DNA of 64,000 nt, from contig NZ_JAIMCG010000005.1 of assembly GCF_019795295.1 (NCBI RefSeq), forward strand, positions 1 through 64,000, read 5' to 3'. The translations under genes were made by a program, and so were the position numbers. Numbering within the stretch: the stretch's first letter is position 1; each line of letters starts with the position of its first letter. This DNA comes from Cupriavidus sp. AU9028. GTDB taxonomy: Bacteria; Pseudomonadota; Gammaproteobacteria; Burkholderiales; Burkholderiaceae. Shown here piece after piece: positions 1 to 64,000 of this stretch. The notes below the pieces were generated by a model. The model ran no database searches and had not been told where the DNA came from. It was given only the letters and a program-made list of their open reading frames with translations.

Positions 1-264
1 CCCGAAGGACCTCGCTCTTTCGAGCGGTCGCTCACTCTCAGAAAACTGACTGGCTCCATCTGCTTGACACAGATAAAGCCACGTTTTGCTGTGCGAGCAC
101 TGATAACTTTTGAGCTACGCCAAAGACCGAAGTCCTCGGCGGTTCGCTCCGCTATCAAGCGCCCACACTTATCGGTTGTTCGTGTTGTTAAAGAGCCTGT
201 CGCTTCGAGCCGCGCAGCACGTCGTGCTGCCTGCCGTCTTGCGTTGCTGCGTCAGCAGCAGAGA
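1..264 (-). other. Leader of an rRNA operon (16S gene lies just outside the left edge)
   Basis: Read on the minus strand, this stretch runs from a strong promoter through a boxA antitermination element and the conserved Burkholderiales pre-16S leader (reverse complement of about 150-185 reads CCGATAAGTGTGGGCGCTTG). The 16S gene itself is not in the window; it should begin a few tens of bases left of position 1. Plus-strand open frames here (64-567 and 110-439) have no coding character and are set aside. The assignment rests on recognition of the leader sequence and on the promoter/boxA order. Confidence 0.75.
186..197 (-). promoter_or_regulatory. boxA antitermination element of the rrn leader
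   Basis: The minus strand reads GGCTCTTTAACA, one base from the classical boxA TGCTCTTTAACA that binds NusB/S10 and makes rRNA transcription resistant to Rho. It lies about 70 nt downstream of the proposed transcription start and upstream of the presumed 16S, as expected. Confidence 0.75.
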
Positions 265-270
265 AATGAG

Positions 271-299
271 ATTATGCAGACGTTTTCGCTTCTCGTCAA
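271..299 (-). promoter_or_regulatory. Sigma-70 promoter of the rRNA operon
   Basis: On the minus strand, TTGACG (294-299) and CATAAT (271-276) are separated by exactly 17 bp, each 5/6 to consensus. An A-rich run sits immediately upstream of the -35 box, like an UP element. The start would be near 264. Confidence 0.7.
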
Positions 300-432
300 C
301 CGTTTCGCGCAACTTTTTTCAGAGCATCGCTCGTTGCGCGGCAGGTGCGGTCCTTCTTCTGCACACCTGCGGGAGCCGCTTTGCGTCTCCCTTTCCGCTG
401 ACCCCGCTGCGTGTTCAGCAGCGAGGGGGCGA

Positions 433-461
433 ATATTAAGGGAGCATGAAAGCGAACGCAA
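433..461 (-). promoter_or_regulatory. Possible second, upstream rrn promoter
   Basis: The minus strand has TTGCGT (456-461), a 17-bp spacer and TAATAT (433-438). Tandem P1/P2 promoters are common for rRNA operons, so this could be P1, but neither box is perfect. Confidence 0.4.
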
Positions 462-576
462 GCCCCTTCCGAGAAGTTTTTTTCGTGAGCACGAAGCGTC
501 ATATTCAATATTGACAGCGCGTCGGCATGCCGCGGTCAGCCGCACGCTGAAGCGACCGCCCGATTAGAATCGGCGC

Positions 577-2208
577 ATGCCCTCGACCTCAGCATTCTCC
601 CTGGACCAGTTCGGCCCCTTTCCCTCCGGCGACGACCTGGCGATCCGGGAAGTGGACCCGCTGGCGCTGGCCGCCTCGCTGTCGCGTTCGATCGTGTTCG
701 TCGACCTCGAGACGACCGGCTCCGACGCCCAGCGCGACCGCATCACCGAGATCGGCGTGGTGGAGGTCGGACCGCAGGGCGTGACGGAGTGGGACACGCT
801 GCTGGACCCGGGCTGCGGCATCCCGCCCTTTATCCAGTCGATGACCGGCATCACCAACGAGATGGTGCGTGGCCAGCCGACCTTTGAATCGCTGGCCGAG
901 GGGCTGGCGGAGCGGCTGCAGGGCAAGCTGTTCGTCGCGCACAACGCGCGCTTCGACTATGGCTTCCTGAAGCAGGCGTTCCGGCGCGCCGGCATTACGT
1001 TCCGCGCGGACGTGCTGTGCACGGTCCGGCTGTCGCGGTCGCTGTTCCCGTCGGTGGAGCGGCATGGGCTGGACGCGCTGATCGCCCGCTTCGGGCTGCA
1101 ACCGAAGGGACGCCACCGTGCGCTGGCGGATGCGGAGCTGCTGTGGCAGTTCTGGCAACGCATTCATGGCCGCTATTCGGCCGAACTGATCAATGCGGCA
1201 GTACGGTCGCTGGTGCGCCGGGCGAGCCTGCCCGCGGGGCTGGAAGAAACCGCGCTGGATGCCGTACCCAGCGGAGCGGGCATCTACCTCTTCCATGGCG
1301 ACAACGACGTGCCGCTCTATATCGGCAAGAGCGTCAATCTGCGCCAGCGCATCGGCGCGCATTTCTCGGGCGACCATCAACACGCGCGTGAATTGCGGCT
1401 GTCGCGCTCGGTGCGGCGCGTGGAATGGCGCGAGACCGGCGGAGAAGTGGGCGCGTTGCTGCAGGAGTCCTGGCTGATCAAGCGGATGGCACCGCTGCAT
1501 AACGTGCTGCTGCGTCGCAAGGGCGCGCTGTTCGCCTGGGAGCTGCCGGAGAACCTGCCGGTCCCCCGGCTGCGGTCGGACCGCGATACCGATTTCAGCC
1601 GGCACCGGGCCCTGTTCGCGGTCAGTACGGGCAGGGGCGGGGCGCAGGCGCGCCTGCGCGAGCTGGCGGACGAGCACGGCCTTTGTCTGGCGACGCTGGG
1701 CATCGAGCCGCGTGCGCGCCCCGGCCTTCCCTGCTTCGCTCGCCAGCTGCATCGCTGCGCCGGGGCCTGCACCGGCGATGAATCGCTGCTGGCGCATCGA
1801 GCACGGCTTGCCACCGCCCTCGCGCCCTTTGCCGTGCAGCCCTGGCCCTTCGAGGGCGCAGTGGCCTGGCGGGAGAGCGACCATCCGCGAGCGGCCTGGC
1901 ACGTGCTGGAGAACTGGTGCTATCTGGGCGATGCCGCGTCGCTCGAAGAGGCGGCGCAGCGCCTGGGCGAACCGGCACGCTTCGACCTCGACATCTACCT
2001 GATCCTGTTGCCGCACCTGCACCGGCTGCTGGCCGACGCGGTGCCGCTGTCGGCGCGGCCGGTGTTCGCGCTGCGGCCGCTGGACCTGGCGGCCCTTGCG
2101 CCCACCGCCGCCCCGCTGGGCATGACGTCCTCGCCCCGCATTGCAAAACCGGCCGCACGCCGCCGCGTCGATCCAGCCCAATCCGCGCTGCCGCTGTTCG
2201 AGGGTTGA
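577..2208 (+). CDS. DEDDh 3'-5' exonuclease fused to a GIY-YIG (UvrC/Cho-like) endonuclease
   Basis: A 543-residue two-domain nuclease. The N-terminal half (about 38-205) is a DnaQ/epsilon-type exonuclease: Exo I motif with D43 and E45, Exo II with N123 and D127, Exo III with H180 and D185. The second part (about 228-320) has the GIY (235-237) and YIG (248-250) signatures of UvrC N-terminal endonucleases, and near residue 390 there is a UvrC-like spaced cysteine group. Such fusions are known in actinobacteria and many betaproteobacteria and are usually annotated as epsilon-like exonucleases; a role in DNA repair is inferred. It is not the replicative epsilon subunit, which is much shorter. 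It runs away from the divergent rRNA operon, and a TAGAAT -10-like box (565-570) lies very close to the start, so the leader may be short. Confidence 0.85.
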   Translation: MPSTSAFSLDQFGPFPSGDDLAIREVDPLALAASLSRSIVFVDLETTGSDAQRDRITEIGVVEVGPQGVTEWDTLLDPGCGIPPFIQSMTGITNEMVRGQPTFESLAEGLAERLQGKLFVAHNARFDYGFLKQAFRRAGITFRADVLCTVRLSRSLFPSVERHGLDALIARFGLQPKGRHRALADAELLWQFWQRIHGRYSAELINAAVRSLVRRASLPAGLEETALDAVPSGAGIYLFHGDNDVPLYIGKSVNLRQRIGAHFSGDHQHARELRLSRSVRRVEWRETGGEVGALLQESWLIKRMAPLHNVLLRRKGALFAWELPENLPVPRLRSDRDTDFSRHRALFAVSTGRGGAQARLRELADEHGLCLATLGIEPRARPGLPCFARQLHRCAGACTGDESLLAHRARLATALAPFAVQPWPFEGAVAWRESDHPRAAWHVLENWCYLGDAASLEEAAQRLGEPARFDLDIYLILLPHLHRLLADAVPLSARPVFALRPLDLAALAPTAAPLGMTSSPRIAKPAARRRVDPAQSALPLFEG

Positions 2209-2220
2209 TACGGGGACGCG

Positions 2221-2247
2221 CCGATCGGCGCTCGAGGCGCCGGTTGG
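2221..2247. terminator. Hairpin between convergent genes
   Basis: CGGCGC (2226-2231) pairs with GCGCCG (2237-2242), and five further pairs including two G-U extend the stem outward. There is no U tract on either side. Lying between the stop codons of two convergent genes, it may act as a bidirectional attenuating hairpin. Confidence 0.35.
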
Positions 2248-2251
2248 CCCC

Positions 2252-3049
2252 TCAGAAGTGGCCCAGATAGCCGCCGTCGACAGCCAGCACGTGGCCGGTG
2301 ACATACGAGGCGGCCGGCGAGGCGAGGAAGACGGCGGCGCCGGCGATTTCCGCCGGTTCGCCCCAGCGGCCGAGCGAGGTGCGCTGGCGCAACCAGTTGC
2401 CCACGCCCTCGTCGTCCACCATGGCGCGGTTGGCCTCGGTAGCGAAGTAGCCGGGCGCAATCGCATTGACGGTGATGCCATGGGCGCCCAGGTCGGCGGC
2501 AAGCGCGCGCGTCAGCGCGTCCAGCGCCCCCTTGGTGACCGGATAGAGCACGTCGTTGGCACGCGCGACCTGCCCGGCGATGGAGCTGACGTTGACGATG
2601 CGCCCATAGCCGCCGCGCTGCATCCAGGCCGACGCGAGCCGGCACAGGTGATAGGGCGCGACGAGGTTGGTTTCCATCATCGCGCGCAGATCGGACGTGT
2701 CGAGCGCCGCCATCGACTGGCGGTTGCGCGCGCCGGCATTGTTGACGAGGATGTCCAGCCGGCCGTGCCGGTTGCCGATCGCCTCGACCGCCTGCGCCAC
2801 GGCCGCTTCGTCGTTGATGTCGAGCGGCAGCGCATGCGCGCCGGTGCCCAGGCTCTGCGCCGCCTGCGCGAGCCGCTGCGGGTTGCGCGCGGCCAGCAGT
2901 ACGGTGGCGCCGGCGTTGTGCATTGCCGCCGCGATCTCGAATCCAAGACCCTGCGCGCCGCCGGTGATCAGGGCGACCCGGCCTTGCAACGAGAAGGGAT
3001 GCGTGGTCGCGCTGGGGCTGGCGGAGGAAACGGGAGTGGCGGCGGGCAT
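2252..3049 (-). CDS. SDR-family NAD(P)-dependent oxidoreductase
   Basis: A 265-residue classical short-chain dehydrogenase. A roughly 20-residue non-conserved N-terminal extension precedes the Rossmann start; the cofactor glycine motif GGAQGLG is at 30-36, NNAG at 103-106, and the catalytic set S155/S156, Y169 and K173 is intact. The overall pattern resembles gluconate 5-dehydrogenase/3-oxoacyl reductase-like SDRs, but substrate cannot be told from sequence. It is convergent with the upstream nuclease and about 45 bp downstream of nothing else on its strand, so it is probably monocistronic; the next minus-strand gene upstream starts at 3607. Confidence 0.85.
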   Translation of the reverse strand: MPAATPVSSASPSATTHPFSLQGRVALITGGAQGLGFEIAAAMHNAGATVLLAARNPQRLAQAAQSLGTGAHALPLDINDEAAVAQAVEAIGNRHGRLDILVNNAGARNRQSMAALDTSDLRAMMETNLVAPYHLCRLASAWMQRGGYGRIVNVSSIAGQVARANDVLYPVTKGALDALTRALAADLGAHGITVNAIAPGYFATEANRAMVDDEGVGNWLRQRTSLGRWGEPAEIAGAAVFLASPAASYVTGHVLAVDGGYLGHF

Positions 3050-3094
3050 GGCGGCAACTATACCGCAGCCGCCATGCCGGTCACATCCGTGACG

Positions 3095-3607
3095 TCAGGG
3101 GAATACAGGCACCGCCGGATCCATGCCGGCAAAGCGCGCCTCGGGGTGGGCGTTGCGCAGCAGGGTTTCGATTTCCTCGATGCGGCCGCGGGGCACGTCG
3201 ACCATCAGCAGGATGCGTCCTTCTGCAATGTCGCTGGTGAACGAGCGAAGCCGGCTGTTCGGGGCGGAGCTGCCGATCATGCTCGACACCCAGGCGCCGA
3301 ACATCGCGCCCAGCACGGCGAGCACGCCCACCAGGCCCCATTGCGGCGTGTCGCTGACGATGGGGAACATCGCGACAACCGCGCCAGCGACCACGCCGAC
3401 ACCGCCGCCTACGATCAGGCCCAGTTCGGCGGCGTGCACGATATCGGAGGTCTGGAACAGATTGGCTTCATGCAGCCCGCTCATGTCCTCGCCGTCGCGA
3501 GCGACGAAATGCATGTGCCGGTGTTCGATGCGGGCGAGCAGCAGATCGTCCATCGTGCGGCGGGCGCTGTGCACATCCGGCAGGAGCCAGTAGATACGCT
3601 TGCGCAT
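3095..3607 (-). CDS. Small membrane protein of the DUF1269-like stress family
   Basis: 170 residues from the ATG at 3607, chosen because GGAGGACTCGCC places a good ribosome binding site in front of it; the longer open frame starting at 3697 lacks one and encodes a non-conserved lead. The N-terminal part is soluble, followed by two glycine-rich hydrophobic segments (roughly 60-110) and a C-terminal soluble part with a valine-rich strand. This layout matches DUF1269 proteins, an uncharacterised family of membrane-associated proteins often found among stress genes. Function unknown. Confidence 0.7.
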   Translation of the reverse strand: MRKRIYWLLPDVHSARRTMDDLLLARIEHRHMHFVARDGEDMSGLHEANLFQTSDIVHAAELGLIVGGGVGVVAGAVVAMFPIVSDTPQWGLVGVLAVLGAMFGAWVSSMIGSSAPNSRLRSFTSDIAEGRILLMVDVPRGRIEEIETLLRNAHPEARFAGMDPAVPVFP

Positions 3608-3759
3608 GGCGAGTCCTCCATCCGCGCCCCCGGGATCACGATGGTCCCGCGGCACCGGACAACCCATGCGGGGTCCGGTCCCTTCGTTGTACGTCACGGG
3701 TCGGGCAACCGCAAGGAGCGGGGGGCCAACGCCGCCGCTCGCTCCTCCCGAGGTTGCCT

Positions 3760-5193
3760 TCAGAACGTGATCGGCAACCGCACGTTGACCTGGACGTCCG
3801 GCGTATCGCGCGTCAGGCCGGCTCCCACCGAGACGTTCAGCGTGTAGCGATTGGTGAACCGGTAGGAGTAGCCGACCAGCAAGGTGCCTTGCGTGATGCG
3901 CACCGAGCCGGGGACGGTCTGTCCGTTCTGCTTGGTCGGCCAGATGATGCTCTGGTCATAACCGATGCTGAACGACGCGCGCTCGTTCAGCGACAGGCCC
4001 ATGCCGAAGTTGAAGCCAAGGATGCCGCCGGGCGCGATCTTGCCCAGCGGTTCCTTCTCGCCATTCAGTACCGTGCGGCTGAGCCCGTCCCGGGCGAAAT
4101 TGTGCAGGTAGCTGATGGTGCCGAAGAACACGGCGGGATCGGTTGGCAGCAGCCAGGTCAGCCCGGGCTGGATGGCCTGGAAGCCGGTGCCGGTGGGCTG
4201 TCCCAGCGGCAGGCCGGTGCCGGTGGTATTGCCGACGCAGCGCTGCACGCAATCGGTGACGACATCGAAGGGGCTGCGGCCGGTATTGGACTTGTAGCGC
4301 AGCCAGCCGATGAAGAACGGCATGCGGTCGTTGCCGTAGTTGAGCTGATAGCGCAGCGTCGCTTCCACGTCGCCCAGGCCGCTGCCGCTCGAATCGAATA
4401 CGTTGTCGACGGCACTGCCGGTGAAGACCTCCCGGCTGATGGTCGAGCCGGAGGTGCGCACGTACGGCACCTTGGCCTCGATCTCCAGGCGCTTGGTCAG
4501 GCCGTAGCGGAAGGCGACCGAGGTGACATAGGTGGATGTCTTGACTTCGCGCACGTCGATCAGCCCGATCAGGATGGCCGGGATGACCGTATAGCCGACC
4601 AGCGCGACGCGGTTGTTCGACGAGTAGCCGTACTGGAACGCCGGTTCGACGACGAGCTTGCCCTGCGGCGTGAGCACCCCTGGCTGATCGAAGATGGGCG
4701 CGATTTCCGGCGGACGGGTCGGCGCTTCGGGCGGCTTGCCGACCGGCTCCTGCGCTTGCGCCACCATCGCCGGGGTGGCCGGCGTGCCGCCCGAGGGGCC
4801 AGCCGTGGGACCGGCCGGAGCCTGGCGGGGATCGACCGGTACGTTGGTGGTATTGGGCAGGCCCGTCATGCCGCTGGCGCCGGCCTGCGCTGCCGCCGCG
4901 CCGGTGGCCATGTCGCCGCCGGTCACTGCAGGCGCACGCTGGCCGCCGCGCCGGGTGGCCAGCGCGTCCAGCCCGAGCACGCCGCGCAGTTCCCGGATGG
5001 TCTGCTCCTGCAGCGCCATCGAACGCCGCATCGCCTCCAGCGCCGCCGCCTGTTCGGCGACCTCGCGCTGCAGCGCCTCCACCCTGGCCGCGGTATCCGG
5101 TGGGTCGACGGTCTGTGCGTGTGCCAGCCCTCCCAGCAGCAGCAGCGTCGAGCACCCCGCGCTACGAATGCCTCGCATCGAAGCGTTGTTCAT
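3760..5193 (-). CDS. fapF: Outer-membrane beta-barrel, FapF-like amyloid export protein
   Basis: 477 residues from the ATG at 5193 (GGGGGAGACAACG ribosome site). A signal peptide ends near residue 26 (AHA), then a heptad-like helical region (about 33-75) predicts a coiled coil, then a Gly/Pro/Thr-rich linker, then a C-terminal domain of alternating polar/aromatic strands ending in F, as in outer-membrane barrels. FapF of Pseudomonas is a trimeric barrel with an N-terminal coiled-coil plug that exports the Fap amyloid. This is the last gene of a five-gene minus-strand operon that also has a C39-like protease and a Gly-rich exported protein, which is what makes FapF more likely than an unrelated porin. 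Assigned by architecture and context, not by alignment. Confidence 0.65.
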   Translation of the reverse strand: MNNASMRGIRSAGCSTLLLLGGLAHAQTVDPPDTAARVEALQREVAEQAAALEAMRRSMALQEQTIRELRGVLGLDALATRRGGQRAPAVTGGDMATGAAAAQAGASGMTGLPNTTNVPVDPRQAPAGPTAGPSGGTPATPAMVAQAQEPVGKPPEAPTRPPEIAPIFDQPGVLTPQGKLVVEPAFQYGYSSNNRVALVGYTVIPAILIGLIDVREVKTSTYVTSVAFRYGLTKRLEIEAKVPYVRTSGSTISREVFTGSAVDNVFDSSGSGLGDVEATLRYQLNYGNDRMPFFIGWLRYKSNTGRSPFDVVTDCVQRCVGNTTGTGLPLGQPTGTGFQAIQPGLTWLLPTDPAVFFGTISYLHNFARDGLSRTVLNGEKEPLGKIAPGGILGFNFGMGLSLNERASFSIGYDQSIIWPTKQNGQTVPGSVRITQGTLLVGYSYRFTNRYTLNVSVGAGLTRDTPDVQVNVRLPITF

Positions 5194-5256
5194 CGTTGTC
5201 TCCCCCGGGGACGGACTGATTGGGCAGGCGTCCGCTGCCTGCATGGTTGCGGTGTT

Positions 5257-6201
5257 CTACCGCAGGCTCGCTGCCCGCTGCAGTGCGCTATCCAACGCTG
5301 CGCCGACGACTCCGGCGCGGAAGGCCTGCAGCGTGTTCACCCCCGCGTCGATGGTCAGCAAGCTCTGGATCGATTGGTTGTTCAAGGTGTTCTGGATCAC
5401 CGTCGCCGGCGTGCCGGCCAGCGATGCGGCATCGAAGCGGTTGCCCGGCCCGTTCTGCACCAGATTGAGCAGCCCATTGGTGGCCACTGTGCCGGTGGCG
5501 GTGCCGATCACGGCTGCCGGCGCATCGGGCAGCACCGCCGCCGGCGGCGTGGCAGCAAGCGGGGGCGGCACGGGCGCCGCCGTTTGCCCGGGCTGGGCGA
5601 TTGCAGCGGGATTGGGGGGCGCGGACGCGGCGGTGCCAGGCGCGGCGGTGCCGCCATTGCCGGCCAGGCCGCCCGGTGCAGGCGCCGTGCCGCCCGAGGT
5701 GGCGCTCGCCAGTCCGCCAAGCGCCGCGCTGACGGCCGCATTGGCGGCATCGGCAGCGGTCTGCCCCGCCGCCGCGCCCGCCGCTGCCGCGTTGGCTCCC
5801 GCGGTGGCGGTGTTCTGCAGCGCCGAGGCCAGGCGCGCGGCCTGTTCGGAGGTGATGCGGCTGACGTCGGGAATGACCAGACTGGTGGACACCACCAGGT
5901 CGCCATTGACATAGACCGCGCGCGAGATGCCGAACGAGACCTGCAGACCGCCGGTTTCGAAGCCGCCGCGCAAGGCGTCCAGACGCTCGCTGTCGACCGG
6001 CTGCCAATGGGCCATCGCGTCGCGGGCCGATGGCAGGTCCTGGCCGGTCAACGGGTTCAGGGCCGACGCGGTGCCGGCCACCGGGGCGGACGCGATCGAC
6101 GCGGCGGCATAGGTCGCCGCGCCGAGGACGGCCACCGTCCATGTCAATCCACTCCGCCATGGGCAGCGGCGCCGCACCGGTTCGCCGCAATCGATATCCA
6201 T
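5257..6201 (-). CDS. Exported partner protein of the amyloid-like operon (FapE-like position)
   Basis: 314 residues. A hydrophobic segment at about 19-43 gives a signal peptide or anchor. Residues 69-80 read VDSERLDALRGG, nearly the same as a motif in the other small gene of this operon (6905-7321). The middle is very rich in Ala, Gly and Pro; near residue 265 there is VIQNT followed by Gln/Asn-rich strands typical of amyloid-type proteins. The start follows AGGAGCAATC, and the gene begins 8 bp after the stop of the C39 protease gene, so the two are co-transcribed. Its position between protease and barrel is that of fapE in Pseudomonas. Role (minor fibre component or chaperone) is inferred. 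Confidence 0.65.
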   Translation of the reverse strand: MDIDCGEPVRRRCPWRSGLTWTVAVLGAATYAAASIASAPVAGTASALNPLTGQDLPSARDAMAHWQPVDSERLDALRGGFETGGLQVSFGISRAVYVNGDLVVSTSLVIPDVSRITSEQAARLASALQNTATAGANAAAAGAAAGQTAADAANAAVSAALGGLASATSGGTAPAPGGLAGNGGTAAPGTAASAPPNPAAIAQPGQTAAPVPPPLAATPPAAVLPDAPAAVIGTATGTVATNGLLNLVQNGPGNRFDAASLAGTPATVIQNTLNNQSIQSLLTIDAGVNTLQAFRAGVVGAALDSALQRAASLR

Positions 6202-6209
6202 GATTGCTC

Positions 6210-6908
6210 CTAGAAGTCGCCCGCGCCGTTCCTCGGCATGACGGTGAAGAACAGGCTGTCCCGGTTCACGCCCATCCAGTACGGCCCGGTCGGCGCGACG
6301 CGCCAGTCGGCGGACTGATTGAAGCGGGCCTGCTCGGTCCGGTTGTGAATCACGAACAGCAACTGGCTGTCCCAGATGCGCTCGAAATGCGCTCGCGACA
6401 GTGCCCGCGTGCCCAGCGCCGGATCGCCGACCAGCACGCGGTCGCCACGCACGCCCTTCACGACGACGAAATGGTGATAGCCGTTCTCGACCACCAGCAC
6501 GATGGCCGGGACCTGGGTTTCCTCCAGCTTGGACAGCGGCAGCTCGAAGCCATCGGCCATGTAGCCGCGCGATTCGAGGAAGCGCTTCATGTCCAGCAGC
6601 GAGAAGCCCTCCTGCTGGATCTTGGCGCGGTCGCCGCGCAGGTACATCTGCTGGAAGACTTCGGCTTCGGTCACCGGGTGGCCGTACTGGTAGGTCAGCA
6701 AGGTCGCGATGGCGGCCGATCCGCAGCTGAAGTCGTATTGCTGGCGGATGGTGGTGCGAAAGCGCGCTTCCTTCAGGCTGACCGTGCGGACCTTGTATTC
6801 GCCGCCGAGGATGGGAATGACGGCATCCGCCGCCTGTCCCGGGGGCGCGAACGCACCCGCGGCGATCAGCAGCGGCAGCGCCAGCGTCGCAAGCCTTCGA
6901 AGCGTCAT
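6210..6908 (-). CDS. fapD: C39-like cysteine protease, FapD-like
   Basis: 232 residues, with a signal peptide (hydrophobic 7-22, Ala-X-Ala near 25-27). The peptidase C39 core is recognisable: Q56/Q57 upstream of the nucleophile C62 in the YDFSCGSAA context, H145/H146 in the HHFVVVKG block, and D162 in GDPALG. Family C39 enzymes normally cut after double-glycine leaders; stand-alone periplasmic C39-like proteins include FapD, which is required for Fap amyloid production. The ATG overlaps the TGA of the upstream gene (ATGA), so translation is probably coupled. No ABC transporter domain is attached, which separates it from bacteriocin exporters. Confidence 0.8.
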   Translation of the reverse strand: MTLRRLATLALPLLIAAGAFAPPGQAADAVIPILGGEYKVRTVSLKEARFRTTIRQQYDFSCGSAAIATLLTYQYGHPVTEAEVFQQMYLRGDRAKIQQEGFSLLDMKRFLESRGYMADGFELPLSKLEETQVPAIVLVVENGYHHFVVVKGVRGDRVLVGDPALGTRALSRAHFERIWDSQLLFVIHNRTEQARFNQSADWRVAPTGPYWMGVNRDSLFFTVMPRNGAGDF

Positions 6909-7321
6909 GGCTGGAACTGCACGTTCAGGATGGTCGCGCTCTGGATCAGCGTATTGGCGCCGGTGTTCTGGATGACCGTCGGCAGGCCGCTGGCATTGGC
7001 AAAGGCACCCTCGGTAATGGCATTGCTGCCGGTGATCACGCGGTTGGCCACGTTATCGGCGACCGTGCCGGCCAGTTGCATGTCGTTGACGACCAGTTCG
7101 GCGCCGCCTCGGATCTGCGCCAGCCGCTCGGTGTCCAGTGGCGCGCCGAACCGGGCCGACGGCTCGGCTTGCGGAGTCGCCGATTTTGTTCCTGATGGTG
7201 TCGCGGGATCGGCATGGGCAGGCGCCGCATGTGGCTCCAGCGCCGAAGCGGCGGCGTCAACCGCCGGCCACACCAGCAGGATCGCCGTCAGCGTAGCGGC
7301 GGCGATGCGATTCGAACGCAT
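6905..7321 (-). CDS. Small exported protein with a double-glycine-like motif and VIQNT repeat
   Basis: 138 residues from the ATG at 7321, preceded by GAGGAGG 8 nt upstream; the longer frame to 7429 has no such site. A signal peptide covers about 1-26, followed by an Ala/Pro-rich linker. Residues 62-73 read LDTERLAQIRGG, which resembles the leader motif recognised by C39 proteases, and residues 116-137 (VIQNTGAN then alternating hydrophobic and Gln/Asn residues) look like a short amyloid-type repeat. It shares both elements with the 5257-6201 product. Lying just before the protease gene, it may be a nucleator or substrate; that is inference. Confidence 0.7.
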   Translation of the reverse strand: MRSNRIAAATLTAILLVWPAVDAAASALEPHAAPAHADPATPSGTKSATPQAEPSARFGAPLDTERLAQIRGGAELVVNDMQLAGTVADNVANRVITGSNAITEGAFANASGLPTVIQNTGANTLIQSATILNVQFQP

Positions 7322-7484
7322 GATGAAGGCCTCCTCGTTCCTGCGCGCGGCGGGGCTGCCGCGGCGCAGGGTTGCTGCTGTTGACAGGACATCGGCAGGC
7401 GACGCGCAGTGGACAGCCACGGCGCGCACGGCGGGAGGCCGCTCCCGCTTCGCGCGCCGAAGCCGTCAGCCGCCGCGCATCGGC

Positions 7485-8876
7485 TTAGCGACCGACCGCC
7501 AGGTTGGCCTGCACCGTGACCGCCTGCTGCACCAGAGAGCCGAGGCCGCTGTTCTGGTTGGCGATCATCACGCCGGCAGCGGACTGGCCGACGCTTGTCA
7601 TGGCATTGGACATATTGAAGGTGCCCGCATCGGCCAGGGCATTGCCACCTGCCCCGCCCGCGCCGCCGGCCGCACCGTTGCCCACGCCGCCGGTGCCGCC
7701 CGCGCCCGCGCCACCGGCGCCACCCGCGCCGCTGGATGCGCCGGCGGCCCCGACCGCACCGTTGCCGGCCGTCGAGTTGCCATTGCTCGCCGTGGTGGTC
7801 GCGCCGCCATTGGAGGCGTTGCCACCTGCCCCGCCGTTACCGGCCACGCTGTTCTGCGCGCCGCCCGCGCCGCCCGTGCCAGGGCCCGCGCCTGCCGTCG
7901 CGGTCGCGGCGCCGCCGGTGCCGGCCCCGCCGGCTCCGCCGGTGCCGGTGCCCGCGCCGCCGCTGGCCGTCACCGCGCCGTTGGTGCCGCCCGAACCCGC
8001 GCCGCCGGTCGACGTCGAGGTGCCGCCGGTCGCGGCCGCATCGCTGCCGCTACCGGCCAGCGAGCCGCGGCCGGTCGAATCCGAGGCGCCGCCATCGCCA
8101 CCGCCCGATGCACTGCCGGCCGCGCTGCTGCCGCCCGCGCCGCCAGCCAGACCGCCGAGGCCGCCGGCGCCCAGGCTCGCGCTGAGCGCGCCGCCACCCC
8201 GGCCGGTGCCGGTGCCGCCCGTGCCGGCGGTACCGGTCGCCTGACCGCCGTAGCCGCCGCGTCCTGCCGTCGAGCTGCCGTTGCTGGCATCGCCAGCCGT
8301 GGAGCTGCCGACCGTGGCGCTGCCACCGCTGCCGCCATTGCCGCCGTTGCCGCCCGCACCGCTATTGCCGCCGTCACCGCCGGTGCCACCGTAGGCCGCG
8401 CCGCCGGTGCCATTGCCGCCACGGCCCCCCACTCCGCCGCTGGCATTGCCGGCCTGCAGCGCCACGTTGCCGATGTGGCTGACGGTCAGACCGCTGACCG
8501 TGCCGGACAGACGCGTCGCCGCCACGGCGGTGCTGGTATTGAACGCATTGGCGAAGTTGGCATTGGCCGTGCCGCCGTTGTTCGCCGCGGCATTGCCATA
8601 GCCGGCGGCGTTCCAGGCCCGGCCCGCGTTGTCGGAGGCGGTCTTGTTGGTGGTCCTGGTGTCGTTGCGATTGATGGTGGAGGTGCTGTTGTCCTGATAC
8701 GCCTCGGAATACTCGTTCGCCTGCGGCCCGGCACCCGTCTGGGTGTTAACCGCGGCAGTGGACTGGATGTTGTCTCCATCGACTCTGCGCTCTGCGGTGT
8801 TGGACTGCTGCGCGAACGCCTGGCCGGCAGTGCCGAGGGCCAGCGCGATGGCGGAAGCGAGTAAGGTCTTTTTCAT
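7485..8876 (-). CDS. Gly-rich exported protein, candidate amyloid fibre subunit (FapC/FapB-like)
   Basis: 463 residues. Signal peptide 1-22 (cleavage AFA), then a polar Asn/Thr-rich N-terminal region (23-145), a long low-complexity core (about 146-410) made of GGAGG/GGxGG-type runs resembling PE_PGRS domains, and a C-terminal block (411-463) with Asn/Gln-rich strands ending QQAVTVQANLAVGR, which resembles the ends of FapB/FapC subunits. The classical Fap imperfect repeats with linkers are not present; instead one Gly-rich block separates the two Asn/Gln-rich ends. First gene of the operon, 163 bp ahead of the next gene, with a sigma-54 promoter upstream. The fibre role is inferred from operon context. 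Confidence 0.7.
   Translation of the reverse strand: MKKTLLASAIALALGTAGQAFAQQSNTAERRVDGDNIQSTAAVNTQTGAGPQANEYSEAYQDNSTSTINRNDTRTTNKTASDNAGRAWNAAGYGNAAANNGGTANANFANAFNTSTAVAATRLSGTVSGLTVSHIGNVALQAGNASGGVGGRGGNGTGGAAYGGTGGDGGNSGAGGNGGNGGSGGSATVGSSTAGDASNGSSTAGRGGYGGQATGTAGTGGTGTGRGGGALSASLGAGGLGGLAGGAGGSSAAGSASGGGDGGASDSTGRGSLAGSGSDAAATGGTSTSTGGAGSGGTNGAVTASGGAGTGTGGAGGAGTGGAATATAGAGPGTGGAGGAQNSVAGNGGAGGNASNGGATTTASNGNSTAGNGAVGAAGASSGAGGAGGAGAGGTGGVGNGAAGGAGGAGGNALADAGTFNMSNAMTSVGQSAAGVMIANQNSGLGSLVQQAVTVQANLAVGR
7620..8440 (-). repeat. Low-complexity Gly-codon repeat region inside the fibre candidate gene
   Basis: About 0.8 kb of degenerate GGC/GCC/GGT triplet repeats encoding the Gly-rich core. 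Units are imperfect and of mixed length, so this is not a regular tandem array, but it is the kind of DNA prone to replication slippage and to assembly collapse. It also yields long spurious open frames in other reading frames. Confidence 0.7.
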
Positions 8877-8980
8877 ACGAAACTCCAGGAGGGTTTTCCG
8901 GTGTCGTCGCCGGCGCCACTACGTTCGGGAAGCGGTGCGCCAGACGCAGGTTGGGCATGGGGCCGAACCGAAGCCCCCCG

Positions 8981-8997
8981 CGCATATTCGGTGCCAA
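8981..8997 (-). promoter_or_regulatory. Sigma-54 (-24/-12) promoter for the amyloid-like operon
   Basis: On the minus strand TTGGCACCGAATATGCG matches the RpoN consensus TTGGCACGnnnnTTGCW at 10 of 13 defined positions, with the invariant GG (8994-8995) and GC (8982-8983) at the required 10-bp spacing. The start would lie near 8970, about 95 nt before the first ATG. An AT-rich tract directly upstream could bend the DNA for an enhancer-binding protein. RpoN control of fap operons has been described in Pseudomonas. Confidence 0.6.
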
Positions 8998-9498
8998 AGC
9001 GCCAGCCAAAAGCATTTTTTCCTTTTAAATCAATGGAAAAAATGTGCTGGCAGGGTGCAAAATCCCCGTTTGAGTGCAACGGCGGCGTTCCGGGCACGTG
9101 CATTCAAATCGACATGTCACGCTTGTGAGACAGTGCGGGAGAAAGTGGAGCGACGAGGCGGAGCGACTGGGAAGGCCGCAAAGCCAGTACGGTGAAGGGC
9201 GTTGGCGGGGAGCCCGGCTGAAAATGGAGATCGAGCGGCGGGTCTTCACGGCGTTACTCCGCTGAAACAGCAAAAGATGCTCGCCCCAGCGTGGTGTTTT
9301 TTCATCCACGTCGTTCGCAGTGTCGCAAAACGACTGTGTTGGCCAGGCCGCGAACCGGCTCGCATGGATATGGGCTTGCGTGGGCCGGCGCACGGACAGC
9401 GCCGCGATTCCGTTGCTGGCACGCCGTCCAGGGACTTGGCCGGGGAGAGACTGGAGAAGCGCGGCCGCGCCGGCTACATTGATCGTCTTTGTCCAATG

Positions 9499-9519
9499 TC
9501 TGATTTAAAGTACATTAGA
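9499..9519 (+). promoter_or_regulatory. Inverted repeat and promoter in front of the GntR gene
   Basis: TCTGAT (9499-9504) and ATTAGA (9514-9519) form an imperfect inverted repeat that covers a plausible -10 box TACATT (9511-9516), with TTGTCC at 9489-9494 as -35 (16 bp spacing). The arrangement suits autorepression by the GntR protein encoded just downstream. Confidence 0.4.
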
Positions 9520-9557
9520 ACTATTTCCGACCTGATGCCGTTGCGGAAAGGGAAACC

Positions 9558-10343
9558 ATGACTGAAGCCGTTGTTCCCCTGTATCACCAGATTTACGTGG
9601 TACTGCGCCAACAGATTGTCGAGGGCCGTTTCGGCCAGGGCCCGCTGCCGGGAGAGATCGACCTGGCCAAGCAGTTCCAGGCCTCGCGGGTGACGATGCG
9701 ACGGGTGTTCGACCGCCTCGTGCAGGAGGGGCTGGTGCGCCGTCATCGGGGCCTCGGTACCTTCGTCAACCCTCACCCGGTCAGACCGGCGACGGCCGCG
9801 ACGGAGCGTCCGGCCAGCCTGCTGGACAACCTGATCGACATGGGCGAGAAGACCTCGGTCAAGGTCCTGTCGATCGACGAGGTGCAGGCACCGCCCGATG
9901 TCGCGGCATCGCTCGCTCTGGAGCCGGGCGCCCCGGTCACCAAGGTCGTGCGGCTGCGCCACTATCACGGCGCGCCGCTGTCGCACATCACGGTCTACCT
10001 GCCCGCCGACCTGGGCCGTCATCTGACCTGGGATGCGCTCGAACACAGCCCGATGCTGCGGCTGCTGGAAAGCCGCGGCGGTCTCAAGCTGGGCCGCGCC
10101 ACGCAGGTGCTGTCGGCGCGCCTGGCCGACGTGGTGGTCGCGCCGCTGCTCGACGTGCCGGTCGGCGCAGCGCTGCTCGCCACGCGCCGTGTGGTGCAGG
10201 ACAAGTCGGGGCGGCCAATCCAGCTGCTGCTCGGGCAGTACCGGCCAGACCGCTATGAGTACCGGATGGAACTCTCACCCGCGGGCGGGGACAGCGCCAA
10301 CGTCTGGGTCGAGAACGGCGGACAAGCCGGCTTGCGGGACTGA
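9558..10343 (+). CDS. GntR-family transcriptional regulator with UTRA ligand domain (HutC subfamily)
   Basis: 261 residues. The N-terminal winged helix (about 5-75) shows the GntR pattern: LYHQIYVVLRQQI, PLPGEIDLAKQF, then the recognition helix SRVTMRRVFDRL. Residues about 95-245 form a UTRA effector-binding domain of the HutC/FarR type. It precedes a Bug binding protein and two dehydratase subunit genes on the same strand with a gap of 58 bp, so it probably senses a carboxylic acid or its CoA/pathway intermediate and controls that cassette. Confidence 0.85.
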   Translation: MTEAVVPLYHQIYVVLRQQIVEGRFGQGPLPGEIDLAKQFQASRVTMRRVFDRLVQEGLVRRHRGLGTFVNPHPVRPATAATERPASLLDNLIDMGEKTSVKVLSIDEVQAPPDVAASLALEPGAPVTKVVRLRHYHGAPLSHITVYLPADLGRHLTWDALEHSPMLRLLESRGGLKLGRATQVLSARLADVVVAPLLDVPVGAALLATRRVVQDKSGRPIQLLLGQYRPDRYEYRMELSPAGGDSANVWVENGGQAGLRD

Positions 10344-10401
10344 CCCGACGGCAAGCATCGACCCCTGCGCGACATATCAAACCCACAGGAGACAACGCGC
10401 A

Positions 10402-11445
10402 ATGCCTTTCGATCAGAACCCCGGATCCTGCCCGGTTGTCCTCACCCCCTCGCGGCGCCAGGGCGTGCGGCGCAGCCTGTTGCTCGCGCTGACCGCCACC
10501 CTGTTGCCCGCGGTGCTCCCTGCGGCCGCGGCGGAACAGGCGGGCGGCGCCATTGCCGGCGGCAAGCCGATCCGCATACTGGTGGGCGCCCCTCCCGGCG
10601 GCACCACCGACACGCTGGCCCGGGCGGTGGGCCAGGAAATGGCCCGCATCCTCGGGCAGCCGGTCGTCGTGGAAAACCGCCCCGGCGCCGGCGGCAATAT
10701 CGCGGCCGACATGGTTGCCAAGAGCGAGCCGGACGGCACGACGCTGCTGATGAGCTTCACCAGCCATACCATCAATGCGACGCTGTACCGCAAGCTGCCG
10801 TTCGACCCGATCGCCGATTTCACGCCGATCACGCTGGTGGCCAGTGTGCCCAGCGTGCTGGTCGCCAATCCGTCGCTGCCCGCCAACAACGTGTCGGAGT
10901 TGATCCAGCTGGCCAGGTCCCGACCCGGCAAGCTGAATTTCGGCATTGGCGCGCTTGGCTCCTCGCTGCACATGGCCGGCGACATGTTCAAGATGATGAC
11001 CGGCACCTATATCGTCAATATTCCGTACAAGGGCACCACCCCCGCGGTGACGGACCTGCTGGCCGGGCAGGTAGACCTGATGTTCGGCAGTACCCTGAAC
11101 GTGCTGCCGCATATCAAGGCGGGCCGTCTGAAGGCGCTGGGCGTCACCAGCCCGAAACCGCTGCCGCAGCTGCCCGGTGTCGCGCCGATCGGTGCGACAG
11201 TGAAGGGATTCGAATCCAATGCCTGGTTCGGGCTGTTCGGTCCGGCGGGGCTGCCGCCCGAGATCACGCGAGCGGTGTATCAGGCTGCGCGCAAGGGGCT
11301 GCAAGCGCCAGCGGTGGCGAAGCGGCTGGAGACCGACGGGGCGGACGCGGTAGGCAGTGCCCCGGACGAATTCGCCGCCTTTGTCCGCGAGGACGTCAAG
11401 CGCTGGGCCAAGGTGGTCCGCTACTCCGGGGCGACGGTGGAATGA
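10402..11445 (+). CDS. Bug-family (tripartite tricarboxylate transporter) substrate-binding protein
   Basis: 347 residues from the ATG at 10402, which follows AGGAGACAACGCGCA. The signal peptide has an Arg-Arg pair and ends near AAAA-E (about 45). The mature protein has the Bug hallmarks: an IRILVGAPPGGTTDTLAR start, VVVENRPGAGG block, and a DLLAGQVDLMF block. Bug proteins bind carboxylates in the periplasm and are very numerous in Burkholderiales, commonly without the membrane subunits nearby, as here. Its stop overlaps the ATG of the following gene. Confidence 0.9.
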   Translation: MPFDQNPGSCPVVLTPSRRQGVRRSLLLALTATLLPAVLPAAAAEQAGGAIAGGKPIRILVGAPPGGTTDTLARAVGQEMARILGQPVVVENRPGAGGNIAADMVAKSEPDGTTLLMSFTSHTINATLYRKLPFDPIADFTPITLVASVPSVLVANPSLPANNVSELIQLARSRPGKLNFGIGALGSSLHMAGDMFKMMTGTYIVNIPYKGTTPAVTDLLAGQVDLMFGSTLNVLPHIKAGRLKALGVTSPKPLPQLPGVAPIGATVKGFESNAWFGLFGPAGLPPEITRAVYQAARKGLQAPAVAKRLETDGADAVGSAPDEFAAFVREDVKRWAKVVRYSGATVE

Positions 11446-12737
11446 GGCAGTCATCAGTCCCGCCTGCCACCCTCGCGCAGAAGCTGGTCGCGCGCGCCGC
11501 CGGCATGGAAACCGTGGTGCCGGGCACGGTGGTGACCTGCAAGGTGGATCTGGCCATGTCGCACGACTCCAGCGGGCCGCGCCGCGTCGCGCCGCTGCTC
11601 GAGGAACTGGGGGCAAGCGTCTGGGATCCACAGCGCTATGTGCTGGTCACCGACCACTTCATTCCTGCCGCCGATCCACAGGCCGAGGCCATCGTGCAGT
11701 TCACGCGGGACTGGGCGCGGCAGCAGAAGCTACCGCATCTGATCGACGCCGAAGGCATCTGCCATGTCGTGCTGCCGGAGCACGGCCATGTGCTGCCGGG
11801 GCGCTTCATCGTGGGCGGCGACAGCCATAGCCCCACGGGCGGCGCCTTTGGGGCCTATATGTTCGGCATCGGCGCAACCGAAATGGCCGGCGTGCTGGTG
11901 ACGGGCGAAATCTGGCTGCGGGTGCCGCAGACGATCCGCATTCAGTGGGATGGCCGGCTGGCCGACGGGGTCAGCGCCAAGGACATCATGCTGTTCCTGT
12001 GCGCACGGCTGGGACTGGGCGGCGGGCGCTACGAGGCGATCGAATACGCGGGGTCGGCGGTGCAGGCACTGCCGATGCAGGAGCGGATGACCCTGACCAA
12101 TATGAGCGCCGAACTGGGCGCGCAGACCGGCCTGATCGCGCCCGATGGCGTCACGATGGACTGGCTGGCGGCGGCCGGCGTGCCGGCGGCCACGCTCGCC
12201 GGCATCGACCTGGACCGCTGGCGCAGCGACGAGGGTGCGTCCGTGGCCGAGCTGCATCGCTTCGATGCATCCATGCTGGCCCCGCAGGTTGCGCGGCCCC
12301 ATTCGCCTGCCAACAGCGCGCCGGTCGCGGAATCGGCGGGCGAGCCGGTCGACCTGGCCTATATCGGCGCCTGCACCGGCGCGAAGCTGGAGGACATGCG
12401 CATGGCCGCCCGCGTCCTGCGCGGGCGCCGTGTGGCACCGGGCGTCGCCCTGCAGCTGGCGCCCGCCTCGCTGCGAGATCAGCAGCAGGCCCAGCGCGAA
12501 GGCACGTTGCAGGTGTTGCTCGATGCCGGCGCGCAGCTGCTGCCCAATGCGTGCAACGCCTGCGCCGGCTACGGGCCGACCCGCTTCAAGGCCGGCACCC
12601 GGGCCATCGCCTCCACCGCCCGCAATTTCGCCGAACGGATGGGCGACGCAGGCAGCGCCGTATGGCTTGCCTCGCCGATGACCGTGGCGGCTTCCGCCGC
12701 GACGGGCCGGATTACCGATCCCAGGACGATGCTGTGA
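11442..12737 (+). CDS. Aconitase-family dehydratase, large subunit (LeuC/HacA-like)
   Basis: 431 residues. Iron-sulfur ligands C311 (ACTGAK) and C371/C374 (CNAC) and the GDSHS motif (126-130) are intact, giving a [4Fe-4S] hydro-lyase large subunit. Length and features fit the LeuC-like subgroup that includes 3-isopropylmalate, homoaconitate and 2,3-dimethylmalate dehydratases. ATGA overlaps join it to the Bug gene before and (TGATG) the small subunit after, so all are translated from one message. Being in a GntR/Bug cassette rather than with leuB argues for a catabolic C4-C6 hydroxyacid dehydratase, not leucine synthesis. Confidence 0.85.
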   Translation: MRQSSVPPATLAQKLVARAAGMETVVPGTVVTCKVDLAMSHDSSGPRRVAPLLEELGASVWDPQRYVLVTDHFIPAADPQAEAIVQFTRDWARQQKLPHLIDAEGICHVVLPEHGHVLPGRFIVGGDSHSPTGGAFGAYMFGIGATEMAGVLVTGEIWLRVPQTIRIQWDGRLADGVSAKDIMLFLCARLGLGGGRYEAIEYAGSAVQALPMQERMTLTNMSAELGAQTGLIAPDGVTMDWLAAAGVPAATLAGIDLDRWRSDEGASVAELHRFDASMLAPQVARPHSPANSAPVAESAGEPVDLAYIGACTGAKLEDMRMAARVLRGRRVAPGVALQLAPASLRDQQQAQREGTLQVLLDAGAQLLPNACNACAGYGPTRFKAGTRAIASTARNFAERMGDAGSAVWLASPMTVAASAATGRITDPRTML

Positions 12738-13258
12738 TGAGCGAGGCGACTCCCAACCCGATTCTGCCCGGGCGCATCTGGCGCTTCGGCGACAACGTCG
12801 ACACCGACGCAATGGCCCCCGGTACGCAGATGAAGAGCGGCATCGAGCAGATCGCCCGGCATTGCCTGGCCGTGCTTCGGCCCGAGTTTCCGCAAGGCGT
12901 GCGCCGCGGCGACATCATCGTGGCGGGCGAGAACTTCGGCGTTGGTTCCTCCCGGGAACAGGCGCCACAGGCCCTGCGCTACCTGGGGGTCGCGGCCGTG
13001 CTGGCTCCATCGTTCGCCGGGCTGTTCTATCGCAATGCGATCAATCTCGGGCTGCCGGTGCTGGTCTGCCGGGATACCAGCACCTTGGCCGACGGGGCGG
13101 CCGCCACGCTGGACCTGGAGAAGGCGGCGGTGATGCTCGAGGACGGGCGGCGCGTCGACTGCGAGCCGATTCCGGATTTCCTGCTGGAGATGCTGCGGGC
13201 GGGGGGATTGGTGGCCCATTTGAAGGGGCGGTTGGCGGCAGGGCAGCGAACGGCATGA
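12737..13258 (+). CDS. Aconitase-family dehydratase, small subunit (LeuD-like)
   Basis: 173 residues. The swivel domain signature NFGVGSSREQAP (about 68-79) is present; it completes the active site of the large subunit encoded immediately upstream. The N-terminus IWRFGDNVDTDAMAPG is the typical LeuD start. The ATG overlaps the large-subunit TGA by one base. The pair should catalyse reversible hydration of a small unsaturated di- or tricarboxylate; the substrate is unknown. Confidence 0.85.
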   Translation: MSEATPNPILPGRIWRFGDNVDTDAMAPGTQMKSGIEQIARHCLAVLRPEFPQGVRRGDIIVAGENFGVGSSREQAPQALRYLGVAAVLAPSFAGLFYRNAINLGLPVLVCRDTSTLADGAAATLDLEKAAVMLEDGRRVDCEPIPDFLLEMLRAGGLVAHLKGRLAAGQRTA

Positions 13259-13348
13259 CGCAATGACACGGCCGCCTTGTCAGTGCCTGCCGGGTAGGCG
13301 GGAGCGGCCAAGGTGGCGCTCATGCGGTACACTGAGCCACAGAAAGCC

Positions 13349-13372
13349 AAAAGCCACCCGAAGGTGGCTTTT
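13349..13372 (+). terminator. Rho-independent terminator after the dehydratase cassette
   Basis: A perfect 10-bp stem, AAAAGCCACC with GGTGGCTTTT, around a CGAA loop; the right arm ends in the T run, and the A run makes it effective in both directions. It lies about 90 bp after the LeuD-like stop and marks the boundary to the lower-GC islet. Confidence 0.75.
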
Positions 13373-13513
13373 CGACTCTTTCGCAGACTGCGGCGTCACC
13401 GGCTTAGGTTCCCGAAGCAAGCTACAGGAGCGGGAGTGGGATCGCAGTTGCCTACGCGAGGTATCTTATCCGACTTGACTGTCGGAATCAAGCCTAAACT
13501 ACATCGCAACTCA

Positions 13514-14410
13514 ATGTCGAACACGACCGAATCAGTGCCGCAAGCCGCCGAACAGGAGGCCATCGTCACTGACGCTACGATCGCCGGGTTCCTTAACACA
13601 GTAGGTAAGCCCAGGCTGGATCCCTATCGGACGTTCTTTCGTTGCTCGTCCGAGCGCGAGCTGCTCGGCGCTTACCTTTGGGGTCAAGCAATCGCGGCCG
13701 CGTTCACACCCTTGGTCTCCACGGTCGAAATCGTTCTGCGGAATGCGGTCCACCGGGAGGCGTCCTTATTCTCCTCGAAGGGCGCTAGTACCTCACACCC
13801 TTGGTACGACTACACCAGGTCGGATGCGTTCAGGATACAAGGCAAATCCAAAGATAAGATAACGGCGCTTCTCTACGATCACCGGCCGGGTTCAGCGCCG
13901 CTGCGGAAAGCGGTGCAACCTGCGCCTGACCAGGTTGTAGCGACGTTATCCTTCGGCTTTTGGCCGGCTTTCTTGGAGAGCCTGAATCAACGAGAACGGC
14001 CGCGATTGCTCACCAACATTTTCTCCCGGCATCCCCACAGCACTCCCAAGCACTGGAGTGAAGCGTCCAACGTGGCGAAGCTCGTCAATACCCTGAAAAA
14101 GGTCCGGGATTTGCGAAACCACATCTCGCACTACGAGCCCGTCTGGAAGCCACATAGGCTGACGGGAAGCGAGCCAAATTGGACACACTCTGTTGGAAGC
14201 CTAAAGAACTTGCACGCCGAAGTTCTTGACACACTGGGGTGGTGCTGCAGCGCTACGCCGCAAATCTACAGAGCTGCTCACGGGGCACGATATTTCAAGC
14301 GGCTCTGCTCTACCAACGCTGTGCGGGTCTTCATGAAGGATGCGATATCTGCGGTTCAAATTGAACCGCTGCCCCTCATTCCTGCACTTGCGCAGGCCAG
14401 TGGAGGATGA
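13514..14410 (+). CDS. Abi-family HEPN protein (Abi_2-like, putative phage defence)
   Basis: 298 residues from the ATG at 13514; the in-frame extension to 13313 reads through the terminator and is not coding-like. No strong ribosome site precedes it, and a TTGACT -35-like box (13475-13480) lies close, so the mRNA leader would be short. The protein is helical, with FFRCSSERELLGAYLWGQ followed by EIVLRNAVHRE, and near residue 200 RDLRNHISHYEP, an R-N-x3-H HEPN RNase signature. This is the layout of Abi_2/AbiD/F proteins linked to abortive phage infection. Base composition and codon use are clearly less GC-rich than the neighbours, supporting recent acquisition. Confidence 0.75.
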   Translation: MSNTTESVPQAAEQEAIVTDATIAGFLNTVGKPRLDPYRTFFRCSSERELLGAYLWGQAIAAAFTPLVSTVEIVLRNAVHREASLFSSKGASTSHPWYDYTRSDAFRIQGKSKDKITALLYDHRPGSAPLRKAVQPAPDQVVATLSFGFWPAFLESLNQRERPRLLTNIFSRHPHSTPKHWSEASNVAKLVNTLKKVRDLRNHISHYEPVWKPHRLTGSEPNWTHSVGSLKNLHAEVLDTLGWCCSATPQIYRAAHGARYFKRLCSTNAVRVFMKDAISAVQIEPLPLIPALAQASGG

Positions 14411-14625
14411 CTGGGGGCCCCCTCCCTTCGGCGCCAGAGCTGTTGCCGGTGGCTTAGTGCCCCAAAACACTGCATACAACTTCCACGTTGTATTTGGGCT
14501 TTACAAGCGCTGGCTTTTATCTGGATCTCTTTCCCCAACGTCCCGTGCACCTCCGGCGCCGACTATCAGTCTGACTGGGCTGGCGGCGCAAGCCGCCCGG
14601 CGCTCGAGATGGCAGTACGAACGCC

Positions 14626-15336
14626 TCATGCCCCCTCGGCCCCCCGTCCCGACTCTCTCATCAGACCCATCACCTCCTCATCTGTGGTCTGGTCGAAGTC
14701 GTCATAGAACGCCCCCACCGCGCCAAACCCCGGCGGCACCAGCAGACTGATGCAGACGTCGGCGGACTGGCGCAGGCTGTCCAGTCCTTCCTGCGACGCT
14801 ACCGGGACGGCGGCGACCACGCGCCGGGCACCGGCCATGCGTGCGCTTTCCAGCGCGGAGCGCATGGTGGCTCCGGTGGCGACGCCGTCGTCCACGACGA
14901 TGACGGTGCGCCCGCGCATCGCGGCCACCGGCGCCCCCTCGCGATAGCGCTGCTGCCGCCGGGCCAGTTCGACCAGCTGGCGCTCACGCTCCAGCGCGAA
15001 GGCCCCGCTGTCGCGTAGCCGCTGGCTCCAGGCGTCTTCGTTCACGACGGTATGGCAGACGCCTGGGGTATCGGTTTCCACGACGGCCCCCAGCGCCAGT
15101 TCCGGATAGCCCGGCGCGCCGATCTTGCGCACGAGCAGGATGTCCAGCTGGCCGTTCAGTGCCCGCGCCACCTCGAAAGCCACTGGCACGCCGCCGCGCG
15201 GCAGGGCGAGCACCAGCGGCCCGGCGCCGGCCGCGCCGCCGCTGCCATAGCCAAGCTGCGCCAGATGACGGCCCAGATGGATGCCGGCCTCGCGCCGGTC
15301 GGCGAAGGTCGACGGGAAGGTGGACCGGTCAGTCAT
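14626..15336 (-). CDS. Phosphoribosyltransferase-family protein
   Basis: 236 residues from the ATG at 15336, with GAGGACGCCA ahead; the track to 15483 runs into the divergent promoter. The PRPP-binding loop is clear at 146-159 (VIVVDDGVATGAT), preceded by a type I PRTase fold with LALPRGGVPVA (43-53). Proteins of this group (often with a dienelactone-hydrolase partner) have no firm substrate. It is divergent from the siderophore receptor gene. Confidence 0.8.
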   Translation of the reverse strand: MTDRSTFPSTFADRREAGIHLGRHLAQLGYGSGGAAGAGPLVLALPRGGVPVAFEVARALNGQLDILLVRKIGAPGYPELALGAVVETDTPGVCHTVVNEDAWSQRLRDSGAFALERERQLVELARRQQRYREGAPVAAMRGRTVIVVDDGVATGATMRSALESARMAGARRVVAAVPVASQEGLDSLRQSADVCISLLVPPGFGAVGAFYDDFDQTTDEEVMGLMRESGRGAEGA

Positions 15337-15473
15337 TGGCGTCCTCGCTGAAGCCGCGCCGTCATCGGCGGATGGGCCGTGCATGCGGTTTCCCCGGCCG
15401 CGGCAAAGGTGATGCCACCAATTCATATTTGGCTTTGCAGGGTTGTCACATGCCGTTACAATGCGAACGCTTT

Positions 15474-15488
15474 TGAGAATCATTCGTA
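15474..15488 (+). promoter_or_regulatory. Fur box upstream of the TonB-dependent receptor
   Basis: TGAGAATCATTCGTA is a 7-1-7 inverted repeat (5 of 7 pairs) close to the Fur consensus TGATAATCATTATCA, 40-60 bp ahead of the receptor start. It suggests iron repression of the receptor. Confidence 0.6.
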
Positions 15489-15532
15489 TTTAATTTTGCT
15501 TCGACAGCGTCCCCAAGAACTATAGGATGACC

Positions 15533-17707
15533 ATGAAGACACTGCCCGTTTCCTGCTCCCCGCTGCGACGCCGACGGCGTGGCAGCCGCCTCTCGGTACT
15601 TGCGCTCGGCCTGCAGGCGGCGGGGCTGAGCTGGGCGCAGCAGGCGGACCCCCAGGCCATTGCGGCCGAATTGCCGGCCGTCACCGTGCGGGCAGGCGGC
15701 GACGAGACGGCGACGGGGCCGGTGATCGGCTTCGTCGCCGACCGCAGCGCCACCGCGACCAAGACCGATACGCCGGTCATGGAAACGCCCCAGTCCATCA
15801 CGGTCATCACGCGCGACCGCATCGAGGCGCAGGGCGCGCAATCGGTGCAGCAGGCGCTGAACTACACCGCCGGCGTCCGTGCCGGCCTCTATGGCAACGA
15901 CAATCGCGGCGACTGGGGACGGTTTCGCGGCGCGGATTTCACCCAGTACCAGGATGGCCTGCTCAACCAGGTGGGCTTCTACAACAACGTCCGCACCGAC
16001 GTCTACGCGCTGGAACGGATCGACGTGCTGCGCGGACCGTCGGCGATGCTGTTCGGCCAGGGCGCGGTCGGCGGCATCCTGAACCTGGTCAGCAAGCGCC
16101 CGCAGCGCGAGACAGCGCGCGAGATCGGCGTGCAGTTCGGGAACCATGACCGCAAGCAGGTACAGGCCGACCTGACCGGCCCGCTCGATGCGGAGGGCAA
16201 ATGGCTGTACCGGCTGGTTGCGCTGGCGCGCGACAGCGGTACCCAGGTCGACTATGCCGACGACAATCGCTACCTGATCGCCCCGTCGCTGACGTGGCGG
16301 CCGAACGCGGATACCTCGCTGACGCTGCTGGCCAACTTCCAGCGCGACGACAGCAATACCACCGCGGGCTTCCTGCCGTGGCGCGGCACGCTCTACGGCA
16401 ACCCCGCGGGCCAGATTCCGACCGGCTTCTTCGTCAGCGAGCCAGGCTTCGACCGCTTCCGCGCGGAACAGGCGGCGATCGGCTACCAGTTCGAGCACAA
16501 GGCCAGCGACACGTGGACCTTCCGCCAGAACCTGCGCTACTCGCACAGCAAGGTGGATTACCGCAGCATCTATGCGGCGGGCTTCAACGGCGCCAATCAC
16601 GGCTGGGTACCGGGCAGCGACACGCTGCTGGCGCGCACCGTCTACTGGAACAAGCCGACGCTGCGCTCGCTGACGGTCGATACCCAGGCGCAGGCGAACT
16701 TCGTCACCGGGGCGGTGCGGCACACGGTGCTGGCGGGCATGGACTACCAGCACGCGGCGACCGACGGCAGCCAGGGCACGGGAGGCAGTGCCGCGCCGAT
16801 CGACGTCTTCAATCCGGTCTACGGCAATTACGTCATGCCGACGCTGCGGGCGCTGAACGAAAGCAAGCAGATCCAGACCGGGGTCTATCTGCAGGACCAG
16901 CTGGAGTGGAACAAATGGCTGCTGATGCTGGGCCTGCGCCACGACTGGTCCCGCGCGGCGCAGGACAACACGCCGTCCGCCTCGCGCGACGATAGCGAAC
17001 TGACCAAGCGCGCCGGCGTGATGTACCGCTCGGACTTCGGCCTGAACCCGTATCTGAGCTATTCCGAGTCCTTCCAGGGCCAGGCGGGCTTCAGCCTGGC
17101 GGGCCAGCCGTTCAAGCCGTTGCGGGGCAAGCAGTGGGAAGCCGGCCTGAAGTACAAGGTGCCGGGCCAGAACGCAACCGTCACGGCGGCGGTGTTCGAC
17201 ATGCGCGAGGAAAACCGTCTGGCCAGTGGCGTGGTGAACGGCGTAGCGGACCGGGTACAGATTGGCGAGGCCCGCACGCGCGGCTTCGAGATCGAGGCGC
17301 TGGCCTCGCTGCGCAACCGCATCGACCTGGTCGCCAGCTATACCTACCTGGATCCGAAGGTCATCGCGGGCAGCCCCGGACAGGCGGGCCTGCGGCTTGC
17401 CAGCATCCCGTCGCACATGGCTTCTCTGTGGGCGGGCTACCGCTTCACGCTGTTCGACCGGCCCGGCTTCACGGTGGGCGGGGGCGTGCGCTACAACGGC
17501 CCCAGCTACGATGGCACGGACAACAGACGCGTGGGCGGCGTGACGCTGTTCGACGCGCTGCTGGCCTACGACCACGGGCCGGTGCGGGTGGCGCTGAACG
17601 TCAACAACCTGTTCGACCGCGAGTACATCGGCACCTGTCTTGCGCGCGGCGATTGCTATTTCGGTGCGCGGCGGACCGTGGTGGGCAGCGTGACCTATCG
17701 TTTCTGA
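15533..17707 (+). CDS. TonB-dependent siderophore receptor
   Basis: 724 residues from the ATG at 15533, favoured over the ATG at 15527 because AGGA lies 5 nt before it. A signal peptide with an Arg-rich n-region ends near AQQAD. The plug (about 60-205) carries the TonB box region, SITVITRDRIEAQG, and VLRGPSAMLFGQGAVGGILNLVSKRP; the barrel follows, ending in YRF as outer-membrane proteins do. It belongs to the FhuA/FpvA/FoxA siderophore group. A Fur box upstream supports ferric-siderophore import. The siderophore is not identifiable; no biosynthesis genes are nearby. Confidence 0.9.
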   Translation: MKTLPVSCSPLRRRRRGSRLSVLALGLQAAGLSWAQQADPQAIAAELPAVTVRAGGDETATGPVIGFVADRSATATKTDTPVMETPQSITVITRDRIEAQGAQSVQQALNYTAGVRAGLYGNDNRGDWGRFRGADFTQYQDGLLNQVGFYNNVRTDVYALERIDVLRGPSAMLFGQGAVGGILNLVSKRPQRETAREIGVQFGNHDRKQVQADLTGPLDAEGKWLYRLVALARDSGTQVDYADDNRYLIAPSLTWRPNADTSLTLLANFQRDDSNTTAGFLPWRGTLYGNPAGQIPTGFFVSEPGFDRFRAEQAAIGYQFEHKASDTWTFRQNLRYSHSKVDYRSIYAAGFNGANHGWVPGSDTLLARTVYWNKPTLRSLTVDTQAQANFVTGAVRHTVLAGMDYQHAATDGSQGTGGSAAPIDVFNPVYGNYVMPTLRALNESKQIQTGVYLQDQLEWNKWLLMLGLRHDWSRAAQDNTPSASRDDSELTKRAGVMYRSDFGLNPYLSYSESFQGQAGFSLAGQPFKPLRGKQWEAGLKYKVPGQNATVTAAVFDMREENRLASGVVNGVADRVQIGEARTRGFEIEALASLRNRIDLVASYTYLDPKVIAGSPGQAGLRLASIPSHMASLWAGYRFTLFDRPGFTVGGGVRYNGPSYDGTDNRRVGGVTLFDALLAYDHGPVRVALNVNNLFDREYIGTCLARGDCYFGARRTVVGSVTYRF

Positions 17708-17787
17708 CCTTGGCAGTCGGCGCCGCCCGCGAGGCGCGCCGGCTCCCTACCCCTTATCGACACGGGCAACCTGGACGAAGCCTGCTT

Positions 17788-17812
17788 GCGCCCCCTCGGG
17801 GGCGCTTTTTTT
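17788..17812 (+). terminator. Rho-independent terminator of the receptor gene
   Basis: GCGCCCCC (17788-17795) pairs with GGGGGCGC (17798-17805) and is followed by seven T residues. It serves the receptor gene and lies before the convergent MFS gene. Confidence 0.85.
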
Positions 17813-17834
17813 GGGTTCATCGCGGCATTCCGCC

Positions 17835-19064
17835 TCAGGCGGCGCCCCGCGCCTCGTTCGAATCCGTGGCGTCGGCAGCGGCCGCCGTCGCGGGCCGCTC
17901 GGGATAGCGCGCGATCAGCGCCAGGCTGGACAGGCACAGCAAGGCCATCGATACGCCGACGGCGCCAAGCCCTGCCGTCACGAGAAACGGCGCGGTCAAC
18001 TGGATCGCCAATCCGCCCACGGCGAGCAGCGCCAGCACCATCAGGGCCGACGCCCGGCCCATTTGCGCTGCCGGCACCGCCAGCGCTTCACTGAACGCGG
18101 TCGGCCCGCGGATGCCCAGCACCGCGCAGAAGCCGGTCCAGAACACCAGCAGCCCGGCGAAATGCAGCACGCCGCCATACCACGCCGCGCACAGCAGCAC
18201 GCAGAGCAACGCATGCAGCGCCGCGCCGAGGCGGATCGCCGCGCGGGCGCCGAGCGCGCGATGGACGCGTCCGGCCTGGCTCGCCGCGACAATGAAGCCG
18301 GATACACCGCACACCTGCGCGATCGCGAAGCCCGCGTCGCCTACCCCGGACAGCAGCGGCAGGACCTGCGGGGCGCTGGCGACGAAGGTGATCAGCGCGG
18401 CGAAGGACAAGGCGTGCGACACCGACAGACGCAGGAAGCGCGCGTTCGACAGCAACGCGCGGTACGCGGTCACGGCACCCTGGCGATCCGGCCCCTGTTC
18501 GCCCGGCAGTGCCGCCGGCGTCGCCCGCAGTGCGAACGGCGCGGCGATGAGGCCAATCGCACCGATGATGGCGAAGGTCGCCCGCCAGTCGACCACCAGC
18601 AGCAGCGCGGTACCGAGCACCGGACCGGCGGCCGGGATGATGGCCTCGATCATCGAGATCGCGGCAATGCCCCTCACCCCATCCTGCTCGGGCAGCGTGG
18701 CGCGCACCACCGTGGGCACCACGACGGTGGAGGCCCCGGCAGCGATGCCCTGGATCAGGCGCAGCACCAGCAGCACCGACAGGTCCGGTGCCACCGCGCA
18801 GCCGAAACTGGCCAGCACCAGCGCGCCAAGGCCCGCCGCGACGCAGCGCTTCGGCCCGAACCAGTGCAGCAGCTCGCCCCACACGAGCTGCGATACCGCC
18901 AGCCCGACCAGGAAGATGGCGATGGTCATCTGCGCCTGGCTGACCGACAGCGCGAGCCCGCTCTGCATCGCGGGGACGGCCGGCAGGTACAGATCCATGG
19001 CGAGCATGCCGGTGGCCGTGATCGCGGCGAGCGGCAGGATGGTGGCAATCGTTCCGTGGGACAA
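17835..19064 (-). CDS. MFS drug-efflux transporter, Bcr/CflA family
   Basis: 409 residues from a TTG at 19064 that follows AAGGAG with 6 nt spacing; an ATG at 19118 is possible but lacks a ribosome site and adds a polar lead. Twelve hydrophobic segments are visible. The first loop has MDLYLPAVPAM and the second SQLVWGELLHWFGPKR, both Bcr/CflA signatures; these pumps export bicyclomycin, chloramphenicol, cysteine or similar compounds in exchange for protons. It sits downstream of, and on the same strand as, the AraC-type regulator gene. Confidence 0.85.
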   Translation of the reverse strand: MSHGTIATILPLAAITATGMLAMDLYLPAVPAMQSGLALSVSQAQMTIAIFLVGLAVSQLVWGELLHWFGPKRCVAAGLGALVLASFGCAVAPDLSVLLVLRLIQGIAAGASTVVVPTVVRATLPEQDGVRGIAAISMIEAIIPAAGPVLGTALLLVVDWRATFAIIGAIGLIAAPFALRATPAALPGEQGPDRQGAVTAYRALLSNARFLRLSVSHALSFAALITFVASAPQVLPLLSGVGDAGFAIAQVCGVSGFIVAASQAGRVHRALGARAAIRLGAALHALLCVLLCAAWYGGVLHFAGLLVFWTGFCAVLGIRGPTAFSEALAVPAAQMGRASALMVLALLAVGGLAIQLTAPFLVTAGLGAVGVSMALLCLSSLALIARYPERPATAAAADATDSNEARGAA

Positions 19065-19181
19065 GGCGGCTCCTTCATCGAGGCGGGCCACCGCATGCGG
19101 CCCGCCTGGGGGCGCCATGTTAGCGGAACGCCGGACTTCTCCCAACACCCTGGCGCACTTTCCGGCGGGGATGGCAAGCAC

Positions 19182-20126
19182 TCAATGGCTGGCCCTTGGC
19201 ATGCCGATGGTGCGCAGCACCGCCGGGGGATGCAGGGCGAACGCCTCCTTCATCGAGCGGGTCTCTTCGCCGGGACTGCGGCCGAACTGCCGCTTGAACT
19301 CGCGGTTGAACTGCGACGGGCTTTCGTAGCCGACCCGGGCGGAGGCCGCAGCAGCGGTCAGCCCGTCCCGGATCATCATCAGCCGCGCCTGATGCAGCCG
19401 GATGGACTTGATGTACTGGATCGGCGAGGTGCGCGTGACGGCCTTGAAATAAGTGTGGAACGCGGCGACGCTCAGGCCCGCATCGCGCGCCAGTCCGCCC
19501 ACGTCGAGCGGCTCCGGATAGTTGGCGTGGATGCGGCGCAGGACGCGCGAGACGCGGCCGAACTGCCCGTGCTGCCCGAGCGCGGCACGGATGGCGCCGC
19601 CCTGCTCGCCGATCAGCACGCGATAGCACAGCTCGCGCACCAGTGCCGGACCGAGGACCCTGGCCTCCACCGGGGAATCGAGCGCTTCGAGCAGACGCAG
19701 CGCGGTGTTCTGCATCGGCTCGTCCAGCGGGGTGGACACGATGCCCTGCGGGGCGGCCGCCGGGTGCATGCCTTCCTCGGCCAGCGCGATCACCAGGTCG
19801 GCGATGGCGGTCATGTCCAGGCGCACCGCGAAGGCGAGCATCGGTTCCTCCGGGCTGGCGTCGGTTTCCGAGGAGAACGGCAACGGCACCGACAGCACCA
19901 GGTAATGCTGGGCGTCGTACCGGTAGACCTGTTCGCCCAGATAGCCGCGCTTGCGCCCCTGGCTGACGATGACGATGCTCGGTTCATAGAGCACCGGCGT
20001 GCGGCCGATGGGCTGGTCCGAGCGCAGGAACCGCACCCCGTCCAGCAAGGACTCGGTATAGCCCTGCCGGGGGGCCAGCCGCAGCAACAGCTCGTTCATC
20101 CGTCGTTCGGTGGCGGCAGACGTCAT
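19182..20126 (-). CDS. AraC-family transcriptional regulator
   Basis: 314 residues from the ATG at 20126 (GGAG 8 nt upstream). An N-terminal AraC_N (cupin-like) domain (about 15-190) with the SQGRKRGYLGEQVYRYD block is followed by two helix-turn-helix units (about 210-310): DVGGLARDAGLSVAAFHTYFKAVTRTSPIQYIK and ARVGYESPSQFNREFKRQFG. This subgroup (YqhC-like) usually controls a divergent oxidoreductase, and an SDR gene is divergent here with a 181-bp shared promoter region. Confidence 0.85.
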   Translation of the reverse strand: MTSAATERRMNELLLRLAPRQGYTESLLDGVRFLRSDQPIGRTPVLYEPSIVIVSQGRKRGYLGEQVYRYDAQHYLVLSVPLPFSSETDASPEEPMLAFAVRLDMTAIADLVIALAEEGMHPAAAPQGIVSTPLDEPMQNTALRLLEALDSPVEARVLGPALVRELCYRVLIGEQGGAIRAALGQHGQFGRVSRVLRRIHANYPEPLDVGGLARDAGLSVAAFHTYFKAVTRTSPIQYIKSIRLHQARLMMIRDGLTAAAASARVGYESPSQFNREFKRQFGRSPGEETRSMKEAFALHPPAVLRTIGMPRASH

Positions 20127-20307
20127 GCATTGCTCCGTTCCAGGGGAATGGCCGCATCGTACATGGAGCGGCGGCGGCTCGCGCGCGCAGGGGGGCAGCC
20201 GAAATAGGATTAGGCAATCAACGTGGAGGAACGCACCTGCCCCGCCGCGCCGGTGCCGCCTAGCATTCGGTTCAAGCAGTCCCCCCTTAACCGAACAAGG
20301 AACAGCC

Positions 20308-21039
20308 ATGTCGACGATTGCAGAGAAAGTCATCCTGATTACCGGCGCCAGCAGCGGCATCGGGGAGGCCACCGCCCGCGTACTGGCGAAGGCCGGCGCC
20401 ACCGTCGTGCTGGGCGCGCGCCGCACCGAGCGCCTGCAGGCCCTGGCGGCGCAGATCGAGGAGGAAGGCGGCAAGGCGCGCTACCGGCGCCTGGACGTGA
20501 CATCCCGGGCCGACATGCAGGCCTTCGTGGACGAAGCGGTGGCGGCGTACGGCCGGGTCGACGTCATCGTCAACAACGCCGGCGTGATGCCGCTCTCGCC
20601 GATGGCGTCGCTGAAGGTCGATGAGTGGGACCGCATGGTGGACGTCAACATCAAGGGCGTGCTGTACGGCATCGCCGCGGTATTGCCGCTGATGAACCGC
20701 CAGGGCCATGGGCAGATCATCAACATCTCGTCGATCGGCGGCCTGTCGGTGGTACCGACGGCGGCGGTCTATTGCGCCACCAAGTACGCCGTGCGGGCCA
20801 TCTCCGAGGGCCTGCGGCAGGAGAACGACAGGCTTCGCGTGACCTGCGTCTATCCGGGCGTGGTGGAGTCGGAGCTGGCCGATACCATCACCGACGCGAC
20901 CGCGGCCGAGGCGATGAAGACTTACCGCCAGATTGCCCTCAAACCCGATGCCATCGCCAACGCCATCGCCCATGTCATCGCGCAGCCGGCCGATGTGGAT
21001 ACCAGCGAAATCGTGGTGCGGCCGACGGCCAGCGCGTAG
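20308..21039 (+). CDS. SDR-family oxidoreductase
   Basis: 243 residues; the ATG follows AAGGAACAGCC. TGASSGIG at 12-19, NNAG at 89-92, and catalytic S142, Y155 and K159 are all present. Resembles the clavulanate/serine-dehydrogenase-like subgroup annotated as SDR oxidoreductases acting on small alcohols. Divergent from the AraC gene, which probably controls it, and followed 13 bp later by an exported CMD-family protein gene, likely in one transcript. Confidence 0.85.
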   Translation: MSTIAEKVILITGASSGIGEATARVLAKAGATVVLGARRTERLQALAAQIEEEGGKARYRRLDVTSRADMQAFVDEAVAAYGRVDVIVNNAGVMPLSPMASLKVDEWDRMVDVNIKGVLYGIAAVLPLMNRQGHGQIINISSIGGLSVVPTAAVYCATKYAVRAISEGLRQENDRLRVTCVYPGVVESELADTITDATAAEAMKTYRQIALKPDAIANAIAHVIAQPADVDTSEIVVRPTASA

Positions 21040-21052
21040 GGAGGGGCCGGCG

Positions 21053-21550
21053 ATGAAGAACCATGCTGTCTTCTCCTTGCCGACGGCGGCCGTTGCCGCG
21101 GCCCTGCTGGTGCCCGTGCTGGCGGCCACGCCGTTGCCATCCAGCGCGCAGACCTTGCAGGACCGCCTGCAGCGCGGCGAGGCGACCGTGCTGCGCCTGA
21201 ACGAGGGCCAGCCGCAGCCCAATCTGGAGCGGATGCGGAGCGAGTTTCCGTTCCTGGCGGAGGCGACGCAGGCCTACGCGCTGGGCGACGTCTGGTCGCG
21301 TCCGCAACTGGACGATCGCACCCGGCAGCTGGCGGCGGTCGCGGCGTTTGCCGCGATGGGCGACACCGCCTTCATGAAGATCCACGCCGGATATGCGCTC
21401 AATGTGGGCGCCAGCGAGGACGAATTGAAGGAGATCCTCTACATGGTGACGGTGCCGGCCGGGTTTCCGAAGGCGATCCGGGCGTCGCAGGCGCTGTCCG
21501 AGCTGTTCGCCGAGCGGCGCGCGGCCGGCGCGGGCGGCGCTGGCCGCTAA
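21053..21550 (+). CDS. Exported carboxymuconolactone-decarboxylase-family protein
   Basis: 165 residues; GGGAGGGG precedes the ATG. A signal peptide covers about 1-33 (SSA-QT), unusual for this family. The CMD domain follows (about 65-155) with the FMKIHAGYALNVGAS helix; the CxxC pair of AhpD is absent, so peroxidase-reductase activity is unlikely. Same subgroup as decarboxylase-like proteins paired with SDRs and AraC regulators. Function unknown. Confidence 0.8.
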   Translation: MKNHAVFSLPTAAVAAALLVPVLAATPLPSSAQTLQDRLQRGEATVLRLNEGQPQPNLERMRSEFPFLAEATQAYALGDVWSRPQLDDRTRQLAAVAAFAAMGDTAFMKIHAGYALNVGASEDELKEILYMVTVPAGFPKAIRASQALSELFAERRAAGAGGAGR

Positions 21551-21574
21551 GCCGCGGCGGTGCGTTGCAGTGGG

Positions 21575-23053
21575 TCAGATGCCAGCGGCGCGCGGCATGG
21601 CGGCGCCGACATCGCCCCTGCCGTCCGCATCGTCGCCGGCGGCTCGGTCCAGCGACTCGGTGGCCGCCGGCATGGCGGGCAGATAGAGCGTGAAAACGGT
21701 ATGCCGGCCCGGCACCGACTCGCAGCCGATGCGGCCGCCGAAGGCTTCGAGCACGCGCCGGCAGAAGGCCAGGCCCATGCCGTTGCCGCTACCCTGCGGC
21801 TTGGTGGAGAAGAAGGGGTCGAAGATGCGCGGCAGCACGTCCGGCGCGACGCCATGCCCGGCGTCGCGGACATGCACCCGGTAGTGCCCGCCCCCGGCGC
21901 TCCCCGAGATATGGATGGCGCCGGCGGGGTTGCCGGACATCGCCTGCAACGCGTTCTTGATGAGGTTGAACAGCACGTAGACCAGCAGCGAATCCGAGCC
22001 GCGGAAGCGCCAGCTGGGCGCGATCGGATGCACGATCACCCGTTCGCGCTCGCCCGGGCGGAATGGATAGCGCTCCACCGCCGCGCCGACGCATTCGGCC
22101 ACCCCGACCGGCACGAACGCGGCACGTTCGAGCCGCTCCAGCGTGATGGACGCCAGCGCCATCTCGATCACCGTCTGCGCGCCGTCCACCTCCTGCCGCA
22201 CCGCGTCCGCCATCTCGTGCAGGCGCGCGGCCTGCCCGGGACGCAGCGTATCCTCGACCAGCCCTTCGCGTACCGCCGCTTCGTACCCGTGCAGCAGCGC
22301 GGGCAGCGAGGCGCCGATCTGCTGGGTCTGCATGCGGATGGTGGCCAGCGGCGTGCGCACCTCGTGGGCGACCGTGGCTGCCAGCGAGTAGGGATGCATC
22401 AGGTCGTAGCGCACGATCGACAGCGCGATGATGCCCAGGCTCACCGCAATGAAGACCACGCCAGGCGGGTAGAACGCCTGGCCGTAGTTGACCGCATAGT
22501 CGACCGCCGCGCAGGCATACAGCGCCAGCGCCAGCAGGCACAGGCTCAGGCGCTGCCGCTTCTCGCCCACGGCCTGCGCGCGGGCGGTGGTCAGCAGCCA
22601 GCCGCTGCGGCCGGCCAGCAGCACGGTCTGGGCGACATGCAGCGGATGCAGCAGTCCCGCGCGCGGATAGTCGCCGAAGAAGTACGCGTAGTGCCCCGCG
22701 ACCACCAGATCGCTGCTCAGCAGCAGCACCGCCAGCCCGAGCGACAGCATGTACGACGCCAGCAGCCAGCGGCCCTCCTGGCGCGCCTGCACCACCTCGC
22801 AGATGAACTGGTAGAAGGTGGTGGGCAGGAACAGGATGAACAGGTAGCCCACCCGCACCAGCAACGCCGCGACCTCGGCATGGGTGGTCTGGAACAGGAA
22901 GGCCCAGGTGCCCTGCCACGCGAAGGTGGTTGCGCAGACCAGGAAGAACGTCACCGACAGCCGGGTGATGCCGCGGGTCACCAGCACGTAGAGGCCGTAC
23001 CCGAGGAAGACTGCGGAGACGAAGGCGGGAAGAAGAGCGTACAGGGCTTGCAT
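21575..23053 (-). CDS. Orphan membrane sensor histidine kinase
   Basis: 492 residues. The first 215 residues contain seven or eight hydrophobic helices, like the 7TM sensor module of CqsS/PhcS-type kinases. H230 in VAHEVRTPLATIR is the phosphorylation site; the ATPase part has FNLIKNALQAM, RDAGHGVAPDVL and KPQGSGNGMGLAFCRR. No receiver or response regulator gene adjoins, so the partner is elsewhere. It is convergent with the CMD gene and divergent from the DMT transporter gene. The ligand could be membrane-soluble; that is a guess from the sensor type. Confidence 0.85.
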   Translation of the reverse strand: MQALYALLPAFVSAVFLGYGLYVLVTRGITRLSVTFFLVCATTFAWQGTWAFLFQTTHAEVAALLVRVGYLFILFLPTTFYQFICEVVQARQEGRWLLASYMLSLGLAVLLLSSDLVVAGHYAYFFGDYPRAGLLHPLHVAQTVLLAGRSGWLLTTARAQAVGEKRQRLSLCLLALALYACAAVDYAVNYGQAFYPPGVVFIAVSLGIIALSIVRYDLMHPYSLAATVAHEVRTPLATIRMQTQQIGASLPALLHGYEAAVREGLVEDTLRPGQAARLHEMADAVRQEVDGAQTVIEMALASITLERLERAAFVPVGVAECVGAAVERYPFRPGERERVIVHPIAPSWRFRGSDSLLVYVLFNLIKNALQAMSGNPAGAIHISGSAGGGHYRVHVRDAGHGVAPDVLPRIFDPFFSTKPQGSGNGMGLAFCRRVLEAFGGRIGCESVPGRHTVFTLYLPAMPAATESLDRAAGDDADGRGDVGAAMPRAAGI

Positions 23054-23352
23054 GGTCGGCTGCGAGGTTCCCCGGTCGATCGGGCGCGCCGGCGTGGTGG
23101 CGGGCCGGCGGTCGGAATGCGCTGAATGGTATGCCTTGCACCGGCTTGCCGTGCATATTTCGATTGCAGACAGAGCTTATCGGCGCTGAAGACGGCTGCC
23201 TACCGCCCGATGGAAGGGGCCGCACGCGGGGCAGCGCGAGACGCCGGCGAAGTACGGGAATCGTCGTGGCATTGCATAATTCGCCCCTGCGCCCGGCGAA
23301 CCGCCGCGGCTGGCCGGCGCCCGCCAGAACGAACTTCCGGAACCTCCCTCGC
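23054..23352. other. Intergenic region between divergent genes, no gene seen
   Basis: About 300 bp separate the kinase and transporter starts. The open frame that continues upstream of the transporter ATG (from 23131) has no ribosome site and no similarity I recognise. No clear promoter boxes stand out. Confidence 0.5.
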
Positions 23353-24261
23353 ATGTCGCTCCCCTCCTCCACCCGGCGTCACCCCGACTGGCTCACCTTG
23401 TTCCTGCTGGCGTTCCCGCCGTTGAGCTGGGCCGGCAATGCCATCGTCGGGCATATCGCCGCAGGCGCGGTACCGCCGATCACGCTGAATTTCCTGCGCT
23501 GGGTGCTGGCCGGCCTGCTGCTGACGCCGCTGGCCTGGCGCGAATTCCGCGCGCATGCCGCGCAGCTGCGCCAGCACCTCGGGCTGATCGTGCTGCTTGG
23601 CATCCTGTCGATCGCCAGCTATAACGCCTTGCAATACCTGGCGCTGACGACCTCGACGCCGATCAATGTCACGCTGATCGGCGCGTCGATGCCGCTGTTC
23701 CTGCTGGTGGTCGGGGTGACCCTCTTTGCCGAGCCCGTGCGCGGCAAGCATGTCGCCGGCGCGCTGCTGTGCCTGGTCGGCGTGGGCTTCGTGCTGCTGC
23801 GCGGAGACCTGGCCCGGCTGGCGCAGTTCGATTTCGTGCCGGGCGACCTGTTCATGCTGGCCGCCACGCTGGCGTGGAGCGGCTATACCTGGCTGCTGCG
23901 CAAGCGGCGTCCGGACCTGCCGCTGATCACGCTGCTCTACGCGCAGATTCTTGCCGGGGTCGCGGTCAGCGTGCCGTTCGTCGCGTGGGAGCTGCTCAGC
24001 GGCGGCGGCCAGATCGTCTGGGGCTGGAAGACCGCCGGCATCCTGACCTATGTCGCGACGGTGCCGTCGCTGCTGGCGTACTTCGCCTGGGACCGGGCGG
24101 TGGCGCGCGCGGGCGCCCAGTTGCCGGTGTTCTTCGTCACGCTGACGCCCGCCTTCGCGGCGATCCTTTCCACGCTGCTGCTGGGCGAGTGGCCGCACTG
24201 GTATCACGGTGCGGGACTGGCCGCGATCATCGCCGGTATCTGGGTAGCACAGCGCGGTTGA
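23353..24261 (+). CDS. DMT-superfamily transporter (EamA domains)
   Basis: 302 residues from the ATG at 23353; the ORF to 23131 adds an unlikely lead. Ten hydrophobic segments arranged as two EamA repeats (about 15-145 and 160-300), beginning LLAFPPLSWAGNAIVGHI and containing ASMPLFLLVVGVTLFAEPV. Such proteins export amino acids or other metabolites. Substrate unknown; stands alone. Confidence 0.85.
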   Translation: MSLPSSTRRHPDWLTLFLLAFPPLSWAGNAIVGHIAAGAVPPITLNFLRWVLAGLLLTPLAWREFRAHAAQLRQHLGLIVLLGILSIASYNALQYLALTTSTPINVTLIGASMPLFLLVVGVTLFAEPVRGKHVAGALLCLVGVGFVLLRGDLARLAQFDFVPGDLFMLAATLAWSGYTWLLRKRRPDLPLITLLYAQILAGVAVSVPFVAWELLSGGGQIVWGWKTAGILTYVATVPSLLAYFAWDRAVARAGAQLPVFFVTLTPAFAAILSTLLLGEWPHWYHGAGLAAIIAGIWVAQRG

Positions 24262-24376
24262 TCGGCGACGGCCCGCTTCGATCGCCCTCCCGCTACCTCC
24301 GATGGCAGCGCTTGCAGCTTTCGCGCGACACATTTCGGGGGCCATAGGGCCATTCGGCGAAAAAACCCCTTGAAAA

Positions 24377-24405
24377 TAGGCACCGATTCGTGGTTTTGCT
24401 ATTCT
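24377..24405 (+). promoter_or_regulatory. Possible promoter of the HU/H1-like gene
   Basis: TAGGCA (24377-24382) and an extended -10 TGCTATTCT (24397-24405) with 17-bp spacing. It would give a leader of about 140 nt before the ATG at 24554. Confidence 0.4.
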
Positions 24406-24553
24406 GTGCGCGGCGTTGGAGGGCTGGCTTTCACCCGCAAGGTTGACCGGTCCCGATGGTCCCGATGGCCCTGCGGTCGCGATTTTCGATATCCGATGGT
24501 TCGACAATCCGATCGTCCGGCGCTCTCACTCTGAACCTGTTCACGATATCGAC

Positions 24554-25042
24554 ATGGCTACCAAAGCGAATTCGACCGCGAAGACTGCTGCAACCAAGAC
24601 CGCCGCCAAGGCTCCTGCGAAGAAGGCAGCGCCGGCCAAGACCGCTGGCAAGACCGCCGCCAAGACCGCGGCCAAGAGTGCGGCACCGGCCAAGGCCGCA
24701 GGCAAGACCGCCGCCGCGCCGGTGGCCAAGCCGCTGAAGGACACTTTCAACAAGTCCAGCCTGGTGACCCACCTGGTGACGGAAACCGGCCTGGATTCCA
24801 AGACCGTCAAGACCGTGCTGGCGCATCTGGAAAACGCCATGGTCGGCTCGCTGCACAAGAAGGGCGCCGGCGAGTTCACGCTGCCGGGCCTGCTGAAGGT
24901 GACCGCGGTGCAGGTGCCCGCCACCAAGAAGCGCTTCGGCAAGAACCCGTTCACCGGTCAGGAACAGTGGTTCCCCGCCAAGCCGGCATCGGTGCGCGTC
25001 AAGGTCCGCGCGCTGAAGAAGCTGAAGGACGCGGCGCTGTAA
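24554..25042 (+). CDS. Histone H1-like tailed HU-family DNA-binding protein
   Basis: 162 residues. The first 65 residues are a low-complexity Lys/Ala/Pro tail of KTAAK and PAKKAAP type, like eukaryotic H1 and Bordetella BpH1. The rest (about 66-162) is an HU-like fold: LVTHLVTETGLDSKTVKTVL, then FTLPGLLKV and RFGKNPFTGQE. This combined architecture is a nucleoid protein common in Burkholderiales. The tail length is probably variable between strains because of the repeats. It is followed by a strong terminator. Confidence 0.9.
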   Translation: MATKANSTAKTAATKTAAKAPAKKAAPAKTAGKTAAKTAAKSAAPAKAAGKTAAAPVAKPLKDTFNKSSLVTHLVTETGLDSKTVKTVLAHLENAMVGSLHKKGAGEFTLPGLLKVTAVQVPATKKRFGKNPFTGQEQWFPAKPASVRVKVRALKKLKDAAL

Positions 25043-25114
25043 GGCGCGCGTCGGCGGTTCATGCCCGCGTCGGCTGTCCCGGACACCGGACGGCAGGATG
25101 CGGCAGTCGCCCAG

Positions 25115-25155
25115 GGGCTGGGTCCTGTGTTGCGCGGGGCCCGGCCCTTTTGTTT
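25115..25155 (+). terminator. Rho-independent terminator of the HU/H1-like gene
   Basis: GGGCTGGGTCC (25115-25125) pairs with GGGCCCGGCCC (25137-25147) with two wobble pairs, followed by a T-rich run. Confidence 0.75.
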
Positions 25156-25170
25156 TTGCTTCAGGCGGCT

Positions 25171-25350
25171 CTATGTGAAACGAAGAATGCGCCGCATGGG
25201 AAGGGTTCGCAGATCCCTGCGCGTGTCGCAGACGAGATAAGCATAGGCAATGTCGCCGCGCACCTCATGGAGGATGCGGTTCACGCCCGAAATGCCCTGG
25301 CGGTACTGAAGCAGATCCAGGGCAGCAAGTTCCGGGGGAATCCCGCGTGT
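25171..25350 (-). pseudogene. Remnant of a RelE/ParE-type toxin gene
   Basis: The minus-strand frame ending at 25171 gives about 60 residues with RQGISGVNRILHEVRGDIA then CDTRRDLRTLPMRRILRF. That order, an (F/Y)R-x-G block, a hydrophobic EVRGD strand and RRDL..L..RR..R, is the C-terminal pattern of RelE/ParE toxins. The N-terminal part is missing: upstream the frame runs into the end of the GntR gene without a start. No antitoxin gene is next to it. Called a decayed fragment at low confidence. Confidence 0.35.
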
Positions 25351-25366
25351 TGAGCTGGCCGTTTCG

Positions 25367-26161
25367 CTACCTGCATTCACGGCCGACAACCTGCGCCTTC
25401 TTCTCCAGCGCATGTTCCCGCATCAAGGTCTCCACGGTAGCGGCATCGCGCGCCAGCAGCGCGGCGACGAACGCATCGTGCGCGGCGACGGCGCGGCGCC
25501 ATGAGGCGGTGTCCAGGTTCGAGCGATACCGCAGGTTCTGCACGCGCAGGTTCAGCCGGCGGTGGGTATCGGCCAGCGCATCGTTGTGGGCCGCGGCGCT
25601 GACCGCCAGGTGGGTGCCCATGCTGGCCTCGTAGTAACGCCCGATATCCCGGGCCCGATAGGCGGCTCGCATACTGCGGTGCAATGCCGCGATGCCGTCC
25701 AGTTCGGCGTCGGTGGCGCGCTCGGCCGCCAGCCGGCCGGTCAGCCCTTCCAGCACGGCCAGCACATCGAAGATATCCGCCACTTCCTCCGGCGACATGG
25801 CGACCACCTGCGCGCCCCGCTTGGGCAGCAGCTGCACCAGTCCGTCCGCGGCAAGCACGCGATACGCCTCGCGCAGCGGCGTGCGCGATACCTGCAGCCG
25901 CTCGCATAGCTCGCGCTCGTTTAGCCAGACGCCCGGCACCAGGGTGCCGTCGATGATGAGTTGGCGCAGCCGTTCCGCGACGTTCGCTGCCAGCGTCCCG
26001 CTGCCCTCCGCTGGCGAGCTGTCCGCGCTTCCAGGGGTGCTCGATCCTGCCGTGCGCCGGCCTCGCTGACCCTGGGGCAGCACGGGCGGCAACGCGACCC
26101 CGAGGGCCAGCTCACGCTCCGCATCCGCAGCCGGCGTGTCTGTAGCGTGGGGGTTAACCAT
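25367..26161 (-). CDS. GntR-family regulator with FCD domain
   Basis: 264 residues; GGGAGATCGCACC precedes the ATG. An unusual disordered lead of about 55 residues comes before the winged helix (about 58-125, VAERLRQLIIDGTLVPG, then SRTPLREAYRVLAADGL). The C-terminal FCD domain (about 130-255) has the helical core with D/H metal- or ligand-binding residues. It is divergent from the enoyl-CoA hydratase/CoA transferase pair, with a perfect palindrome between them, so it most likely represses that pair until an acyl-CoA or carboxylate is present. Confidence 0.85.
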   Translation of the reverse strand: MVNPHATDTPAADAERELALGVALPPVLPQGQRGRRTAGSSTPGSADSSPAEGSGTLAANVAERLRQLIIDGTLVPGVWLNERELCERLQVSRTPLREAYRVLAADGLVQLLPKRGAQVVAMSPEEVADIFDVLAVLEGLTGRLAAERATDAELDGIAALHRSMRAAYRARDIGRYYEASMGTHLAVSAAAHNDALADTHRRLNLRVQNLRYRSNLDTASWRRAVAAHDAFVAALLARDAATVETLMREHALEKKAQVVGRECR

Positions 26162-26199
26162 GGTGCGATCTCCCTTGGAACGACGCCATTCCTGTCATA

Positions 26200-26209
26200 T
26201 GGTATACCA
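26200..26209. promoter_or_regulatory. Palindromic operator for the FCD-type GntR regulator
   Basis: TGGTATACCA is a perfect 10-bp palindrome 38 bp from the GntR start and 32 bp from the hydratase start. FCD-GntR regulators commonly bind TGGT-N2-ACCA type sites, so this fits as the shared operator. Confidence 0.6.
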
Positions 26210-26241
26210 AATCAGCCACCGATCCAGAGGACGCTCGCCCC

Positions 26242-27075
26242 ATGCCAACCCTGCCCGAGACCGCCGTGCCCGAGACCGCCGCGCCAGCGTCGTCGACCGA
26301 CGCACCCCTGCTGGTGCTGCGCGAAGACGCCATTGCCACCGTGGTGCTGAACCGGCCGGAGAAGCTCAATGCCTTCACGCTCGCCATGTGGCAGCGCCTG
26401 GGCGAGGTGTTCGAGGAGCTGGGCGCTGACCCGGGCGTGCGATGCGTCATCGTGCGCGGCGCCGGCGAGCGCGCCTTTTCGCCGGGCAACGATATCGGCG
26501 AGTTCGCCGTCGCGCGCGGCAATCGTGCCCAGGCGATCGACTACGGCCGCGTGATGCACGCCACCGCGCAAGCGATGCTGGACTGCCCCCATCCCATCGT
26601 CGCGCAGATCCACGGCATCTGCGTCGGCGGCGGGCTCGAAGTGGCGGCGATGGCGGACATCCGCATCTGTGGCGAGAGCAGCCGCTTCGGCGCGCCCATC
26701 AAGAACCTGGGGCTGGTGATGGCCTACCCCGAGATGGCGCCGCTGATCCGGCTGATCGGCGAATCGCGCACGCTGGAGCTGCTGCTGGAGGGCCGCATCA
26801 TCGGCGCGGCCGAGGCGCATGGCATGGGGCTCGTCTCCCGGGTCGTGCCGGACGACGGCGTCGCCGCCGAAGCGCTGGCCACCGCGCAGCGCATCGCCAG
26901 CGGCGCCCCGCTGGTGGCGCGCTGGCACAAGAAGTTTGCGCGGCGCCTGGCGGCCGGCACGCCGCTGTCGCAGCAGGAGCTGGACGAAGCGTTCGACTGC
27001 TTCGATACGGAGGATTTCCGCACCGGCTACCGCGCCTTTCTCGACAAGCGCACGCCGCAGTTCCAGGGCCGCTGA
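26242..27075 (+). CDS. Enoyl-CoA hydratase/isomerase family protein
   Basis: 277 residues; AGAGGA lies ahead of the ATG. The crotonase core is plain: VLNRPEKLNAFTLAM, the oxyanion-hole segments FSPGNDIGEFA and IHGICVGGGLEVAAMADIRI, and a C-terminal trimerisation helix. The acidic residue expected in the second catalytic position is not in the common hydratase place, so a decarboxylase or isomerase is possible. It precedes a class III CoA transferase gene by 24 bp; the two probably activate and process one carboxylic acid. Confidence 0.85.
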   Translation: MPTLPETAVPETAAPASSTDAPLLVLREDAIATVVLNRPEKLNAFTLAMWQRLGEVFEELGADPGVRCVIVRGAGERAFSPGNDIGEFAVARGNRAQAIDYGRVMHATAQAMLDCPHPIVAQIHGICVGGGLEVAAMADIRICGESSRFGAPIKNLGLVMAYPEMAPLIRLIGESRTLELLLEGRIIGAAEAHGMGLVSRVVPDDGVAAEALATAQRIASGAPLVARWHKKFARRLAAGTPLSQQELDEAFDCFDTEDFRTGYRAFLDKRTPQFQGR

Positions 27076-27099
27076 ACCAACCCGACATCCCATCCGACG

Positions 27100-28359
27100 A
27101 TGCAGAGCCAATCCTCACCCAACCCCTCCCCGCCGGCCGGCGCGCTCGCCGGCATGCGCGTGCTCGAACTGGCGCAGATCATGGCCGGCCCGACCTGCGG
27201 CATGATGCTGGCCGACATGGGCGCCGACGTGATCAAGATCGAGAAGACCGAGGGCGGCGACGATGCCCGCGGCTACCGCGATCCGCAGATCAATGGCGTC
27301 TCGGCCCCGTTCCTGATGCTCAACCGCAACAAGCGCGCGATCGCGCTGGACCTGAAGTCGGAGGCAGGCCGTGGCGTGCTGCTGCGCATGGTGCGCGACG
27401 CCGACGTGCTGATCGAGAACTTCCGCAACGGCACCATGGAGAAGCTGGGGCTGGGCTACGAGGCGCTGTCCAAGATCAATCCGGGACTGATCTACTGCGC
27501 CATTTCCGGCTATGGCCGCAGCGGGCCGGCCGCGGACAAGGGCGGCTTCGACCTGATCGCGCAAGGCTTCACCGGCCTGATGTCGATCACCGGCGAGCCG
27601 GGCGGTCCGCCGCTGCGCACTGGCAATTCGATCGCCGACATCAACGCCGGCATTCTTGCCGCGGTCGGCATTCTGGCGGCGTGGCAGCACCGGCAGAAGA
27701 CCGGGCGCGGGCAGATCGTCGAGACCTCGCTGATCGAGGCGGGACTGCAGCAGTTGTACTGGCATGCGGCCATTCATTTCGCCACTGGCGAGTCGCCGGG
27801 GCCAAGCGGCTCGGCGCACGTGCTGGCCACGCCGTACCAGGCGTTTGCCACCCAGGACGGTCACATCATCGTCGGCGGCGCCAACGAGAAGAACTGGGAG
27901 CGCATCGCCCAGGTGCTGGGCCGGCCGCAGTGGCTGGAGGATGCGCGCTACCGCCGCAATGCCGACCGCATGCGCAACCGGGATTCGCTGCTGCCGGCGA
28001 TGGCCGCGATCCTTGCCACCCGTCCTTCGGCGCACTGGCTGGCCGCCTTCGACGAGGCCGGCGTGCCGGCCGGGCCGGTCCATACCGTGGGCGAAGCGCT
28101 GTCGCATCCGCAAACCCTGGCCCGCGGCATGGTAGTCGAGCAGCAGCATCCGCAGGCAGGGCCGATCCGTACCATCGGCCTGCCGATCCGGCTATCGGAA
28201 ACGCCGGCGCGCTACCACCGCCCCTCGCCGAGGCTGGGCGAGGATACCGTCGCGCTGCTGGCCGAGTGCGGGTATGACGAGGCGCAGATCGCGTCGATGA
28301 TCGACAAGGGCGTGGTCAAGACCGTGGACGGCACCGAAGCGGCCGGGGGCAGCCGCTAG
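27100..28359 (+). CDS. Class III (CaiB/BaiF) CoA transferase
   Basis: 419 residues. Starts with the family signature MRVLELAQIMAGPTCGMMLADMGADVIKIE, then MLNRNKRAIALDLKSE, and the catalytic aspartate region KGGFDLIAQGFTG. Transfers CoA between carboxylic acids as an intertwined dimer. Encoded directly after the hydratase gene. It ends 20 bp from the convergent efflux pump gene, with no terminator between. Confidence 0.9.
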   Translation: MQSQSSPNPSPPAGALAGMRVLELAQIMAGPTCGMMLADMGADVIKIEKTEGGDDARGYRDPQINGVSAPFLMLNRNKRAIALDLKSEAGRGVLLRMVRDADVLIENFRNGTMEKLGLGYEALSKINPGLIYCAISGYGRSGPAADKGGFDLIAQGFTGLMSITGEPGGPPLRTGNSIADINAGILAAVGILAAWQHRQKTGRGQIVETSLIEAGLQQLYWHAAIHFATGESPGPSGSAHVLATPYQAFATQDGHIIVGGANEKNWERIAQVLGRPQWLEDARYRRNADRMRNRDSLLPAMAAILATRPSAHWLAAFDEAGVPAGPVHTVGEALSHPQTLARGMVVEQQHPQAGPIRTIGLPIRLSETPARYHRPSPRLGEDTVALLAECGYDEAQIASMIDKGVVKTVDGTEAAGGSR

Positions 28360-28379
28360 TCCCCCGCCGCTCGCGCACG

Positions 28380-31300
28380 CTACATCGCCGCCGGTTCGTG
28401 GCCCGCAGCGGACGGCTGCGGTGCCGCCTCGCCCGGTTCGCTGGCCGGGCTGCGCCGCGCCATCCACTCATACAGCGTGGGCAGCACGATCAGCGTCAGC
28501 AGCGTGGCGGTGACCAGCCCGCCAATGATGACGATGGCCAGCGGGCGCTGGGTTTCCGAGCCGATGGCGCGCGACACCGCCATCGGGAACAGGCCCAGCA
28601 TCGCCAGCAGCGCGGTCATCAGCACCGTGCGCAGCCGGTCCATCGAACCGGTCACCACCGCCTCGCGCAAAGGCAGTCCCTGCTGCCGCAGCTGGTTGAA
28701 GTACGACACCATCACCACGCCATTGAGCACCGCCTGGCCGAACAGCGCGATAAAGCCGATCGCGGCCGACACCGACAACGGCGTGCCGGTCAGGAACAGC
28801 GCGAACACGCCGCCGACCAGCGCGAACGGGATATTGGACAGGATCAGCGCCGCGCTGCGCACCGACTGGAAGGCCTGGAACAGCAGCAGGAAGATCAGCA
28901 GCACCGACAGCGGCACCACCACCGCCAGCCGCGCCATGGCGCGCTGCTGGTTCTCGAACTCGCCGGACCACGCGATGGTGGCGCCCTGCGTATCGACATG
29001 CTGGCGCACCTGCTGCTGCATGTCGCGCACCACGCTGCCCATGTCGCGGTCGTGGATGAAGATGCCGATCGAGGTGGTGCGCTGGCCGTTTTCGCGGCTG
29101 ATGTTCATCGCCCCCGATGCCGCGCGGAACTGCACCAGCTGCGACAGCGGCACCTGGGCGCCATCGGCCGTCGACATCAGGATGTTGGGCAGGCTCGGCA
29201 GCGCGCGCTCGCCCGGGCGCAGCCGTACCACCACGCTGAAGCGCCGCTCGCCCTCCCACATCTCGGTGGCGGCCTTGCCGGCCAGCGCGGTTTCCATCAC
29301 CTCCTGCACGTCGGCGACATTGATGCCGTAGCGGGCCGCCTCGGCGCGATCGAAATCAAGCACGTACTGCGGCAGCTCGCCGTCGCGGTCGATGAAGGCG
29401 CGCATCACGCCCTGCACGGGCTTGACGCTGGCGAGCACCTGCTGGGCGACGCGCCGGTTCTGTTCCAGGTCGTCGCTCTGGACCTTGATGACCACCTGGC
29501 CCTTGATCTGGGAGATGCTCTCCAGAATGTTGTCCCGCACCGGCTGGGAGAAGTTCGGCTCGATGCCAGGCAGCTGGCGCAGGCGAGCGTCGATCTCGCC
29601 GATGATGCGGCGCTTGTTCATGCCCTTGCGCCAATCCTGCTCCGGCTTCAGGTCCACCAGGATCTCGACCGTGTTCATCAGCTTCGGGTCGGTGCCGTCG
29701 TCGGGCCGGCCAACCTTGGAGATGGTCGAGCGCACTTCCGGCGTCTCGCGTATCGCGCGCCGCAGGCGCGCGGCCTGCTCGCGCGCCTCGTCGGTCGAGA
29801 CGGACGCGGGCAGGTCGAAGCTGACCCACATCGAGCCCTCGTCCAGTTCGGGAAGGAACTCGCTGCCCAGCAGCTTGCCCACGCCGGCGGTCACCACCAG
29901 CAGCGCGGCGCAAGCCGCCGCCACCGCGCGCTTGTGATCCAGTGCCCAGGCCAGCGCCGGCGCATAGGCCCGCTTGCACAGGCGTACCAGGGTGTTGTCG
30001 TCGTGCGCGATATTGCGCCGCAGCAGCAGGTAGCACAGCAGCGGCACCACCGTCAGCGACAGGATCAGCGAGCCGACCAGCGCGCCGCTGACGGTCCAGG
30101 CCATCGGCGCGAAGATCTTGCCCTCGTGCCGCTGCAGCGTGAAGATCGGCAGGTGCGCCGCGATGATGACGACCATCGAGAAGACGGTCGGCCGCCCCAC
30201 TTCGATCGCCGCGCCGGCGATGGCGCGCAGGCGGGAGCGGCCGTCTCGGATCTGCTGCGCATCGAGCTGGCCGAGCCGGCGGAAGATGTTCTCGACCACG
30301 ATCACCGCGCCATCGACGATGATGCCGAAGTCCAGCGCGCCCAGCGACAGCAGGTTGGCCGGGATGCCAACGAAGGTCAGGCCAAGGAAGGTCGACAGCA
30401 TCGCCAGCGGAATCACCAGCGCCACGATCAGCGCGGCGCGGATGTTGGCCAGGAACAGGTACAGCACGGCGACCACCAGCAGCGCGCCCTCGACCAGATT
30501 GCCGAATACGGTATGCAGCGTCTTGCCGATCAGGTCGGCGCGGTCGTAGTAGGGCTCGATCCGCACCCCGGGCGGCAGGATGCCGTCGTTCAGTTTCTCG
30601 ATCTTCTCCTTGAGCGCCTCCAGCACGATGGACGGGTTCTCGCCCTTGCGCATCACCACGATGCCCGAGACGATGTCCTCCTCGTCGTCCTGCGCCATCA
30701 AACCCTGCCGCGGCGCGGCGCCCACGCGCACTTCCGCCACGTCCCGCACCAGGATCGGCGTGCCGCCCACCTCCGCCACGACCACTGCGCCGATATCGGC
30801 GGAGCTGCGGAAGCTGCCGACCGAGCGCAGCAGGAACTGCTGCCGCCCATGCGCGACCGCGCCACCGCCGGCATTGGCATTGCCGCGCTCCAGCGCACTG
30901 AACAGCTGCGCCAGCGAGACATTGGCGTCGCGCATCCTGGCCAGGTTGGGATTGACCTCGTACTGCTTGATGGTGCCGCCCATGGTGACCAGATCGGCCA
31001 CGCCGGGCACCTGGCGCAGGTTCTTCTCGACCACCCAGTCCTGCAGGGTGCGCAGCTCCTGGGCGCTCTGGCCGCGGCCGGAGAGGCGGAAGCGGTAGAT
31101 CTCGCCGATGGCGGTGGACAGCGGCGCCAGGTCAGGCTGCACCCCTTCCGGGAGATCGACGCTGCGCAGCCGCTCCATGATCTGCTGGCGCGCCACCAGA
31201 TCGGTAGCCTTGTCATTGAAGGTCACCATCAGGTACGACAGGCCGAACTGCGTGTGCGAGAACACCCGCACCGAGTTCGGCGTGCCGGCCAGCGCGGTTT

Positions 31301-31508
31301 CGATCGGAATGGTGACCTGCCGCTCCACCTCCTCCGCCGCGCGGCCGGGGTACAGCGTGATGACGTTGACCTGCACGTCGGAGACGTCCGGGAACGCCTC
31401 GATGGGCAGGTTCTTGAAGGCGTACAGCCCGCCGGCCACGAACAGGGCCAGCGCCAGCCAGACCAGCAGGGCCTGGTGCAGCGCGAAGTTGACGATGCGC
31501 GAGATCAT
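28380..31508 (-). CDS. czcA: HME-RND heavy-metal efflux pump (CzcA-like)
   Basis: 1042 residues, full length for the family. Twelve membrane helices in the RND pattern, two large periplasmic loops. The fourth helix carries D393, D399 and E406 in DFGIIVDGAVIVVEN, the acidic triad of divalent-cation pumps such as CzcA, CnrA and NccA; the Cu/Ag pump CusA has a different sequence here. Transport of Co, Zn, Cd or Ni is therefore more likely than Cu or Ag. Third gene of a pump/adaptor/outer-membrane operon. Confidence 0.9.
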   Translation of the reverse strand: MISRIVNFALHQALLVWLALALFVAGGLYAFKNLPIEAFPDVSDVQVNVITLYPGRAAEEVERQVTIPIETALAGTPNSVRVFSHTQFGLSYLMVTFNDKATDLVARQQIMERLRSVDLPEGVQPDLAPLSTAIGEIYRFRLSGRGQSAQELRTLQDWVVEKNLRQVPGVADLVTMGGTIKQYEVNPNLARMRDANVSLAQLFSALERGNANAGGGAVAHGRQQFLLRSVGSFRSSADIGAVVVAEVGGTPILVRDVAEVRVGAAPRQGLMAQDDEEDIVSGIVVMRKGENPSIVLEALKEKIEKLNDGILPPGVRIEPYYDRADLIGKTLHTVFGNLVEGALLVVAVLYLFLANIRAALIVALVIPLAMLSTFLGLTFVGIPANLLSLGALDFGIIVDGAVIVVENIFRRLGQLDAQQIRDGRSRLRAIAGAAIEVGRPTVFSMVVIIAAHLPIFTLQRHEGKIFAPMAWTVSGALVGSLILSLTVVPLLCYLLLRRNIAHDDNTLVRLCKRAYAPALAWALDHKRAVAAACAALLVVTAGVGKLLGSEFLPELDEGSMWVSFDLPASVSTDEAREQAARLRRAIRETPEVRSTISKVGRPDDGTDPKLMNTVEILVDLKPEQDWRKGMNKRRIIGEIDARLRQLPGIEPNFSQPVRDNILESISQIKGQVVIKVQSDDLEQNRRVAQQVLASVKPVQGVMRAFIDRDGELPQYVLDFDRAEAARYGINVADVQEVMETALAGKAATEMWEGERRFSVVVRLRPGERALPSLPNILMSTADGAQVPLSQLVQFRAASGAMNISRENGQRTTSIGIFIHDRDMGSVVRDMQQQVRQHVDTQGATIAWSGEFENQQRAMARLAVVVPLSVLLIFLLLFQAFQSVRSAALILSNIPFALVGGVFALFLTGTPLSVSAAIGFIALFGQAVLNGVVMVSYFNQLRQQGLPLREAVVTGSMDRLRTVLMTALLAMLGLFPMAVSRAIGSETQRPLAIVIIGGLVTATLLTLIVLPTLYEWMARRSPASEPGEAAPQPSAAGHEPAAM

Positions 31509-31521
31509 GATCGGGCCGGTC

Positions 31522-32772
31522 TCAATGGGACACGTCGGCGCGGGACACGCCGGCGGGGGACTCGCCTGCGGCCGGCTGCGGGCGCGGCTGTCCGGCAGCG
31601 AGCGTATCGGGGGCGGCCACGGACGCGTCCATCTGTGCGCTGCGCAGCAGGTCCTGCAGATAGAGATTGCCGTCCGTCACCACCTCGGCTGCGTCCTGCA
31701 GCCCCGCCTTGACCTCGGTGATGCCGCCCACGGTCACACCCGGCTGGATCTCGCGCCGCTCGAAGCGGCGCTCGCCCCGGCGCACGAAGGCATAGTGACG
31801 GTTCTCGACCAGGTAGACGGCCTTGTCCGGCACCGCGGTGCCGGTGATCGCCTCGGCTTCCAGCCGGGCGGTGACGAACATTTCCGCCTTCATGCGCCGC
31901 TCCGGGTTCGGCACGTCCAGCCGCACCTTGACGCTGCGTGCGGCGGGATCGACGAAGTCGGCGATCTTGACCACCGTGCCGGCGAAGCGCTCGCCGGGAT
32001 AGGCCGCCGATTCGATCTGCACCTGGCCGCCGCTGCGCAGCAGCCGCAGGTCCGCCTCGTTGGCGTCGATCTGCGCCCACAGCCGGCTGGGATCGGTGAT
32101 CAGGAACAGTGGCTCGCCGCCCTGATCGGGCCGCACCTCCATGCCGGGGTTGACGTTGCGCGCCACCACCAGCCCGGCGATGGGCGCGCGCAGCACGAAG
32201 CCCTCGGCGTCGGGGTCGCCAGCGGCGTGGGTGCCACCGGTCTGCCGCAGCACCGCTTCGGCACGGCGCCGCTCCGCATCGGCGCGTGCCGCTTCGGCCT
32301 GAGCCAGATCGAATTCCTTGCGGGCAATGATGCCGGCGTCATGCAGCTCGCGCTGGCGCGCCAGCGCACGCGCGGCCAGCTCCGCGTCCGCGCCCGCCTT
32401 GCGCGCGTCCGCTTGCGCAGCGCTGAACTCGGGCGAGGCCAGCACCGCGAGCGGCTGGCCGACCCGGACCGTGGATCCGGGTTCGGCGAGGATGGTGGTG
32501 ACACGGCCGGCAAAGGGACTGCCCACCCGGGCGGTACGGTCCTCGTTCCACATCAGCCGGCCCGGCAAGGCAAGCGAGCGTGCCGCGCCCTGGCGGACCG
32601 GTTCGACGCGGATGCCGGCCATCGCGCCCGCGGGCAGCGTGATGCTGGCGCCCTCGACCACGGGGGCCTGCGCGGGCGGCGCTTCATGACGTTCGCAACC
32701 GGTGAGCAGCAGCGCCGCGGCCAGTACAGCCATCAAGGGCACCCTCAGCCAGCCAGCAGCGCGGCCGGTCAT
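31522..32772 (-). CDS. RND efflux periplasmic adaptor (CzcB-like) lipoprotein
   Basis: 416 residues from the ATG at 32772, which gives a normal lipoprotein signal ending in the lipobox LLTGC (C26); earlier ATGs (32814, 32826, 32835) lie inside the preceding gene. Membrane-fusion order is visible: beta-barrel lead VGSPFAGRVTTI, a long helical hairpin rich in Ala/Arg/Glu, then the lipoyl half RAPIAGLVVARNVNPG, and a C-terminal domain. The His-rich N-terminal insert of CzcB is absent. Couples the pump to the outer-membrane factor; its stop is 13 bp before the pump ATG. Confidence 0.85.
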   Translation of the reverse strand: MTGRAAGWLRVPLMAVLAAALLLTGCERHEAPPAQAPVVEGASITLPAGAMAGIRVEPVRQGAARSLALPGRLMWNEDRTARVGSPFAGRVTTILAEPGSTVRVGQPLAVLASPEFSAAQADARKAGADAELAARALARQRELHDAGIIARKEFDLAQAEAARADAERRRAEAVLRQTGGTHAAGDPDAEGFVLRAPIAGLVVARNVNPGMEVRPDQGGEPLFLITDPSRLWAQIDANEADLRLLRSGGQVQIESAAYPGERFAGTVVKIADFVDPAARSVKVRLDVPNPERRMKAEMFVTARLEAEAITGTAVPDKAVYLVENRHYAFVRRGERRFERREIQPGVTVGGITEVKAGLQDAAEVVTDGNLYLQDLLRSAQMDASVAAPDTLAAGQPRPQPAAGESPAGVSRADVSH

Positions 32773-32797
32773 ATCTGAGGTCGTCGCGGCGATCGGA

Positions 32798-34303
32798 TCA
32801 GCGGTCGGAGGCATCGGCAAGGGCATGAATTGCATGGACTGGGGCAACGTCGTCGGACGCGCCGGAGGATCGAGGGTAGGAGGGGTCGAAGACCACGGAG
32901 GAGGCGGCACGGGTTGCCGCCAGGTAGGCCGACAGCGCACTGGCATGCGCGCCGCGCGCCGCGATGGCATCGAGGCGCGCCTGGCGCAGCGCGCGCCTGG
33001 CATCGAGCAGATCGAGCACGCCGGTAGCGCCGCGCGAGAAGGCCAGCTCGGCATCGGCGCCGACCTGCTCGGCGGCGGGCAGTACCGCGTCGCGCATCTG
33101 CTGCCATGCGCGCGCGGCGGCATCGAGTGCGGCGCGCAGCCGCGCGATATCGTTGCCGGCCTCGAGCATCACACGGTTGCGCTCCTCCAGCGCGGTGTAA
33201 TAGTCGGCCTCCGCGCGCGCCAGCTCGCCGTCGTTGCGGTGCCGGACCATCAGCGGAATCGAGACGAACACGCCGAAGCTGTTGCCGCTGCCCTGCTGGT
33301 TGCCGCCGTTGACCGGATACCGTTCGACCTGCGCACCGACCGTAATGTCCGGCACCCGGCCAGCACGCGCGAGTTCGCGTGCCGACGCCGCGGCGCGCAG
33401 CCTTGCCTGCGCTGCTACCACGTCGGGACGCAGCGCGACCAGCTCGGCCGACTGCTCCTCGCTGGGCAGCGGCAGCACCGCGCCAGCATCCGGCCATTGC
33501 ACTGCCAGTTCCATGCGGGACAGCGTGCCCTGCACGCCTGCCTGCCGGGCCAGCTCGGCCAGCTCCTCGGCGTGGCTGGCGCGGGCATCGCGCAGTTCCG
33601 CCTGGGCGCGCAGGCCGTCCAGCTCGATGCGGGTCAGGTCGGCCCGGGAAATGTCGCCGGCCTTCAGGCGCAGCCGGTGCGCCGCCGCGGAACGCTCGTA
33701 CAGTTCCAGCGCCTGCTCCAGCGCGGCGACGCGCTCCTGGCCGATGGCCGCCTGGTAGAAGGAGCGCTCCAGTTGCGCGATTTGCTGCACGGCGGCAGCC
33801 CCGGTTTCCGCGCTGGCCGCTTCCCGCCCCGCACGCGCGGTCTTCACGCGCAGCGGCGCCTTGCCCGCTGTCTCGATCTGCTGGTCCACGCGCAGCACGG
33901 AATCGACCGCCTTGCGCTGGAGCCCGCCGGGACCCATGCCGGCGTGCGGGTTGATGTTCTCGACGCCGACGCTCAATACCGGGTTGGGACGCTGCCCGGC
34001 AATCGCGATGTCAGCCTCGCTCTGCTGCTCAGCCGCGCGGGCCAGACGCAAGGCCGGATTGCAGCGCAGGGCCAGCGCGCGCAGCTCGGCCAGCGTCATG
34101 GTGCCCGAGGCGGGCGCGCGACAGGCGAGCGCCTCGGCAGCGGGTTCGGCCGCGAGTTCGGCTGCGGCAAGGCCTGCGGCGGCCCCTGGGCCGCTGGCGG
34201 CAAGGCAAGCCAGCAGCGCCAGCAGGGGTGCCGGCCGCTTGCGCAGGGTCGCCCGCCAGTGCCCGCGCTGACCTGGCCAGGGGAAGAAGGGACGGTTGAT
34301 CAA
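32798..34303 (-). CDS. TolC-family outer-membrane efflux factor (CzcC-like)
   Basis: 501 residues from a TTG start at 34303 (GCGGAACACAC upstream). A basic n-region and hydrophobic core (about 18-46) form the signal peptide. Two OEP repeats of long amphipathic helices follow, with GTMTLAELRALAL at the start of the mature region and QRPNPVLSVGVENI, typical of CzcC/CusC. Forms the channel across the outer membrane. First gene of the three-gene operon; the adaptor start is 25 bp downstream. Confidence 0.85.
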   Translation of the reverse strand: MINRPFFPWPGQRGHWRATLRKRPAPLLALLACLAASGPGAAAGLAAAELAAEPAAEALACRAPASGTMTLAELRALALRCNPALRLARAAEQQSEADIAIAGQRPNPVLSVGVENINPHAGMGPGGLQRKAVDSVLRVDQQIETAGKAPLRVKTARAGREAASAETGAAAVQQIAQLERSFYQAAIGQERVAALEQALELYERSAAAHRLRLKAGDISRADLTRIELDGLRAQAELRDARASHAEELAELARQAGVQGTLSRMELAVQWPDAGAVLPLPSEEQSAELVALRPDVVAAQARLRAAASARELARAGRVPDITVGAQVERYPVNGGNQQGSGNSFGVFVSIPLMVRHRNDGELARAEADYYTALEERNRVMLEAGNDIARLRAALDAAARAWQQMRDAVLPAAEQVGADAELAFSRGATGVLDLLDARRALRQARLDAIAARGAHASALSAYLAATRAASSVVFDPSYPRSSGASDDVAPVHAIHALADASDR

Positions 34304-34552
34304 GTGTGTTCCGCTTGCGCCGGTTCGGGGATCGATGCACGTGGCGGCTGGCCGGCAAGGCCGCGACGTTCATGCAGCCGCTCGCTGCATGGCGGCATTT
34401 GAGCGAAGGCGGATTTCAGCTGGCTTTCAGAAGGTTGACACTTGGCTTGCAGTGGCGCCCCTGCCACGAGGGGAAACCCGAGCAATGTTTTATGATGGAT
34501 ACTTTGCCCGCTCCGCGGCGCCCCCGCCTGCACCGTCCCCGCCGCAACTCCG

Positions 34553-35317
34553 ATGCCTGATATCCATTGGCTGCCCGCCCTGCTTACCCTGCTGCTCGGC
34601 GGCGCGCTTGGCGCGCTGGGGGGACTGTTCGGCATCGGCGGCGGCCTGCTGGCCATTCCCGCCCTCGGGATGCTGTACGGCATGGACCAGCAGCTGGCGC
34701 AGGGCACCTCGCTGGTGATGATCGCGCCCAACGTGCTGATCGGCTTCTGGCAGTATCGGCGCCGCGCCAATATCGCGCTGCGCACGGCGGTGGTGCTGGG
34801 CCTGTCGGCAGTCGCGGCCACCTATGTCTTCGCCCGCCTGGCCACCGCAATGGACCCGGTGCTGCTGCGGCGCATCTTCGCCTGCTTCATGATCGGCATG
34901 GCGCTGTACTTTCTGTGGCGGCTGTTGCCGGGGCGCGCGGTGCCCGTCGAGCAGCGCCGGCTGTCGGACCGCTGGTTGCCCGCGGTCGGCGCGGTCGGCG
35001 GCGCGTTCTCGGGTTTTTTCAGCGTCGGCGGCGGCGTGATCGCCGCGCCCGCGATGGTCGGGCTGTTCGGCATGCGGCAGGCCGAGGCGCAAGGGCTGGC
35101 GCTGGCGCTGGTCACGCCTGGCGCGGTGGTCGCGCTGGGCACCTACGCCCATGCCGGCCACGTGGACTGGGTCAGCGGCATCCCGCTGTCGATCGGCGGC
35201 ATGCTGACGATCTCGTGGGGTGTCGCGCTCGCGCACCGGATGCCCGAGCGGCGCTTGCGGGCGATGTTCTCGGTCTGCCTGATCGCCACCGCGGTGGTCA
35301 TGCTGATCCGCGGCTAG
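34553..35317 (+). CDS. TauE/SafE-family membrane exporter
   Basis: 254 residues with about eight hydrophobic segments. The duplicated glycine motif GGLFGIGGGLLAIPAL near the start and FFSVGGGVIAAPAMVGLFG in the second half define the family (sulfite, sulfonate or organic acid exporters). Divergent from the metal efflux operon. A TATGAT -10-like box at 34491-34496 could drive it, but its -35 is poor. Substrate unknown. Confidence 0.8.
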   Translation: MPDIHWLPALLTLLLGGALGALGGLFGIGGGLLAIPALGMLYGMDQQLAQGTSLVMIAPNVLIGFWQYRRRANIALRTAVVLGLSAVAATYVFARLATAMDPVLLRRIFACFMIGMALYFLWRLLPGRAVPVEQRRLSDRWLPAVGAVGGAFSGFFSVGGGVIAAPAMVGLFGMRQAEAQGLALALVTPGAVVALGTYAHAGHVDWVSGIPLSIGGMLTISWGVALAHRMPERRLRAMFSVCLIATAVVMLIRG

Positions 35318-35397
35318 CGCTGCCCGACCTTCCAGGCCGGCCGGGCGCGGTGCTCGCGTTACACTGACCGGCTCCATCCCTTTCCTGCCGTTTCGCC

Positions 35398-36012
35398 TTG
35401 CCCACCTACACCCTCGCCGCTGCCGTCCAGGCCGAGATCGACATCCGCAAGAGCCGCTTCCTGGCCCTGGCCATCCCGGTGGCCGACCGCGAGGAGGCGA
35501 TGCGCGTGCTGGCCGCGCTGCGGGCCGACCATGCGACGGCGACGCACGTCTGCTGGGCGCTGCTGGCCGGCGGGCAATCGGGCATGTCCGACGACGGCGA
35601 GCCCTCCGGCACGGCGGGGCGGCCGATCCTCGAAGTGCTGCGCCATCACGAACTCGACGGGGTGCTGGCCGCGGTGGTGCGCTACTACGGCGGCATCAAG
35701 CTCGGCGCGGGCGGGCTCGTGCGGGCCTATACCGATGCCATCGCCGCGGCGCTGAAGCTGGGCGAGCGAATCGAACGGATCCCCTTCGCGCAGCTCGACA
35801 TCGAGGTCGATTACGCCGACGAGGACCGTGTGCGGCGCTGGGCCGAGCAGCACGGGTATGCCGTCGGCGAAGGCAGCTACGACATGCGCGTACGGCTGCC
35901 CGTGCGCATGCCCGCCACCGATACCGACGCGGCCGCCAGCACGCTGCGCGACCTGACCCACGGCAAGGGCATCGTTCGCCCCGCTGCCGACAACGAGCCG
36001 GACCGGGCATGA
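35398..36012 (+). CDS. IMPACT-family protein (YigZ-like)
   Basis: 204 residues from a TTG at 35398; no better start is available before the conserved IDIRKSRFLALA. The UPF0029 domain covers about 10-125 with HVCWALLAGGQSGMSDDGEPSGTAGRPI and VVRYYGGIKLGAGGLVRAY, and a DUF1949 domain follows. IMPACT proteins modulate translation in eukaryotes; bacterial function is unclear, though structures suggest nucleic-acid binding. The TGA overlaps the ATG of the ferredoxin gene. Confidence 0.8.
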   Translation: MPTYTLAAAVQAEIDIRKSRFLALAIPVADREEAMRVLAALRADHATATHVCWALLAGGQSGMSDDGEPSGTAGRPILEVLRHHELDGVLAAVVRYYGGIKLGAGGLVRAYTDAIAAALKLGERIERIPFAQLDIEVDYADEDRVRRWAEQHGYAVGEGSYDMRVRLPVRMPATDTDAAASTLRDLTHGKGIVRPAADNEPDRA

Positions 36013-36308
36013 GCACGCCGACCAGGCCGGCGCTGCGCATCCGGCTGCATCCCTCGGGCGCGACCTTCGCTGCCGAGCCTGGCCAGTCCGTACTGGAAGC
36101 GGCGGCGGCGGCGGGCATCCGCCTGCCCAGTTCCTGCCGCAACGGCACCTGCCGCGCCTGCATGTGCCGGCGCCTGGCAGGGAACATCGACTACCGGATC
36201 GAGTGGCCCGGATTGAGCCTGGACGAAAAGGACGACGGCTGGATGTTGCCCTGCGTCGCCTGTGCCCGCACCGATCTGGAAATCGAGGCGAGGCCGCTGC
36301 CGGCCTAA
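36009..36308 (+). CDS. Plant-type [2Fe-2S] ferredoxin
   Basis: 99 residues. The cluster ligands follow the C-x4-C-x2-C pattern in SSCRNGTCRACMC, with a fourth cysteine about 30 residues later in LPCVACA. Small stand-alone electron carrier. It is translationally coupled to the IMPACT gene by ATGA, and its stop codon overlaps the stop of the convergent depolymerase-like gene. Confidence 0.85.
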   Translation: MSTPTRPALRIRLHPSGATFAAEPGQSVLEAAAAAGIRLPSSCRNGTCRACMCRRLAGNIDYRIEWPGLSLDEKDDGWMLPCVACARTDLEIEARPLPA

Positions 36309-37573
36309 GCCACCGCACGCCGGCCCGCGCCGGCTTCGGCCGCCACCGGTGCGGCGGCATCGAAGAACGCGAACGCCAGCCGCAGCGCGTCCGGTCCTGC
36401 CGGATCGGCGTATGCCTGCGATGCGGGGCCACCGCTCCAGGCGTGCCCCATGCCATCGATCCGCACCAGCCGGACATACGGCCGACCGTCATGGCGCCAA
36501 TCGAGCACGGTGATCGCCCGCCGCGTTCCGCGCTGGATCGTACGGGGCGCGCTCGCGCGCAGCGCGCTGCGCGCCGACAGCATCAGCCACAGGTTGACAC
36601 TGGCCGCGGCATTGTCGAAGGCCACCACCCGGTCCGCGTCGCCATGCAGCAGCAACAGCGGCGGCGGCGTGCGCCCCGCCAGCCGCAATTGCAGCGCCTG
36701 CATCTGCGCGGCCGAGGGCTGGCCGATCGCGCCGCGCATCACGCGCGCCGCTTCGGTGGCGTTGCTGGCCACATGCGGCACGGCGCCGGAGTGCGAGCCG
36801 ACCGCCGCGAAGCGGTCCGGATAGCGCAGCGCCATGGTCTGCGCCATTGCCCCGCCCGCCGACAGGCCCAGCAGGTAGATTTCGCTGCCGCGCACCGGAT
36901 ACAGCGCGCCGACATGATCGACGATGGCCATCAGCAGCGACGCCTCCGCGGCCGCAATGGCTTCGCCGCGGAACCAGTTCCAGCAGCGATTGGGATTGGC
37001 GCGCGAGGACTGCTCGGGCAGCAGCACCATGCAGCCGCGCTGCCGCGCGAACGCCGCGGCACGGGTGCAGACGGCGAAGCTGCCCGCGTCCTGCGCGCAG
37101 CCGTGCAGCAGCACCAGCAGCGGCGCCGGTGCCGCGCGGCTCGGCTCCTGCGGCAGATAGAGCCGATAGTGGCGCAGCGTCAGCGGACTGCTCCCCCAGC
37201 TTCCCTCGATCCAGCGCCCGCCTGCGCGCGCGTTCGGTGCGGGGACCGGCGAGGCGACGCCGGAAAACGCGCGCCGCAGCGCCTCGGCCTGGGAGGAGGA
37301 CGCGGCCAGCGCGGTGGCGGCCAGCCCTTTGGATGCCGAACGCTTGCGTCCCGGGGATCGGACGGGCCTGGTTGCCGTGGCGCTGGCCTTGGCCGCCGCC
37401 TTGGTCGCTGCCTTCGTCCCGTTAGCTGCGTCGGTCAGCGTGCGCGCGAGGCTGCGGCCGACCATCCGGTGCGCCCGCTCCAGCTGCCGTGCGGCGGTCT
37501 TGCCCAGGCTTGCCCATGAGGCGAGCGACGATTGCCGCCTGCCTGCGCGCTTGCGACGCGGCTTTTGTGCCAT
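36305..37573 (-). CDS. PHB-depolymerase-family esterase with a basic N-terminal extension
   Basis: 422 residues from the ATG at 37573 (CAAGGAAAAAGCGC ahead). The alpha/beta-hydrolase part (about 130-410) has LVLLHGCAQDAGSF, the nucleophile elbow LLGLSAGGAMA, and the late HGDAD and GMGHAWSGG blocks with catalytic Asp and His; this is the extracellular short-chain PHA depolymerase type 1 catalytic domain. The first 110 residues are strongly basic and Ala/Lys/Arg/Thr-rich (TKAATKAAAKASAT), with no hydrophobic signal, so this copy is probably cytoplasmic and may bind a polyanion or granule. Substrate not proven. Confidence 0.8.
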   Translation of the reverse strand: MAQKPRRKRAGRRQSSLASWASLGKTAARQLERAHRMVGRSLARTLTDAANGTKAATKAAAKASATATRPVRSPGRKRSASKGLAATALAASSSQAEALRRAFSGVASPVPAPNARAGGRWIEGSWGSSPLTLRHYRLYLPQEPSRAAPAPLLVLLHGCAQDAGSFAVCTRAAAFARQRGCMVLLPEQSSRANPNRCWNWFRGEAIAAAEASLLMAIVDHVGALYPVRGSEIYLLGLSAGGAMAQTMALRYPDRFAAVGSHSGAVPHVASNATEAARVMRGAIGQPSAAQMQALQLRLAGRTPPPLLLLHGDADRVVAFDNAAASVNLWLMLSARSALRASAPRTIQRGTRRAITVLDWRHDGRPYVRLVRIDGMGHAWSGGPASQAYADPAGPDALRLAFAFFDAAAPVAAEAGAGRRAVA

Positions 37574-37625
37574 GCGCTTTTTCCTTGCAAGGGTTGGCTT
37601 GACCGATTGCTGGCGCGAAACTGGA

Positions 37626-38381
37626 TCACGCCAGCCCACGCCACGCAAGGTCCGCGCCCAGCAGCAGCAGTCCGACGAAAAATACGCGGCGGAAGCGCGC
37701 GGGTGGAATGCGGTGCCGCAGACGCTGCCCCACCCACATTCCGACCAGCGCCGGCACCAATGCCGCCAGCGAGGCGCCCAGCACCGCAGGATGCCACAGC
37801 ACGCCGCCCATCGACAGCGTCACGGCGAGCGCCAGCGTGGACACCGTGAACGACAGCCCCAGCGCCTGCACCAGGTCGTCGCGCGCCAGACCCAGCCCTT
37901 GCAGATATGGCACGGCCGGAATCACGAACACGCCGGTGACCGCCGTAATCGCACCGGTTACCAGTCCGATCGACGGGCCCAGCCAGCGCTCCGCTGCCGC
38001 CGGCACCGCCATCTGCCAGGACGCGAGGCCAACCACCGCATACAGGATCAACGCCGCGCCCAGCGCCGCGCTGGCATGGCGCACCTCGCCCGGGGGCGCC
38101 AGCATGCCGACCGCCACGGTGCCGAGCACGATGCCGACGAACATGGGCCAGAGGCGCGCCACCAGCTCGCCGAGTCGCGCACCCCCCGCGATCTGCACCG
38201 CGTTGGTCACCATCGATGGCGCCACCAGCAACGCGGCCGCGTGCCCGGGCGCCATCACCACGCCAAGCAGGCCTACCGCGACGGTCGGCAGGCCCATGCC
38301 AACCACCCCCTTGACGAAACCGGCCAGCAGAAAGGTCAGTCCGATATAGACGACGTGATTGTCGAATTGCAGCGCCTCCAT
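37626..38381 (-). CDS. TauE/SafE-family membrane exporter (second copy)
   Basis: 251 residues, about eight hydrophobic segments. FLLAGFVKGVVGMGLPTVAVGLLG and the second-half VTGAITAVTGVFVIPAVPYLQGLGL are the family motifs. The ATG touches the TGA of the upstream monooxygenase gene, so the two form an operon, divergent from an ArsR-type regulator that probably controls them. Confidence 0.85.
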   Translation of the reverse strand: MEALQFDNHVVYIGLTFLLAGFVKGVVGMGLPTVAVGLLGVVMAPGHAAALLVAPSMVTNAVQIAGGARLGELVARLWPMFVGIVLGTVAVGMLAPPGEVRHASAALGAALILYAVVGLASWQMAVPAAAERWLGPSIGLVTGAITAVTGVFVIPAVPYLQGLGLARDDLVQALGLSFTVSTLALAVTLSMGGVLWHPAVLGASLAALVPALVGMWVGQRLRHRIPPARFRRVFFVGLLLLGADLAWRGLA

Positions 38382-38774
38382 TCAACGGCCCCCCTCGGGC
38401 AGCGTCTGCGCGGCCTTGCCATGCCCCGCCTCGCCGTGCACCGCCTTGCTGTCGGCCGGCGCCTGCTCCCGCTCCTCCATGCCATAGTCGCGCAGCACCT
38501 GCGCCACGCGCAGCCGATATCCGCCGAACACGCCGCCGCGCCCGGCCTGCTGCGCCAGGCGATGCTCGGCCGTGTTGCGCCACGCCTGGACCGCGGCCTC
38601 GTCGCGGAAGAACGACAGCGACAGCAGCTTGTTGGGATCGGTCAGGCTCTGGAAGCGCTCGACCGAGATGAAGCCGTCGATCGATTCGAGAACCGGCCGC
38701 AGCCGCGCGGCAATATCCAGATAGGCTTGCGTTCGCCCTGCTGCGGGCTCCACCTCGAAAATCACGGCAATCAT
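38382..38774 (-). CDS. Antibiotic-biosynthesis-monooxygenase (ABM) domain protein
   Basis: 130 residues. An ABM ferredoxin-like fold occupies about 1-95: MIAVIFEVEPAAG, a helix, GFISVERFQSL, then SLSFFRDEAAVQAWR. A polar His/Lys-containing tail of about 30 residues follows. Such small proteins oxidise quinol- or heme-like compounds, or act as stress sensors. First gene of a two-gene operon with the exporter. Confidence 0.75.
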   Translation of the reverse strand: MIAVIFEVEPAAGRTQAYLDIAARLRPVLESIDGFISVERFQSLTDPNKLLSLSFFRDEAAVQAWRNTAEHRLAQQAGRGGVFGGYRLRVAQVLRDYGMEEREQAPADSKAVHGEAGHGKAAQTLPEGGR

Positions 38775-38849
38775 GGCGTCGGTTCCTGCTGTTGGGTCCG
38801 GAGAAAAAGGCGCGCACCGGCAAGGCGCCGCGCCGTCTTGTTCTGCGCA

Positions 38850-38865
38850 AGTATCGTCCTATACT
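38850..38865. promoter_or_regulatory. Operator-like inverted repeat over the ArsR-gene promoter
   Basis: AGTAT and ATACT flank a 6-bp spacer as a perfect inverted repeat; the right arm overlaps a -10 box TATACT (38860-38865) with TTGTTC (38838-38843) 16 bp upstream. Fits an autoregulatory site for the ArsR-type regulator. Confidence 0.45.
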
Positions 38866-38895
38866 GGCATTCGTTGTTTCACCTCGGGATGAACT

Positions 38896-39582
38896 ATGGA
38901 ATACGCACCGGGCATCAGCCAGCTGGCCGGCCTGCTCGCCGATCCGGGCCGGGCCGCCATGCTGTGGGCCCTGATGGATGGCAGTGCCCGGCCCGCGGGC
39001 GAGCTGGGCCTGATCGCCGGATTATCCGCGTCATCGACCAGCGGCCATCTGGCCAGGCTCGCCGAGGGCGGCTTGCTCGCGGTGGAAACGCACGGCCGCA
39101 ACCGCTATTACCGCCTGGCGACGCCGGAGATCGGCGTTGCCATCGAGGCGCTGGCGGCCGCCTCCGACGCCAGCCGTCCGCCGCGCCGGCTGGTGCCGGC
39201 GTCCCGCACGGCCCCTGCGCAGCTGCGGCACGCGCGCACGTGCTACGACCATCTGGCCGGAGAACTGGCAGTGGCGTTGCTTTCGCGGATGACGAATGCC
39301 GGCTGGCTGGAACCGCAACAGCAACAATTGAGTCTGTCCGTGCAGGGCGAGCGGGCACTGGCGGAGTTGGGCGTCGACATCGACGGCGCCCGCCGCAAGC
39401 GCCGCCGTTTCGCCTGCACCTGTCCCGACTGGAGCGAGCGCAAGCCGCACCTGGGGGGCGCGCTGGGCGCGGCATTGCTGGACGCGATGCTGGCCCACCG
39501 CTGGATCGAGCGCACGCCCGAGTCCAGGGCGCTGCGCGTGACGCCGGCCGGCACGCGGGAATTTGCCCGGCTGGCGCTTTGA
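38896..39582 (+). CDS. ArsR-family winged-helix regulator
   Basis: 228 residues. The N-terminal winged helix (about 5-90) has AMLWALMDGSARPAGELGLIAGLSASSTSGHLARLAEGGLL and the wing HGRNRYYRL. The C-terminal half contains a second winged-helix-like segment and four cysteines (near 115 and 175 in ACTCPDW). The cysteines could bind metal or sense oxidants. Divergent from the ABM/TauE operon, its probable target. Confidence 0.85.
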   Translation: MEYAPGISQLAGLLADPGRAAMLWALMDGSARPAGELGLIAGLSASSTSGHLARLAEGGLLAVETHGRNRYYRLATPEIGVAIEALAAASDASRPPRRLVPASRTAPAQLRHARTCYDHLAGELAVALLSRMTNAGWLEPQQQQLSLSVQGERALAELGVDIDGARRKRRRFACTCPDWSERKPHLGGALGAALLDAMLAHRWIERTPESRALRVTPAGTREFARLAL

Positions 39583-39598
39583 CTGGAGGAGACCGACG

Positions 39599-40102
39599 GT
39601 GAGCGGGAGACTGGACGACGATACGCGCCAGGCGGTGGAGCGGCTGCTCGGCATGATCAATTTCGACGACGGCGTGATGATCGAGAAGCAGCTTGCACTG
39701 CTGGACGAAGCGCTGGAAGAGAGCGAGGAGATTCCGGACGGCGCCGAACTGCTGCGCATGGTGCAGGAAGCGATCGACTGGGAAGCGGGCTTCGAGGTCG
39801 AGCAGACCGACAGTGCCACCTTCATCGACTGCCTGAACCAGCTGGCCGCGCGCCTGGACATCGTGCTGGACTGGGGCGTGGACGATCCGGAAGACGAGGA
39901 CTTCCTCGGCGGGACGTCGGTGGCGGAGCTGATGGAGCAGGCGCACGAGCAGCTGCGCGCGATGGGCATCACGCTATGGCACTGGGAAAGCGGTGCCGGC
40001 GTCTATGCCGGCTGGCTGGCCCGCAGCGACGATGAGGAAGAGATTCTTGCCGTCGCGGAACAGCTGGACGTGGAAGTGCGAAGCGGGGACCAGCCGTTCT
40101 AG
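39599..40102 (+). CDS. Uncharacterised acidic protein
   Basis: 167 residues from a GTG at 39599, chosen because GGAGGAG sits 7 nt upstream; the frame to 39563 has none. Very acidic and soluble, with a Glu-rich helical N-terminal half and WHWESG/YAGWLA in the C-terminal half. I do not recognise a family with confidence. It follows the ArsR gene by 16 bp on the same strand and may be co-transcribed with it. Confidence 0.65.
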   Translation: MSGRLDDDTRQAVERLLGMINFDDGVMIEKQLALLDEALEESEEIPDGAELLRMVQEAIDWEAGFEVEQTDSATFIDCLNQLAARLDIVLDWGVDDPEDEDFLGGTSVAELMEQAHEQLRAMGITLWHWESGAGVYAGWLARSDDEEEILAVAEQLDVEVRSGDQPF

Positions 40103-40160
40103 GGGTGTCGGTCGCCCTGGCAGACCAATCCCTCTACCCGGCCCTCTCCCCTTGAACCGC

Positions 40161-41126
40161 TCAGGCGGCGGCATCTTCTCCCGCAGCCCCCGCTTCCCGC
40201 CGGGCCGCGGCCCCCGCCGGCGCGCGCCGCGGTGCCGCCGGCTGCAGCATGCCTTCCATCAGATCGAGCAGGGCCCGCACGCTGGCCGGCATCAGCTTGC
40301 GCGCCGGCATCAGGACATAGACCTTCAGCGGCGAGGAACTGCAGGCCGGCAGCAGCCGCACCAGCAATCCTTCCCGCACCTGCTCCTCGACGAAATTGGG
40401 CGACAGCCGCGCGACGCCAATCCCGGCGATGGCGGCCTTGCGGCGAATCTCCGCGTTATGCGTGCGGATGCGTGGGGCCACCGGCAGCGTGGCGATCTCC
40501 ACGCCCTCGCGCAAAAACTCCCAGCGACGGTCCCCGGCGTTGCCAATGGTCGGCCAGCCCGCCAGATCGCCGGGCGTGCGCGGCAACCCATAGCGCTGGA
40601 TCAACGCGGGCGCGGCGTAGAAGGCCCGCTCCACCAGCACCACCCGCTTGCTGGCCAGCGAACTGTCGTGCAGCGTGGTGTTGGTCATCACGAAGGCGAG
40701 GTCGTAGCCGTGCTTGAGCATGTCCGGCTGATCCCAGGTGACATCGATGTCCACGTTCAGGTCCGGATGCAACGCGAGCAGGCGCGACAGGCTCGGCGCC
40801 AGATGCTGCGAGCCGACCTCGTAGGGCGTAGCGATGCGCAGCGTGCCCGAGACGCGCTCGCTGACGGAGGCCGCCTCGGTGCTGATCTCGCGCAGCGCAA
40901 CGAAATGCGGCGCGATCCGTTCGTAAAGCGATTGCCCCTGCTGGGTCACGCGCACGCGGCGCGTGGTGCGCTCGAACAGCCGGAAGCCCAGCTGCGTTTC
41001 CAGCCGGGCAATGGCCGCGCTGGCGGAAGACTTGGGCACCTCGGCAAGCTCGGCGCCCTGCGTAAAACTGCCGGCCTCCACGACCCGGCAGAAAATCTCC
41101 CAGTCCTTCCATTCGATGGTCTTCAT
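40161..41126 (-). CDS. LysR-family transcriptional regulator
   Basis: 321 residues from the ATG at 41126 (AAGGAATGCC ahead). Typical winged helix at 5-65 (WEIFCRVVEAGSFTQGAELAEVPKSSASAAIARLETQLGFRLFERTTR) followed by the periplasmic-binding-like effector domain. The Ala/Arg-rich tail of about 25 residues is probably disordered. Lies downstream of the alcohol dehydrogenase gene on the same strand; target unknown. Confidence 0.85.
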   Translation of the reverse strand: MKTIEWKDWEIFCRVVEAGSFTQGAELAEVPKSSASAAIARLETQLGFRLFERTTRRVRVTQQGQSLYERIAPHFVALREISTEAASVSERVSGTLRIATPYEVGSQHLAPSLSRLLALHPDLNVDIDVTWDQPDMLKHGYDLAFVMTNTTLHDSSLASKRVVLVERAFYAAPALIQRYGLPRTPGDLAGWPTIGNAGDRRWEFLREGVEIATLPVAPRIRTHNAEIRRKAAIAGIGVARLSPNFVEEQVREGLLVRLLPACSSSPLKVYVLMPARKLMPASVRALLDLMEGMLQPAAPRRAPAGAAARREAGAAGEDAAA

Positions 41127-41286
41127 GGCATTCCTTGCACACGCCCCTTGCCGTGGCGCGCGGGGGGCCATTCTGCCATGGGCACGACCGGCTCGCTCGG
41201 CGAAACAACGGCGCGGGGGCCGGCCAGGCGGGACGCGAGCGCCCTGATGAGAGCGGCCTCGATGGCACGGTCAACGCCTGGACGCA

Positions 41287-41367
41287 GATCCGCACGTCGG
41301 TGGAAGAGAGTCGGGTGGATCCGGATGCCGCCCACAGGGCAAGGTGTGTATCGAGCAGCAGTTTCAC
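41287..41367 (-). pseudogene. N-terminal remnant of a VapC (PIN) toxin gene
   Basis: From GTG 41367 the minus strand encodes VKLLLDTHLALWAASGST and a few more residues, the characteristic start of VapC PIN-domain toxins with the first catalytic aspartate. Similarity stops after about 27 codons and the rest of the domain is missing. It lies 28 bp past the alcohol dehydrogenase stop. Read as a deletion remnant of a toxin-antitoxin locus. Confidence 0.4.
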
Positions 41368-41394
41368 CGAAGGCGAAAGCAATGATGCGAGCCG

Positions 41395-42477
41395 TTACTG
41401 GAAAACAATCACCGACCGCGCCACCTCCCCCTTTCGCAGCGCGGCGAAGGCATCGTTGATTCCCTCCAGCGGAAGCCGCTGCGAGATCATCGCGTCCAGC
41501 TCCAGCCGGCCGCCCAGATAGAAGTCCACCAGCCGCGGCATGTCGATCGGGAACCGGTTCGAACCCATCATCGAGCCCTGGATGCGCTTCTCGGCGAGGA
41601 AGTCAGTGCCTTTCAGCTCGATCTTGACGCCCGGCGGCAGCATGCCGATGACGGTCGCCGCGCCACCTCGGCGCAGCATGGCGAAGGCCTGCTCGGCCGT
41701 GGTCTTCAGCCCGATGGCCTCCAGCGCGTGATGCACGCCGCCATGGGTGAGCGTGCGCACGGCCTCCACGGGATCGGTCGCGCTGGCGTCGATGGTATCC
41801 GTCGCGCCAAAGCCAAGGGCGAGCTCGAGCTTGCTGGCCAGCCGGTCGATGGCGATGATGCGGCCCGCGCCGGCGAGCGCGGCGGCGTTGATGGCCGCGA
41901 GGCCAACGCCGCCGCAACCGATCACCGCCACCGTTTCACCCGGCCGCACCCCGGCGGTATGCGCCACCGCGCCGAAGCCGGTCATCACCGCACAGCCGAT
42001 CAGCGCCGCGCGGTCCAGCGGCATGTCGGGCCGGATCGCCACCAGCGCATGCTCGTGCACCAGCATCTTCTCAGCGAAGGCGGACAGGTTCAGGAACTGG
42101 TGCATCTGGCCCTTGGGCGAGGCCAGGCGCGGCGCTTCGTCCTCGCCACGGCGGGTGTCCGTCGCCAGGCACAGCGACAGCCGGCCGCCGAGGCAGAACT
42201 CGCAATGGCCGCAGTAGGCCGACAGGCAGGTCACCACATGGTCGCCCGGACGCACCGTGCGCACCCCGGCGCCGACCTTTTCCACCACGCCGGCGGCCTC
42301 ATGGCCGAGCACCACCGGCATGGCGAAGGGATACGTGCCATCGAGGAAGTGCAGGTCGGAATGGCATACGCCGGCGGCGGCGGTGCGCACCAGCACCTCG
42401 CGCGGGCCGGGCTCGCCGATCTCGATGTCCTCGATCGCGAGCGGCGTTCCTGGTTGATGCAGCACGGCAGCCTTCAT
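41395..42477 (-). CDS. Zinc-dependent alcohol dehydrogenase (class III-like MDR)
   Basis: 360 residues from the ATG at 42477 (AGGAGAGAGACG ahead). Catalytic zinc ligand C38 in GVCHSDLHF, GHEAAGVVE, the structural zinc lobe CGHCEFCLGGRLSLC, and the Rossmann motif VIGCGGVGLAA. Closest in pattern to the NDMA- or mycothiol-type and aryl-alcohol MDR dehydrogenases. Oxidises a primary alcohol with NAD; substrate unknown. Confidence 0.85.
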   Translation of the reverse strand: MKAAVLHQPGTPLAIEDIEIGEPGPREVLVRTAAAGVCHSDLHFLDGTYPFAMPVVLGHEAAGVVEKVGAGVRTVRPGDHVVTCLSAYCGHCEFCLGGRLSLCLATDTRRGEDEAPRLASPKGQMHQFLNLSAFAEKMLVHEHALVAIRPDMPLDRAALIGCAVMTGFGAVAHTAGVRPGETVAVIGCGGVGLAAINAAALAGAGRIIAIDRLASKLELALGFGATDTIDASATDPVEAVRTLTHGGVHHALEAIGLKTTAEQAFAMLRRGGAATVIGMLPPGVKIELKGTDFLAEKRIQGSMMGSNRFPIDMPRLVDFYLGGRLELDAMISQRLPLEGINDAFAALRKGEVARSVIVFQ

Positions 42478-42533
42478 CGTCTCTCTCCTGTTTGATTGGT
42501 GATGGCCGTGGTCCGTGGCGAGACGACCCGGCC

Positions 42534-44231
42534 CTACCGCAATGACCAGATGCCGTCCCCCTCGTCGGCCACGCCGTCGGCCTGCAACTTGAGCAGATGC
42601 GCCAGCAGCGAGCGCTGCGCCACCGGCAGCATGCGCGCCGGCACGTCGTCGTAGACGCGCGGCAGCAGCGTGTCGATCGACGCCGGGCTCAGCTCGCGCA
42701 GGGCGCTCAGCACGCGCGCTTCGCGGTGCTGGCGATGGCGAATCAGCAGCCGGATCGCATCGCGCGGGCGCGGCATCAGGAAGCCGTGCCCCGGCGCCAG
42801 CCAGTCCAGCGGCTCTTCCAGCAGCGCCGACAACGACGCCAGGTAGGCACGCATGTCGCCGTCCGGCGGGCCGATCACCACGGTCGAGCCCTGCATCACG
42901 TGGTCGCCAGTGAAGAGCAACCGCTCCTGCTCGAGCAGGAAGCACAGATGATTGGAGGCGTGCCCGGGCGTATGCAGGACGCGCAGCGAGACCGGATCGT
43001 CGGCGTCGCCGATCTCCAGCCGCTCGCCATGCTCCAGTTGCCGATCCGGCGCGAAGGTGGGGTCCTGGCGATGCGGCATCGCGGCGATGCGTCCCAGCAC
43101 CGTGGCGCCGGTGGCCTCGCGCAGCCGCGCCGCGCCCGGCGAGTGGTCCAGATGCGTGTGCGTGACGAGGATCCAGCGGATCGGCCCCGGCGCCGCGCCC
43201 AGCACCGCGTCCAGATGGGCCGCATCGTCGGGGCCGGGGTCGATCACCGCCCATTCGTTGCGCCCCGGGCTGCCGACCAGGTAGGTATTGGTGCCGGGAC
43301 CCGTCATGGCGTTGCCATTGTCCGCAGTCACCCGCAACAGCCTGGGCGACAGACGGACCGCATGGCCTGGCGTCAGCGCATAGCGCCCATGTCCCGCCCC
43401 ATCCGGATCGATCCGCGCGATCTCGGCGTAGCTCGGCTCGTCGGGCATCACCGGCCGCGGACCATCCGGGCCCTTGGCGATACGCGGCATCACCAGCGGC
43501 ACCTCGCGCTGCGCGGCCGCATGGTCGTAACAGGCCCGCGCGCTGCCGAAATGCGCGATCGACATCAGCAGCCGCCGGGTCGCGTTGACCAGATGGACGC
43601 CGCCCTCGGGCTTGATCGCATCGGCCGGGCGCACCCAGCGATGGTCCACCGCCTCCACGCCGTCGTGCATGACCGTCTGCCCCTCGGGCAGCAGCGCGAC
43701 GAAGAAGCGCGTATCGAACCGTTTGGGCAGCCCCGGCGGGGTCAGCCAATGGCTCAGGTATGCCATGCGGTCCACCGCCAAGCATAGCCGCATCTCCCGG
43801 CACACTTCGGCGATGCCCGGACCGCCATGGCGCACCGCCTCGCGCAGCCAGGCACGCCGGGCCGGTTCCAGCCTGTCGGTCGATATCAGTTCGCCGTCGC
43901 TGCCGCGGGCGAACAGCAGCCCCGCTTCCTCGCAGCACTCGCGCACCGCGCACAGGTAGAAGTCGAGGCCGCCCGCGTCGAGCCCCAGCCGCGCGCTGGC
44001 AGCGGCGTCGTCCAGCCCCATGCAGATGCCGTGCAGCGCCCGGTCGGCCGGGTCCAGCGTGCCACCTGGAAAGACCCAGGCGCCGCTGCTGCGGTCATCC
44101 CCTCGCTCGGGGCGGCGTACCAGCAGCACCTCCATGCCCTGGTCGCCATCGCGCAGCACCAGCACGCTGGCCGCGTAGCGCAAGGTCGAACGGGAAGAGG
44201 AGGAAGCGGAGGGCGATGGATTGGCTGACAT
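42534..44231 (-). CDS. Nudix hydrolase/metallo-beta-lactamase fusion protein
   Basis: 565 residues. The N-terminal part (about 15-240) is a Nudix domain of the NUDT19-like type, in which a long insertion separates WVFPGGTLD from RECCEEAGLLF. The second part (about 285-480) is an MBL fold: GTNTYLVG, VTHTHLDHSPGA (the HxHxDH motif), then HTPGHASNHLCF and a GDHVM motif, and a C-terminal winged-helix-like tail follows as in LACTB2. The combination suggests hydrolysis of a CoA or nucleotide derivative followed by a thioester or phosphodiester step. Not recognised as a named enzyme. Confidence 0.8.
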   Translation of the reverse strand: MSANPSPSASSSSRSTLRYAASVLVLRDGDQGMEVLLVRRPERGDDRSSGAWVFPGGTLDPADRALHGICMGLDDAAASARLGLDAGGLDFYLCAVRECCEEAGLLFARGSDGELISTDRLEPARRAWLREAVRHGGPGIAEVCREMRLCLAVDRMAYLSHWLTPPGLPKRFDTRFFVALLPEGQTVMHDGVEAVDHRWVRPADAIKPEGGVHLVNATRRLLMSIAHFGSARACYDHAAAQREVPLVMPRIAKGPDGPRPVMPDEPSYAEIARIDPDGAGHGRYALTPGHAVRLSPRLLRVTADNGNAMTGPGTNTYLVGSPGRNEWAVIDPGPDDAAHLDAVLGAAPGPIRWILVTHTHLDHSPGAARLREATGATVLGRIAAMPHRQDPTFAPDRQLEHGERLEIGDADDPVSLRVLHTPGHASNHLCFLLEQERLLFTGDHVMQGSTVVIGPPDGDMRAYLASLSALLEEPLDWLAPGHGFLMPRPRDAIRLLIRHRQHREARVLSALRELSPASIDTLLPRVYDDVPARMLPVAQRSLLAHLLKLQADGVADEGDGIWSLR

Positions 44232-44298
44232 GGCGGAATAGGGGGGCGCGGGCTGCGATCAGGGGAAGGATCAGGGGAACGGCCTCGGTAGTGTACGG

Positions 44299-45309
44299 TC
44301 AGCCACCGCGCCGGTCATGGCGCATTGCGGCGACAGCAGGAATCACCGGGCTGCCAGCAGCGGGGCCGGCGGCGCTGTCCCGGCCTTCCCGGCCCTCTCC
44401 CTCCTGCGCCCGCTCGCGCTGCTGCGGCGGTGGCGGCGGCGCGGTGTCCGCGGTCTCCGCGCCACATTCGGTGCCCGCTCGCGCATCCACGGCGCGTACC
44501 CGCTGGAAATGGCGGATGATCTGCTGCGCCACGGCCAGACGACCGTTGACAGGCGAGGGAAAGCGAACGATGGCGTCCATCCGGTCCACTGCGACTGCCT
44601 CGAACATCACCCGCGGCGCGAATTGCGACAGGTCGAGAAAGCGCGTGTCGCCATAGCGGCGCAGGCTGTGCCCTGCCGCCTCCAGGAACGGCTCGCATGC
44701 CTGGTGGGCGATATCGAGCAGTTGCCGTTCGATGCGGTCGGGGTCGCATTGCAGCGGCAGCGGAAAGCGCAGCGTATCCAGCGTGTATTTGCCCGATTGC
44801 GAGTGATTGCGCACGGCCACGGTCAGCAGCAGGCTGTTGGGCACCTGCACGGTGAAGCCCGTGAACTGGCGCGTCGGCGCGACCTCGACCAGCGTGGTCG
44901 TCAGCGCGTCCATGTCGATCACCTCGCCGGCATACTGCCCGATCTCCACCAGATCGCCCAGCTGGAAGGGCCGCGTCAGCATCCGCATGAACGCGCCAAG
45001 GAAGCACATCACCAGTTCCTTGCCGGAGATCAGCAGCGCGGCAGCGAAGGCGGCCAGCGAGATCGCCACGCTCTTGAGCTCGGACACCCACATGCCAAGC
45101 AGCAGCAGCACCACCACCGCACCGATGGTGTTGCGCGAAGCCACGGTCCAGGTGCGATAGCTGCGCAGGTTGTCCTTGTCCGCGAGCTGGCGGGCAATGA
45201 AGAAGCGATTGCTCAGCTTGACCAGCAGCGCGCCGATCAGCACGATGGCGACGCTGACCACGATGTGCAGCAGCAGGTTGTCGTTGAAGTCGAAATCGAG
45301 CTTGCTCAT
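44299..45309 (-). CDS. Small-conductance mechanosensitive channel (MscS family)
   Basis: 336 residues. Three N-terminal hydrophobic helices, the pore helix around LAAFAAALLISGKELVMCFLG, and the beta domain RPFQLGDLVEIGQYAGEVIDM then VPNSLLLT. Opens on membrane tension to release solutes. The C-terminal 60 residues are Pro/Glu/Arg-rich and probably disordered. Possibly in one transcript with the Nudix/MBL gene, 67 bp further on. Confidence 0.85.
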   Translation of the reverse strand: MSKLDFDFNDNLLLHIVVSVAIVLIGALLVKLSNRFFIARQLADKDNLRSYRTWTVASRNTIGAVVVLLLLGMWVSELKSVAISLAAFAAALLISGKELVMCFLGAFMRMLTRPFQLGDLVEIGQYAGEVIDMDALTTTLVEVAPTRQFTGFTVQVPNSLLLTVAVRNHSQSGKYTLDTLRFPLPLQCDPDRIERQLLDIAHQACEPFLEAAGHSLRRYGDTRFLDLSQFAPRVMFEAVAVDRMDAIVRFPSPVNGRLAVAQQIIRHFQRVRAVDARAGTECGAETADTAPPPPPQQRERAQEGEGREGRDSAAGPAAGSPVIPAVAAMRHDRRGG

Positions 45310-45494
45310 GGGCGCCGCGGGGCCGGAGGCGGTAAAGCGCCAATTCTACCGAGTCGCGGGCCCGCGCTGCCCGGCCGGTCGTGCTGCAGTGCACCGCGCG
45401 ACGGGTTCCCGGTTCCCGGTCCCCGGAAAGCGGAACGGGGCCGCTTCGTGCAGCCCCGTCCGAAGGACCGGAGAACGTGTCCGGCGGGAGACGA

Positions 45495-48173
45495 TCAGGG
45501 ACGGACCGGGCCGACCCGGACCAGCTCCGGATTGGGCAAGGGATTGCTCGCCCGCGTGGAGACGATCGTCGGCAGCAGATTGAACAGCTGCCCGCGCAGC
45601 CGGATGTCCTGCGACGACGCCCCGACCAGAACATCGACCGCTCCCGCTTCCGATACCCATGCGGAGCGGGCCGGATCGAAGTAGGACAGCGAACGCTGGT
45701 CCAGATGCACCGTGACACGCTGGGTCTGCCCCGGTTGCAGGAAGACCTTGCCGAACCCTTTCAGCTCCTTGACCGGCCGGGGCGCCGTGGAGCCGGCCTG
45801 CGCGACATAGACCTGCGCCGCCTCCGCCCCGGCGACCTGACCGGTATTGGTGATGTCGAACGACACCGCGATTCGGCCGCTGCCCGCGGCAATGCCCGGC
45901 GAGATCGACAGCGAGCTGTAGGCGAAGGAGGTGTACGACAGCCCGTGGCCGAACGGGAACAGCGGCAATGCGCCGTTGCGCTCGAAGCCGCGATAGCCGA
46001 CAAACACGTCCTCGGTATAGGTCATTGCGGTGAAGCCGGGATCGTTCGAGGCCTGCGGATAGTTCGGATAGGTCGGGTTGTCCACGATGCTGCGCTCGAT
46101 GGTGATGGGCAGCTTGCCGGACGGGTTGACGTCGCCGAACAGGATCTCCGCCAGCGCCTGCCCGCCGTTCTGGCCCGGGTACCAGGCGTGCAGCGCGCCG
46201 CCGACCTGCTCGATCCAGTTGCGCATGTCCAGCCCCGTGCCGCCATGCATCACGGCGATGGTGCGCGGATTGGCAGTGCCCAGATTGCGCAGCAGCTCGT
46301 CCTGGAACTCCGGCAGGTTGAAAGGATGGTCGAACCCTTCGCCTTCGTACTCGGCGCTGTTGCCCACCGCGACCACCACGGCATCGAAGCGGCTCAGATC
46401 GGCCGGTGCCTGCAGGGCAGCCCAGCTCAGCTGCGCGCCGAGAAAGCCGCCGAAGACCGGGATATAGCCGTTGCGGCGCGAATAGTCGAACTGCACGGTA
46501 TAGGTCTGCCCGGCCTGCAGCACGATGCGGCCGCTGACCGGTATCGTCGGCGGAATCACGTTGTTGGGCAGAGGATTGCCTTCCCCGTTGTCGATGATGA
46601 GCTGGCCGTTGACATAGAGCCGCACCGCGCCGTCGGCCCGCGCCTTGAACACATGCGCACCCGTGACCGTCGGCCGGATCGTCGTGGTCCAGCGGACCGA
46701 AGCGGGACCCGGCGTGCCGCTGCCGCCGTATTGCACATCGTAGGCGCTGCCCGGAGGGGCGTTGCCCGCGGTGTCCAGGTTGATCACCGGATCGATGCGG
46801 GAGAGCACCGGCGTGCCGCTCCAGTTCGGATTGTCGAAGTACTGCGCCTGCGCCCCCGGCACGCCCGTCGAGGTGGTCCAGGTCGAGCGGGCGGGATCGA
46901 GGGTATGGCTGTCCAGCAGCACCACGTTGGCACCGGGGCCGGCGATCTGGCGCAGGCCGTCGATCTCGCTGATGAAGCGCACGGCCGGAACGTTGGCGCT
47001 GCCGAACCCGGTCGGCGGCGCGCCGGTCGCCAGGTGCCCGACCACCGCGATGTTGCGCGCGCTGCCGCGCTGCAATGGCAGCACGCCGTCACGGTTCTTC
47101 AGCAGCACGATGCCCTCGCGCGCCACATCCAGCGCCGCGCGTTCCGCGAACGGCGGCAGCGTTTCCCCGGTGGCCGGCGGCACGCCGCCCCCGAAGCCGT
47201 AGGCGACGATCCTGCCCAGGATGCGCCTGACCTTGTCGTCGAGGTTGGCCTGGCTCAGCTGCCCGTTCGAAATCAACGTGCTCAGGGCCGCCGGCGTAAA
47301 GAGGGCCGCCGAAGGACGTTCGATATCGACGCCGGCCAGAGCGGCCGGCAGGGTGTTCTTCAGCGCCGCGTAGTCGGACTCGACAAAGCCCTTGAAGCCC
47401 CACTCGTCCTTCAGTACCCGGCGCATCACGAACTCGTTCTCGCAGACGGGATTGGCGCCGTTCAGACCGTTGAAACCGCACATCACCACGGCGACGTTGG
47501 CGTTCTTGACCATCGACTCGAACGGCGTCAGGTAGATCTCGCGCAGCGCCCGCTCGCTGATGGTCTCCATCAGGTTGAAGCGGTTGACCTCCTGATCGTT
47601 GGCGACGTAATGCTTGGCATCGGCCCATACGCCCTGCGACTGGATGCCGTTGACCTGCGCGGCGCCCAGCACCGCGCCGAGGAACGGATCCTCGCCGGAC
47701 AGGTACTCGAAGGCGCGGCCACCGAAGGGCGTGCGGTACAGGTTCACCACCGGCCCGGCGATCTGCTGGAAGCCGGTCAGCCGCGTTTCGAGCCCCAGTC
47801 CCACGCCCATCTGCTTGGCGCGGTCCACATTGAAGGTGCTTGCCACCGCCGGTCCCGCGGGATAGGCGACGCCGGGGGCCAGCCGCACGCCCAGGCCGGC
47901 ATCGCTGGCACGGATCTGCGGCAATCCCAGTCTGGCCAATGGCTTGATATCCCACGCGCCGGTGCCGCTGACATACTCGAGCTTCTCGGCCTGCGTCATC
48001 TGGCTCAGGATCGACTGCACGATGGCGTTGATCTGCGCGTCCGTGGAAGGCGCCTGGGCGGGAACGGAATGCACCACCAGGGCACCTGCGCCGACCAGCA
48101 CGGCCAGCGTGACGAGCAGCGAACGGCGGCGATTGCGGGGACGCCTGGCCTCGCGCAGTGTCGGAGCACACAT
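45495..48173 (-). CDS. Glycoside hydrolase family 3 beta-glucosidase with PA14 insert
   Basis: 892 residues from the ATG at 48173 (GGGAGGCAAGAAC ahead). An Arg-rich signal-anchor (about 15-38) leads to the GH3 barrel: KH pair (187-188), nucleophile D267 in ESDYAALKN, where W usually follows. A PA14 domain (carbohydrate binding, about residues 440-570) interrupts the second domain, and a fibronectin III-like domain closes the protein. Exported or membrane-anchored beta-glucosidase. No sugar genes nearby; it is divergent from a small lipoprotein gene. Confidence 0.85.
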   Translation of the reverse strand: MCAPTLREARRPRNRRRSLLVTLAVLVGAGALVVHSVPAQAPSTDAQINAIVQSILSQMTQAEKLEYVSGTGAWDIKPLARLGLPQIRASDAGLGVRLAPGVAYPAGPAVASTFNVDRAKQMGVGLGLETRLTGFQQIAGPVVNLYRTPFGGRAFEYLSGEDPFLGAVLGAAQVNGIQSQGVWADAKHYVANDQEVNRFNLMETISERALREIYLTPFESMVKNANVAVVMCGFNGLNGANPVCENEFVMRRVLKDEWGFKGFVESDYAALKNTLPAALAGVDIERPSAALFTPAALSTLISNGQLSQANLDDKVRRILGRIVAYGFGGGVPPATGETLPPFAERAALDVAREGIVLLKNRDGVLPLQRGSARNIAVVGHLATGAPPTGFGSANVPAVRFISEIDGLRQIAGPGANVVLLDSHTLDPARSTWTTSTGVPGAQAQYFDNPNWSGTPVLSRIDPVINLDTAGNAPPGSAYDVQYGGSGTPGPASVRWTTTIRPTVTGAHVFKARADGAVRLYVNGQLIIDNGEGNPLPNNVIPPTIPVSGRIVLQAGQTYTVQFDYSRRNGYIPVFGGFLGAQLSWAALQAPADLSRFDAVVVAVGNSAEYEGEGFDHPFNLPEFQDELLRNLGTANPRTIAVMHGGTGLDMRNWIEQVGGALHAWYPGQNGGQALAEILFGDVNPSGKLPITIERSIVDNPTYPNYPQASNDPGFTAMTYTEDVFVGYRGFERNGALPLFPFGHGLSYTSFAYSSLSISPGIAAGSGRIAVSFDITNTGQVAGAEAAQVYVAQAGSTAPRPVKELKGFGKVFLQPGQTQRVTVHLDQRSLSYFDPARSAWVSEAGAVDVLVGASSQDIRLRGQLFNLLPTIVSTRASNPLPNPELVRVGPVRP

Positions 48174-48377
48174 GTTCTTGCCTCCCTGTCGGCGGGCCGC
48201 ACGGTAAGGGACCATCGTCGTGCAGCTTACGGATGACGGTAGGTCGCGGCTGGACGAAGAGAAGGCGAGAAACGTTTTGTTACAGCGGCAATCTTTGAGG
48301 ACGTTGCTTTTGCGGCAAGACTGGGGTCATGCGATGACGCGCGGCCTTGCGCCGCGCTTCGGGTCCGGAGAAGCGCC

Positions 48378-48752
48378 GTGGAACAGCAGACTGTGCAGTG
48401 GAAAGGACGGGAAGGACCGGACGGCGGCCAGCCGGTGCGGCACCATGGCGGCGGGGCAGCGACGGTGGTGGCCAGGGTCGCGGCGCTTGTGCTGGTGGCA
48501 GGCGCGCTGGCTGCGTGCAGCGGTGGCTCCGATGACGACACCGTCCGCATGACCGACGCGCCGGACGACGCGGCCTCGAAACAATCGGCTGCCGAGACAT
48601 CGAGCGATACGCAGCAGGCGCTCAACGCTCCCATCGGCGTGGACGCGGCGCAGCTGCTCTCGCCGGTCAGCCAGGCACCGGTCGGACAACAGACCGTGCG
48701 CCAGGCTCAGCGGCCCGCCGGGCAGGACCTCAACCCGCCGCGGCATCCGTAA
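48378..48752 (+). CDS. Small putative lipoprotein
   Basis: 124 residues from a GTG at 48378 (GGAG upstream). A lead of about 32 polar residues is followed by the hydrophobic segment and lipobox ALAACSGG (Cys near 47). The rest is Asp/Gln/Ala-rich and probably disordered. No family recognised. The long n-region makes the exact start uncertain; a later start could give a standard lipoprotein signal. Confidence 0.55.
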   Translation: MEQQTVQWKGREGPDGGQPVRHHGGGAATVVARVAALVLVAGALAACSGGSDDDTVRMTDAPDDAASKQSAAETSSDTQQALNAPIGVDAAQLLSPVSQAPVGQQTVRQAQRPAGQDLNPPRHP

Positions 48753-48766
48753 GGCAGGACAGGGGG

Positions 48767-48937
48767 TCAGGAAGGATCCTTGGTGCGCGTACGAGAGACC
48801 GCCGTCATGATCCCCAGGCCCAATACGATCAGGCACGCGATGCCCACATAGACTTCTGCGACCCCTGCGGTCGTCAGGCCCCAGGCAATGCCACCGACCA
48901 GCAGCAGCAAACCCACCAGGTAGAGCGCGAATGACAT
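48767..48937 (-). CDS. Small two-helix membrane protein
   Basis: 56 residues from the ATG at 48937, preceded by AGGAGGCTTTCCT. Two hydrophobic segments (FALYLVGLLLLVGGIAWG and IACLIVLGLGIMTAV) with a short loop and a charged end. Small proteins of this shape are common and uncharacterised. The longer frame to 49009 lacks a ribosome site. Confidence 0.7.
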   Translation of the reverse strand: MSFALYLVGLLLLVGGIAWGLTTAGVAEVYVGIACLIVLGLGIMTAVSRTRTKDPS

Positions 48938-49168
48938 AGGAAAGCCTCCTGACAATGCCGCGTCCGCGTGCAGTGCGGACGGCTTGGCGACGAACTCAAT
49001 GTAGGACACGACACCGGCGCCTCAGCATCGGCCTGTGCCGCAGCGTCGCGTAGGCATCTTCCGACCTTCGGGCGGAGGACCGGCGTTGTGGCCGCCGCCT
49101 GGAACGCTGCGAGCGCCGCTCGAGTCGTAGGAGTAATGTCGCTCCTGGCCGCCGCGGCGGCTTGCACC

Positions 49169-50068
49169 ATGACGATCCGTATCGGGATTTCCGGCTGGCG
49201 CTACGAAGGTTGGCGCGGCGTCTTCTATCCGCCGGGCCTGAAGCAGGCGCGCGAGCTGGAGTTTGCCTCGCGGGCGGTGGACACCATCGAGATCAACGGC
49301 TCGCACTATTCGCTGCAGACGCTGCAGAGCTATCGCGCCTGGTACGACGACACGCCGGAAGGCTTCGTCTTCAGCGTGAAGGGGCCGCGCTATCTGACGC
49401 ACATGCTGCGCTTTCGCGACGAAACCGCGGGCCCGGCCATCGCCAACTTCTTTGCGTCCGGCGTGCTCGCGCTGGAGGACAAGCTGGGCCCCTTCCTCTG
49501 GCAATTTCCGCCCAACTTCTCGTTCAAGCCGGAACGGATGGAGCGCTTCCTCGCGCTGCTGCCGCACGACAGCGACCAGGCCGCGGCACTGGCCGCGCGC
49601 CACGATACGCGCGTGCGCGAGCCCTACGTCGCCATGCGCCGCAAGCGCAAGCTGCGGCATGCCATCGAGATCCGCCATCACAGCTTCTGTACGCCGGAAT
49701 TTCCCGCGCTATTGCGCGAGCACCGCATCGCGCTGGTGATTTCGGACGCGGTGGCGGACTGGCCCTACGCGGAGGACATCACCTCGGACTTCGTCTACCT
49801 GCGTCTGCACGGCTCCGAAACCCTGTACGGCGGTGCCTATACCGACGAAGCGCTCGACAAATGGGCCGGGCGTCTGCAGGCGTGGGGCAGCGGCAGCGAG
49901 CCCGCCGATGCGCGGCGCATCTCCCCGCGTCACGCACCGAAGCGCGCGAGCCGGGATATCTACTGCTATTTCGACAATGACCAGAAGGTCAAGGCGCCCT
50001 TCGATGCCAGACGGCTGGCCGGGCGGCTGGGGTTGCGGATGGGGCAGGAGCCGGTGCTGACGGGATAG
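49169..50068 (+). CDS. DUF72 family protein
   Basis: 299 residues from the ATG at 49169. TIM-barrel-like DUF72 signature: IRIGISGWRYEGWRGVFYP at the start, TIEINGSHYSLQTLQSYRAWYDDTPEGFVFSVKGPRYLTH, and the FLWQFPPNF and RHAIEIRHHSF blocks. The family is widespread and of unknown biochemical role, perhaps nucleic-acid related. The frame to 48968 precedes the ATG without coding character. Confidence 0.8.
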   Translation: MTIRIGISGWRYEGWRGVFYPPGLKQARELEFASRAVDTIEINGSHYSLQTLQSYRAWYDDTPEGFVFSVKGPRYLTHMLRFRDETAGPAIANFFASGVLALEDKLGPFLWQFPPNFSFKPERMERFLALLPHDSDQAAALAARHDTRVREPYVAMRRKRKLRHAIEIRHHSFCTPEFPALLREHRIALVISDAVADWPYAEDITSDFVYLRLHGSETLYGGAYTDEALDKWAGRLQAWGSGSEPADARRISPRHAPKRASRDIYCYFDNDQKVKAPFDARRLAGRLGLRMGQEPVLTG

Positions 50069-50168
50069 CGGTGCAGGGGTGACGGTGCATTGCCCTGTCC
50101 CCCCGGCCCCTCTCCCCCAAGTGGGAGACGGGGAGCGAACCGCGGGCGGCGTCGATCGCTGCGGGTGT

Positions 50169-50212
50169 GCTCCCCTCTCCCGCCTGCGGGAGAGGGGCCG
50201 GGGGAGAGGGCC
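50169..50212. repeat. REP-like extragenic palindrome, copy 1
   Basis: A 44-bp element with a stem CCCTCTCCCGC-CTGC-GCGGGAGAGGG. It is identical over 44 bp to 57332-57375. A diverged relative lies at 50103-50130. It sits between the DUF72 gene and the convergent isomerase gene. Confidence 0.7.
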
Positions 50213-50242
50213 TCCAGCGCAGACCCGGCCCCGACAGAGCCC

Positions 50243-50956
50243 CTATCCCGCCTTCCCGTAATACGTCATCGCCGCGCAGCTCAGCGCGTCCTCCATCCGG
50301 TCGTTGCCCCAGTACATCTGCTCGCCCGCGAAGAACGTCGGGGCACCGAAGATGCCCCGGCGCAGCGCCTCCTCGGTTTGCTCGCGCAATGCGGTCTTGT
50401 TGGGCTCCGACTGCGCCTGCGCAATCAACCCGGCCGCCGGCAACCCCAGCTCGTCGAGCGCCTCGGTCACGGCCTCGGGCGTGTCGATGTCGCGGTCCTC
50501 ACCGAAGTTCATCTGCATGATGCGACGGCAAAAGGCGCCCATCCACGGCTCGCCGGCGCCCAGCATCGCCACCCGCATCGGCAGCAGCGCCCGGCGCGGG
50601 AACACGCTGGGCGTCTTCCAGGGCAACCCCAGCCGCTCGCAATGCCGGGCCGTATCCATCAACGCATAAGCGCCCTTGACCGGCTGGACCACGAAGGGGG
50701 AATCCTGCCACCCCAGCGCCTTGAACACGGGACCGAGCAGGAACGCGCGCCATAGCACCTTGACACCATGGCGCGCGGCAAGCGGCTCGATACACATCAC
50801 GCTCAGGTAGCTGTAGTTGCTGCCGAACTCGAACCAGAATTCGACGGCCGCTCCATTGCCGTTTGCCTGTTGGGGCGACGCGGTGTCGCGCGATGGGGTG
50901 GCGGTCGATGGGGTGGCGGTCGATGGGGTGGCGGTCGTATGGGAGGACGGGGTCAT
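50243..50956 (-). CDS. 2-hydroxychromene-2-carboxylate isomerase/DsbA-family protein
   Basis: 237 residues. A repetitive N-terminal lead (about 35 residues of ATPST type) precedes a DsbA/GST kappa-like thioredoxin fold: EFWFEFGSNYSYLS, the helical insert, and GAPTFFAGEQMYWGNDR, the cis-proline region. The CxxC of DsbA is absent, as in HCCA isomerases of aromatic degradation. The lead comes from a 15-bp tandem repeat and probably is not functional. Start at 50956 has GGAGACACC in front. Confidence 0.8.
   Translation of the reverse strand: MTPSSHTTATPSTATPSTATPSRDTASPQQANGNGAAVEFWFEFGSNYSYLSVMCIEPLAARHGVKVLWRAFLLGPVFKALGWQDSPFVVQPVKGAYALMDTARHCERLGLPWKTPSVFPRRALLPMRVAMLGAGEPWMGAFCRRIMQMNFGEDRDIDTPEAVTEALDELGLPAAGLIAQAQSEPNKTALREQTEEALRRGIFGAPTFFAGEQMYWGNDRMEDALSCAAMTYYGKAG
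50891..50935. repeat. Three perfect 15-bp tandem repeats inside the isomerase gene
   Basis: CGATGGGGTGGCGGT repeats exactly three times (50891-50905, 50906-50920, 50921-50935) and encodes the ATPST-type lead on the minus strand. Being a multiple of three, copy-number change keeps the frame. Confidence 0.9.
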
Positions 50957-51276
50957 GGTGTCTCCTCGGGAAGCCGGTGATTGCGGGCAGGACGGGCGCG
51001 CCGATGGGCGTGCCGATGGACAGGCAGCCGTCTGCTGCTGCAGCGCCAGTCGTCATGATGGCGCGGGGAGCCGGGCCATACAAGCGCAAGATCGGCACAG
51101 GCGGCATGCCCGCCGTTCATGCCGGCCATCGATGCCTGCCCGCGCCGCAAGCTCGCGCAAAAAGTGTCGTCCAATTCCTACAGCCCTTTCAGTTGCGGGC
51201 CGAAATGCCTGGGCGGCGGATCGGCCTACTCTGAACACCATAGGGCGGCCACCTTCGCGCTGCCAGGAGAACCATC

Positions 51277-51462
51277 ATGATGAAACTGATCGCGGCGTTC
51301 GCGGCGGCGAGCGCGATGGCATTGACATTGCAGGGCTGTACCGCTGCCGGCGCGGTGGCCGGCGGCGCCATCGGCCACGAAGTATCGGATGGCAGCGCGG
51401 CCGGCACGATCGGCGGCGCGGCCGTGGGTGGCATCATCGGCCACGAGATCGGCAAGGACTGA
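51277..51462 (+). CDS. Small glycine-zipper lipoprotein
   Basis: 61 residues; AGGAGAACCATC precedes the ATG. A short signal peptide ends in the lipobox TLQGC (C21). The rest is two glycine-zipper segments (GAVAGGAIGHEV and GGAAVGGIIGHEIG) like the SmpA/OsmB-type lipoproteins. Likely outer-membrane associated; function unknown. Confidence 0.75.
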   Translation: MMKLIAAFAAASAMALTLQGCTAAGAVAGGAIGHEVSDGSAAGTIGGAAVGGIIGHEIGKD

Positions 51463-51532
51463 CGCTCCTGCCAACAGGCTGGCACTGGCCGGGAGGCACC
51501 CGGCAGGCAGCCAGCCAACAGCAGGCAGGCGG

Positions 51533-51562
51533 ACAGGCCGGCAGGGGCTCCTGCCGGCCTGT
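51533..51562. terminator. Strong hairpin between convergent genes
   Basis: ACAGGCCGGCAGG (51533-51545) and CCTGCCGGCCTGT (51550-51562) make a perfect 13-bp stem around GGCT. There is no U tract, so it may slow polymerase rather than terminate by itself. It lies 70 bp after the lipoprotein gene and 8 bp from the convergent BLUF gene stop. Confidence 0.5.
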
Positions 51563-51569
51563 TCCACGT

Positions 51570-52007
51570 TCAGCTCCTGCGCTCGGCCCGCGCGACGATC
51601 GACGCGCCTGCCATCAGCTCTTCCAGCATGGCAAGCGACGCGCGGCCGCCGCTGCGGTAGGGATCGAACTGCGCGTGCGGCGAATAGCGCAGCATGGTCG
51701 CGGTATTGACCCGTCCCATATGGACATGCCCCATCGCGCAGGCCGCGAAGTCGCGCTGCAGGATCTCCTCGAAGTGCAGCAGCACCACGTCCTCGTGCCG
51801 GGGGTCCGCGACGATGCGGTGATAGAGCCGGGATACCTCTGCCCGGTCCCCTTCCAGCGCCTGCAGGAACATCCCGTTGCCGTAGCACAGCACCCCGGTA
51901 ATGCCCAGCGCCGCGTTGTTCTCGATGCTGGTCGCGGCAATGGCTTCGAGAAGATCGGCTGACGCGGGCTGGCGAGCCCGGCTTGCGTAGAGCAGACGCA
52001 CTAGCAT
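51570..52007 (-). CDS. BLUF-domain blue-light photoreceptor
   Basis: 145 residues from the ATG at 52007 (AAGGAGGCAGCG ahead). The FAD-binding BLUF core has Y7 (LLYAS), N31 and Q49 in NNAALGITG and MFLQALEG, the hydrogen-bond trio of the photocycle. The later semi-conserved Trp is replaced (FAACAMG), though the Met is kept. No effector domain is fused, so it must act through a partner. It follows the folE gene by 23 bp in one operon. Confidence 0.85.
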   Translation of the reverse strand: MLVRLLYASRARQPASADLLEAIAATSIENNAALGITGVLCYGNGMFLQALEGDRAEVSRLYHRIVADPRHEDVVLLHFEEILQRDFAACAMGHVHMGRVNTATMLRYSPHAQFDPYRSGGRASLAMLEELMAGASIVARAERRS

Positions 52008-52030
52008 CGCTGCCTCCTTTTTGGCCGCGT

Positions 52031-52798
52031 TTAGCCGCGGTTCAGGTTCAGAAGCGTCAGGAACTCCCGGCGCAGGCTGTCGTTGGTCAGGAACGAGCCG
52101 CGCATGACGCTGTTGGTCATCTTGGCATCGGTGTCGCGCACCCCGCGCCAGTGCATGCAGAAGTGCTCGGCCTCCATCACGATCGCCAGCCCGTCCGGGT
52201 TCATCTTTTCCTGCAGCACATCGGCCATCTGCGTGACCGCCTCTTCCTGGATCTGCGGACGGCACATGATCCATTCGGCCAGCCGCGCATATTTGGAGAG
52301 GCCGATCAGGTTGGAATGCTGGTTCGGCATGACACCCACCCACAGCTTGCCGATGATGGGACAGAGATGATGCGAGCAGGCGCTGCGCACGCGGATCGGG
52401 CCAATGATCATCAGCTCGTTCAGCTGCTCGACATTGGGAAACTCGGTCACGCTCGGGGCTGGCGTGTAGCGGCCCGCAAAGATCTCGCGCAGGTACATCT
52501 TCGCCACGCGGCGGCCGGTTTCGCGTGTGTTGTGATCCTGCTCGATGTCGATGACGAGACTGCGCAGCAGATCGTCCAGGCGCTGCTCGACCTCCAGCGC
52601 CAGCGCGTCCAGTTCGCCCGGCTCGACGAAGCGCGAGATATTGTCGTTTGCATGAAAGCGCTGCCGCGCCTGCAGGAGTCGCTGGCGGATGCGCTCGGAC
52701 ACGCGCTCGTCGCCGCTGCCGGCCTGGTCCTGTCCCCCGCTGCCGGAGCGGTCCCGCGAATCCTTGTCGGTCATGCCGTTATTCCGGTGTTTGGCCAT
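52031..52798 (-). CDS. folE: GTP cyclohydrolase I
   Basis: 255 residues; the first 60 are a non-conserved polar lead and a start at 52774 is possible. The core matches the type I enzyme: zinc ligands in SACSHHLCPIIGK, substrate contacts in GLSKYARLAEW and EAEHFCMHWRGVRD. Converts GTP to 7,8-dihydroneopterin triphosphate, first step of folate or biopterin synthesis. Co-transcribed with the BLUF gene that follows. Confidence 0.9.
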   Translation of the reverse strand: MAKHRNNGMTDKDSRDRSGSGGQDQAGSGDERVSERIRQRLLQARQRFHANDNISRFVEPGELDALALEVEQRLDDLLRSLVIDIEQDHNTRETGRRVAKMYLREIFAGRYTPAPSVTEFPNVEQLNELMIIGPIRVRSACSHHLCPIIGKLWVGVMPNQHSNLIGLSKYARLAEWIMCRPQIQEEAVTQMADVLQEKMNPDGLAIVMEAEHFCMHWRGVRDTDAKMTNSVMRGSFLTNDSLRREFLTLLNLNRG

Positions 52799-53052
52799 TG
52801 GGCCACTATAAGAGCGTGGCTACGGCGCCGCAACCCGGCGTCCGCTGACGCGCGCGCACGGCCACGGCCGACCGCCCGATGGCCGGCGGCACCGTCACGC
52901 TGCACTGCAACAGTGTATTCCACGGCAGCCGGCTGATCGGCGCCGGCCGTCCCGCTACGATTGGCTCCATCGTCGGTATCCGGACCTGCAAGCCGCGGTC
53001 TGCCGCGCGGTACCGTCCGGACGAATCCCATCTCTTTGCCATGGAGCCTGTC

Positions 53053-53241
53053 ATGCATCACGACCCTCACGAGCCCGGCGTTGCCAGCGACGCCTCCCTG
53101 GTCGCCCACGCCAACGTTCACGGCCCCGCCGATCTCGACATCCCCTGCGGCTCGCTCGAGGCCGCGGCGCTGGCCGACCTGCCCTACAGCTTCGAGCCGC
53201 GGGCACCACGCACGGCGTTCTATCGGGATTGCTTTGCGTAA
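53053..53241 (+). CDS. Small hypothetical protein
   Basis: 62 residues from the ATG at 53053, which has GGAG 6-10 nt upstream; an in-frame ATG at 53041 lacks one. High third-position GC supports coding. The sequence is His/Asp/Ala-rich and ends AFYRDCFA. No family recognised and no neighbours suggest a role. Confidence 0.45.
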   Translation: MHHDPHEPGVASDASLVAHANVHGPADLDIPCGSLEAAALADLPYSFEPRAPRTAFYRDCFA

Positions 53242-53679
53242 GCCCTGCCGGTACTGAAGCGGCGCCAGCCCTTTCCTCCAGCGGGCGGGGCCGGCGCCAG
53301 CCTTGCCCGCCTGGCCCGCTCAGGAGAGCAGGCCGATCTCCCCGCATTTCTCCCCGCATTTCTCTCCGCTCTCCTCGTTTTCCCCCTGTCCGTACCCGTT
53401 TCTGCGTGCCAGGCCCTCGCCTGACATTCGACTTGTCTTACTCCTGTAACGTCACATTACCGCGCGAACCAGTCCTGCAGGGCCGGGCCGTGCCCTGCCG
53501 GCCGGCAAACTCCCTTGCGCCACAACGGCTTGCCGCCGCGCCGACGCTTGCAAGGACACGTCGGCGCGGCCAGGCACGGCCCTATTCGTTGTGAGGCAGG
53601 CTTACAAGTGCAACCTCCGGCACCGCGTTGTCGCCGCTACATTGCAGCCATGTCCAACGCCGCATCACCGGAGCCCCGC
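53242..53679. other. 438-bp intergenic region, no gene seen
   Basis: Several short plus-strand frames cross it but none has a ribosome site or steady coding bias. GC-rich at the left, less so near 53400-53470. No clear promoter, repeat or hairpin was identified. Confidence 0.5.
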
Positions 53680-53814
53680 ATGAAACGCACCCTTTCCCTC
53701 GTCGCCCTGCTGTCGCTGACTGCGGCGATGCTGTCGGCCTGCATCGTCGTGCCGCACGGCCATGGCCATGGCCACGGCCACGGCCACGGGCATGGTCACC
53801 ACCATCGCCGCTGA
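53680..53814 (+). CDS. His/Gly-repeat small lipoprotein
   Basis: 44 residues from the ATG at 53680 (GGAG upstream); an ATG at 53650 would add ten residues. A short hydrophobic signal ends in the lipobox LSAC (C21). The mature part is a run of GH dipeptides followed by HHHRR. Such a tail would bind Ni, Zn or Cu at the outer membrane; that function is inferred from composition. Confidence 0.65.
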   Translation: MKRTLSLVALLSLTAAMLSACIVVPHGHGHGHGHGHGHGHHHRR

Positions 53815-53868
53815 TATTCCCTCCATTCGCCCGTCGTTCCTCCGCTTACCGATTGCAAGGAGATCGAG

Positions 53869-54240
53869 ATGATCCGCCAACTGATTCTCGCCGCCACCAC
53901 CCTCGCCGCGGGCGCGCTGCTGGGTCTTGCCACGCCCGCCATGGCGCACGATGGCCCGCATGATCGCGGGTATCACGATCGCGGTAGCCACTGGCAGGAG
54001 CACCGCCATGATGGCCAGCGCGGCTACCGTCGGCATGGCCCGCCGCCGCCGCGTCACGAAGCGCCGTCGGCGCGCCGCGGCTATGTCTGGGCACCGGGCT
54101 ACTGGCGCGCGGCGGGACCGCGTTACGTCTGGCAGGCGGGACATTGGGAACGCGCCCGGCCGGGGTATCGCTACGTGCCGGACCGCTGGGTGCAGACTCG
54201 CCATGGCTGGGTGATGCGTGCGGGAGGATGGGTGCGCTAG
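53869..54240 (+). CDS. WXXGXW/YXWQ-repeat exported protein
   Basis: 123 residues; AAGGAGATCGAG precedes the ATG. Signal peptide about 1-26 (AMA-HD), then a His/Arg-rich segment, then two aromatic repeats: YVWAPGYWR and YVWQAGHWE, followed by a third, diverged copy. This is the YXWGXW/BcpO-linked family of exported proteins of unknown role. It follows the His-rich lipoprotein gene by 54 bp on the same strand. Confidence 0.75.
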
Positions 54241-54262
54241 ACGCCAGCGCGCCCTCTCCCCC

Positions 54263-54289
54263 GCTCCTCTCCCCAGGCGGGAGAGGAGC
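54263..54289. repeat. REP-like palindrome, third locus
   Basis: GCTCCTCTCCC (54263-54273) and GGGAGAGGAGC (54279-54289) form a perfect 11-bp stem. It is the same CTCTCCC/GGGAGAG type as the elements near 50.2 and 57.3 kb. Confidence 0.55.
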
Positions 54290-54477
54290 CGCCGCTGTGA
54301 AAATCCCACGAATCGATACGCCTTCGCCAGCCTCAAGCCACCCATGCGCCGCAGCGCGCAAGCCGTGCTTACCTGTGTGGCCTAGCAAACAGTGACGCGC
54401 AGCAGCGCTGGATACAGTCGCCTCCACGATTCAACCAATCGATGGGGTTCACATTTGGTGAGCCACACGGAGGCGTC

Positions 54478-55902
54478 ATGGCAAGCGACAATCAGATCGT
54501 ACCCGTCGTGCTTTGCGGCGGCACCGGCTCCAGGCTGTGGCCGTTGTCGCGCGACGGGTATCCCAAGCAATTCCTGCGGCTGCTCGGCGAGCACTCGCTG
54601 CTGCAGGACACCCTGCTGCGGCTGCGCGAGATTCCCGATATCGCCGCCCCGATTCTGGTCAGCAATGAAGCGCACCGCTTCGTGGTGGCCGAGCAGGCGC
54701 GCGAGATCGGCTGCACTCCCTCGACCATCCTGCTCGAGCCGCATGCGCGCAACACCGCGCCGGCGGCGGCGGTAGCAGCGCTGCGTGCCCGCGCTGACGG
54801 CGCGGACCCGCTGCTGCTGGTCCTGCCTTCCGACCATCTGATTCGCGACCGCGCCGCGTTTGCCGCGGCCGTGATGGCGGCAGCCAAGGCCGCGGCGGCG
54901 GGCGAGGTCGCCACGCTGGGCGTGGTGCCGACCTTCCCGGCAACCGGGTACGGCTACATCAAGGCAGTGCCGACCGGCGACGGCCCCGTCATGACGGTCA
55001 AGCGCTTCGTCGAGAAGCCCTCGCTGGACCAGGCCACCGACTTCCTCGAAGAAGGCAATTGCTACTGGAACAGCGGCATGTTCCTGTTCCGTGCGTCGGT
55101 CTATCTGGACGCGCTGCAGCAGTTCGCCCCTGACATCCTGCTGGCGTCGCAGCAAGCGGTCTCGCGCGGCAAGTCCGACCTGGACTTCTGCCGGCTGGAC
55201 CCGGACGCCTTCGCGGTCTGCCCATCCGATTCGATCGACTACGCGGTGATGGAACACCTGCGCAGCGCGCGCATGGTGCCGCTGGCGTCCGACTGGAGCG
55301 ATGTGGGGTCGTGGGACGCGGTCTGGAAGGCCGCCGACAAGACCCAGGACAACAACGCCGCCATCGGCAACGTGATCACGCACGAGGCGCGCGACTGCCT
55401 GGTGCACGCGTCGCACCGGATGGTGGCGGTGGCGGGGCTGGACAACGTGATCGTGGTCGAGACGCCCGATGTGGTGCTGGTGGTGCACAAGAACCACGCC
55501 CAGGACGTCAAGCAGCTGGTCGAAGCGCTGCGCGCCCGAGGTTGTCCGGAAGCGACCCAGCACCGGCAGGTCTACCGCCCCTGGGGCTCCTACGACTCGG
55601 TGGACAACGGCCAGCGCTATCAGGTCAAGCGCATCAGCGTCAAACCCGGCGCAAAGCTGTCGCTGCAGAAGCATCACCACCGCGCGGAGCACTGGGTAGT
55701 GGTGTCGGGCACGGCCAAGGTACGCCGCGGCGACGTCGAGTACCTGCTGACCGAAGACCAGTCCACCTATATCCCGATCGGCGAGACACACAGTCTCGAA
55801 AACCCCGGCCGAATCCCGCTCGAACTGATCGAGATTCAGTCCGGTTCCTACCTTGGCGAAGACGACATCATCAGGATGGCAGACATTTATGGGCGCACAT
55901 GA
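54478..55902 (+). CDS. manC: Mannose-1-phosphate guanylyltransferase/mannose-6-phosphate isomerase
   Basis: 474 residues from the ATG at 54478 (CGGAGGCGTC ahead). The nucleotidyltransferase domain has [23 protein letters not shown] near the start and [12 protein letters not shown]; the C-terminal cupin ([24 protein letters not shown]) is the isomerase. Bifunctional ManC/CpsB type, making GDP-mannose for exopolysaccharide. Its last 14 bases overlap the gmd gene. Confidence 0.92.
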
Positions 55903-57115
55903 CCTTCAGTCGCTCGGCCAGATTCCGGCCGACGATCTCAAGCTCGATCCGCAACAGCACGACAGCACCGGCCGCGGTGACGGCCAGCGCCGCAAGCGCG
56001 CGCTGGTGACCGGCATCACCGGTCAGGACGGCGCGTACCTTTGCGAGCTGCTGCTCGCCAAGGGCTACGAGGTGCACGGCATCAAGCGCCGCAGCTCGCT
56101 GTTCAACACCGACCGCATCGACCATCTGTACCAGGACCCGCAATCGGACGACCGCCGGCTGATCCTGCACCATGGCGACATGACGGATACCGCGAGCATC
56201 GTGCGCGTGGTGCAGCAATCGCAGCCGGACGAGATCTACAACCTGGCCGCGCAGAGCCACGTGCAGGTGTCCTTCGAAGAGCCCGAGTACACGGCGAACA
56301 CCGATGCGCTGGGCACGCTACGGATGCTGGAAGCGATCCGGATCCTGGGACTGGAGAAGACCACGCGCTTCTATCAGGCCTCGACGTCGGAGCTCTACGG
56401 TCTGGTGCAGGAGATCCCGCAGAAGGAGACCACGCCCTTCTACCCGCGCAGCCCGTATGCCGCGGCCAAGCTGTACGCCTACTGGATCACGGTCAACTAC
56501 CGCGAGGCGTACGACATGTACGCCTGCAACGGCATCCTGTTCAACCACGAGAGCCCGCTGCGCGGCGAGACCTTCGTCACCCGCAAGATCACGCGCGCCA
56601 TCGCCCGTATCGCGCTGGGCCTGCAGGAAACGCTGCACCTGGGCAACCTGTCGTCCCTGCGGGACTGGGGCCATGCACGCGACTATGTCGAGATGCAGTG
56701 GCTGATGCTGCAGCAGGACAAGGCCGAGGACTTCGTCATCGCCACCGGCGAGCAGCACAGCGTGCGCGAGTTCGTGCAGCGCGCCGCGGCCGAACTTGGC
56801 ATCACCGTGCGCTTCAAGGGCAAGGGCGTGGACGAGGTGGGCATCGTCGACGCGATCGACCACAGCAAGCAGCAGCTGACGCAGGGCCTGAAGACCGGCG
56901 ACGTGATCGTGCGGGTGGATCCGCGTTACTTCCGCCCCACCGAAGTCGATACGCTGCTGGGCGACCCGACCCGCGCCCGCGAGCGCCTGGGCTGGGCCCC
57001 GACCACCTCGTTCGACGAGCTGGTGCGCGAGATGATCACCGCCGACTACAGCGCCGCCCGCCGCGACGCGCTGTGCAAGCTGGCCGGCTTCCGCGCCTAC
57101 GATCATCACGAGTAA
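55889..57115 (+). CDS. gmd: GDP-mannose 4,6-dehydratase
   Basis: 408 residues from the ATG at 55889; a 35-residue polar lead precedes the Rossmann motif [10 protein letters not shown]. The catalytic TSELYG and [10 protein letters not shown] (YxxxK) and VSFEEPEYT blocks are present. Converts GDP-mannose to GDP-4-keto-6-deoxymannose, the precursor of GDP-fucose, GDP-rhamnose or perosamine. Overlaps manC and ends in a terminator. Confidence 0.92.
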
Positions 57116-57133
57116 GGCAGGGCTGAAAGCACG

Positions 57134-57166
57134 ACGCCCCGGCGGATGCCGGGGCGTTGTCGTTTT
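57134..57166 (+). terminator. Rho-independent terminator of manC-gmd
   Basis: ACGCCCCGGC (57134-57143) and GCCGGGGCGT (57148-57157) make a perfect 10-bp stem around GGAT; the T-rich end is interrupted by CG. Confidence 0.75.
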
Positions 57167-57220
57167 GGGCGATGGAAGGAGAAGGCCGGGAGAACGGGAC
57201 GCGCGGAAAGGCGAGACCAA

Positions 57221-57375
57221 CCCCTCTCCCCGGCCCTCTCCCCTTGAAGGGGAGAGGGGGAACACCGACAGCATTGGAAGCACCGGGGTTCGCGCCCCTC
57301 TCCCCGCAGGCGAGGGGCGGGCTGCTGGTTTGCTCCCCTCTCCCGCCTGCGGGAGAGGGGCCGGGGGAGAGGGCC
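57221..57375. repeat. Cluster of three REP-like palindromes, including a 44-bp exact copy
   Basis: CCCTCTCCCCTT with AAGGGGAGAGGG (57234-57258), a weaker element at 57297-57315, and at 57332-57375 the 44-bp sequence identical to 50169-50212. The gap between gmd and the acyltransferase gene contains nothing else except the terminator. Confidence 0.7.
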
Positions 57376-57414
57376 AGCGAGCCGCCAGCCACGCCGCCAC
57401 CGCTCGGAACAACG

Positions 57415-58089
57415 TCAGACGATATACCCTTCTTCCCGGGTGAAATACGCCAGATCCTCCGGCAGCTCCTGCAGCGCCCTGGCCGGACAACCGCCGTACA
57501 GCATGTGCGGCGCCGCCATGCTGCGATTGAGCACGGCACCGGCCGCCAGGACCGAATAATCCGGCAGCGCCGCGCCCGGCAGCAGGATCGAGCCGGTGCC
57601 GACGAAGCAGTACGCGCCGATGGTCACCGGCGCGCAGCGCTGCCGCGACTCCTTGATCGACACGCTGTGCGTGAGGATCTGGCTGCGATAGCCGGCGAAG
57701 GTCGAGTACGGTCCGATCGTCACCGTGTCGGTGCAATCGATGATATGCCGCGAGGTCACCGCCGCATGCCGCCCGATGATCAGCGCCGGATCGCGCGTGG
57801 CGATATCGCGGAAGTGCGGCGAATCGGCCAGTCCCTGCGGAAACCCCGATACCCAGTTCAGGCTGCCGAGGATGGCATGGTCGCCCAGGCTGACGCGCCG
57901 CAGTCCCTTGACCACGGTCAGATGCGAGATGACCGAGTGCGGCCCCATCTCCAGCTCGTCGCACAGCACCAGCGACCACCCAATGCGCGCGGTCGGGTCG
58001 ATGCGCGCGCCGCAGAAGCGGTTCAGCACCTGCCGGCGCAGGCGCCAGGGCAGCGCCACCGACACGGTGGCCAGCAGACGCCGCATCAT
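57415..58089 (-). CDS. Left-handed beta-helix acyltransferase (WcaF-like)
   Basis: 224 residues. Hexapeptide repeats run through the protein (ARIGWSLVL, SVISHLTVVKG, VTIGAYCFVGTGSILLPGA), with catalytic-type His in the SRHIID segment. Closest to the colanic-acid O-acetyltransferases WcaF/WcaB. Probably decorates the exopolysaccharide repeat unit. The ATG overlaps the stop of the GT2 gene by ATGA. Confidence 0.8.
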   Translation of the reverse strand: MMRRLLATVSVALPWRLRRQVLNRFCGARIDPTARIGWSLVLCDELEMGPHSVISHLTVVKGLRRVSLGDHAILGSLNWVSGFPQGLADSPHFRDIATRDPALIIGRHAAVTSRHIIDCTDTVTIGPYSTFAGYRSQILTHSVSIKESRQRCAPVTIGAYCFVGTGSILLPGAALPDYSVLAAGAVLNRSMAAPHMLYGGCPARALQELPEDLAYFTREEGYIV

Positions 58090-58889
58090 GACTGCCTCCC
58101 GAACACCGGCCCGCGCACCACGCGCTCCCAGGTGGCCAGCGGGTTGGACAGATGTTTGGTCACGCGGAAGAAGGCCGACGCCAGCTCGTCCACCGGCCGG
58201 CGCTCGCGCCCGACGATCTTGCGGAACATGCGCTCCTCGTAGCGCGCATGCGCGTCGGCGAGCCGTGCCGAGCCGGTGATGGAATCCGCATAGACCCGGT
58301 AGCAGCTGAGGAAGTCGGGCACGTTGCGGAAGGTGGCGCCGGCCAGCGCCATGTCGATCACCAGTTCACCGTCCCAGTTCGAGCGGTTGTTGACGTTGAA
58401 TCCGCCGGTGGCGTGAAACGCGCGCGCGCGGAAGAACGTCGAGGGCTGGATGGCGATGGCCGCACCGTACGCCGCCGAGCGCAGGCCGAAGCGGTCCGAA
58501 TAGACCCGCCGCACGATGTTGCCGTCGCCATCGACCACGTAGCCGTTGCCGCAGACCACTTCGCAGCGCGGATGCCGCTCGAAGACCCTGGCTACGCGGG
58601 CGAAGGCCCCGGGCAGGAACAGGTCGTCGGAATTCAGATAGCAGAAGATGTCGCCGGTGGCCCGCTCGAAGCCCTTGTTGAGCCCGTCGGCCGCGCCCTT
58701 GTCCGGCTCCAGCACGCAGTGGTCGATGTCATGCCGGTAGCGCGCGATGATGTCGCGGCTGCCGTCGGTGGAACCGGGGTCCACCACGATGTACTCGAGC
58801 TCGCAGCCCTGCTGCTCGAGCACCGAGCGAATGGCCTGCTCCAGGTACCTGGCCTGATTGAACGAAATGGTGACCACACTGAATTTCAT
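58086..58889 (-). CDS. Family 2 glycosyltransferase
   Basis: 267 residues from the ATG at 58889 (GAGGAGCGCGCG ahead). GT-A signatures: VVTISFNQARYLEQAIRSVL, VVDPGSTDGS, the metal-binding region CYLNSDD and the acceptor-base area FNVNNRSNWDGELV. Adds a sugar to the growing repeat unit. The gene overlaps the upstream polymerase gene and the downstream acyltransferase gene at ATGA junctions. Confidence 0.85.
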   Translation of the reverse strand: MKFSVVTISFNQARYLEQAIRSVLEQQGCELEYIVVDPGSTDGSRDIIARYRHDIDHCVLEPDKGAADGLNKGFERATGDIFCYLNSDDLFLPGAFARVARVFERHPRCEVVCGNGYVVDGDGNIVRRVYSDRFGLRSAAYGAAIAIQPSTFFRARAFHATGGFNVNNRSNWDGELVIDMALAGATFRNVPDFLSCYRVYADSITGSARLADAHARYEERMFRKIVGRERRPVDELASAFFRVTKHLSNPLATWERVVRGPVFGRQS

Positions 58890-60154
58890 CGCGCGCTCCT
58901 CGCGCCCTGTTGCGCCAGCAAGTGATGCCAGGCGAGCAGCGTGCCGAGGAACAGCCCGGTCGCCCAGCGGTGATCCGCCGAGAACGGCGAGAAGAACACG
59001 TCCCACAACAGCTGGGCCGTGCCGACATGGAAATAGATGGGCAGCGCGGGCATGTTGCGCGCGTACAGCCAGACCGCGCGCGCCAGCACGCCGATCCAGT
59101 AGACGCCGCCGAGGAATCCGCTCCAGACCAGGCCCCCCATCAGGAACGAGTGCGCGGGGATCAGGTCGTTGTCGAAGTTCTCGAGGTTGTCGCTCAGCGA
59201 CGCCCCCATCTGGTAGACCATCACGCTGAGCGCGTCCTGATAGCCGTTGCGATCCACTGCCCACGAGCCGTGACCCAGCACCGGGGCATCGAGGAACGCG
59301 CGCAGCGAGATCAGGATTTCCGAGCGGCCGCCGAACAGGATCCCCAGCTCGCTGGTTGCCTGCACGGTGTACTTGTTGACCGATTCCGGCGACAGGAAGC
59401 CGAAGTCCCCGGCATGGGCGAAGATGGCCGAGAACACCATGTTCAGCAGCGCAATGGTGAAGGCCATGATGCCGAACAGCAGCAGTACGCCGCCGCGCGC
59501 CCTGGTCAGCCGGTACGCCTGCACGCCCAGGCGCGAGCCGCGCAGCAGATAGAGCACCAGCGCGAGCAGCGGCAGCCCCGCCGCGCTGCGGAAATCGAAC
59601 AGTGCCGATACCCCGCAGTAGATCAGGATGGCCACCGCGACGCGCAGCGCACCGGCGCGCGTCATCGCCAGCCAGCTCAGCAGCAGCAGCATCGCCGGCG
59701 CCGCGTAACCCCATTTCCACGGGTTGTAGAGAAACTCCTCGGTCGGCATGCGGCTGGTGTTGAAGATATCGCTGACCGCGACGCCGATCAGGAAGTACCA
59801 CATGCGCTGCGGATTGCCCCGGCTGAAGTGGCTGCCGACCGCGAACACAGTCAGGAAGAACACGCCCGGTGCCAGCACCCCCTTGAGGGAGACGATCATC
59901 GGCGTGCTGTTGGCAATGTCGGACAGCGCCTGCGCGAACGCCCACATCAGCGTGAGGATCAGCAGCGAGACGTATTCGCGCTGGATGCGTAGCGTGGACA
60001 GCAGCGTCAACGCGTAGGCGGCGGCGATGAACTCGCCGATATAGACGTCGCCGATCAGCGTGATCTTGATCGCGCAAATCGCGCCGAGACCGAAGTACAG
60101 GGGACCGGCGTGACCGACGCGGGAGCCGCCGACGAGCGTGGTGATGGATTGCAT
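58886..60154 (-). CDS. Exopolysaccharide repeat-unit polymerase (Wzy/O-antigen-ligase-like)
   Basis: 422 residues, about 11 hydrophobic segments and a large extracytoplasmic loop around PESVNKYTVQATSELGILFGGRSEI and VLGHGSWAVDRNG, the Wzy-type layout. Weakly conserved family, so assigned by topology and by position in the polysaccharide locus. First gene of the minus-strand polymerase/GT2/acyltransferase operon. Confidence 0.7.
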   Translation of the reverse strand: MQSITTLVGGSRVGHAGPLYFGLGAICAIKITLIGDVYIGEFIAAAYALTLLSTLRIQREYVSLLILTLMWAFAQALSDIANSTPMIVSLKGVLAPGVFFLTVFAVGSHFSRGNPQRMWYFLIGVAVSDIFNTSRMPTEEFLYNPWKWGYAAPAMLLLLSWLAMTRAGALRVAVAILIYCGVSALFDFRSAAGLPLLALVLYLLRGSRLGVQAYRLTRARGGVLLLFGIMAFTIALLNMVFSAIFAHAGDFGFLSPESVNKYTVQATSELGILFGGRSEILISLRAFLDAPVLGHGSWAVDRNGYQDALSVMVYQMGASLSDNLENFDNDLIPAHSFLMGGLVWSGFLGGVYWIGVLARAVWLYARNMPALPIYFHVGTAQLLWDVFFSPFSADHRWATGLFLGTLLAWHHLLAQQGARSAR

Positions 60155-60629
60155 GTTGTGACCGCCTTCTCACGGTTGGGCGTGTCCCCGGCGGCGGACA
60201 ATGACAGCGGACGCGCGCAGCACGGCGGCGCGACAGCAACGCCTGGCGCCGCTGGCCGTCCGACCTGCCCGTCCCCGGGGCAAGACGGCGCCGCCCGCCG
60301 GCGAGTTGGCTGTCGCAAGGCATAGGGCTTCGCCGTATGGACGCAAGATGCCGCCGGGGCCGCCTGCAATCAGTTCGCTTGCGCACATGCTGCTTGCCTC
60401 CGCGGCGCGGAAAGCGGTGTCACACGCCGCTGACAGCGCACATGGCGTGCGCGGGCCGTCCATCCCCGGCGAAAGTGGCCGGCGCATTGTGGCCCACCCC
60501 ACAGTCCGGGCATTCGAGGCGCGCTAGAGTTCGGCTCGAACGCTCCGCCAAGAAAGCGACCGCGGCCCGCTCCGGCAATGGCCGTAACCGACGCTGGCAG
60601 GGATGCCATCAACAGGAATTGCCACAGCC
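60155..60629. other. 475-bp intergenic region between divergent polysaccharide operons
   Basis: No gene is supported: plus and minus frames lack ribosome sites. It must carry the promoters of both the polymerase operon and fcl-wcaI, but no box pair stands out, and no JUMPstart-type element was seen. Confidence 0.5.
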
Positions 60630-61670
60630 ATGAATCCCTCTTCTCCTCGTATCTTCGTCGCCGGGCATCGCGGCATGGTCGGCAGCGCCATCGTGCGCGC
60701 CCTGGCCGGCTCCGGCGCCACGGTGATCACCCGCAGCCACGACGAGCTGGACCTGTGCGATCAGCAACGCGTGCGCGACTTCTTCGACAACGAGCTGATC
60801 GACGCGGTCTACCTGGCAGCGGCCAAGGTTGGCGGCATCCATGCCAACAACACCTATCCCGCCGAGTTCATTCACCAGAACCTGCTGATCGCCAGCAACG
60901 TGATTCACGAGGCTTGGCGCTCGGGGGTGCAGCGCCTGCTGTTCCTCGGCTCCAGCTGCATCTATCCGGCGTATGCCGCGCAGCCGATCACCGAAGACGC
61001 GCTGCTGACCGGGCCCCTGGAGCCGACCAACGCGCCCTACGCGATCGCCAAGATCGCCGGCATCAAGCTGTGCGAGAGCTACAACCGGCAATACGGCACC
61101 GACTATCGCTGCGTCATGCCGACCAATCTCTATGGTCCGGGCGACAACTACCATCCCGACAACAGTCACGTGATTCCCGGCCTGCTGCGGCGCTTCCATG
61201 AAGCGGCGCAGACCGGGGCCAGCGAAGTGGTGGTGTGGGGCACTGGCAGGCCGCTGCGCGAGTTCCTGCACGCGGACGACATGGGCCGGGCTTGCGTACA
61301 CGTGATGGGCCTGTCGCCGCAGGCCTATCGCGAACACGCGGGCAGCGCCGGGTTCTTCAATGTGGGCAGCGACGACGAAGTGAGCATCGGTACGCTGGCG
61401 CAGCTGATCGCGGAAACCGTCGGCTTCCGCGGCGAGATCCGCTTCGATCCGAGCAAGCCGGACGGCACCCCGCGCAAGCGGCTGGATTCGACGGCGATCG
61501 GTGCAAGCGGCTGGGCACCGACCATCGGGTTGCGCGAAGGACTGGCCATGGCCTATCGCGATGCCCTCGCCAGCGGCAGGCTCGGCGCGCCGGCAGCGGC
61601 GCCGGCCACCGGCGCCCGCGGCGCGGTCTGCGTCTCCTCCAACGCCAGCCTCGCCCCTGCTGTTGGCTAA
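60630..61670 (+). CDS. fcl: GDP-L-fucose synthase
   Basis: 346 residues from the ATG at 60630. [10 protein letters not shown] (NADP binding), GSSCIYP and YAIAK (catalytic S, Y, K) and the [18 protein letters not shown] block match Fcl/WcaG. Epimerises and reduces the Gmd product to GDP-L-fucose. Ends 39 bp before wcaI. The last 40 residues are Ala-rich and not conserved. Confidence 0.92.
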
Positions 61671-61709
61671 GCACCGCGTCGCGCTTCCTGCGCCCCGAGC
61701 CCCGTCACC

Positions 61710-63035
61710 ATGAAGATCCTGCTCTACTGCCTGAACTATTCGCCCGAGCTGACCGGCATCGGCAAGTACACCGGAGAGCAGGCCCGCTGGCTGGCGGCGC
61801 GCGGCCATCAGGTGCGCGTGCTGACCGCCCCGCCCTACTACCCGGCCTGGCGCATCGGCCGCGGGTATCGTGCCTGGCAGTACCGCCGCGAGCAGGACGG
61901 GGACGTCGACGTGCTGCGCGCCCCGCTGTGGGTGCCGGCGCAGCCTTCCGGCCTCAAGCGCCTGGTGCATCTTGCGAGTTTCGCGGCATCGAGCCTGCCC
62001 TGGCTGCTGGCGCAGTGGCGCTGGAAGCCGGACGTGGTGCTCGTGGTCGAACCGCCGCTGTTCTGCAGCCCCGCGGCGCTGCTGTTGGGGCGGCTGACCG
62101 GCGCCCGCACCTGGTTGCACGTGCAGGACTACGAGGTCGATGCCGCGTTCGCGCTGGGTCTGCTGCGGCAGCCCGCGTTGCGTCGGCTGGCGCTGGCCGG
62201 CGAACGGCTGCTGATGCGCGGCTTCGACCGGGTATCGACCATTTCCGAGGCGATGTTGCGGCTTGCGCGGGACAAGGGCGTACCGGCGGCGAGAAGCCTG
62301 CTGCTGCCGAACTGGACCACGCTGGGGCCATGCCGGCAGGCGCCGCTGCGCGGCTACCGGCGGCGCCTGGGCATTCCCGCCAACGCCACGGTCGCGCTGT
62401 ACTCGGGCAACATGGGCGCCAAGCAGGGGCTGGAGACGCTGGCGGAAGCGGCGGGCGCGCTGGCGCACCGCCCGGACATCCATTTCATCTACTGCGGCGA
62501 GGGAGCCGGCCGCAAGGCGCTGCAGCAGGCGTGCGCGGGCCTGCGCCAGGTTCATTTCCTGCCATTGCAGCCGGCGGCGCGCTTCCCCGCGCTGCTGGCC
62601 AACGCGGACATCCATCTGTTGCCGCAACGCGCCGACGCGGCCGACCTTGTGCTGCCGTCCAAGCTGGCCGGCATGCTGGCCAGCGGGCGTCCGGTCATTG
62701 CCACGGCTCACGCCGATACCGAACTTGGTCGCCTGCTGTCGCACTGCGGCCGCGTGGTGGCGCCGGGCGATGGCGATGCGCTCGCTGCGGCGATCGCGGA
62801 CCTGGCCGCTGACCCGGATGCTCGCCGGCGCCTTGGCGCGGCGGGCCGCAGCTGGGCCGAACGACACCTGGACCGCGACGCCGTACTGAGCGCGTGGGAA
62901 GCGGCCATGCTGGCGCTGTGCCGCAATCGCGAGGGGGTTGCGTCAGGGGTGACGCCGGCCCATGCGGCAGACCTGGCCGGCGAAGCGGACTGGCCCGCGA
63001 GCCGTCCCGCGAATCTGCGGGACGGAGCGGACTAA
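61710..63035 (+). CDS. wcaI: WcaI-family glycosyltransferase (colanic acid type)
   Basis: 441 residues. A GT-B family 4 protein: ILLYCLNYSPELTGIGKYTGE at the start, LHVQDYEVDAAFALG, and the C-terminal LYSGNMGAKQGLETL and HLLPQRADAADLVLPSKL blocks that characterise WcaI, a predicted colanic-acid fucosyltransferase. Encoded directly after fcl, whose product it would use. The C-terminal tail of about 25 residues is Ala/Asp-rich. Confidence 0.85.
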   Translation: MKILLYCLNYSPELTGIGKYTGEQARWLAARGHQVRVLTAPPYYPAWRIGRGYRAWQYRREQDGDVDVLRAPLWVPAQPSGLKRLVHLASFAASSLPWLLAQWRWKPDVVLVVEPPLFCSPAALLLGRLTGARTWLHVQDYEVDAAFALGLLRQPALRRLALAGERLLMRGFDRVSTISEAMLRLARDKGVPAARSLLLPNWTTLGPCRQAPLRGYRRRLGIPANATVALYSGNMGAKQGLETLAEAAGALAHRPDIHFIYCGEGAGRKALQQACAGLRQVHFLPLQPAARFPALLANADIHLLPQRADAADLVLPSKLAGMLASGRPVIATAHADTELGRLLSHCGRVVAPGDGDALAAAIADLAADPDARRRLGAAGRSWAERHLDRDAVLSAWEAAMLALCRNREGVASGVTPAHAADLAGEADWPASRPANLRDGAD

Positions 63036-63128
63036 GGAAACTCGAACCACCGCGCTGCGCGCCGGGCCGCGCCGGACTTGCGGCGCAAAGACGGGTTCAA
63101 TGACAAGGTTCGCGCGACAGCGCGACCA

Positions 63129-63800
63129 TCAGCGCCCGCCGCTGCCACCGCCGGAGCCGCCAGCACCGCCAGTCGCGCCGCCGCTGCCGACACCGCCACC
63201 ACTGCCGGTGCCGCCGCCCATGCCCCCGCTGCTTCCGCTGCCGCCGCTACCCATGCCGCTGGTGCCGCCGCCGCTGCCGCCGCTGCCCATGCCACCGCTG
63301 CCCATGCTGCTGGAGCCGCCACCGGTGCCGCTACCGGTGCCGCCACTGCTGCCGGAGGTGCTGCCGCCCGAGCCGCTGCCGGAGCGACTGCTCGAGCCCG
63401 AGCTCTTGTTCGTCGACGGCGTGGAGCGGCCGCCGGACGGCGATGCCGTGGAGCTGCGGCCGCCCTGGTGCATGTCGCCCGCGCTCGACTGACCCGAACC
63501 CACCGCACCCTGGGAGCCGCCGCTGGTGCTGCCGCTCGTACCGCCACTGCTGCCGCTGCCGGTGCCGCCGCTCATCGAACCGGTGCTGCCAGCCGTGCCG
63601 CCGCCGCTGCCGCCGCTCGCGCCCGCTCCAGTGGTGCCACCGCTGGTGCCGCCACCCGTGCCGCCCATCGTGCTGCCGTCGCTCATGCCGGTCGAGCCCG
63701 CCGATCCACTGCCGCCGGACGATCGGGTCTGCGCCAGCGACATGCCGCTTGCCAGCGCGATGCAAGCCGCGGCCACTACCAGAATCCTGGGTTTCATCAT
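63129..63800 (-). CDS. Gly/Ser-rich exported low-complexity protein
   Basis: 223 residues from ATG-ATG at 63800 (GGAGAGCA ahead). Signal peptide about 1-24 (SLA-QT), then almost uninterrupted SGGS/GGTSGG/GSGGSG repeats, with a short central stretch of mixed residues (QSSAGDMHQGGRSS). No folded domain is evident. Probably an exported matrix or surface protein; it lies convergent to wcaI. The DNA is repetitive, and long open frames in other frames are by-products. Confidence 0.7.
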   Translation of the reverse strand: MMKPRILVVAAACIALASGMSLAQTRSSGGSGSAGSTGMSDGSTMGGTGGGTSGGTTGAGASGGSGGGTAGSTGSMSGGTGSGSSGGTSGSTSGGSQGAVGSGQSSAGDMHQGGRSSTASPSGGRSTPSTNKSSGSSSRSGSGSGGSTSGSSGGTGSGTGGGSSSMGSGGMGSGGSGGGTSGMGSGGSGSSGGMGGGTGSGGGVGSGGATGGAGGSGGGSGGR

Positions 63801-64000
63801 TGCTCTCCAAAGGGGTCGGTTACCGCAGCGCCGCGCCGGGGGAGATCGTGGCCCTGCCGTGGTGGCTATCGACGTGCGCAAGCCGGGGTCCGCCGGGACC
63901 GGCGCTTGCGGCCGCAGCCGTGTCCGATCAACGCAAGCCGCATGCCGGGAAATGCTGGCGCCCTGCACGCCCCGCCTGACACCCGCACACGCAAGAATGT
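63801..64000. other. Right edge, no gene seen
   Basis: 200 bp between the Gly/Ser-rich gene start and the window end. No supported coding frame or clear promoter box pair. Confidence 0.5.

Follow-up and report, generated by a model that had tools for sequence, protein, structure and literature searches.

Introduction

Among described systems, the closest point of comparison for the locus studied here is Fap of Pseudomonas, encoded by fapABCDEF, in which fapA is reported to be frequently deleted (PMC3792158). In their treatment of secretion, Rouse et al. (PMC5557850) describe FapD as an essential periplasmic protease whose Cys is required for secretion, a C38A mutant having abolished it, and give its target as unknown as of 2017. 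A figure legend published in 2023 presents FapC as modified by FapD (PMC10638192). C39 peptidases also occur as domains of ABC transporters, the PCATs; their leaders follow a rule (PMC6363468) of Leu at -12, Glu at -8, Leu at -7, a hydrophobic residue at -4 and a double Gly, and the pocket of LahT is narrow at -1. NCBIfam lists a further 'putative pilus system', Fil, with the FilB peptidase and the FilC barrel.

Here we analysed a 64,000-nucleotide stretch of DNA from Cupriavidus sp. AU9028 (the window), in which an earlier note had proposed a Fap-type functional amyloid operon. We conclude that this is probably a Fap-like operon for the secretion of surface fibres, with leaders cut by a C39 peptidase, and a sister to Pseudomonas Fap.

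Results

A conserved five-gene operon

The window contains five minus-strand open reading frames, g1 to g5, in the order that the earlier note had given, and this order is conserved in related loci (Table 1). The reading frames of g2 and g3 share 4 bases, and the remaining spacers measure 163 (g1-g2), 8 (g3-g4) and 63 bases (g4-g5). Since the start codon of g1 lies at 8876, the end first assigned to the operon, 8997, was too far. Among the 80 related loci retained for gene-presence counts, some of which are interrupted by contig ends, g1 is present in 74, g2 in 79, g3 and g4 in all 80 and g5 in 74. The five genes are real and are kept together.

Table 1. Features of the operon in the window
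Feature	Position	Strand	Description
g1, exported Gly-rich protein	7485-8876	minus	463 aa; conserved N- and C-terminal segments, exchangeable low-complexity core
g2, small exported protein	6905-7321	minus	138 aa; double-glycine leader, then single Fap-type repeat
Double-glycine leader of g2	7103-7138	minus	residues 62-73 (LDTERLAQIRGG); from alignment of 101 g2
Fap-type repeat of g2	6911-7027	minus	C-terminal ~39 residues; from profile comparisons
g3, C39 peptidase, FapD relative	6210-6908	minus	232 aa; signal peptide read by eye; Q56, C62, H146, D162
g4, FapE-like exported protein	5257-6201	minus	314 aa
Double-glycine leader of g4	5962-5997	minus	residues 69-80 (VDSERLDALRGG); from alignment of 99 g4
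g5, outer-membrane pore, FapF-type	3760-5193	minus	477 aa; coiled coil, disordered linker, barrel
Leader-like stretch of g5	4942-4977	minus	residues 73-84 (LGLDALATRRGG), coiled-coil end; L78, R82 invariant 28/28

In 150 genomes drawn evenly across the order, g2 was found in 13, exactly those with a g3 match at E ≤ 3e-41. g1 occurred in 10 genomes, each of which belongs to the 13 that have a close window-type peptidase, and none of the 150 carried g1 without the peptidase. A Gly-rich gene widespread without the protease, which had been named as evidence against a Fap-type operon, was thus not seen. One genome (G012) has both a window-type and a classical fap operon (loci L115 and L139). Searches around two further genomes, G140 and G132, yielded 1 and 4 genomes, respectively. 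The FapD genes that score over the NCBIfam cut-off derive from the order of G007, and loci L196-L201 are called presumed Pseudomonas on the basis of such FapD scores alone. A PHROGs search gave no match for g1, g2 or g4 at E up to 0.1, and the signal in promoter and terminator scans was close to the shuffled level.

g3 and g5 are relatives of FapD and FapF

The product of g3 matches Pfam Peptidase_C39 (E 1.8e-23) and, under the cut-off in both cases, the NCBIfam models C39_FapD (E 5e-39) and FilB (E 3e-37). Its FapD score of 133.8 bits falls below the cut-off of 330; comparison FapD proteins reach 401-441 bits in six genomes that belong to a single family. A homologue among the C39 domains of PCAT transporters is found in the PDB (6mpz, E 1.2e-6). 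The protease active site that had been read from the sequence is borne out: Q56, C62, H146 and D162 are invariant in 107/107 window-type, 26/26 classical and 23/23 third-class aligned peptidases, a comparison made without two loci with broken frames (L195, L140) and the window itself (L001). Window-type peptidases form a clade separate from classical FapD in a tree from which two near-identical or gappy rows were left out. The classes differ at columns 58 (Y/T), 64 (S/A), 119 (D/R) and 167 (T/N). For an acidic pocket in classical FapD that would accommodate Arg or Lys, the column comparison gave no clear acidic change.

Similarly, g5 matches NCBIfam FapF at E 8e-37 with 127 bits, under the cut-off of 700, and is also matched by the FilC model under its cut-off. 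FapF chains in the PDB match the g5 sequence (E 9e-25 to 1e-23), and the predicted fold (mean pLDDT 65) comprises a helix at 34-72, a disordered linker and a barrel; the top 18 PDB matches of this predicted structure are all FapF chains. The coiled coil and barrel claimed by the earlier note therefore agree with both sequence and predicted fold, and the unrelated porin that it had weighed against them did not appear. As in Fap, a C39 peptidase with intact catalytic residues lies near a FapF-type pore.

The Fap-type repeat lies in g2

The amyloid subunit with the best support, as judged from profiles, is g2 and not the Gly-rich g1, because mature g2, ~65 residues after the leader, resembles one Fap amyloid repeat. 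When a profile of the g2 C-terminus was searched against 1829 ORFs from 26 classical loci, the top 17 comprised 8 FapB, 3 short repeat proteins, 5 FapE and 1 unlabelled protein with three repeats in FapB's place, the FapB and FapC labels being assigned by script from position (three FapB-sized proteins got FapC). These matches are in register with the Fap repeats; the best E is 6.4e-6 and three fall below 1e-3. In the reverse search, a Fap-repeat profile against 6013 ORFs placed g2 in 19 of the top 20 positions, each individually weak (best E 0.1). The g2-FapB profile-profile match is weak as well (hhalign 18%). One repeat in g2 and none recognised in g1 fall short of the at least two per subunit by which Fap was judged.

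The earlier note had taken the Gly-rich g1 for the fibre. Its Gly-rich core is real, and resembles the long Gly-rich low-complexity core of PE_PGRS proteins; g1 differs from these in that it matches no Pfam family at E up to 1, nor any NCBIfam family at that level. We consider it rather unlikely, though compatible with leader cleavage, that the fibre or matrix consists mainly of g1, with g2 and g4 acting just as initiators or anchors. Apart from the pore, no exported product of the operon is larger than g1, which lies upstream of a fapD-like gene as fapC does; a structural role is suggested by its Gly-rich or DNS-repeat cores, and its C-terminus shares a motif with that of g2. Against this, the g1 C-terminus does not match the repeats of FapC (hhalign probability 0.1%) or FapB (3.8%), its profile retrieves few Fap subunits (6 in the top 20, best E 0.08), and relatives differ in the kind of core they have. 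A g1 homologous to FapC was dropped, as it is without profile support and ranks poorly.

g4 resembles FapE over a short stretch

Positioned between peptidase and pore, g4 occupies the place of FapE. The g4 and FapE profiles match with an hhalign probability of 90.6% (single-pair E 1.3e-6) over 38 columns only, which are the leader and an adjoining FGI/FGV stretch. When six classical FapE alone served as the model, g4 accounted for 22/42 and 44/71 of the matches with E ≤ 10 that lay outside the classical loci, single matches being weak (best E 4e-4, at L128; 0.005 within the 80 loci). An E of 7.5e-17 is inflated because that g4 was itself part of the iterated model, whose members included two g4 proteins and a FapB-type protein. 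The structure model of g4 is of low confidence (mean pLDDT 62). The likeness of g4 to FapE is short and counts as a doubt.

g2 and g4 carry double-glycine leaders

Both g2 and g4 carry a double-glycine leader, the feature of the operon that tells most and one on which the earlier note was silent. The pattern, an aliphatic residue at -12, Leu -7, Arg -3 and Gly-Gly, is kept inside N-termini that are unalignable. In 99 aligned g4, L-7 is found in 98 and R-3, G-2 and G-1 in all 99; in 101 aligned g2, the counts are L-7 101, R-3 91, G-2 97 and G-1 82, with one Ala at -1 and 19/101 rows lacking Gly there. Six g4 and two g2 rows are misaligned at the GG column, and the six g4 (L051, L056, L129, L131, L133, L138) contain the motif by regex. 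In the window, both proteins have an aliphatic -12, Leu -7, Gly -2 and Gly, Ala or Ser at -1, consistent with the C39 rule (PMC6363468). Thus, g2 and g4 carry what appears to be a site normally cut by C39 peptidases, and cleavage there may be inferred.

Classical FapE carries a related stretch. Across 28 aligned sequences, G-2 is found in 28, R-3 in 27, L/M-7 in 28 and R/K-1 in 28; positions -12, -7 and -2 fit in 28/28, and the small residue at -1 is absent from all 28, so that the full leader pattern is not present. A leader model of the window type ranked FapE first (19) or second (7) in 26/26 classical loci, with a median of 76 ORFs per locus, and column-shuffled models ranked it that high in 2, 0 and 2 of the 26. 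Training on classical FapE alone put g4 first in 33/80 loci and g2 in 8/79. Should g4 be a homologue of FapE, the motif that they share would not be independent, which leaves only g2 as independent evidence. The Arg/Lys at -1 and the narrow LahT pocket weaken the case for Fap itself. Additionally, in FapE of presumed Pseudomonas the last leader residue lies at about position 40; in the peptide data of Rouse et al. (PMC5557850), FapE peptides are absent from the first ~70 residues. Peptides from 41-70 should have appeared, so the published data fit only partly. 'GA' stretches in FapB of some classical loci were rejected as C39 sites because they lie within the repeat region and FapB and FapC are given as not processed in the same account.

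We regard it as improbable that the leader is an uncut helix by which FapD or FapF docks, the FapD target lying elsewhere, for instance in the FapF linker or FapC. The R/K at -1 of classical FapE is unlike known double-glycine sites, and the linker of g5 holds a leader-like stretch in which L78 and R82 are invariant (28/28) and which is a possible additional cut site. Cleavage of FapF was considered by Rouse et al. (PMC5557850), and FapC is named in the 2023 legend (PMC10638192). However, GG is present in 99/99 aligned g4, and an RG-type motif before the barrel, found by regex in 52/98 window-type barrels (61/98 when motifs at any place in residues 1-300 are counted), occurs in 0/24 classical and 0/23 third-class barrels; this comparison leaves out three barrels shorter than 300 residues. 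Invariant Q, C, H and D in three classes, together with the loss of secretion in C38A, indicate that the FapD enzyme cuts something. A reading of g2 as a small bacteriocin-type or signalling peptide, secreted after processing by a C39 peptidase as in microcin systems, with the fibre idea a misreading, is very improbable: a double-glycine leader, a C39 peptidase and a ~65-residue mature peptide are the classic arrangement, but g2, g4 and the peptidase seem Sec-exported (by eye), a FapF-type pore is present, an ABC transporter is absent among the five operon genes, and mature g2 resembles a Fap repeat.

Discussion

Proposed mechanism and significance

From the observed homologies, conservation, co-occurrence and leader motif, with its prediction across classes, we infer the secretion of cleaved, amyloid fibre subunits. 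All five products would traverse the inner membrane via Sec, as signal peptides read by eye suggest. For g2 and g4, the features of the helical leader that periplasmic g3 recognises would be an aliphatic residue at -12, Leu at -7 and a residue at -4 that is hydrophobic in most cases; judging from motif and family, g3 would cut after Arg-Gly-Gly. The released g2 and g4, with leaderless g1, would then exit through the g5 pore and assemble at the cell surface. A Q/N-rich C-terminal motif shared by g1, g2 and g4 (hhalign 94% for g1-g2, 96% for g4-g2) would be their common element for assembly or for recruitment to the pore. FapD would cut classical FapE at the corresponding site, after or within Arg-Gly-Arg/Lys.

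More broadly, and tentatively, the bacteriocin double-glycine leader, moved to the periplasm, could serve FapD-type secretion in general as a code for release. The same helical leader would mark the exported subunits of each class and, in some barrels, the pore linker; the main difference would be the residue before the cut, which is Gly in window-type systems, Arg/Lys in Fap and perhaps Gln in Fil-like systems. In the 23 third-class loci, g2, g4 and FapE found no match, and L-D-D..L..TGQ-type stretches occur in 10/23 by regex, two of them probably by chance.

Two exported partners of the window peptidase have a textbook C39 site, and a matching stretch in FapE narrows any test to one short region. 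The question of the FapD target is now testable, because FapE has the same leader with Arg/Lys at -1 and ranked first or second in every classical locus. If true, the mechanism would explain how amyloid subunits are held in the periplasm and released, would link amyloid secretion to bacteriocin maturation and would provide a target through which biofilm fibres could be blocked. With its Gly-rich or DNS-repeat core, g1 may be a biofilm material so far unstudied.

Comparison with known systems

By sequence, the window operon is a sister system of Pseudomonas Fap and not Fap itself, because g3 and g5 score far under the cut-offs, the peptidase has its own clade and one genome holds both operons. 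Of the fapC/D/E/F logic claimed at the outset, the C39 peptidase and the FapF-type pore stand, with g4, whose likeness to FapE is short, between them; membership of Fap proper is not supported. Like Fap, the operon has these three in the order D-E-F and a small subunit with a Fap-type repeat (g2), and FapE has a leader-like stretch. Unlike Fap, it has the Gly-rich g1 and no recognised multi-repeat FapB or FapC, and most window-type leaders end in a true GG. It has no gene at FapA's place, as judged from position. The Fil system likewise combines a C39 peptidase with a FapF-like barrel, but the third-class loci, some of which score best with FilC, form another peptidase clade. PCAT transporters (LahT, ComA, PCAT1) share the leader with hydrophobic -12, -7 and -4 residues and Gly-Gly and have a homologous peptidase; in contrast to theirs, the window peptidase is free and apparently Sec-exported, as are its putative substrates.

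Homology of the operon to the Fap system

The genes g1 to g5 encode a Gly-rich exported protein, a small exported protein, a C39 peptidase, a FapE-like protein and a FapF-type pore. The earlier note's assignment of a C39-like protease was borne out, since g3 matched Pfam C39 (E 1.8e-23), but its NCBIfam matches to FapD (E 5e-39) and FilB (E 3e-37) each fell under the cut-off. The PDB double-glycine protease 6mpz also matched g3 (E 1.2e-6). The g5 product matched FapF in NCBIfam (under the cut-off) and in the PDB (E 9e-25 to 1e-23), and its AlphaFold model, built with 28 sequences, consists of a 39-residue helix, then a long disordered linker, then a barrel (mean pLDDT 65). In the PDB, the 18 best matches to this model are all FapF chains and the COG4313 channel comes next, in agreement with the coiled-coil FapF-type barrel proposed in the earlier note. 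No Pfam or NCBIfam family matched g1 or g2 at E up to 1. The sole NCBIfam match of g4, to FlgM, was weak (E 0.012, under the cut-off) and was disregarded. The small membrane-type protein beyond g5 matched no family over the cut-off; similar ORFs occur in 26 of 81 loci searched.

Coordinates of features in the window and in fetched loci
Feature	Sequence	Coordinates	Strand	Description
g1 to g5	window	8876-3760	-	five genes, tight spacing
Small membrane-type protein	window	3095-3607	-	directly downstream of g5
Duplicated block	locus L211	4988-10370		g1-g2-g3-g4 twice in tandem beside one barrel gene
g1 ORF	locus L208	6985-8169		core of DNSDNS-type repeats, not Gly-rich; ends similar

Conservation and co-occurrence

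We scanned species genomes with g3 and kept the best 80 of at least 437 relatives; by record title, the 80 loci are mostly from Burkholderiales and Xanthomonadales. Among these best 80, g3 and g4 are present in all, g2 in 79, and g1 and g5 in 74 each. The usual order is g1-g2-g3-g4, with g5 downstream or nearby on the opposite strand, and the gene order described for the window is conserved.

Independent occurrence was assessed in 150 genomes drawn evenly from the window's order. The g1 C-terminus was matched in 10, g2 in 13 and g3 in 36, of which 13 reached E 3e-41 or better. These are exactly the 13 g2 genomes, and all 10 g1 genomes are among them. Therefore, g1 without the peptidase was not seen in this sample, and the wide occurrence apart from the protease that would have counted against the earlier note did not appear. 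The members of the 13 without a g1 match are genomes G719, G762 and G781, the last with its operon at the very start of a contig.

Both peptidase copies of the L211 block score alike. Two consecutive g1 genes precede g2 in seven loci (L031, L037, L043, L044, L052, L062 and L077), all labelled Paraburkholderia.

Double-glycine leaders of g2 and g4

The leaders, numbered back from the putative C39 cut site, read L-D-T-E-R-L-A-Q-I-R-G-G (g2) and V-D-S-E-R-L-D-A-L-R-G-G (g4) in the window. Of 99 aligned g4 rows (six more were unaligned at the leader), 98 have Leu -7 and all 99 have Arg -3, Gly -2 and Gly -1. Over 101 aligned g2 rows (two more unaligned), the counts are 101, 91, 97 and 82, respectively. 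Position -4 is hydrophobic in most g4 and mixed in g2. While the preceding sequence is scarcely alignable, the leader positions L, R and G show little or no variation (30 g4 and 29 g2 aligned). The C39 rule from LahT and ComA calls for Leu at -12, Glu at -8, Leu at -7, a hydrophobic residue at -4 and double Gly (PMC6363468). With an all-leader profile, 230 of 10770 ORFs, training sequences included, reached at least 14 bits, versus 0 of 4757 shuffled ORFs.

Some g4 proteins (L016, L018) carry two clear tandem leader copies (RGGFDENACP and RGGFDPSLTR in L018), which might mean that a single precursor releases several pieces. In Paraburkholderia g4 ORFs (L028, L031, L034, L037, L043, L044, L056), some 370-460 residues precede the leader from the predicted starts, far more than at most other loci.

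A matching stretch in classical FapE

In 28 aligned FapE proteins from classical operons, -12 is L/V/I and -7 is L/M in all 28, -3 is R in 27 and -2 is G in 28; -1 is R or K in 28 and the next residue is aromatic in 26. The window-type leader profile (-12 to -2) predicted FapE across classes: with a median of 76 ORFs to choose from, it ranked FapE first in 19 of the 26 classical loci and second in the other 7. Column-shuffled profiles placed FapE in the top two in 2, 0 and 2 of 26 loci. With g2 leaders alone, FapE came first in 14 loci and within the top three in 20. With classical leaders as profile, g4 was first in 33 of 80 loci and g2 in 8 of 79, so leader transfer between classes works better in one direction. 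Besides the leader, the agreement of g4 with FapE is short (hhalign 90.6%, spanning only 38 columns). A model of six classical FapE matched g4 only weakly (best E 4e-4 in L128, 0.005 within the 80 loci), though 22 of 42 and 44 of 71 matches outside classical loci were g4 proteins.

The candidate amyloid subunit

The 26 classical loci, with 1829 ORFs, were searched with a profile of the last 52 residues of g2 (102 sequences). The 17 best matches of this profile were 8 FapB, 5 FapE, 3 FapB-sized repeat proteins (script-labelled FapC) and an unlabelled three-repeat protein, aligned in register with the Fap repeats; the best E was 6.4e-6, three were under 1e-3 and the others were weak. In the reverse search, g2 took 19 of the top 20 places among 6013 ORFs, each weak singly (best E 0.1), and the profile-profile score of g2 against FapB was weak (18%). 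A C-terminal motif is common to g2 and g1 (94%) and to g2 and g4 (96%). Neither profile comparison nor profile search matched g1 to Fap repeats. The earlier proposal of g1 as the fibre protein is thus disfavored, the repeat-like C-terminus being found in g2. The ends of g1 are conserved around a core that is Gly-rich in Burkholderiales and Xanthomonadales loci. The g1 of L209-L213 is, like that of L208, low in Gly, the full sequence reading covering L208 only.

Three peptidase classes

Further loci came from FapD-model searches of 369 genomes within the class and 293 from a different order, and were assigned by neighbours (and FapD score) as window-type (g2, g4), classical (FapE) or a third class (neither). 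A FastTree of the peptidases, keeping 106 of 107, 26 of 26 and 22 of 23, respectively, sets all three apart (support 1.0, 0.98, 0.81).

Some third-class loci encode exported proteins in which a stretch of the type L-[DES]-D..L..TGQ[AD]G, resembling a leader, lies close to the N-terminus (L142, L144, L220-L223, L226, L228); a regex found it in 10 of 23 third-class loci, two (L145, L227) probably by chance. On the 6.5 kb plasmid p5 of Acidithiobacillus sp. AMEEHan (L195), a FapE-type gene adjoins a C39 peptidase frame in two pieces.

Discussion

We read these sequences, as the best explanation, as a Fap-like unit for secretion in which g3, a free C39 peptidase in the periplasm, would remove the leaders of two putatively Sec-exported subunits, g2 and g4, and the freed subunits would pass the FapF-type pore g5 and may form amyloid. 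The homologies, conservation, co-occurrence and cross-class leader prediction are observed in the sequences, and cleavage, export and amyloid formation are inferred from them.

Possible cleavage of FapF itself has been proposed in the literature. A leader-like stretch closes the g5 coiled coil, with L78 and R82 unchanged in all 28 sequences compared. By regex, 52 of 98 window-type barrel proteins have an RG-type motif preceding the barrel, compared with none of 24 classical and none of 23 third-class ones. The leader-like stretch would fit this proposal for only part of the window-type barrels.

Rouse et al. 2017 describe Fap proteins as without canonical C39 sequences and the FapD target as unclear (PMC5557850), a 2018 review calls the FapD substrate yet to be determined (PMC6173800), and a 2023 docking paper says that FapD modifies FapC (PMC10638192). 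Rouse et al. also report FapE peptides as absent from the first about 70 residues (PMC5557850), which a putative site near residue 40 fits only partly.

In a library search judged by titles and abstract openings, we found no description of these leaders, though the existence of Fap relatives was already known: Dueholm et al. 2013 note that FapD and FapF models match larger families (PMC3792158), and the 2018 review lists fapD-fapF neighbours in five more phyla (PMC6173800). In genome G012, a classical operon (L115) occurs together with a window-type operon (L139), indicating different systems rather than one diverged in place.
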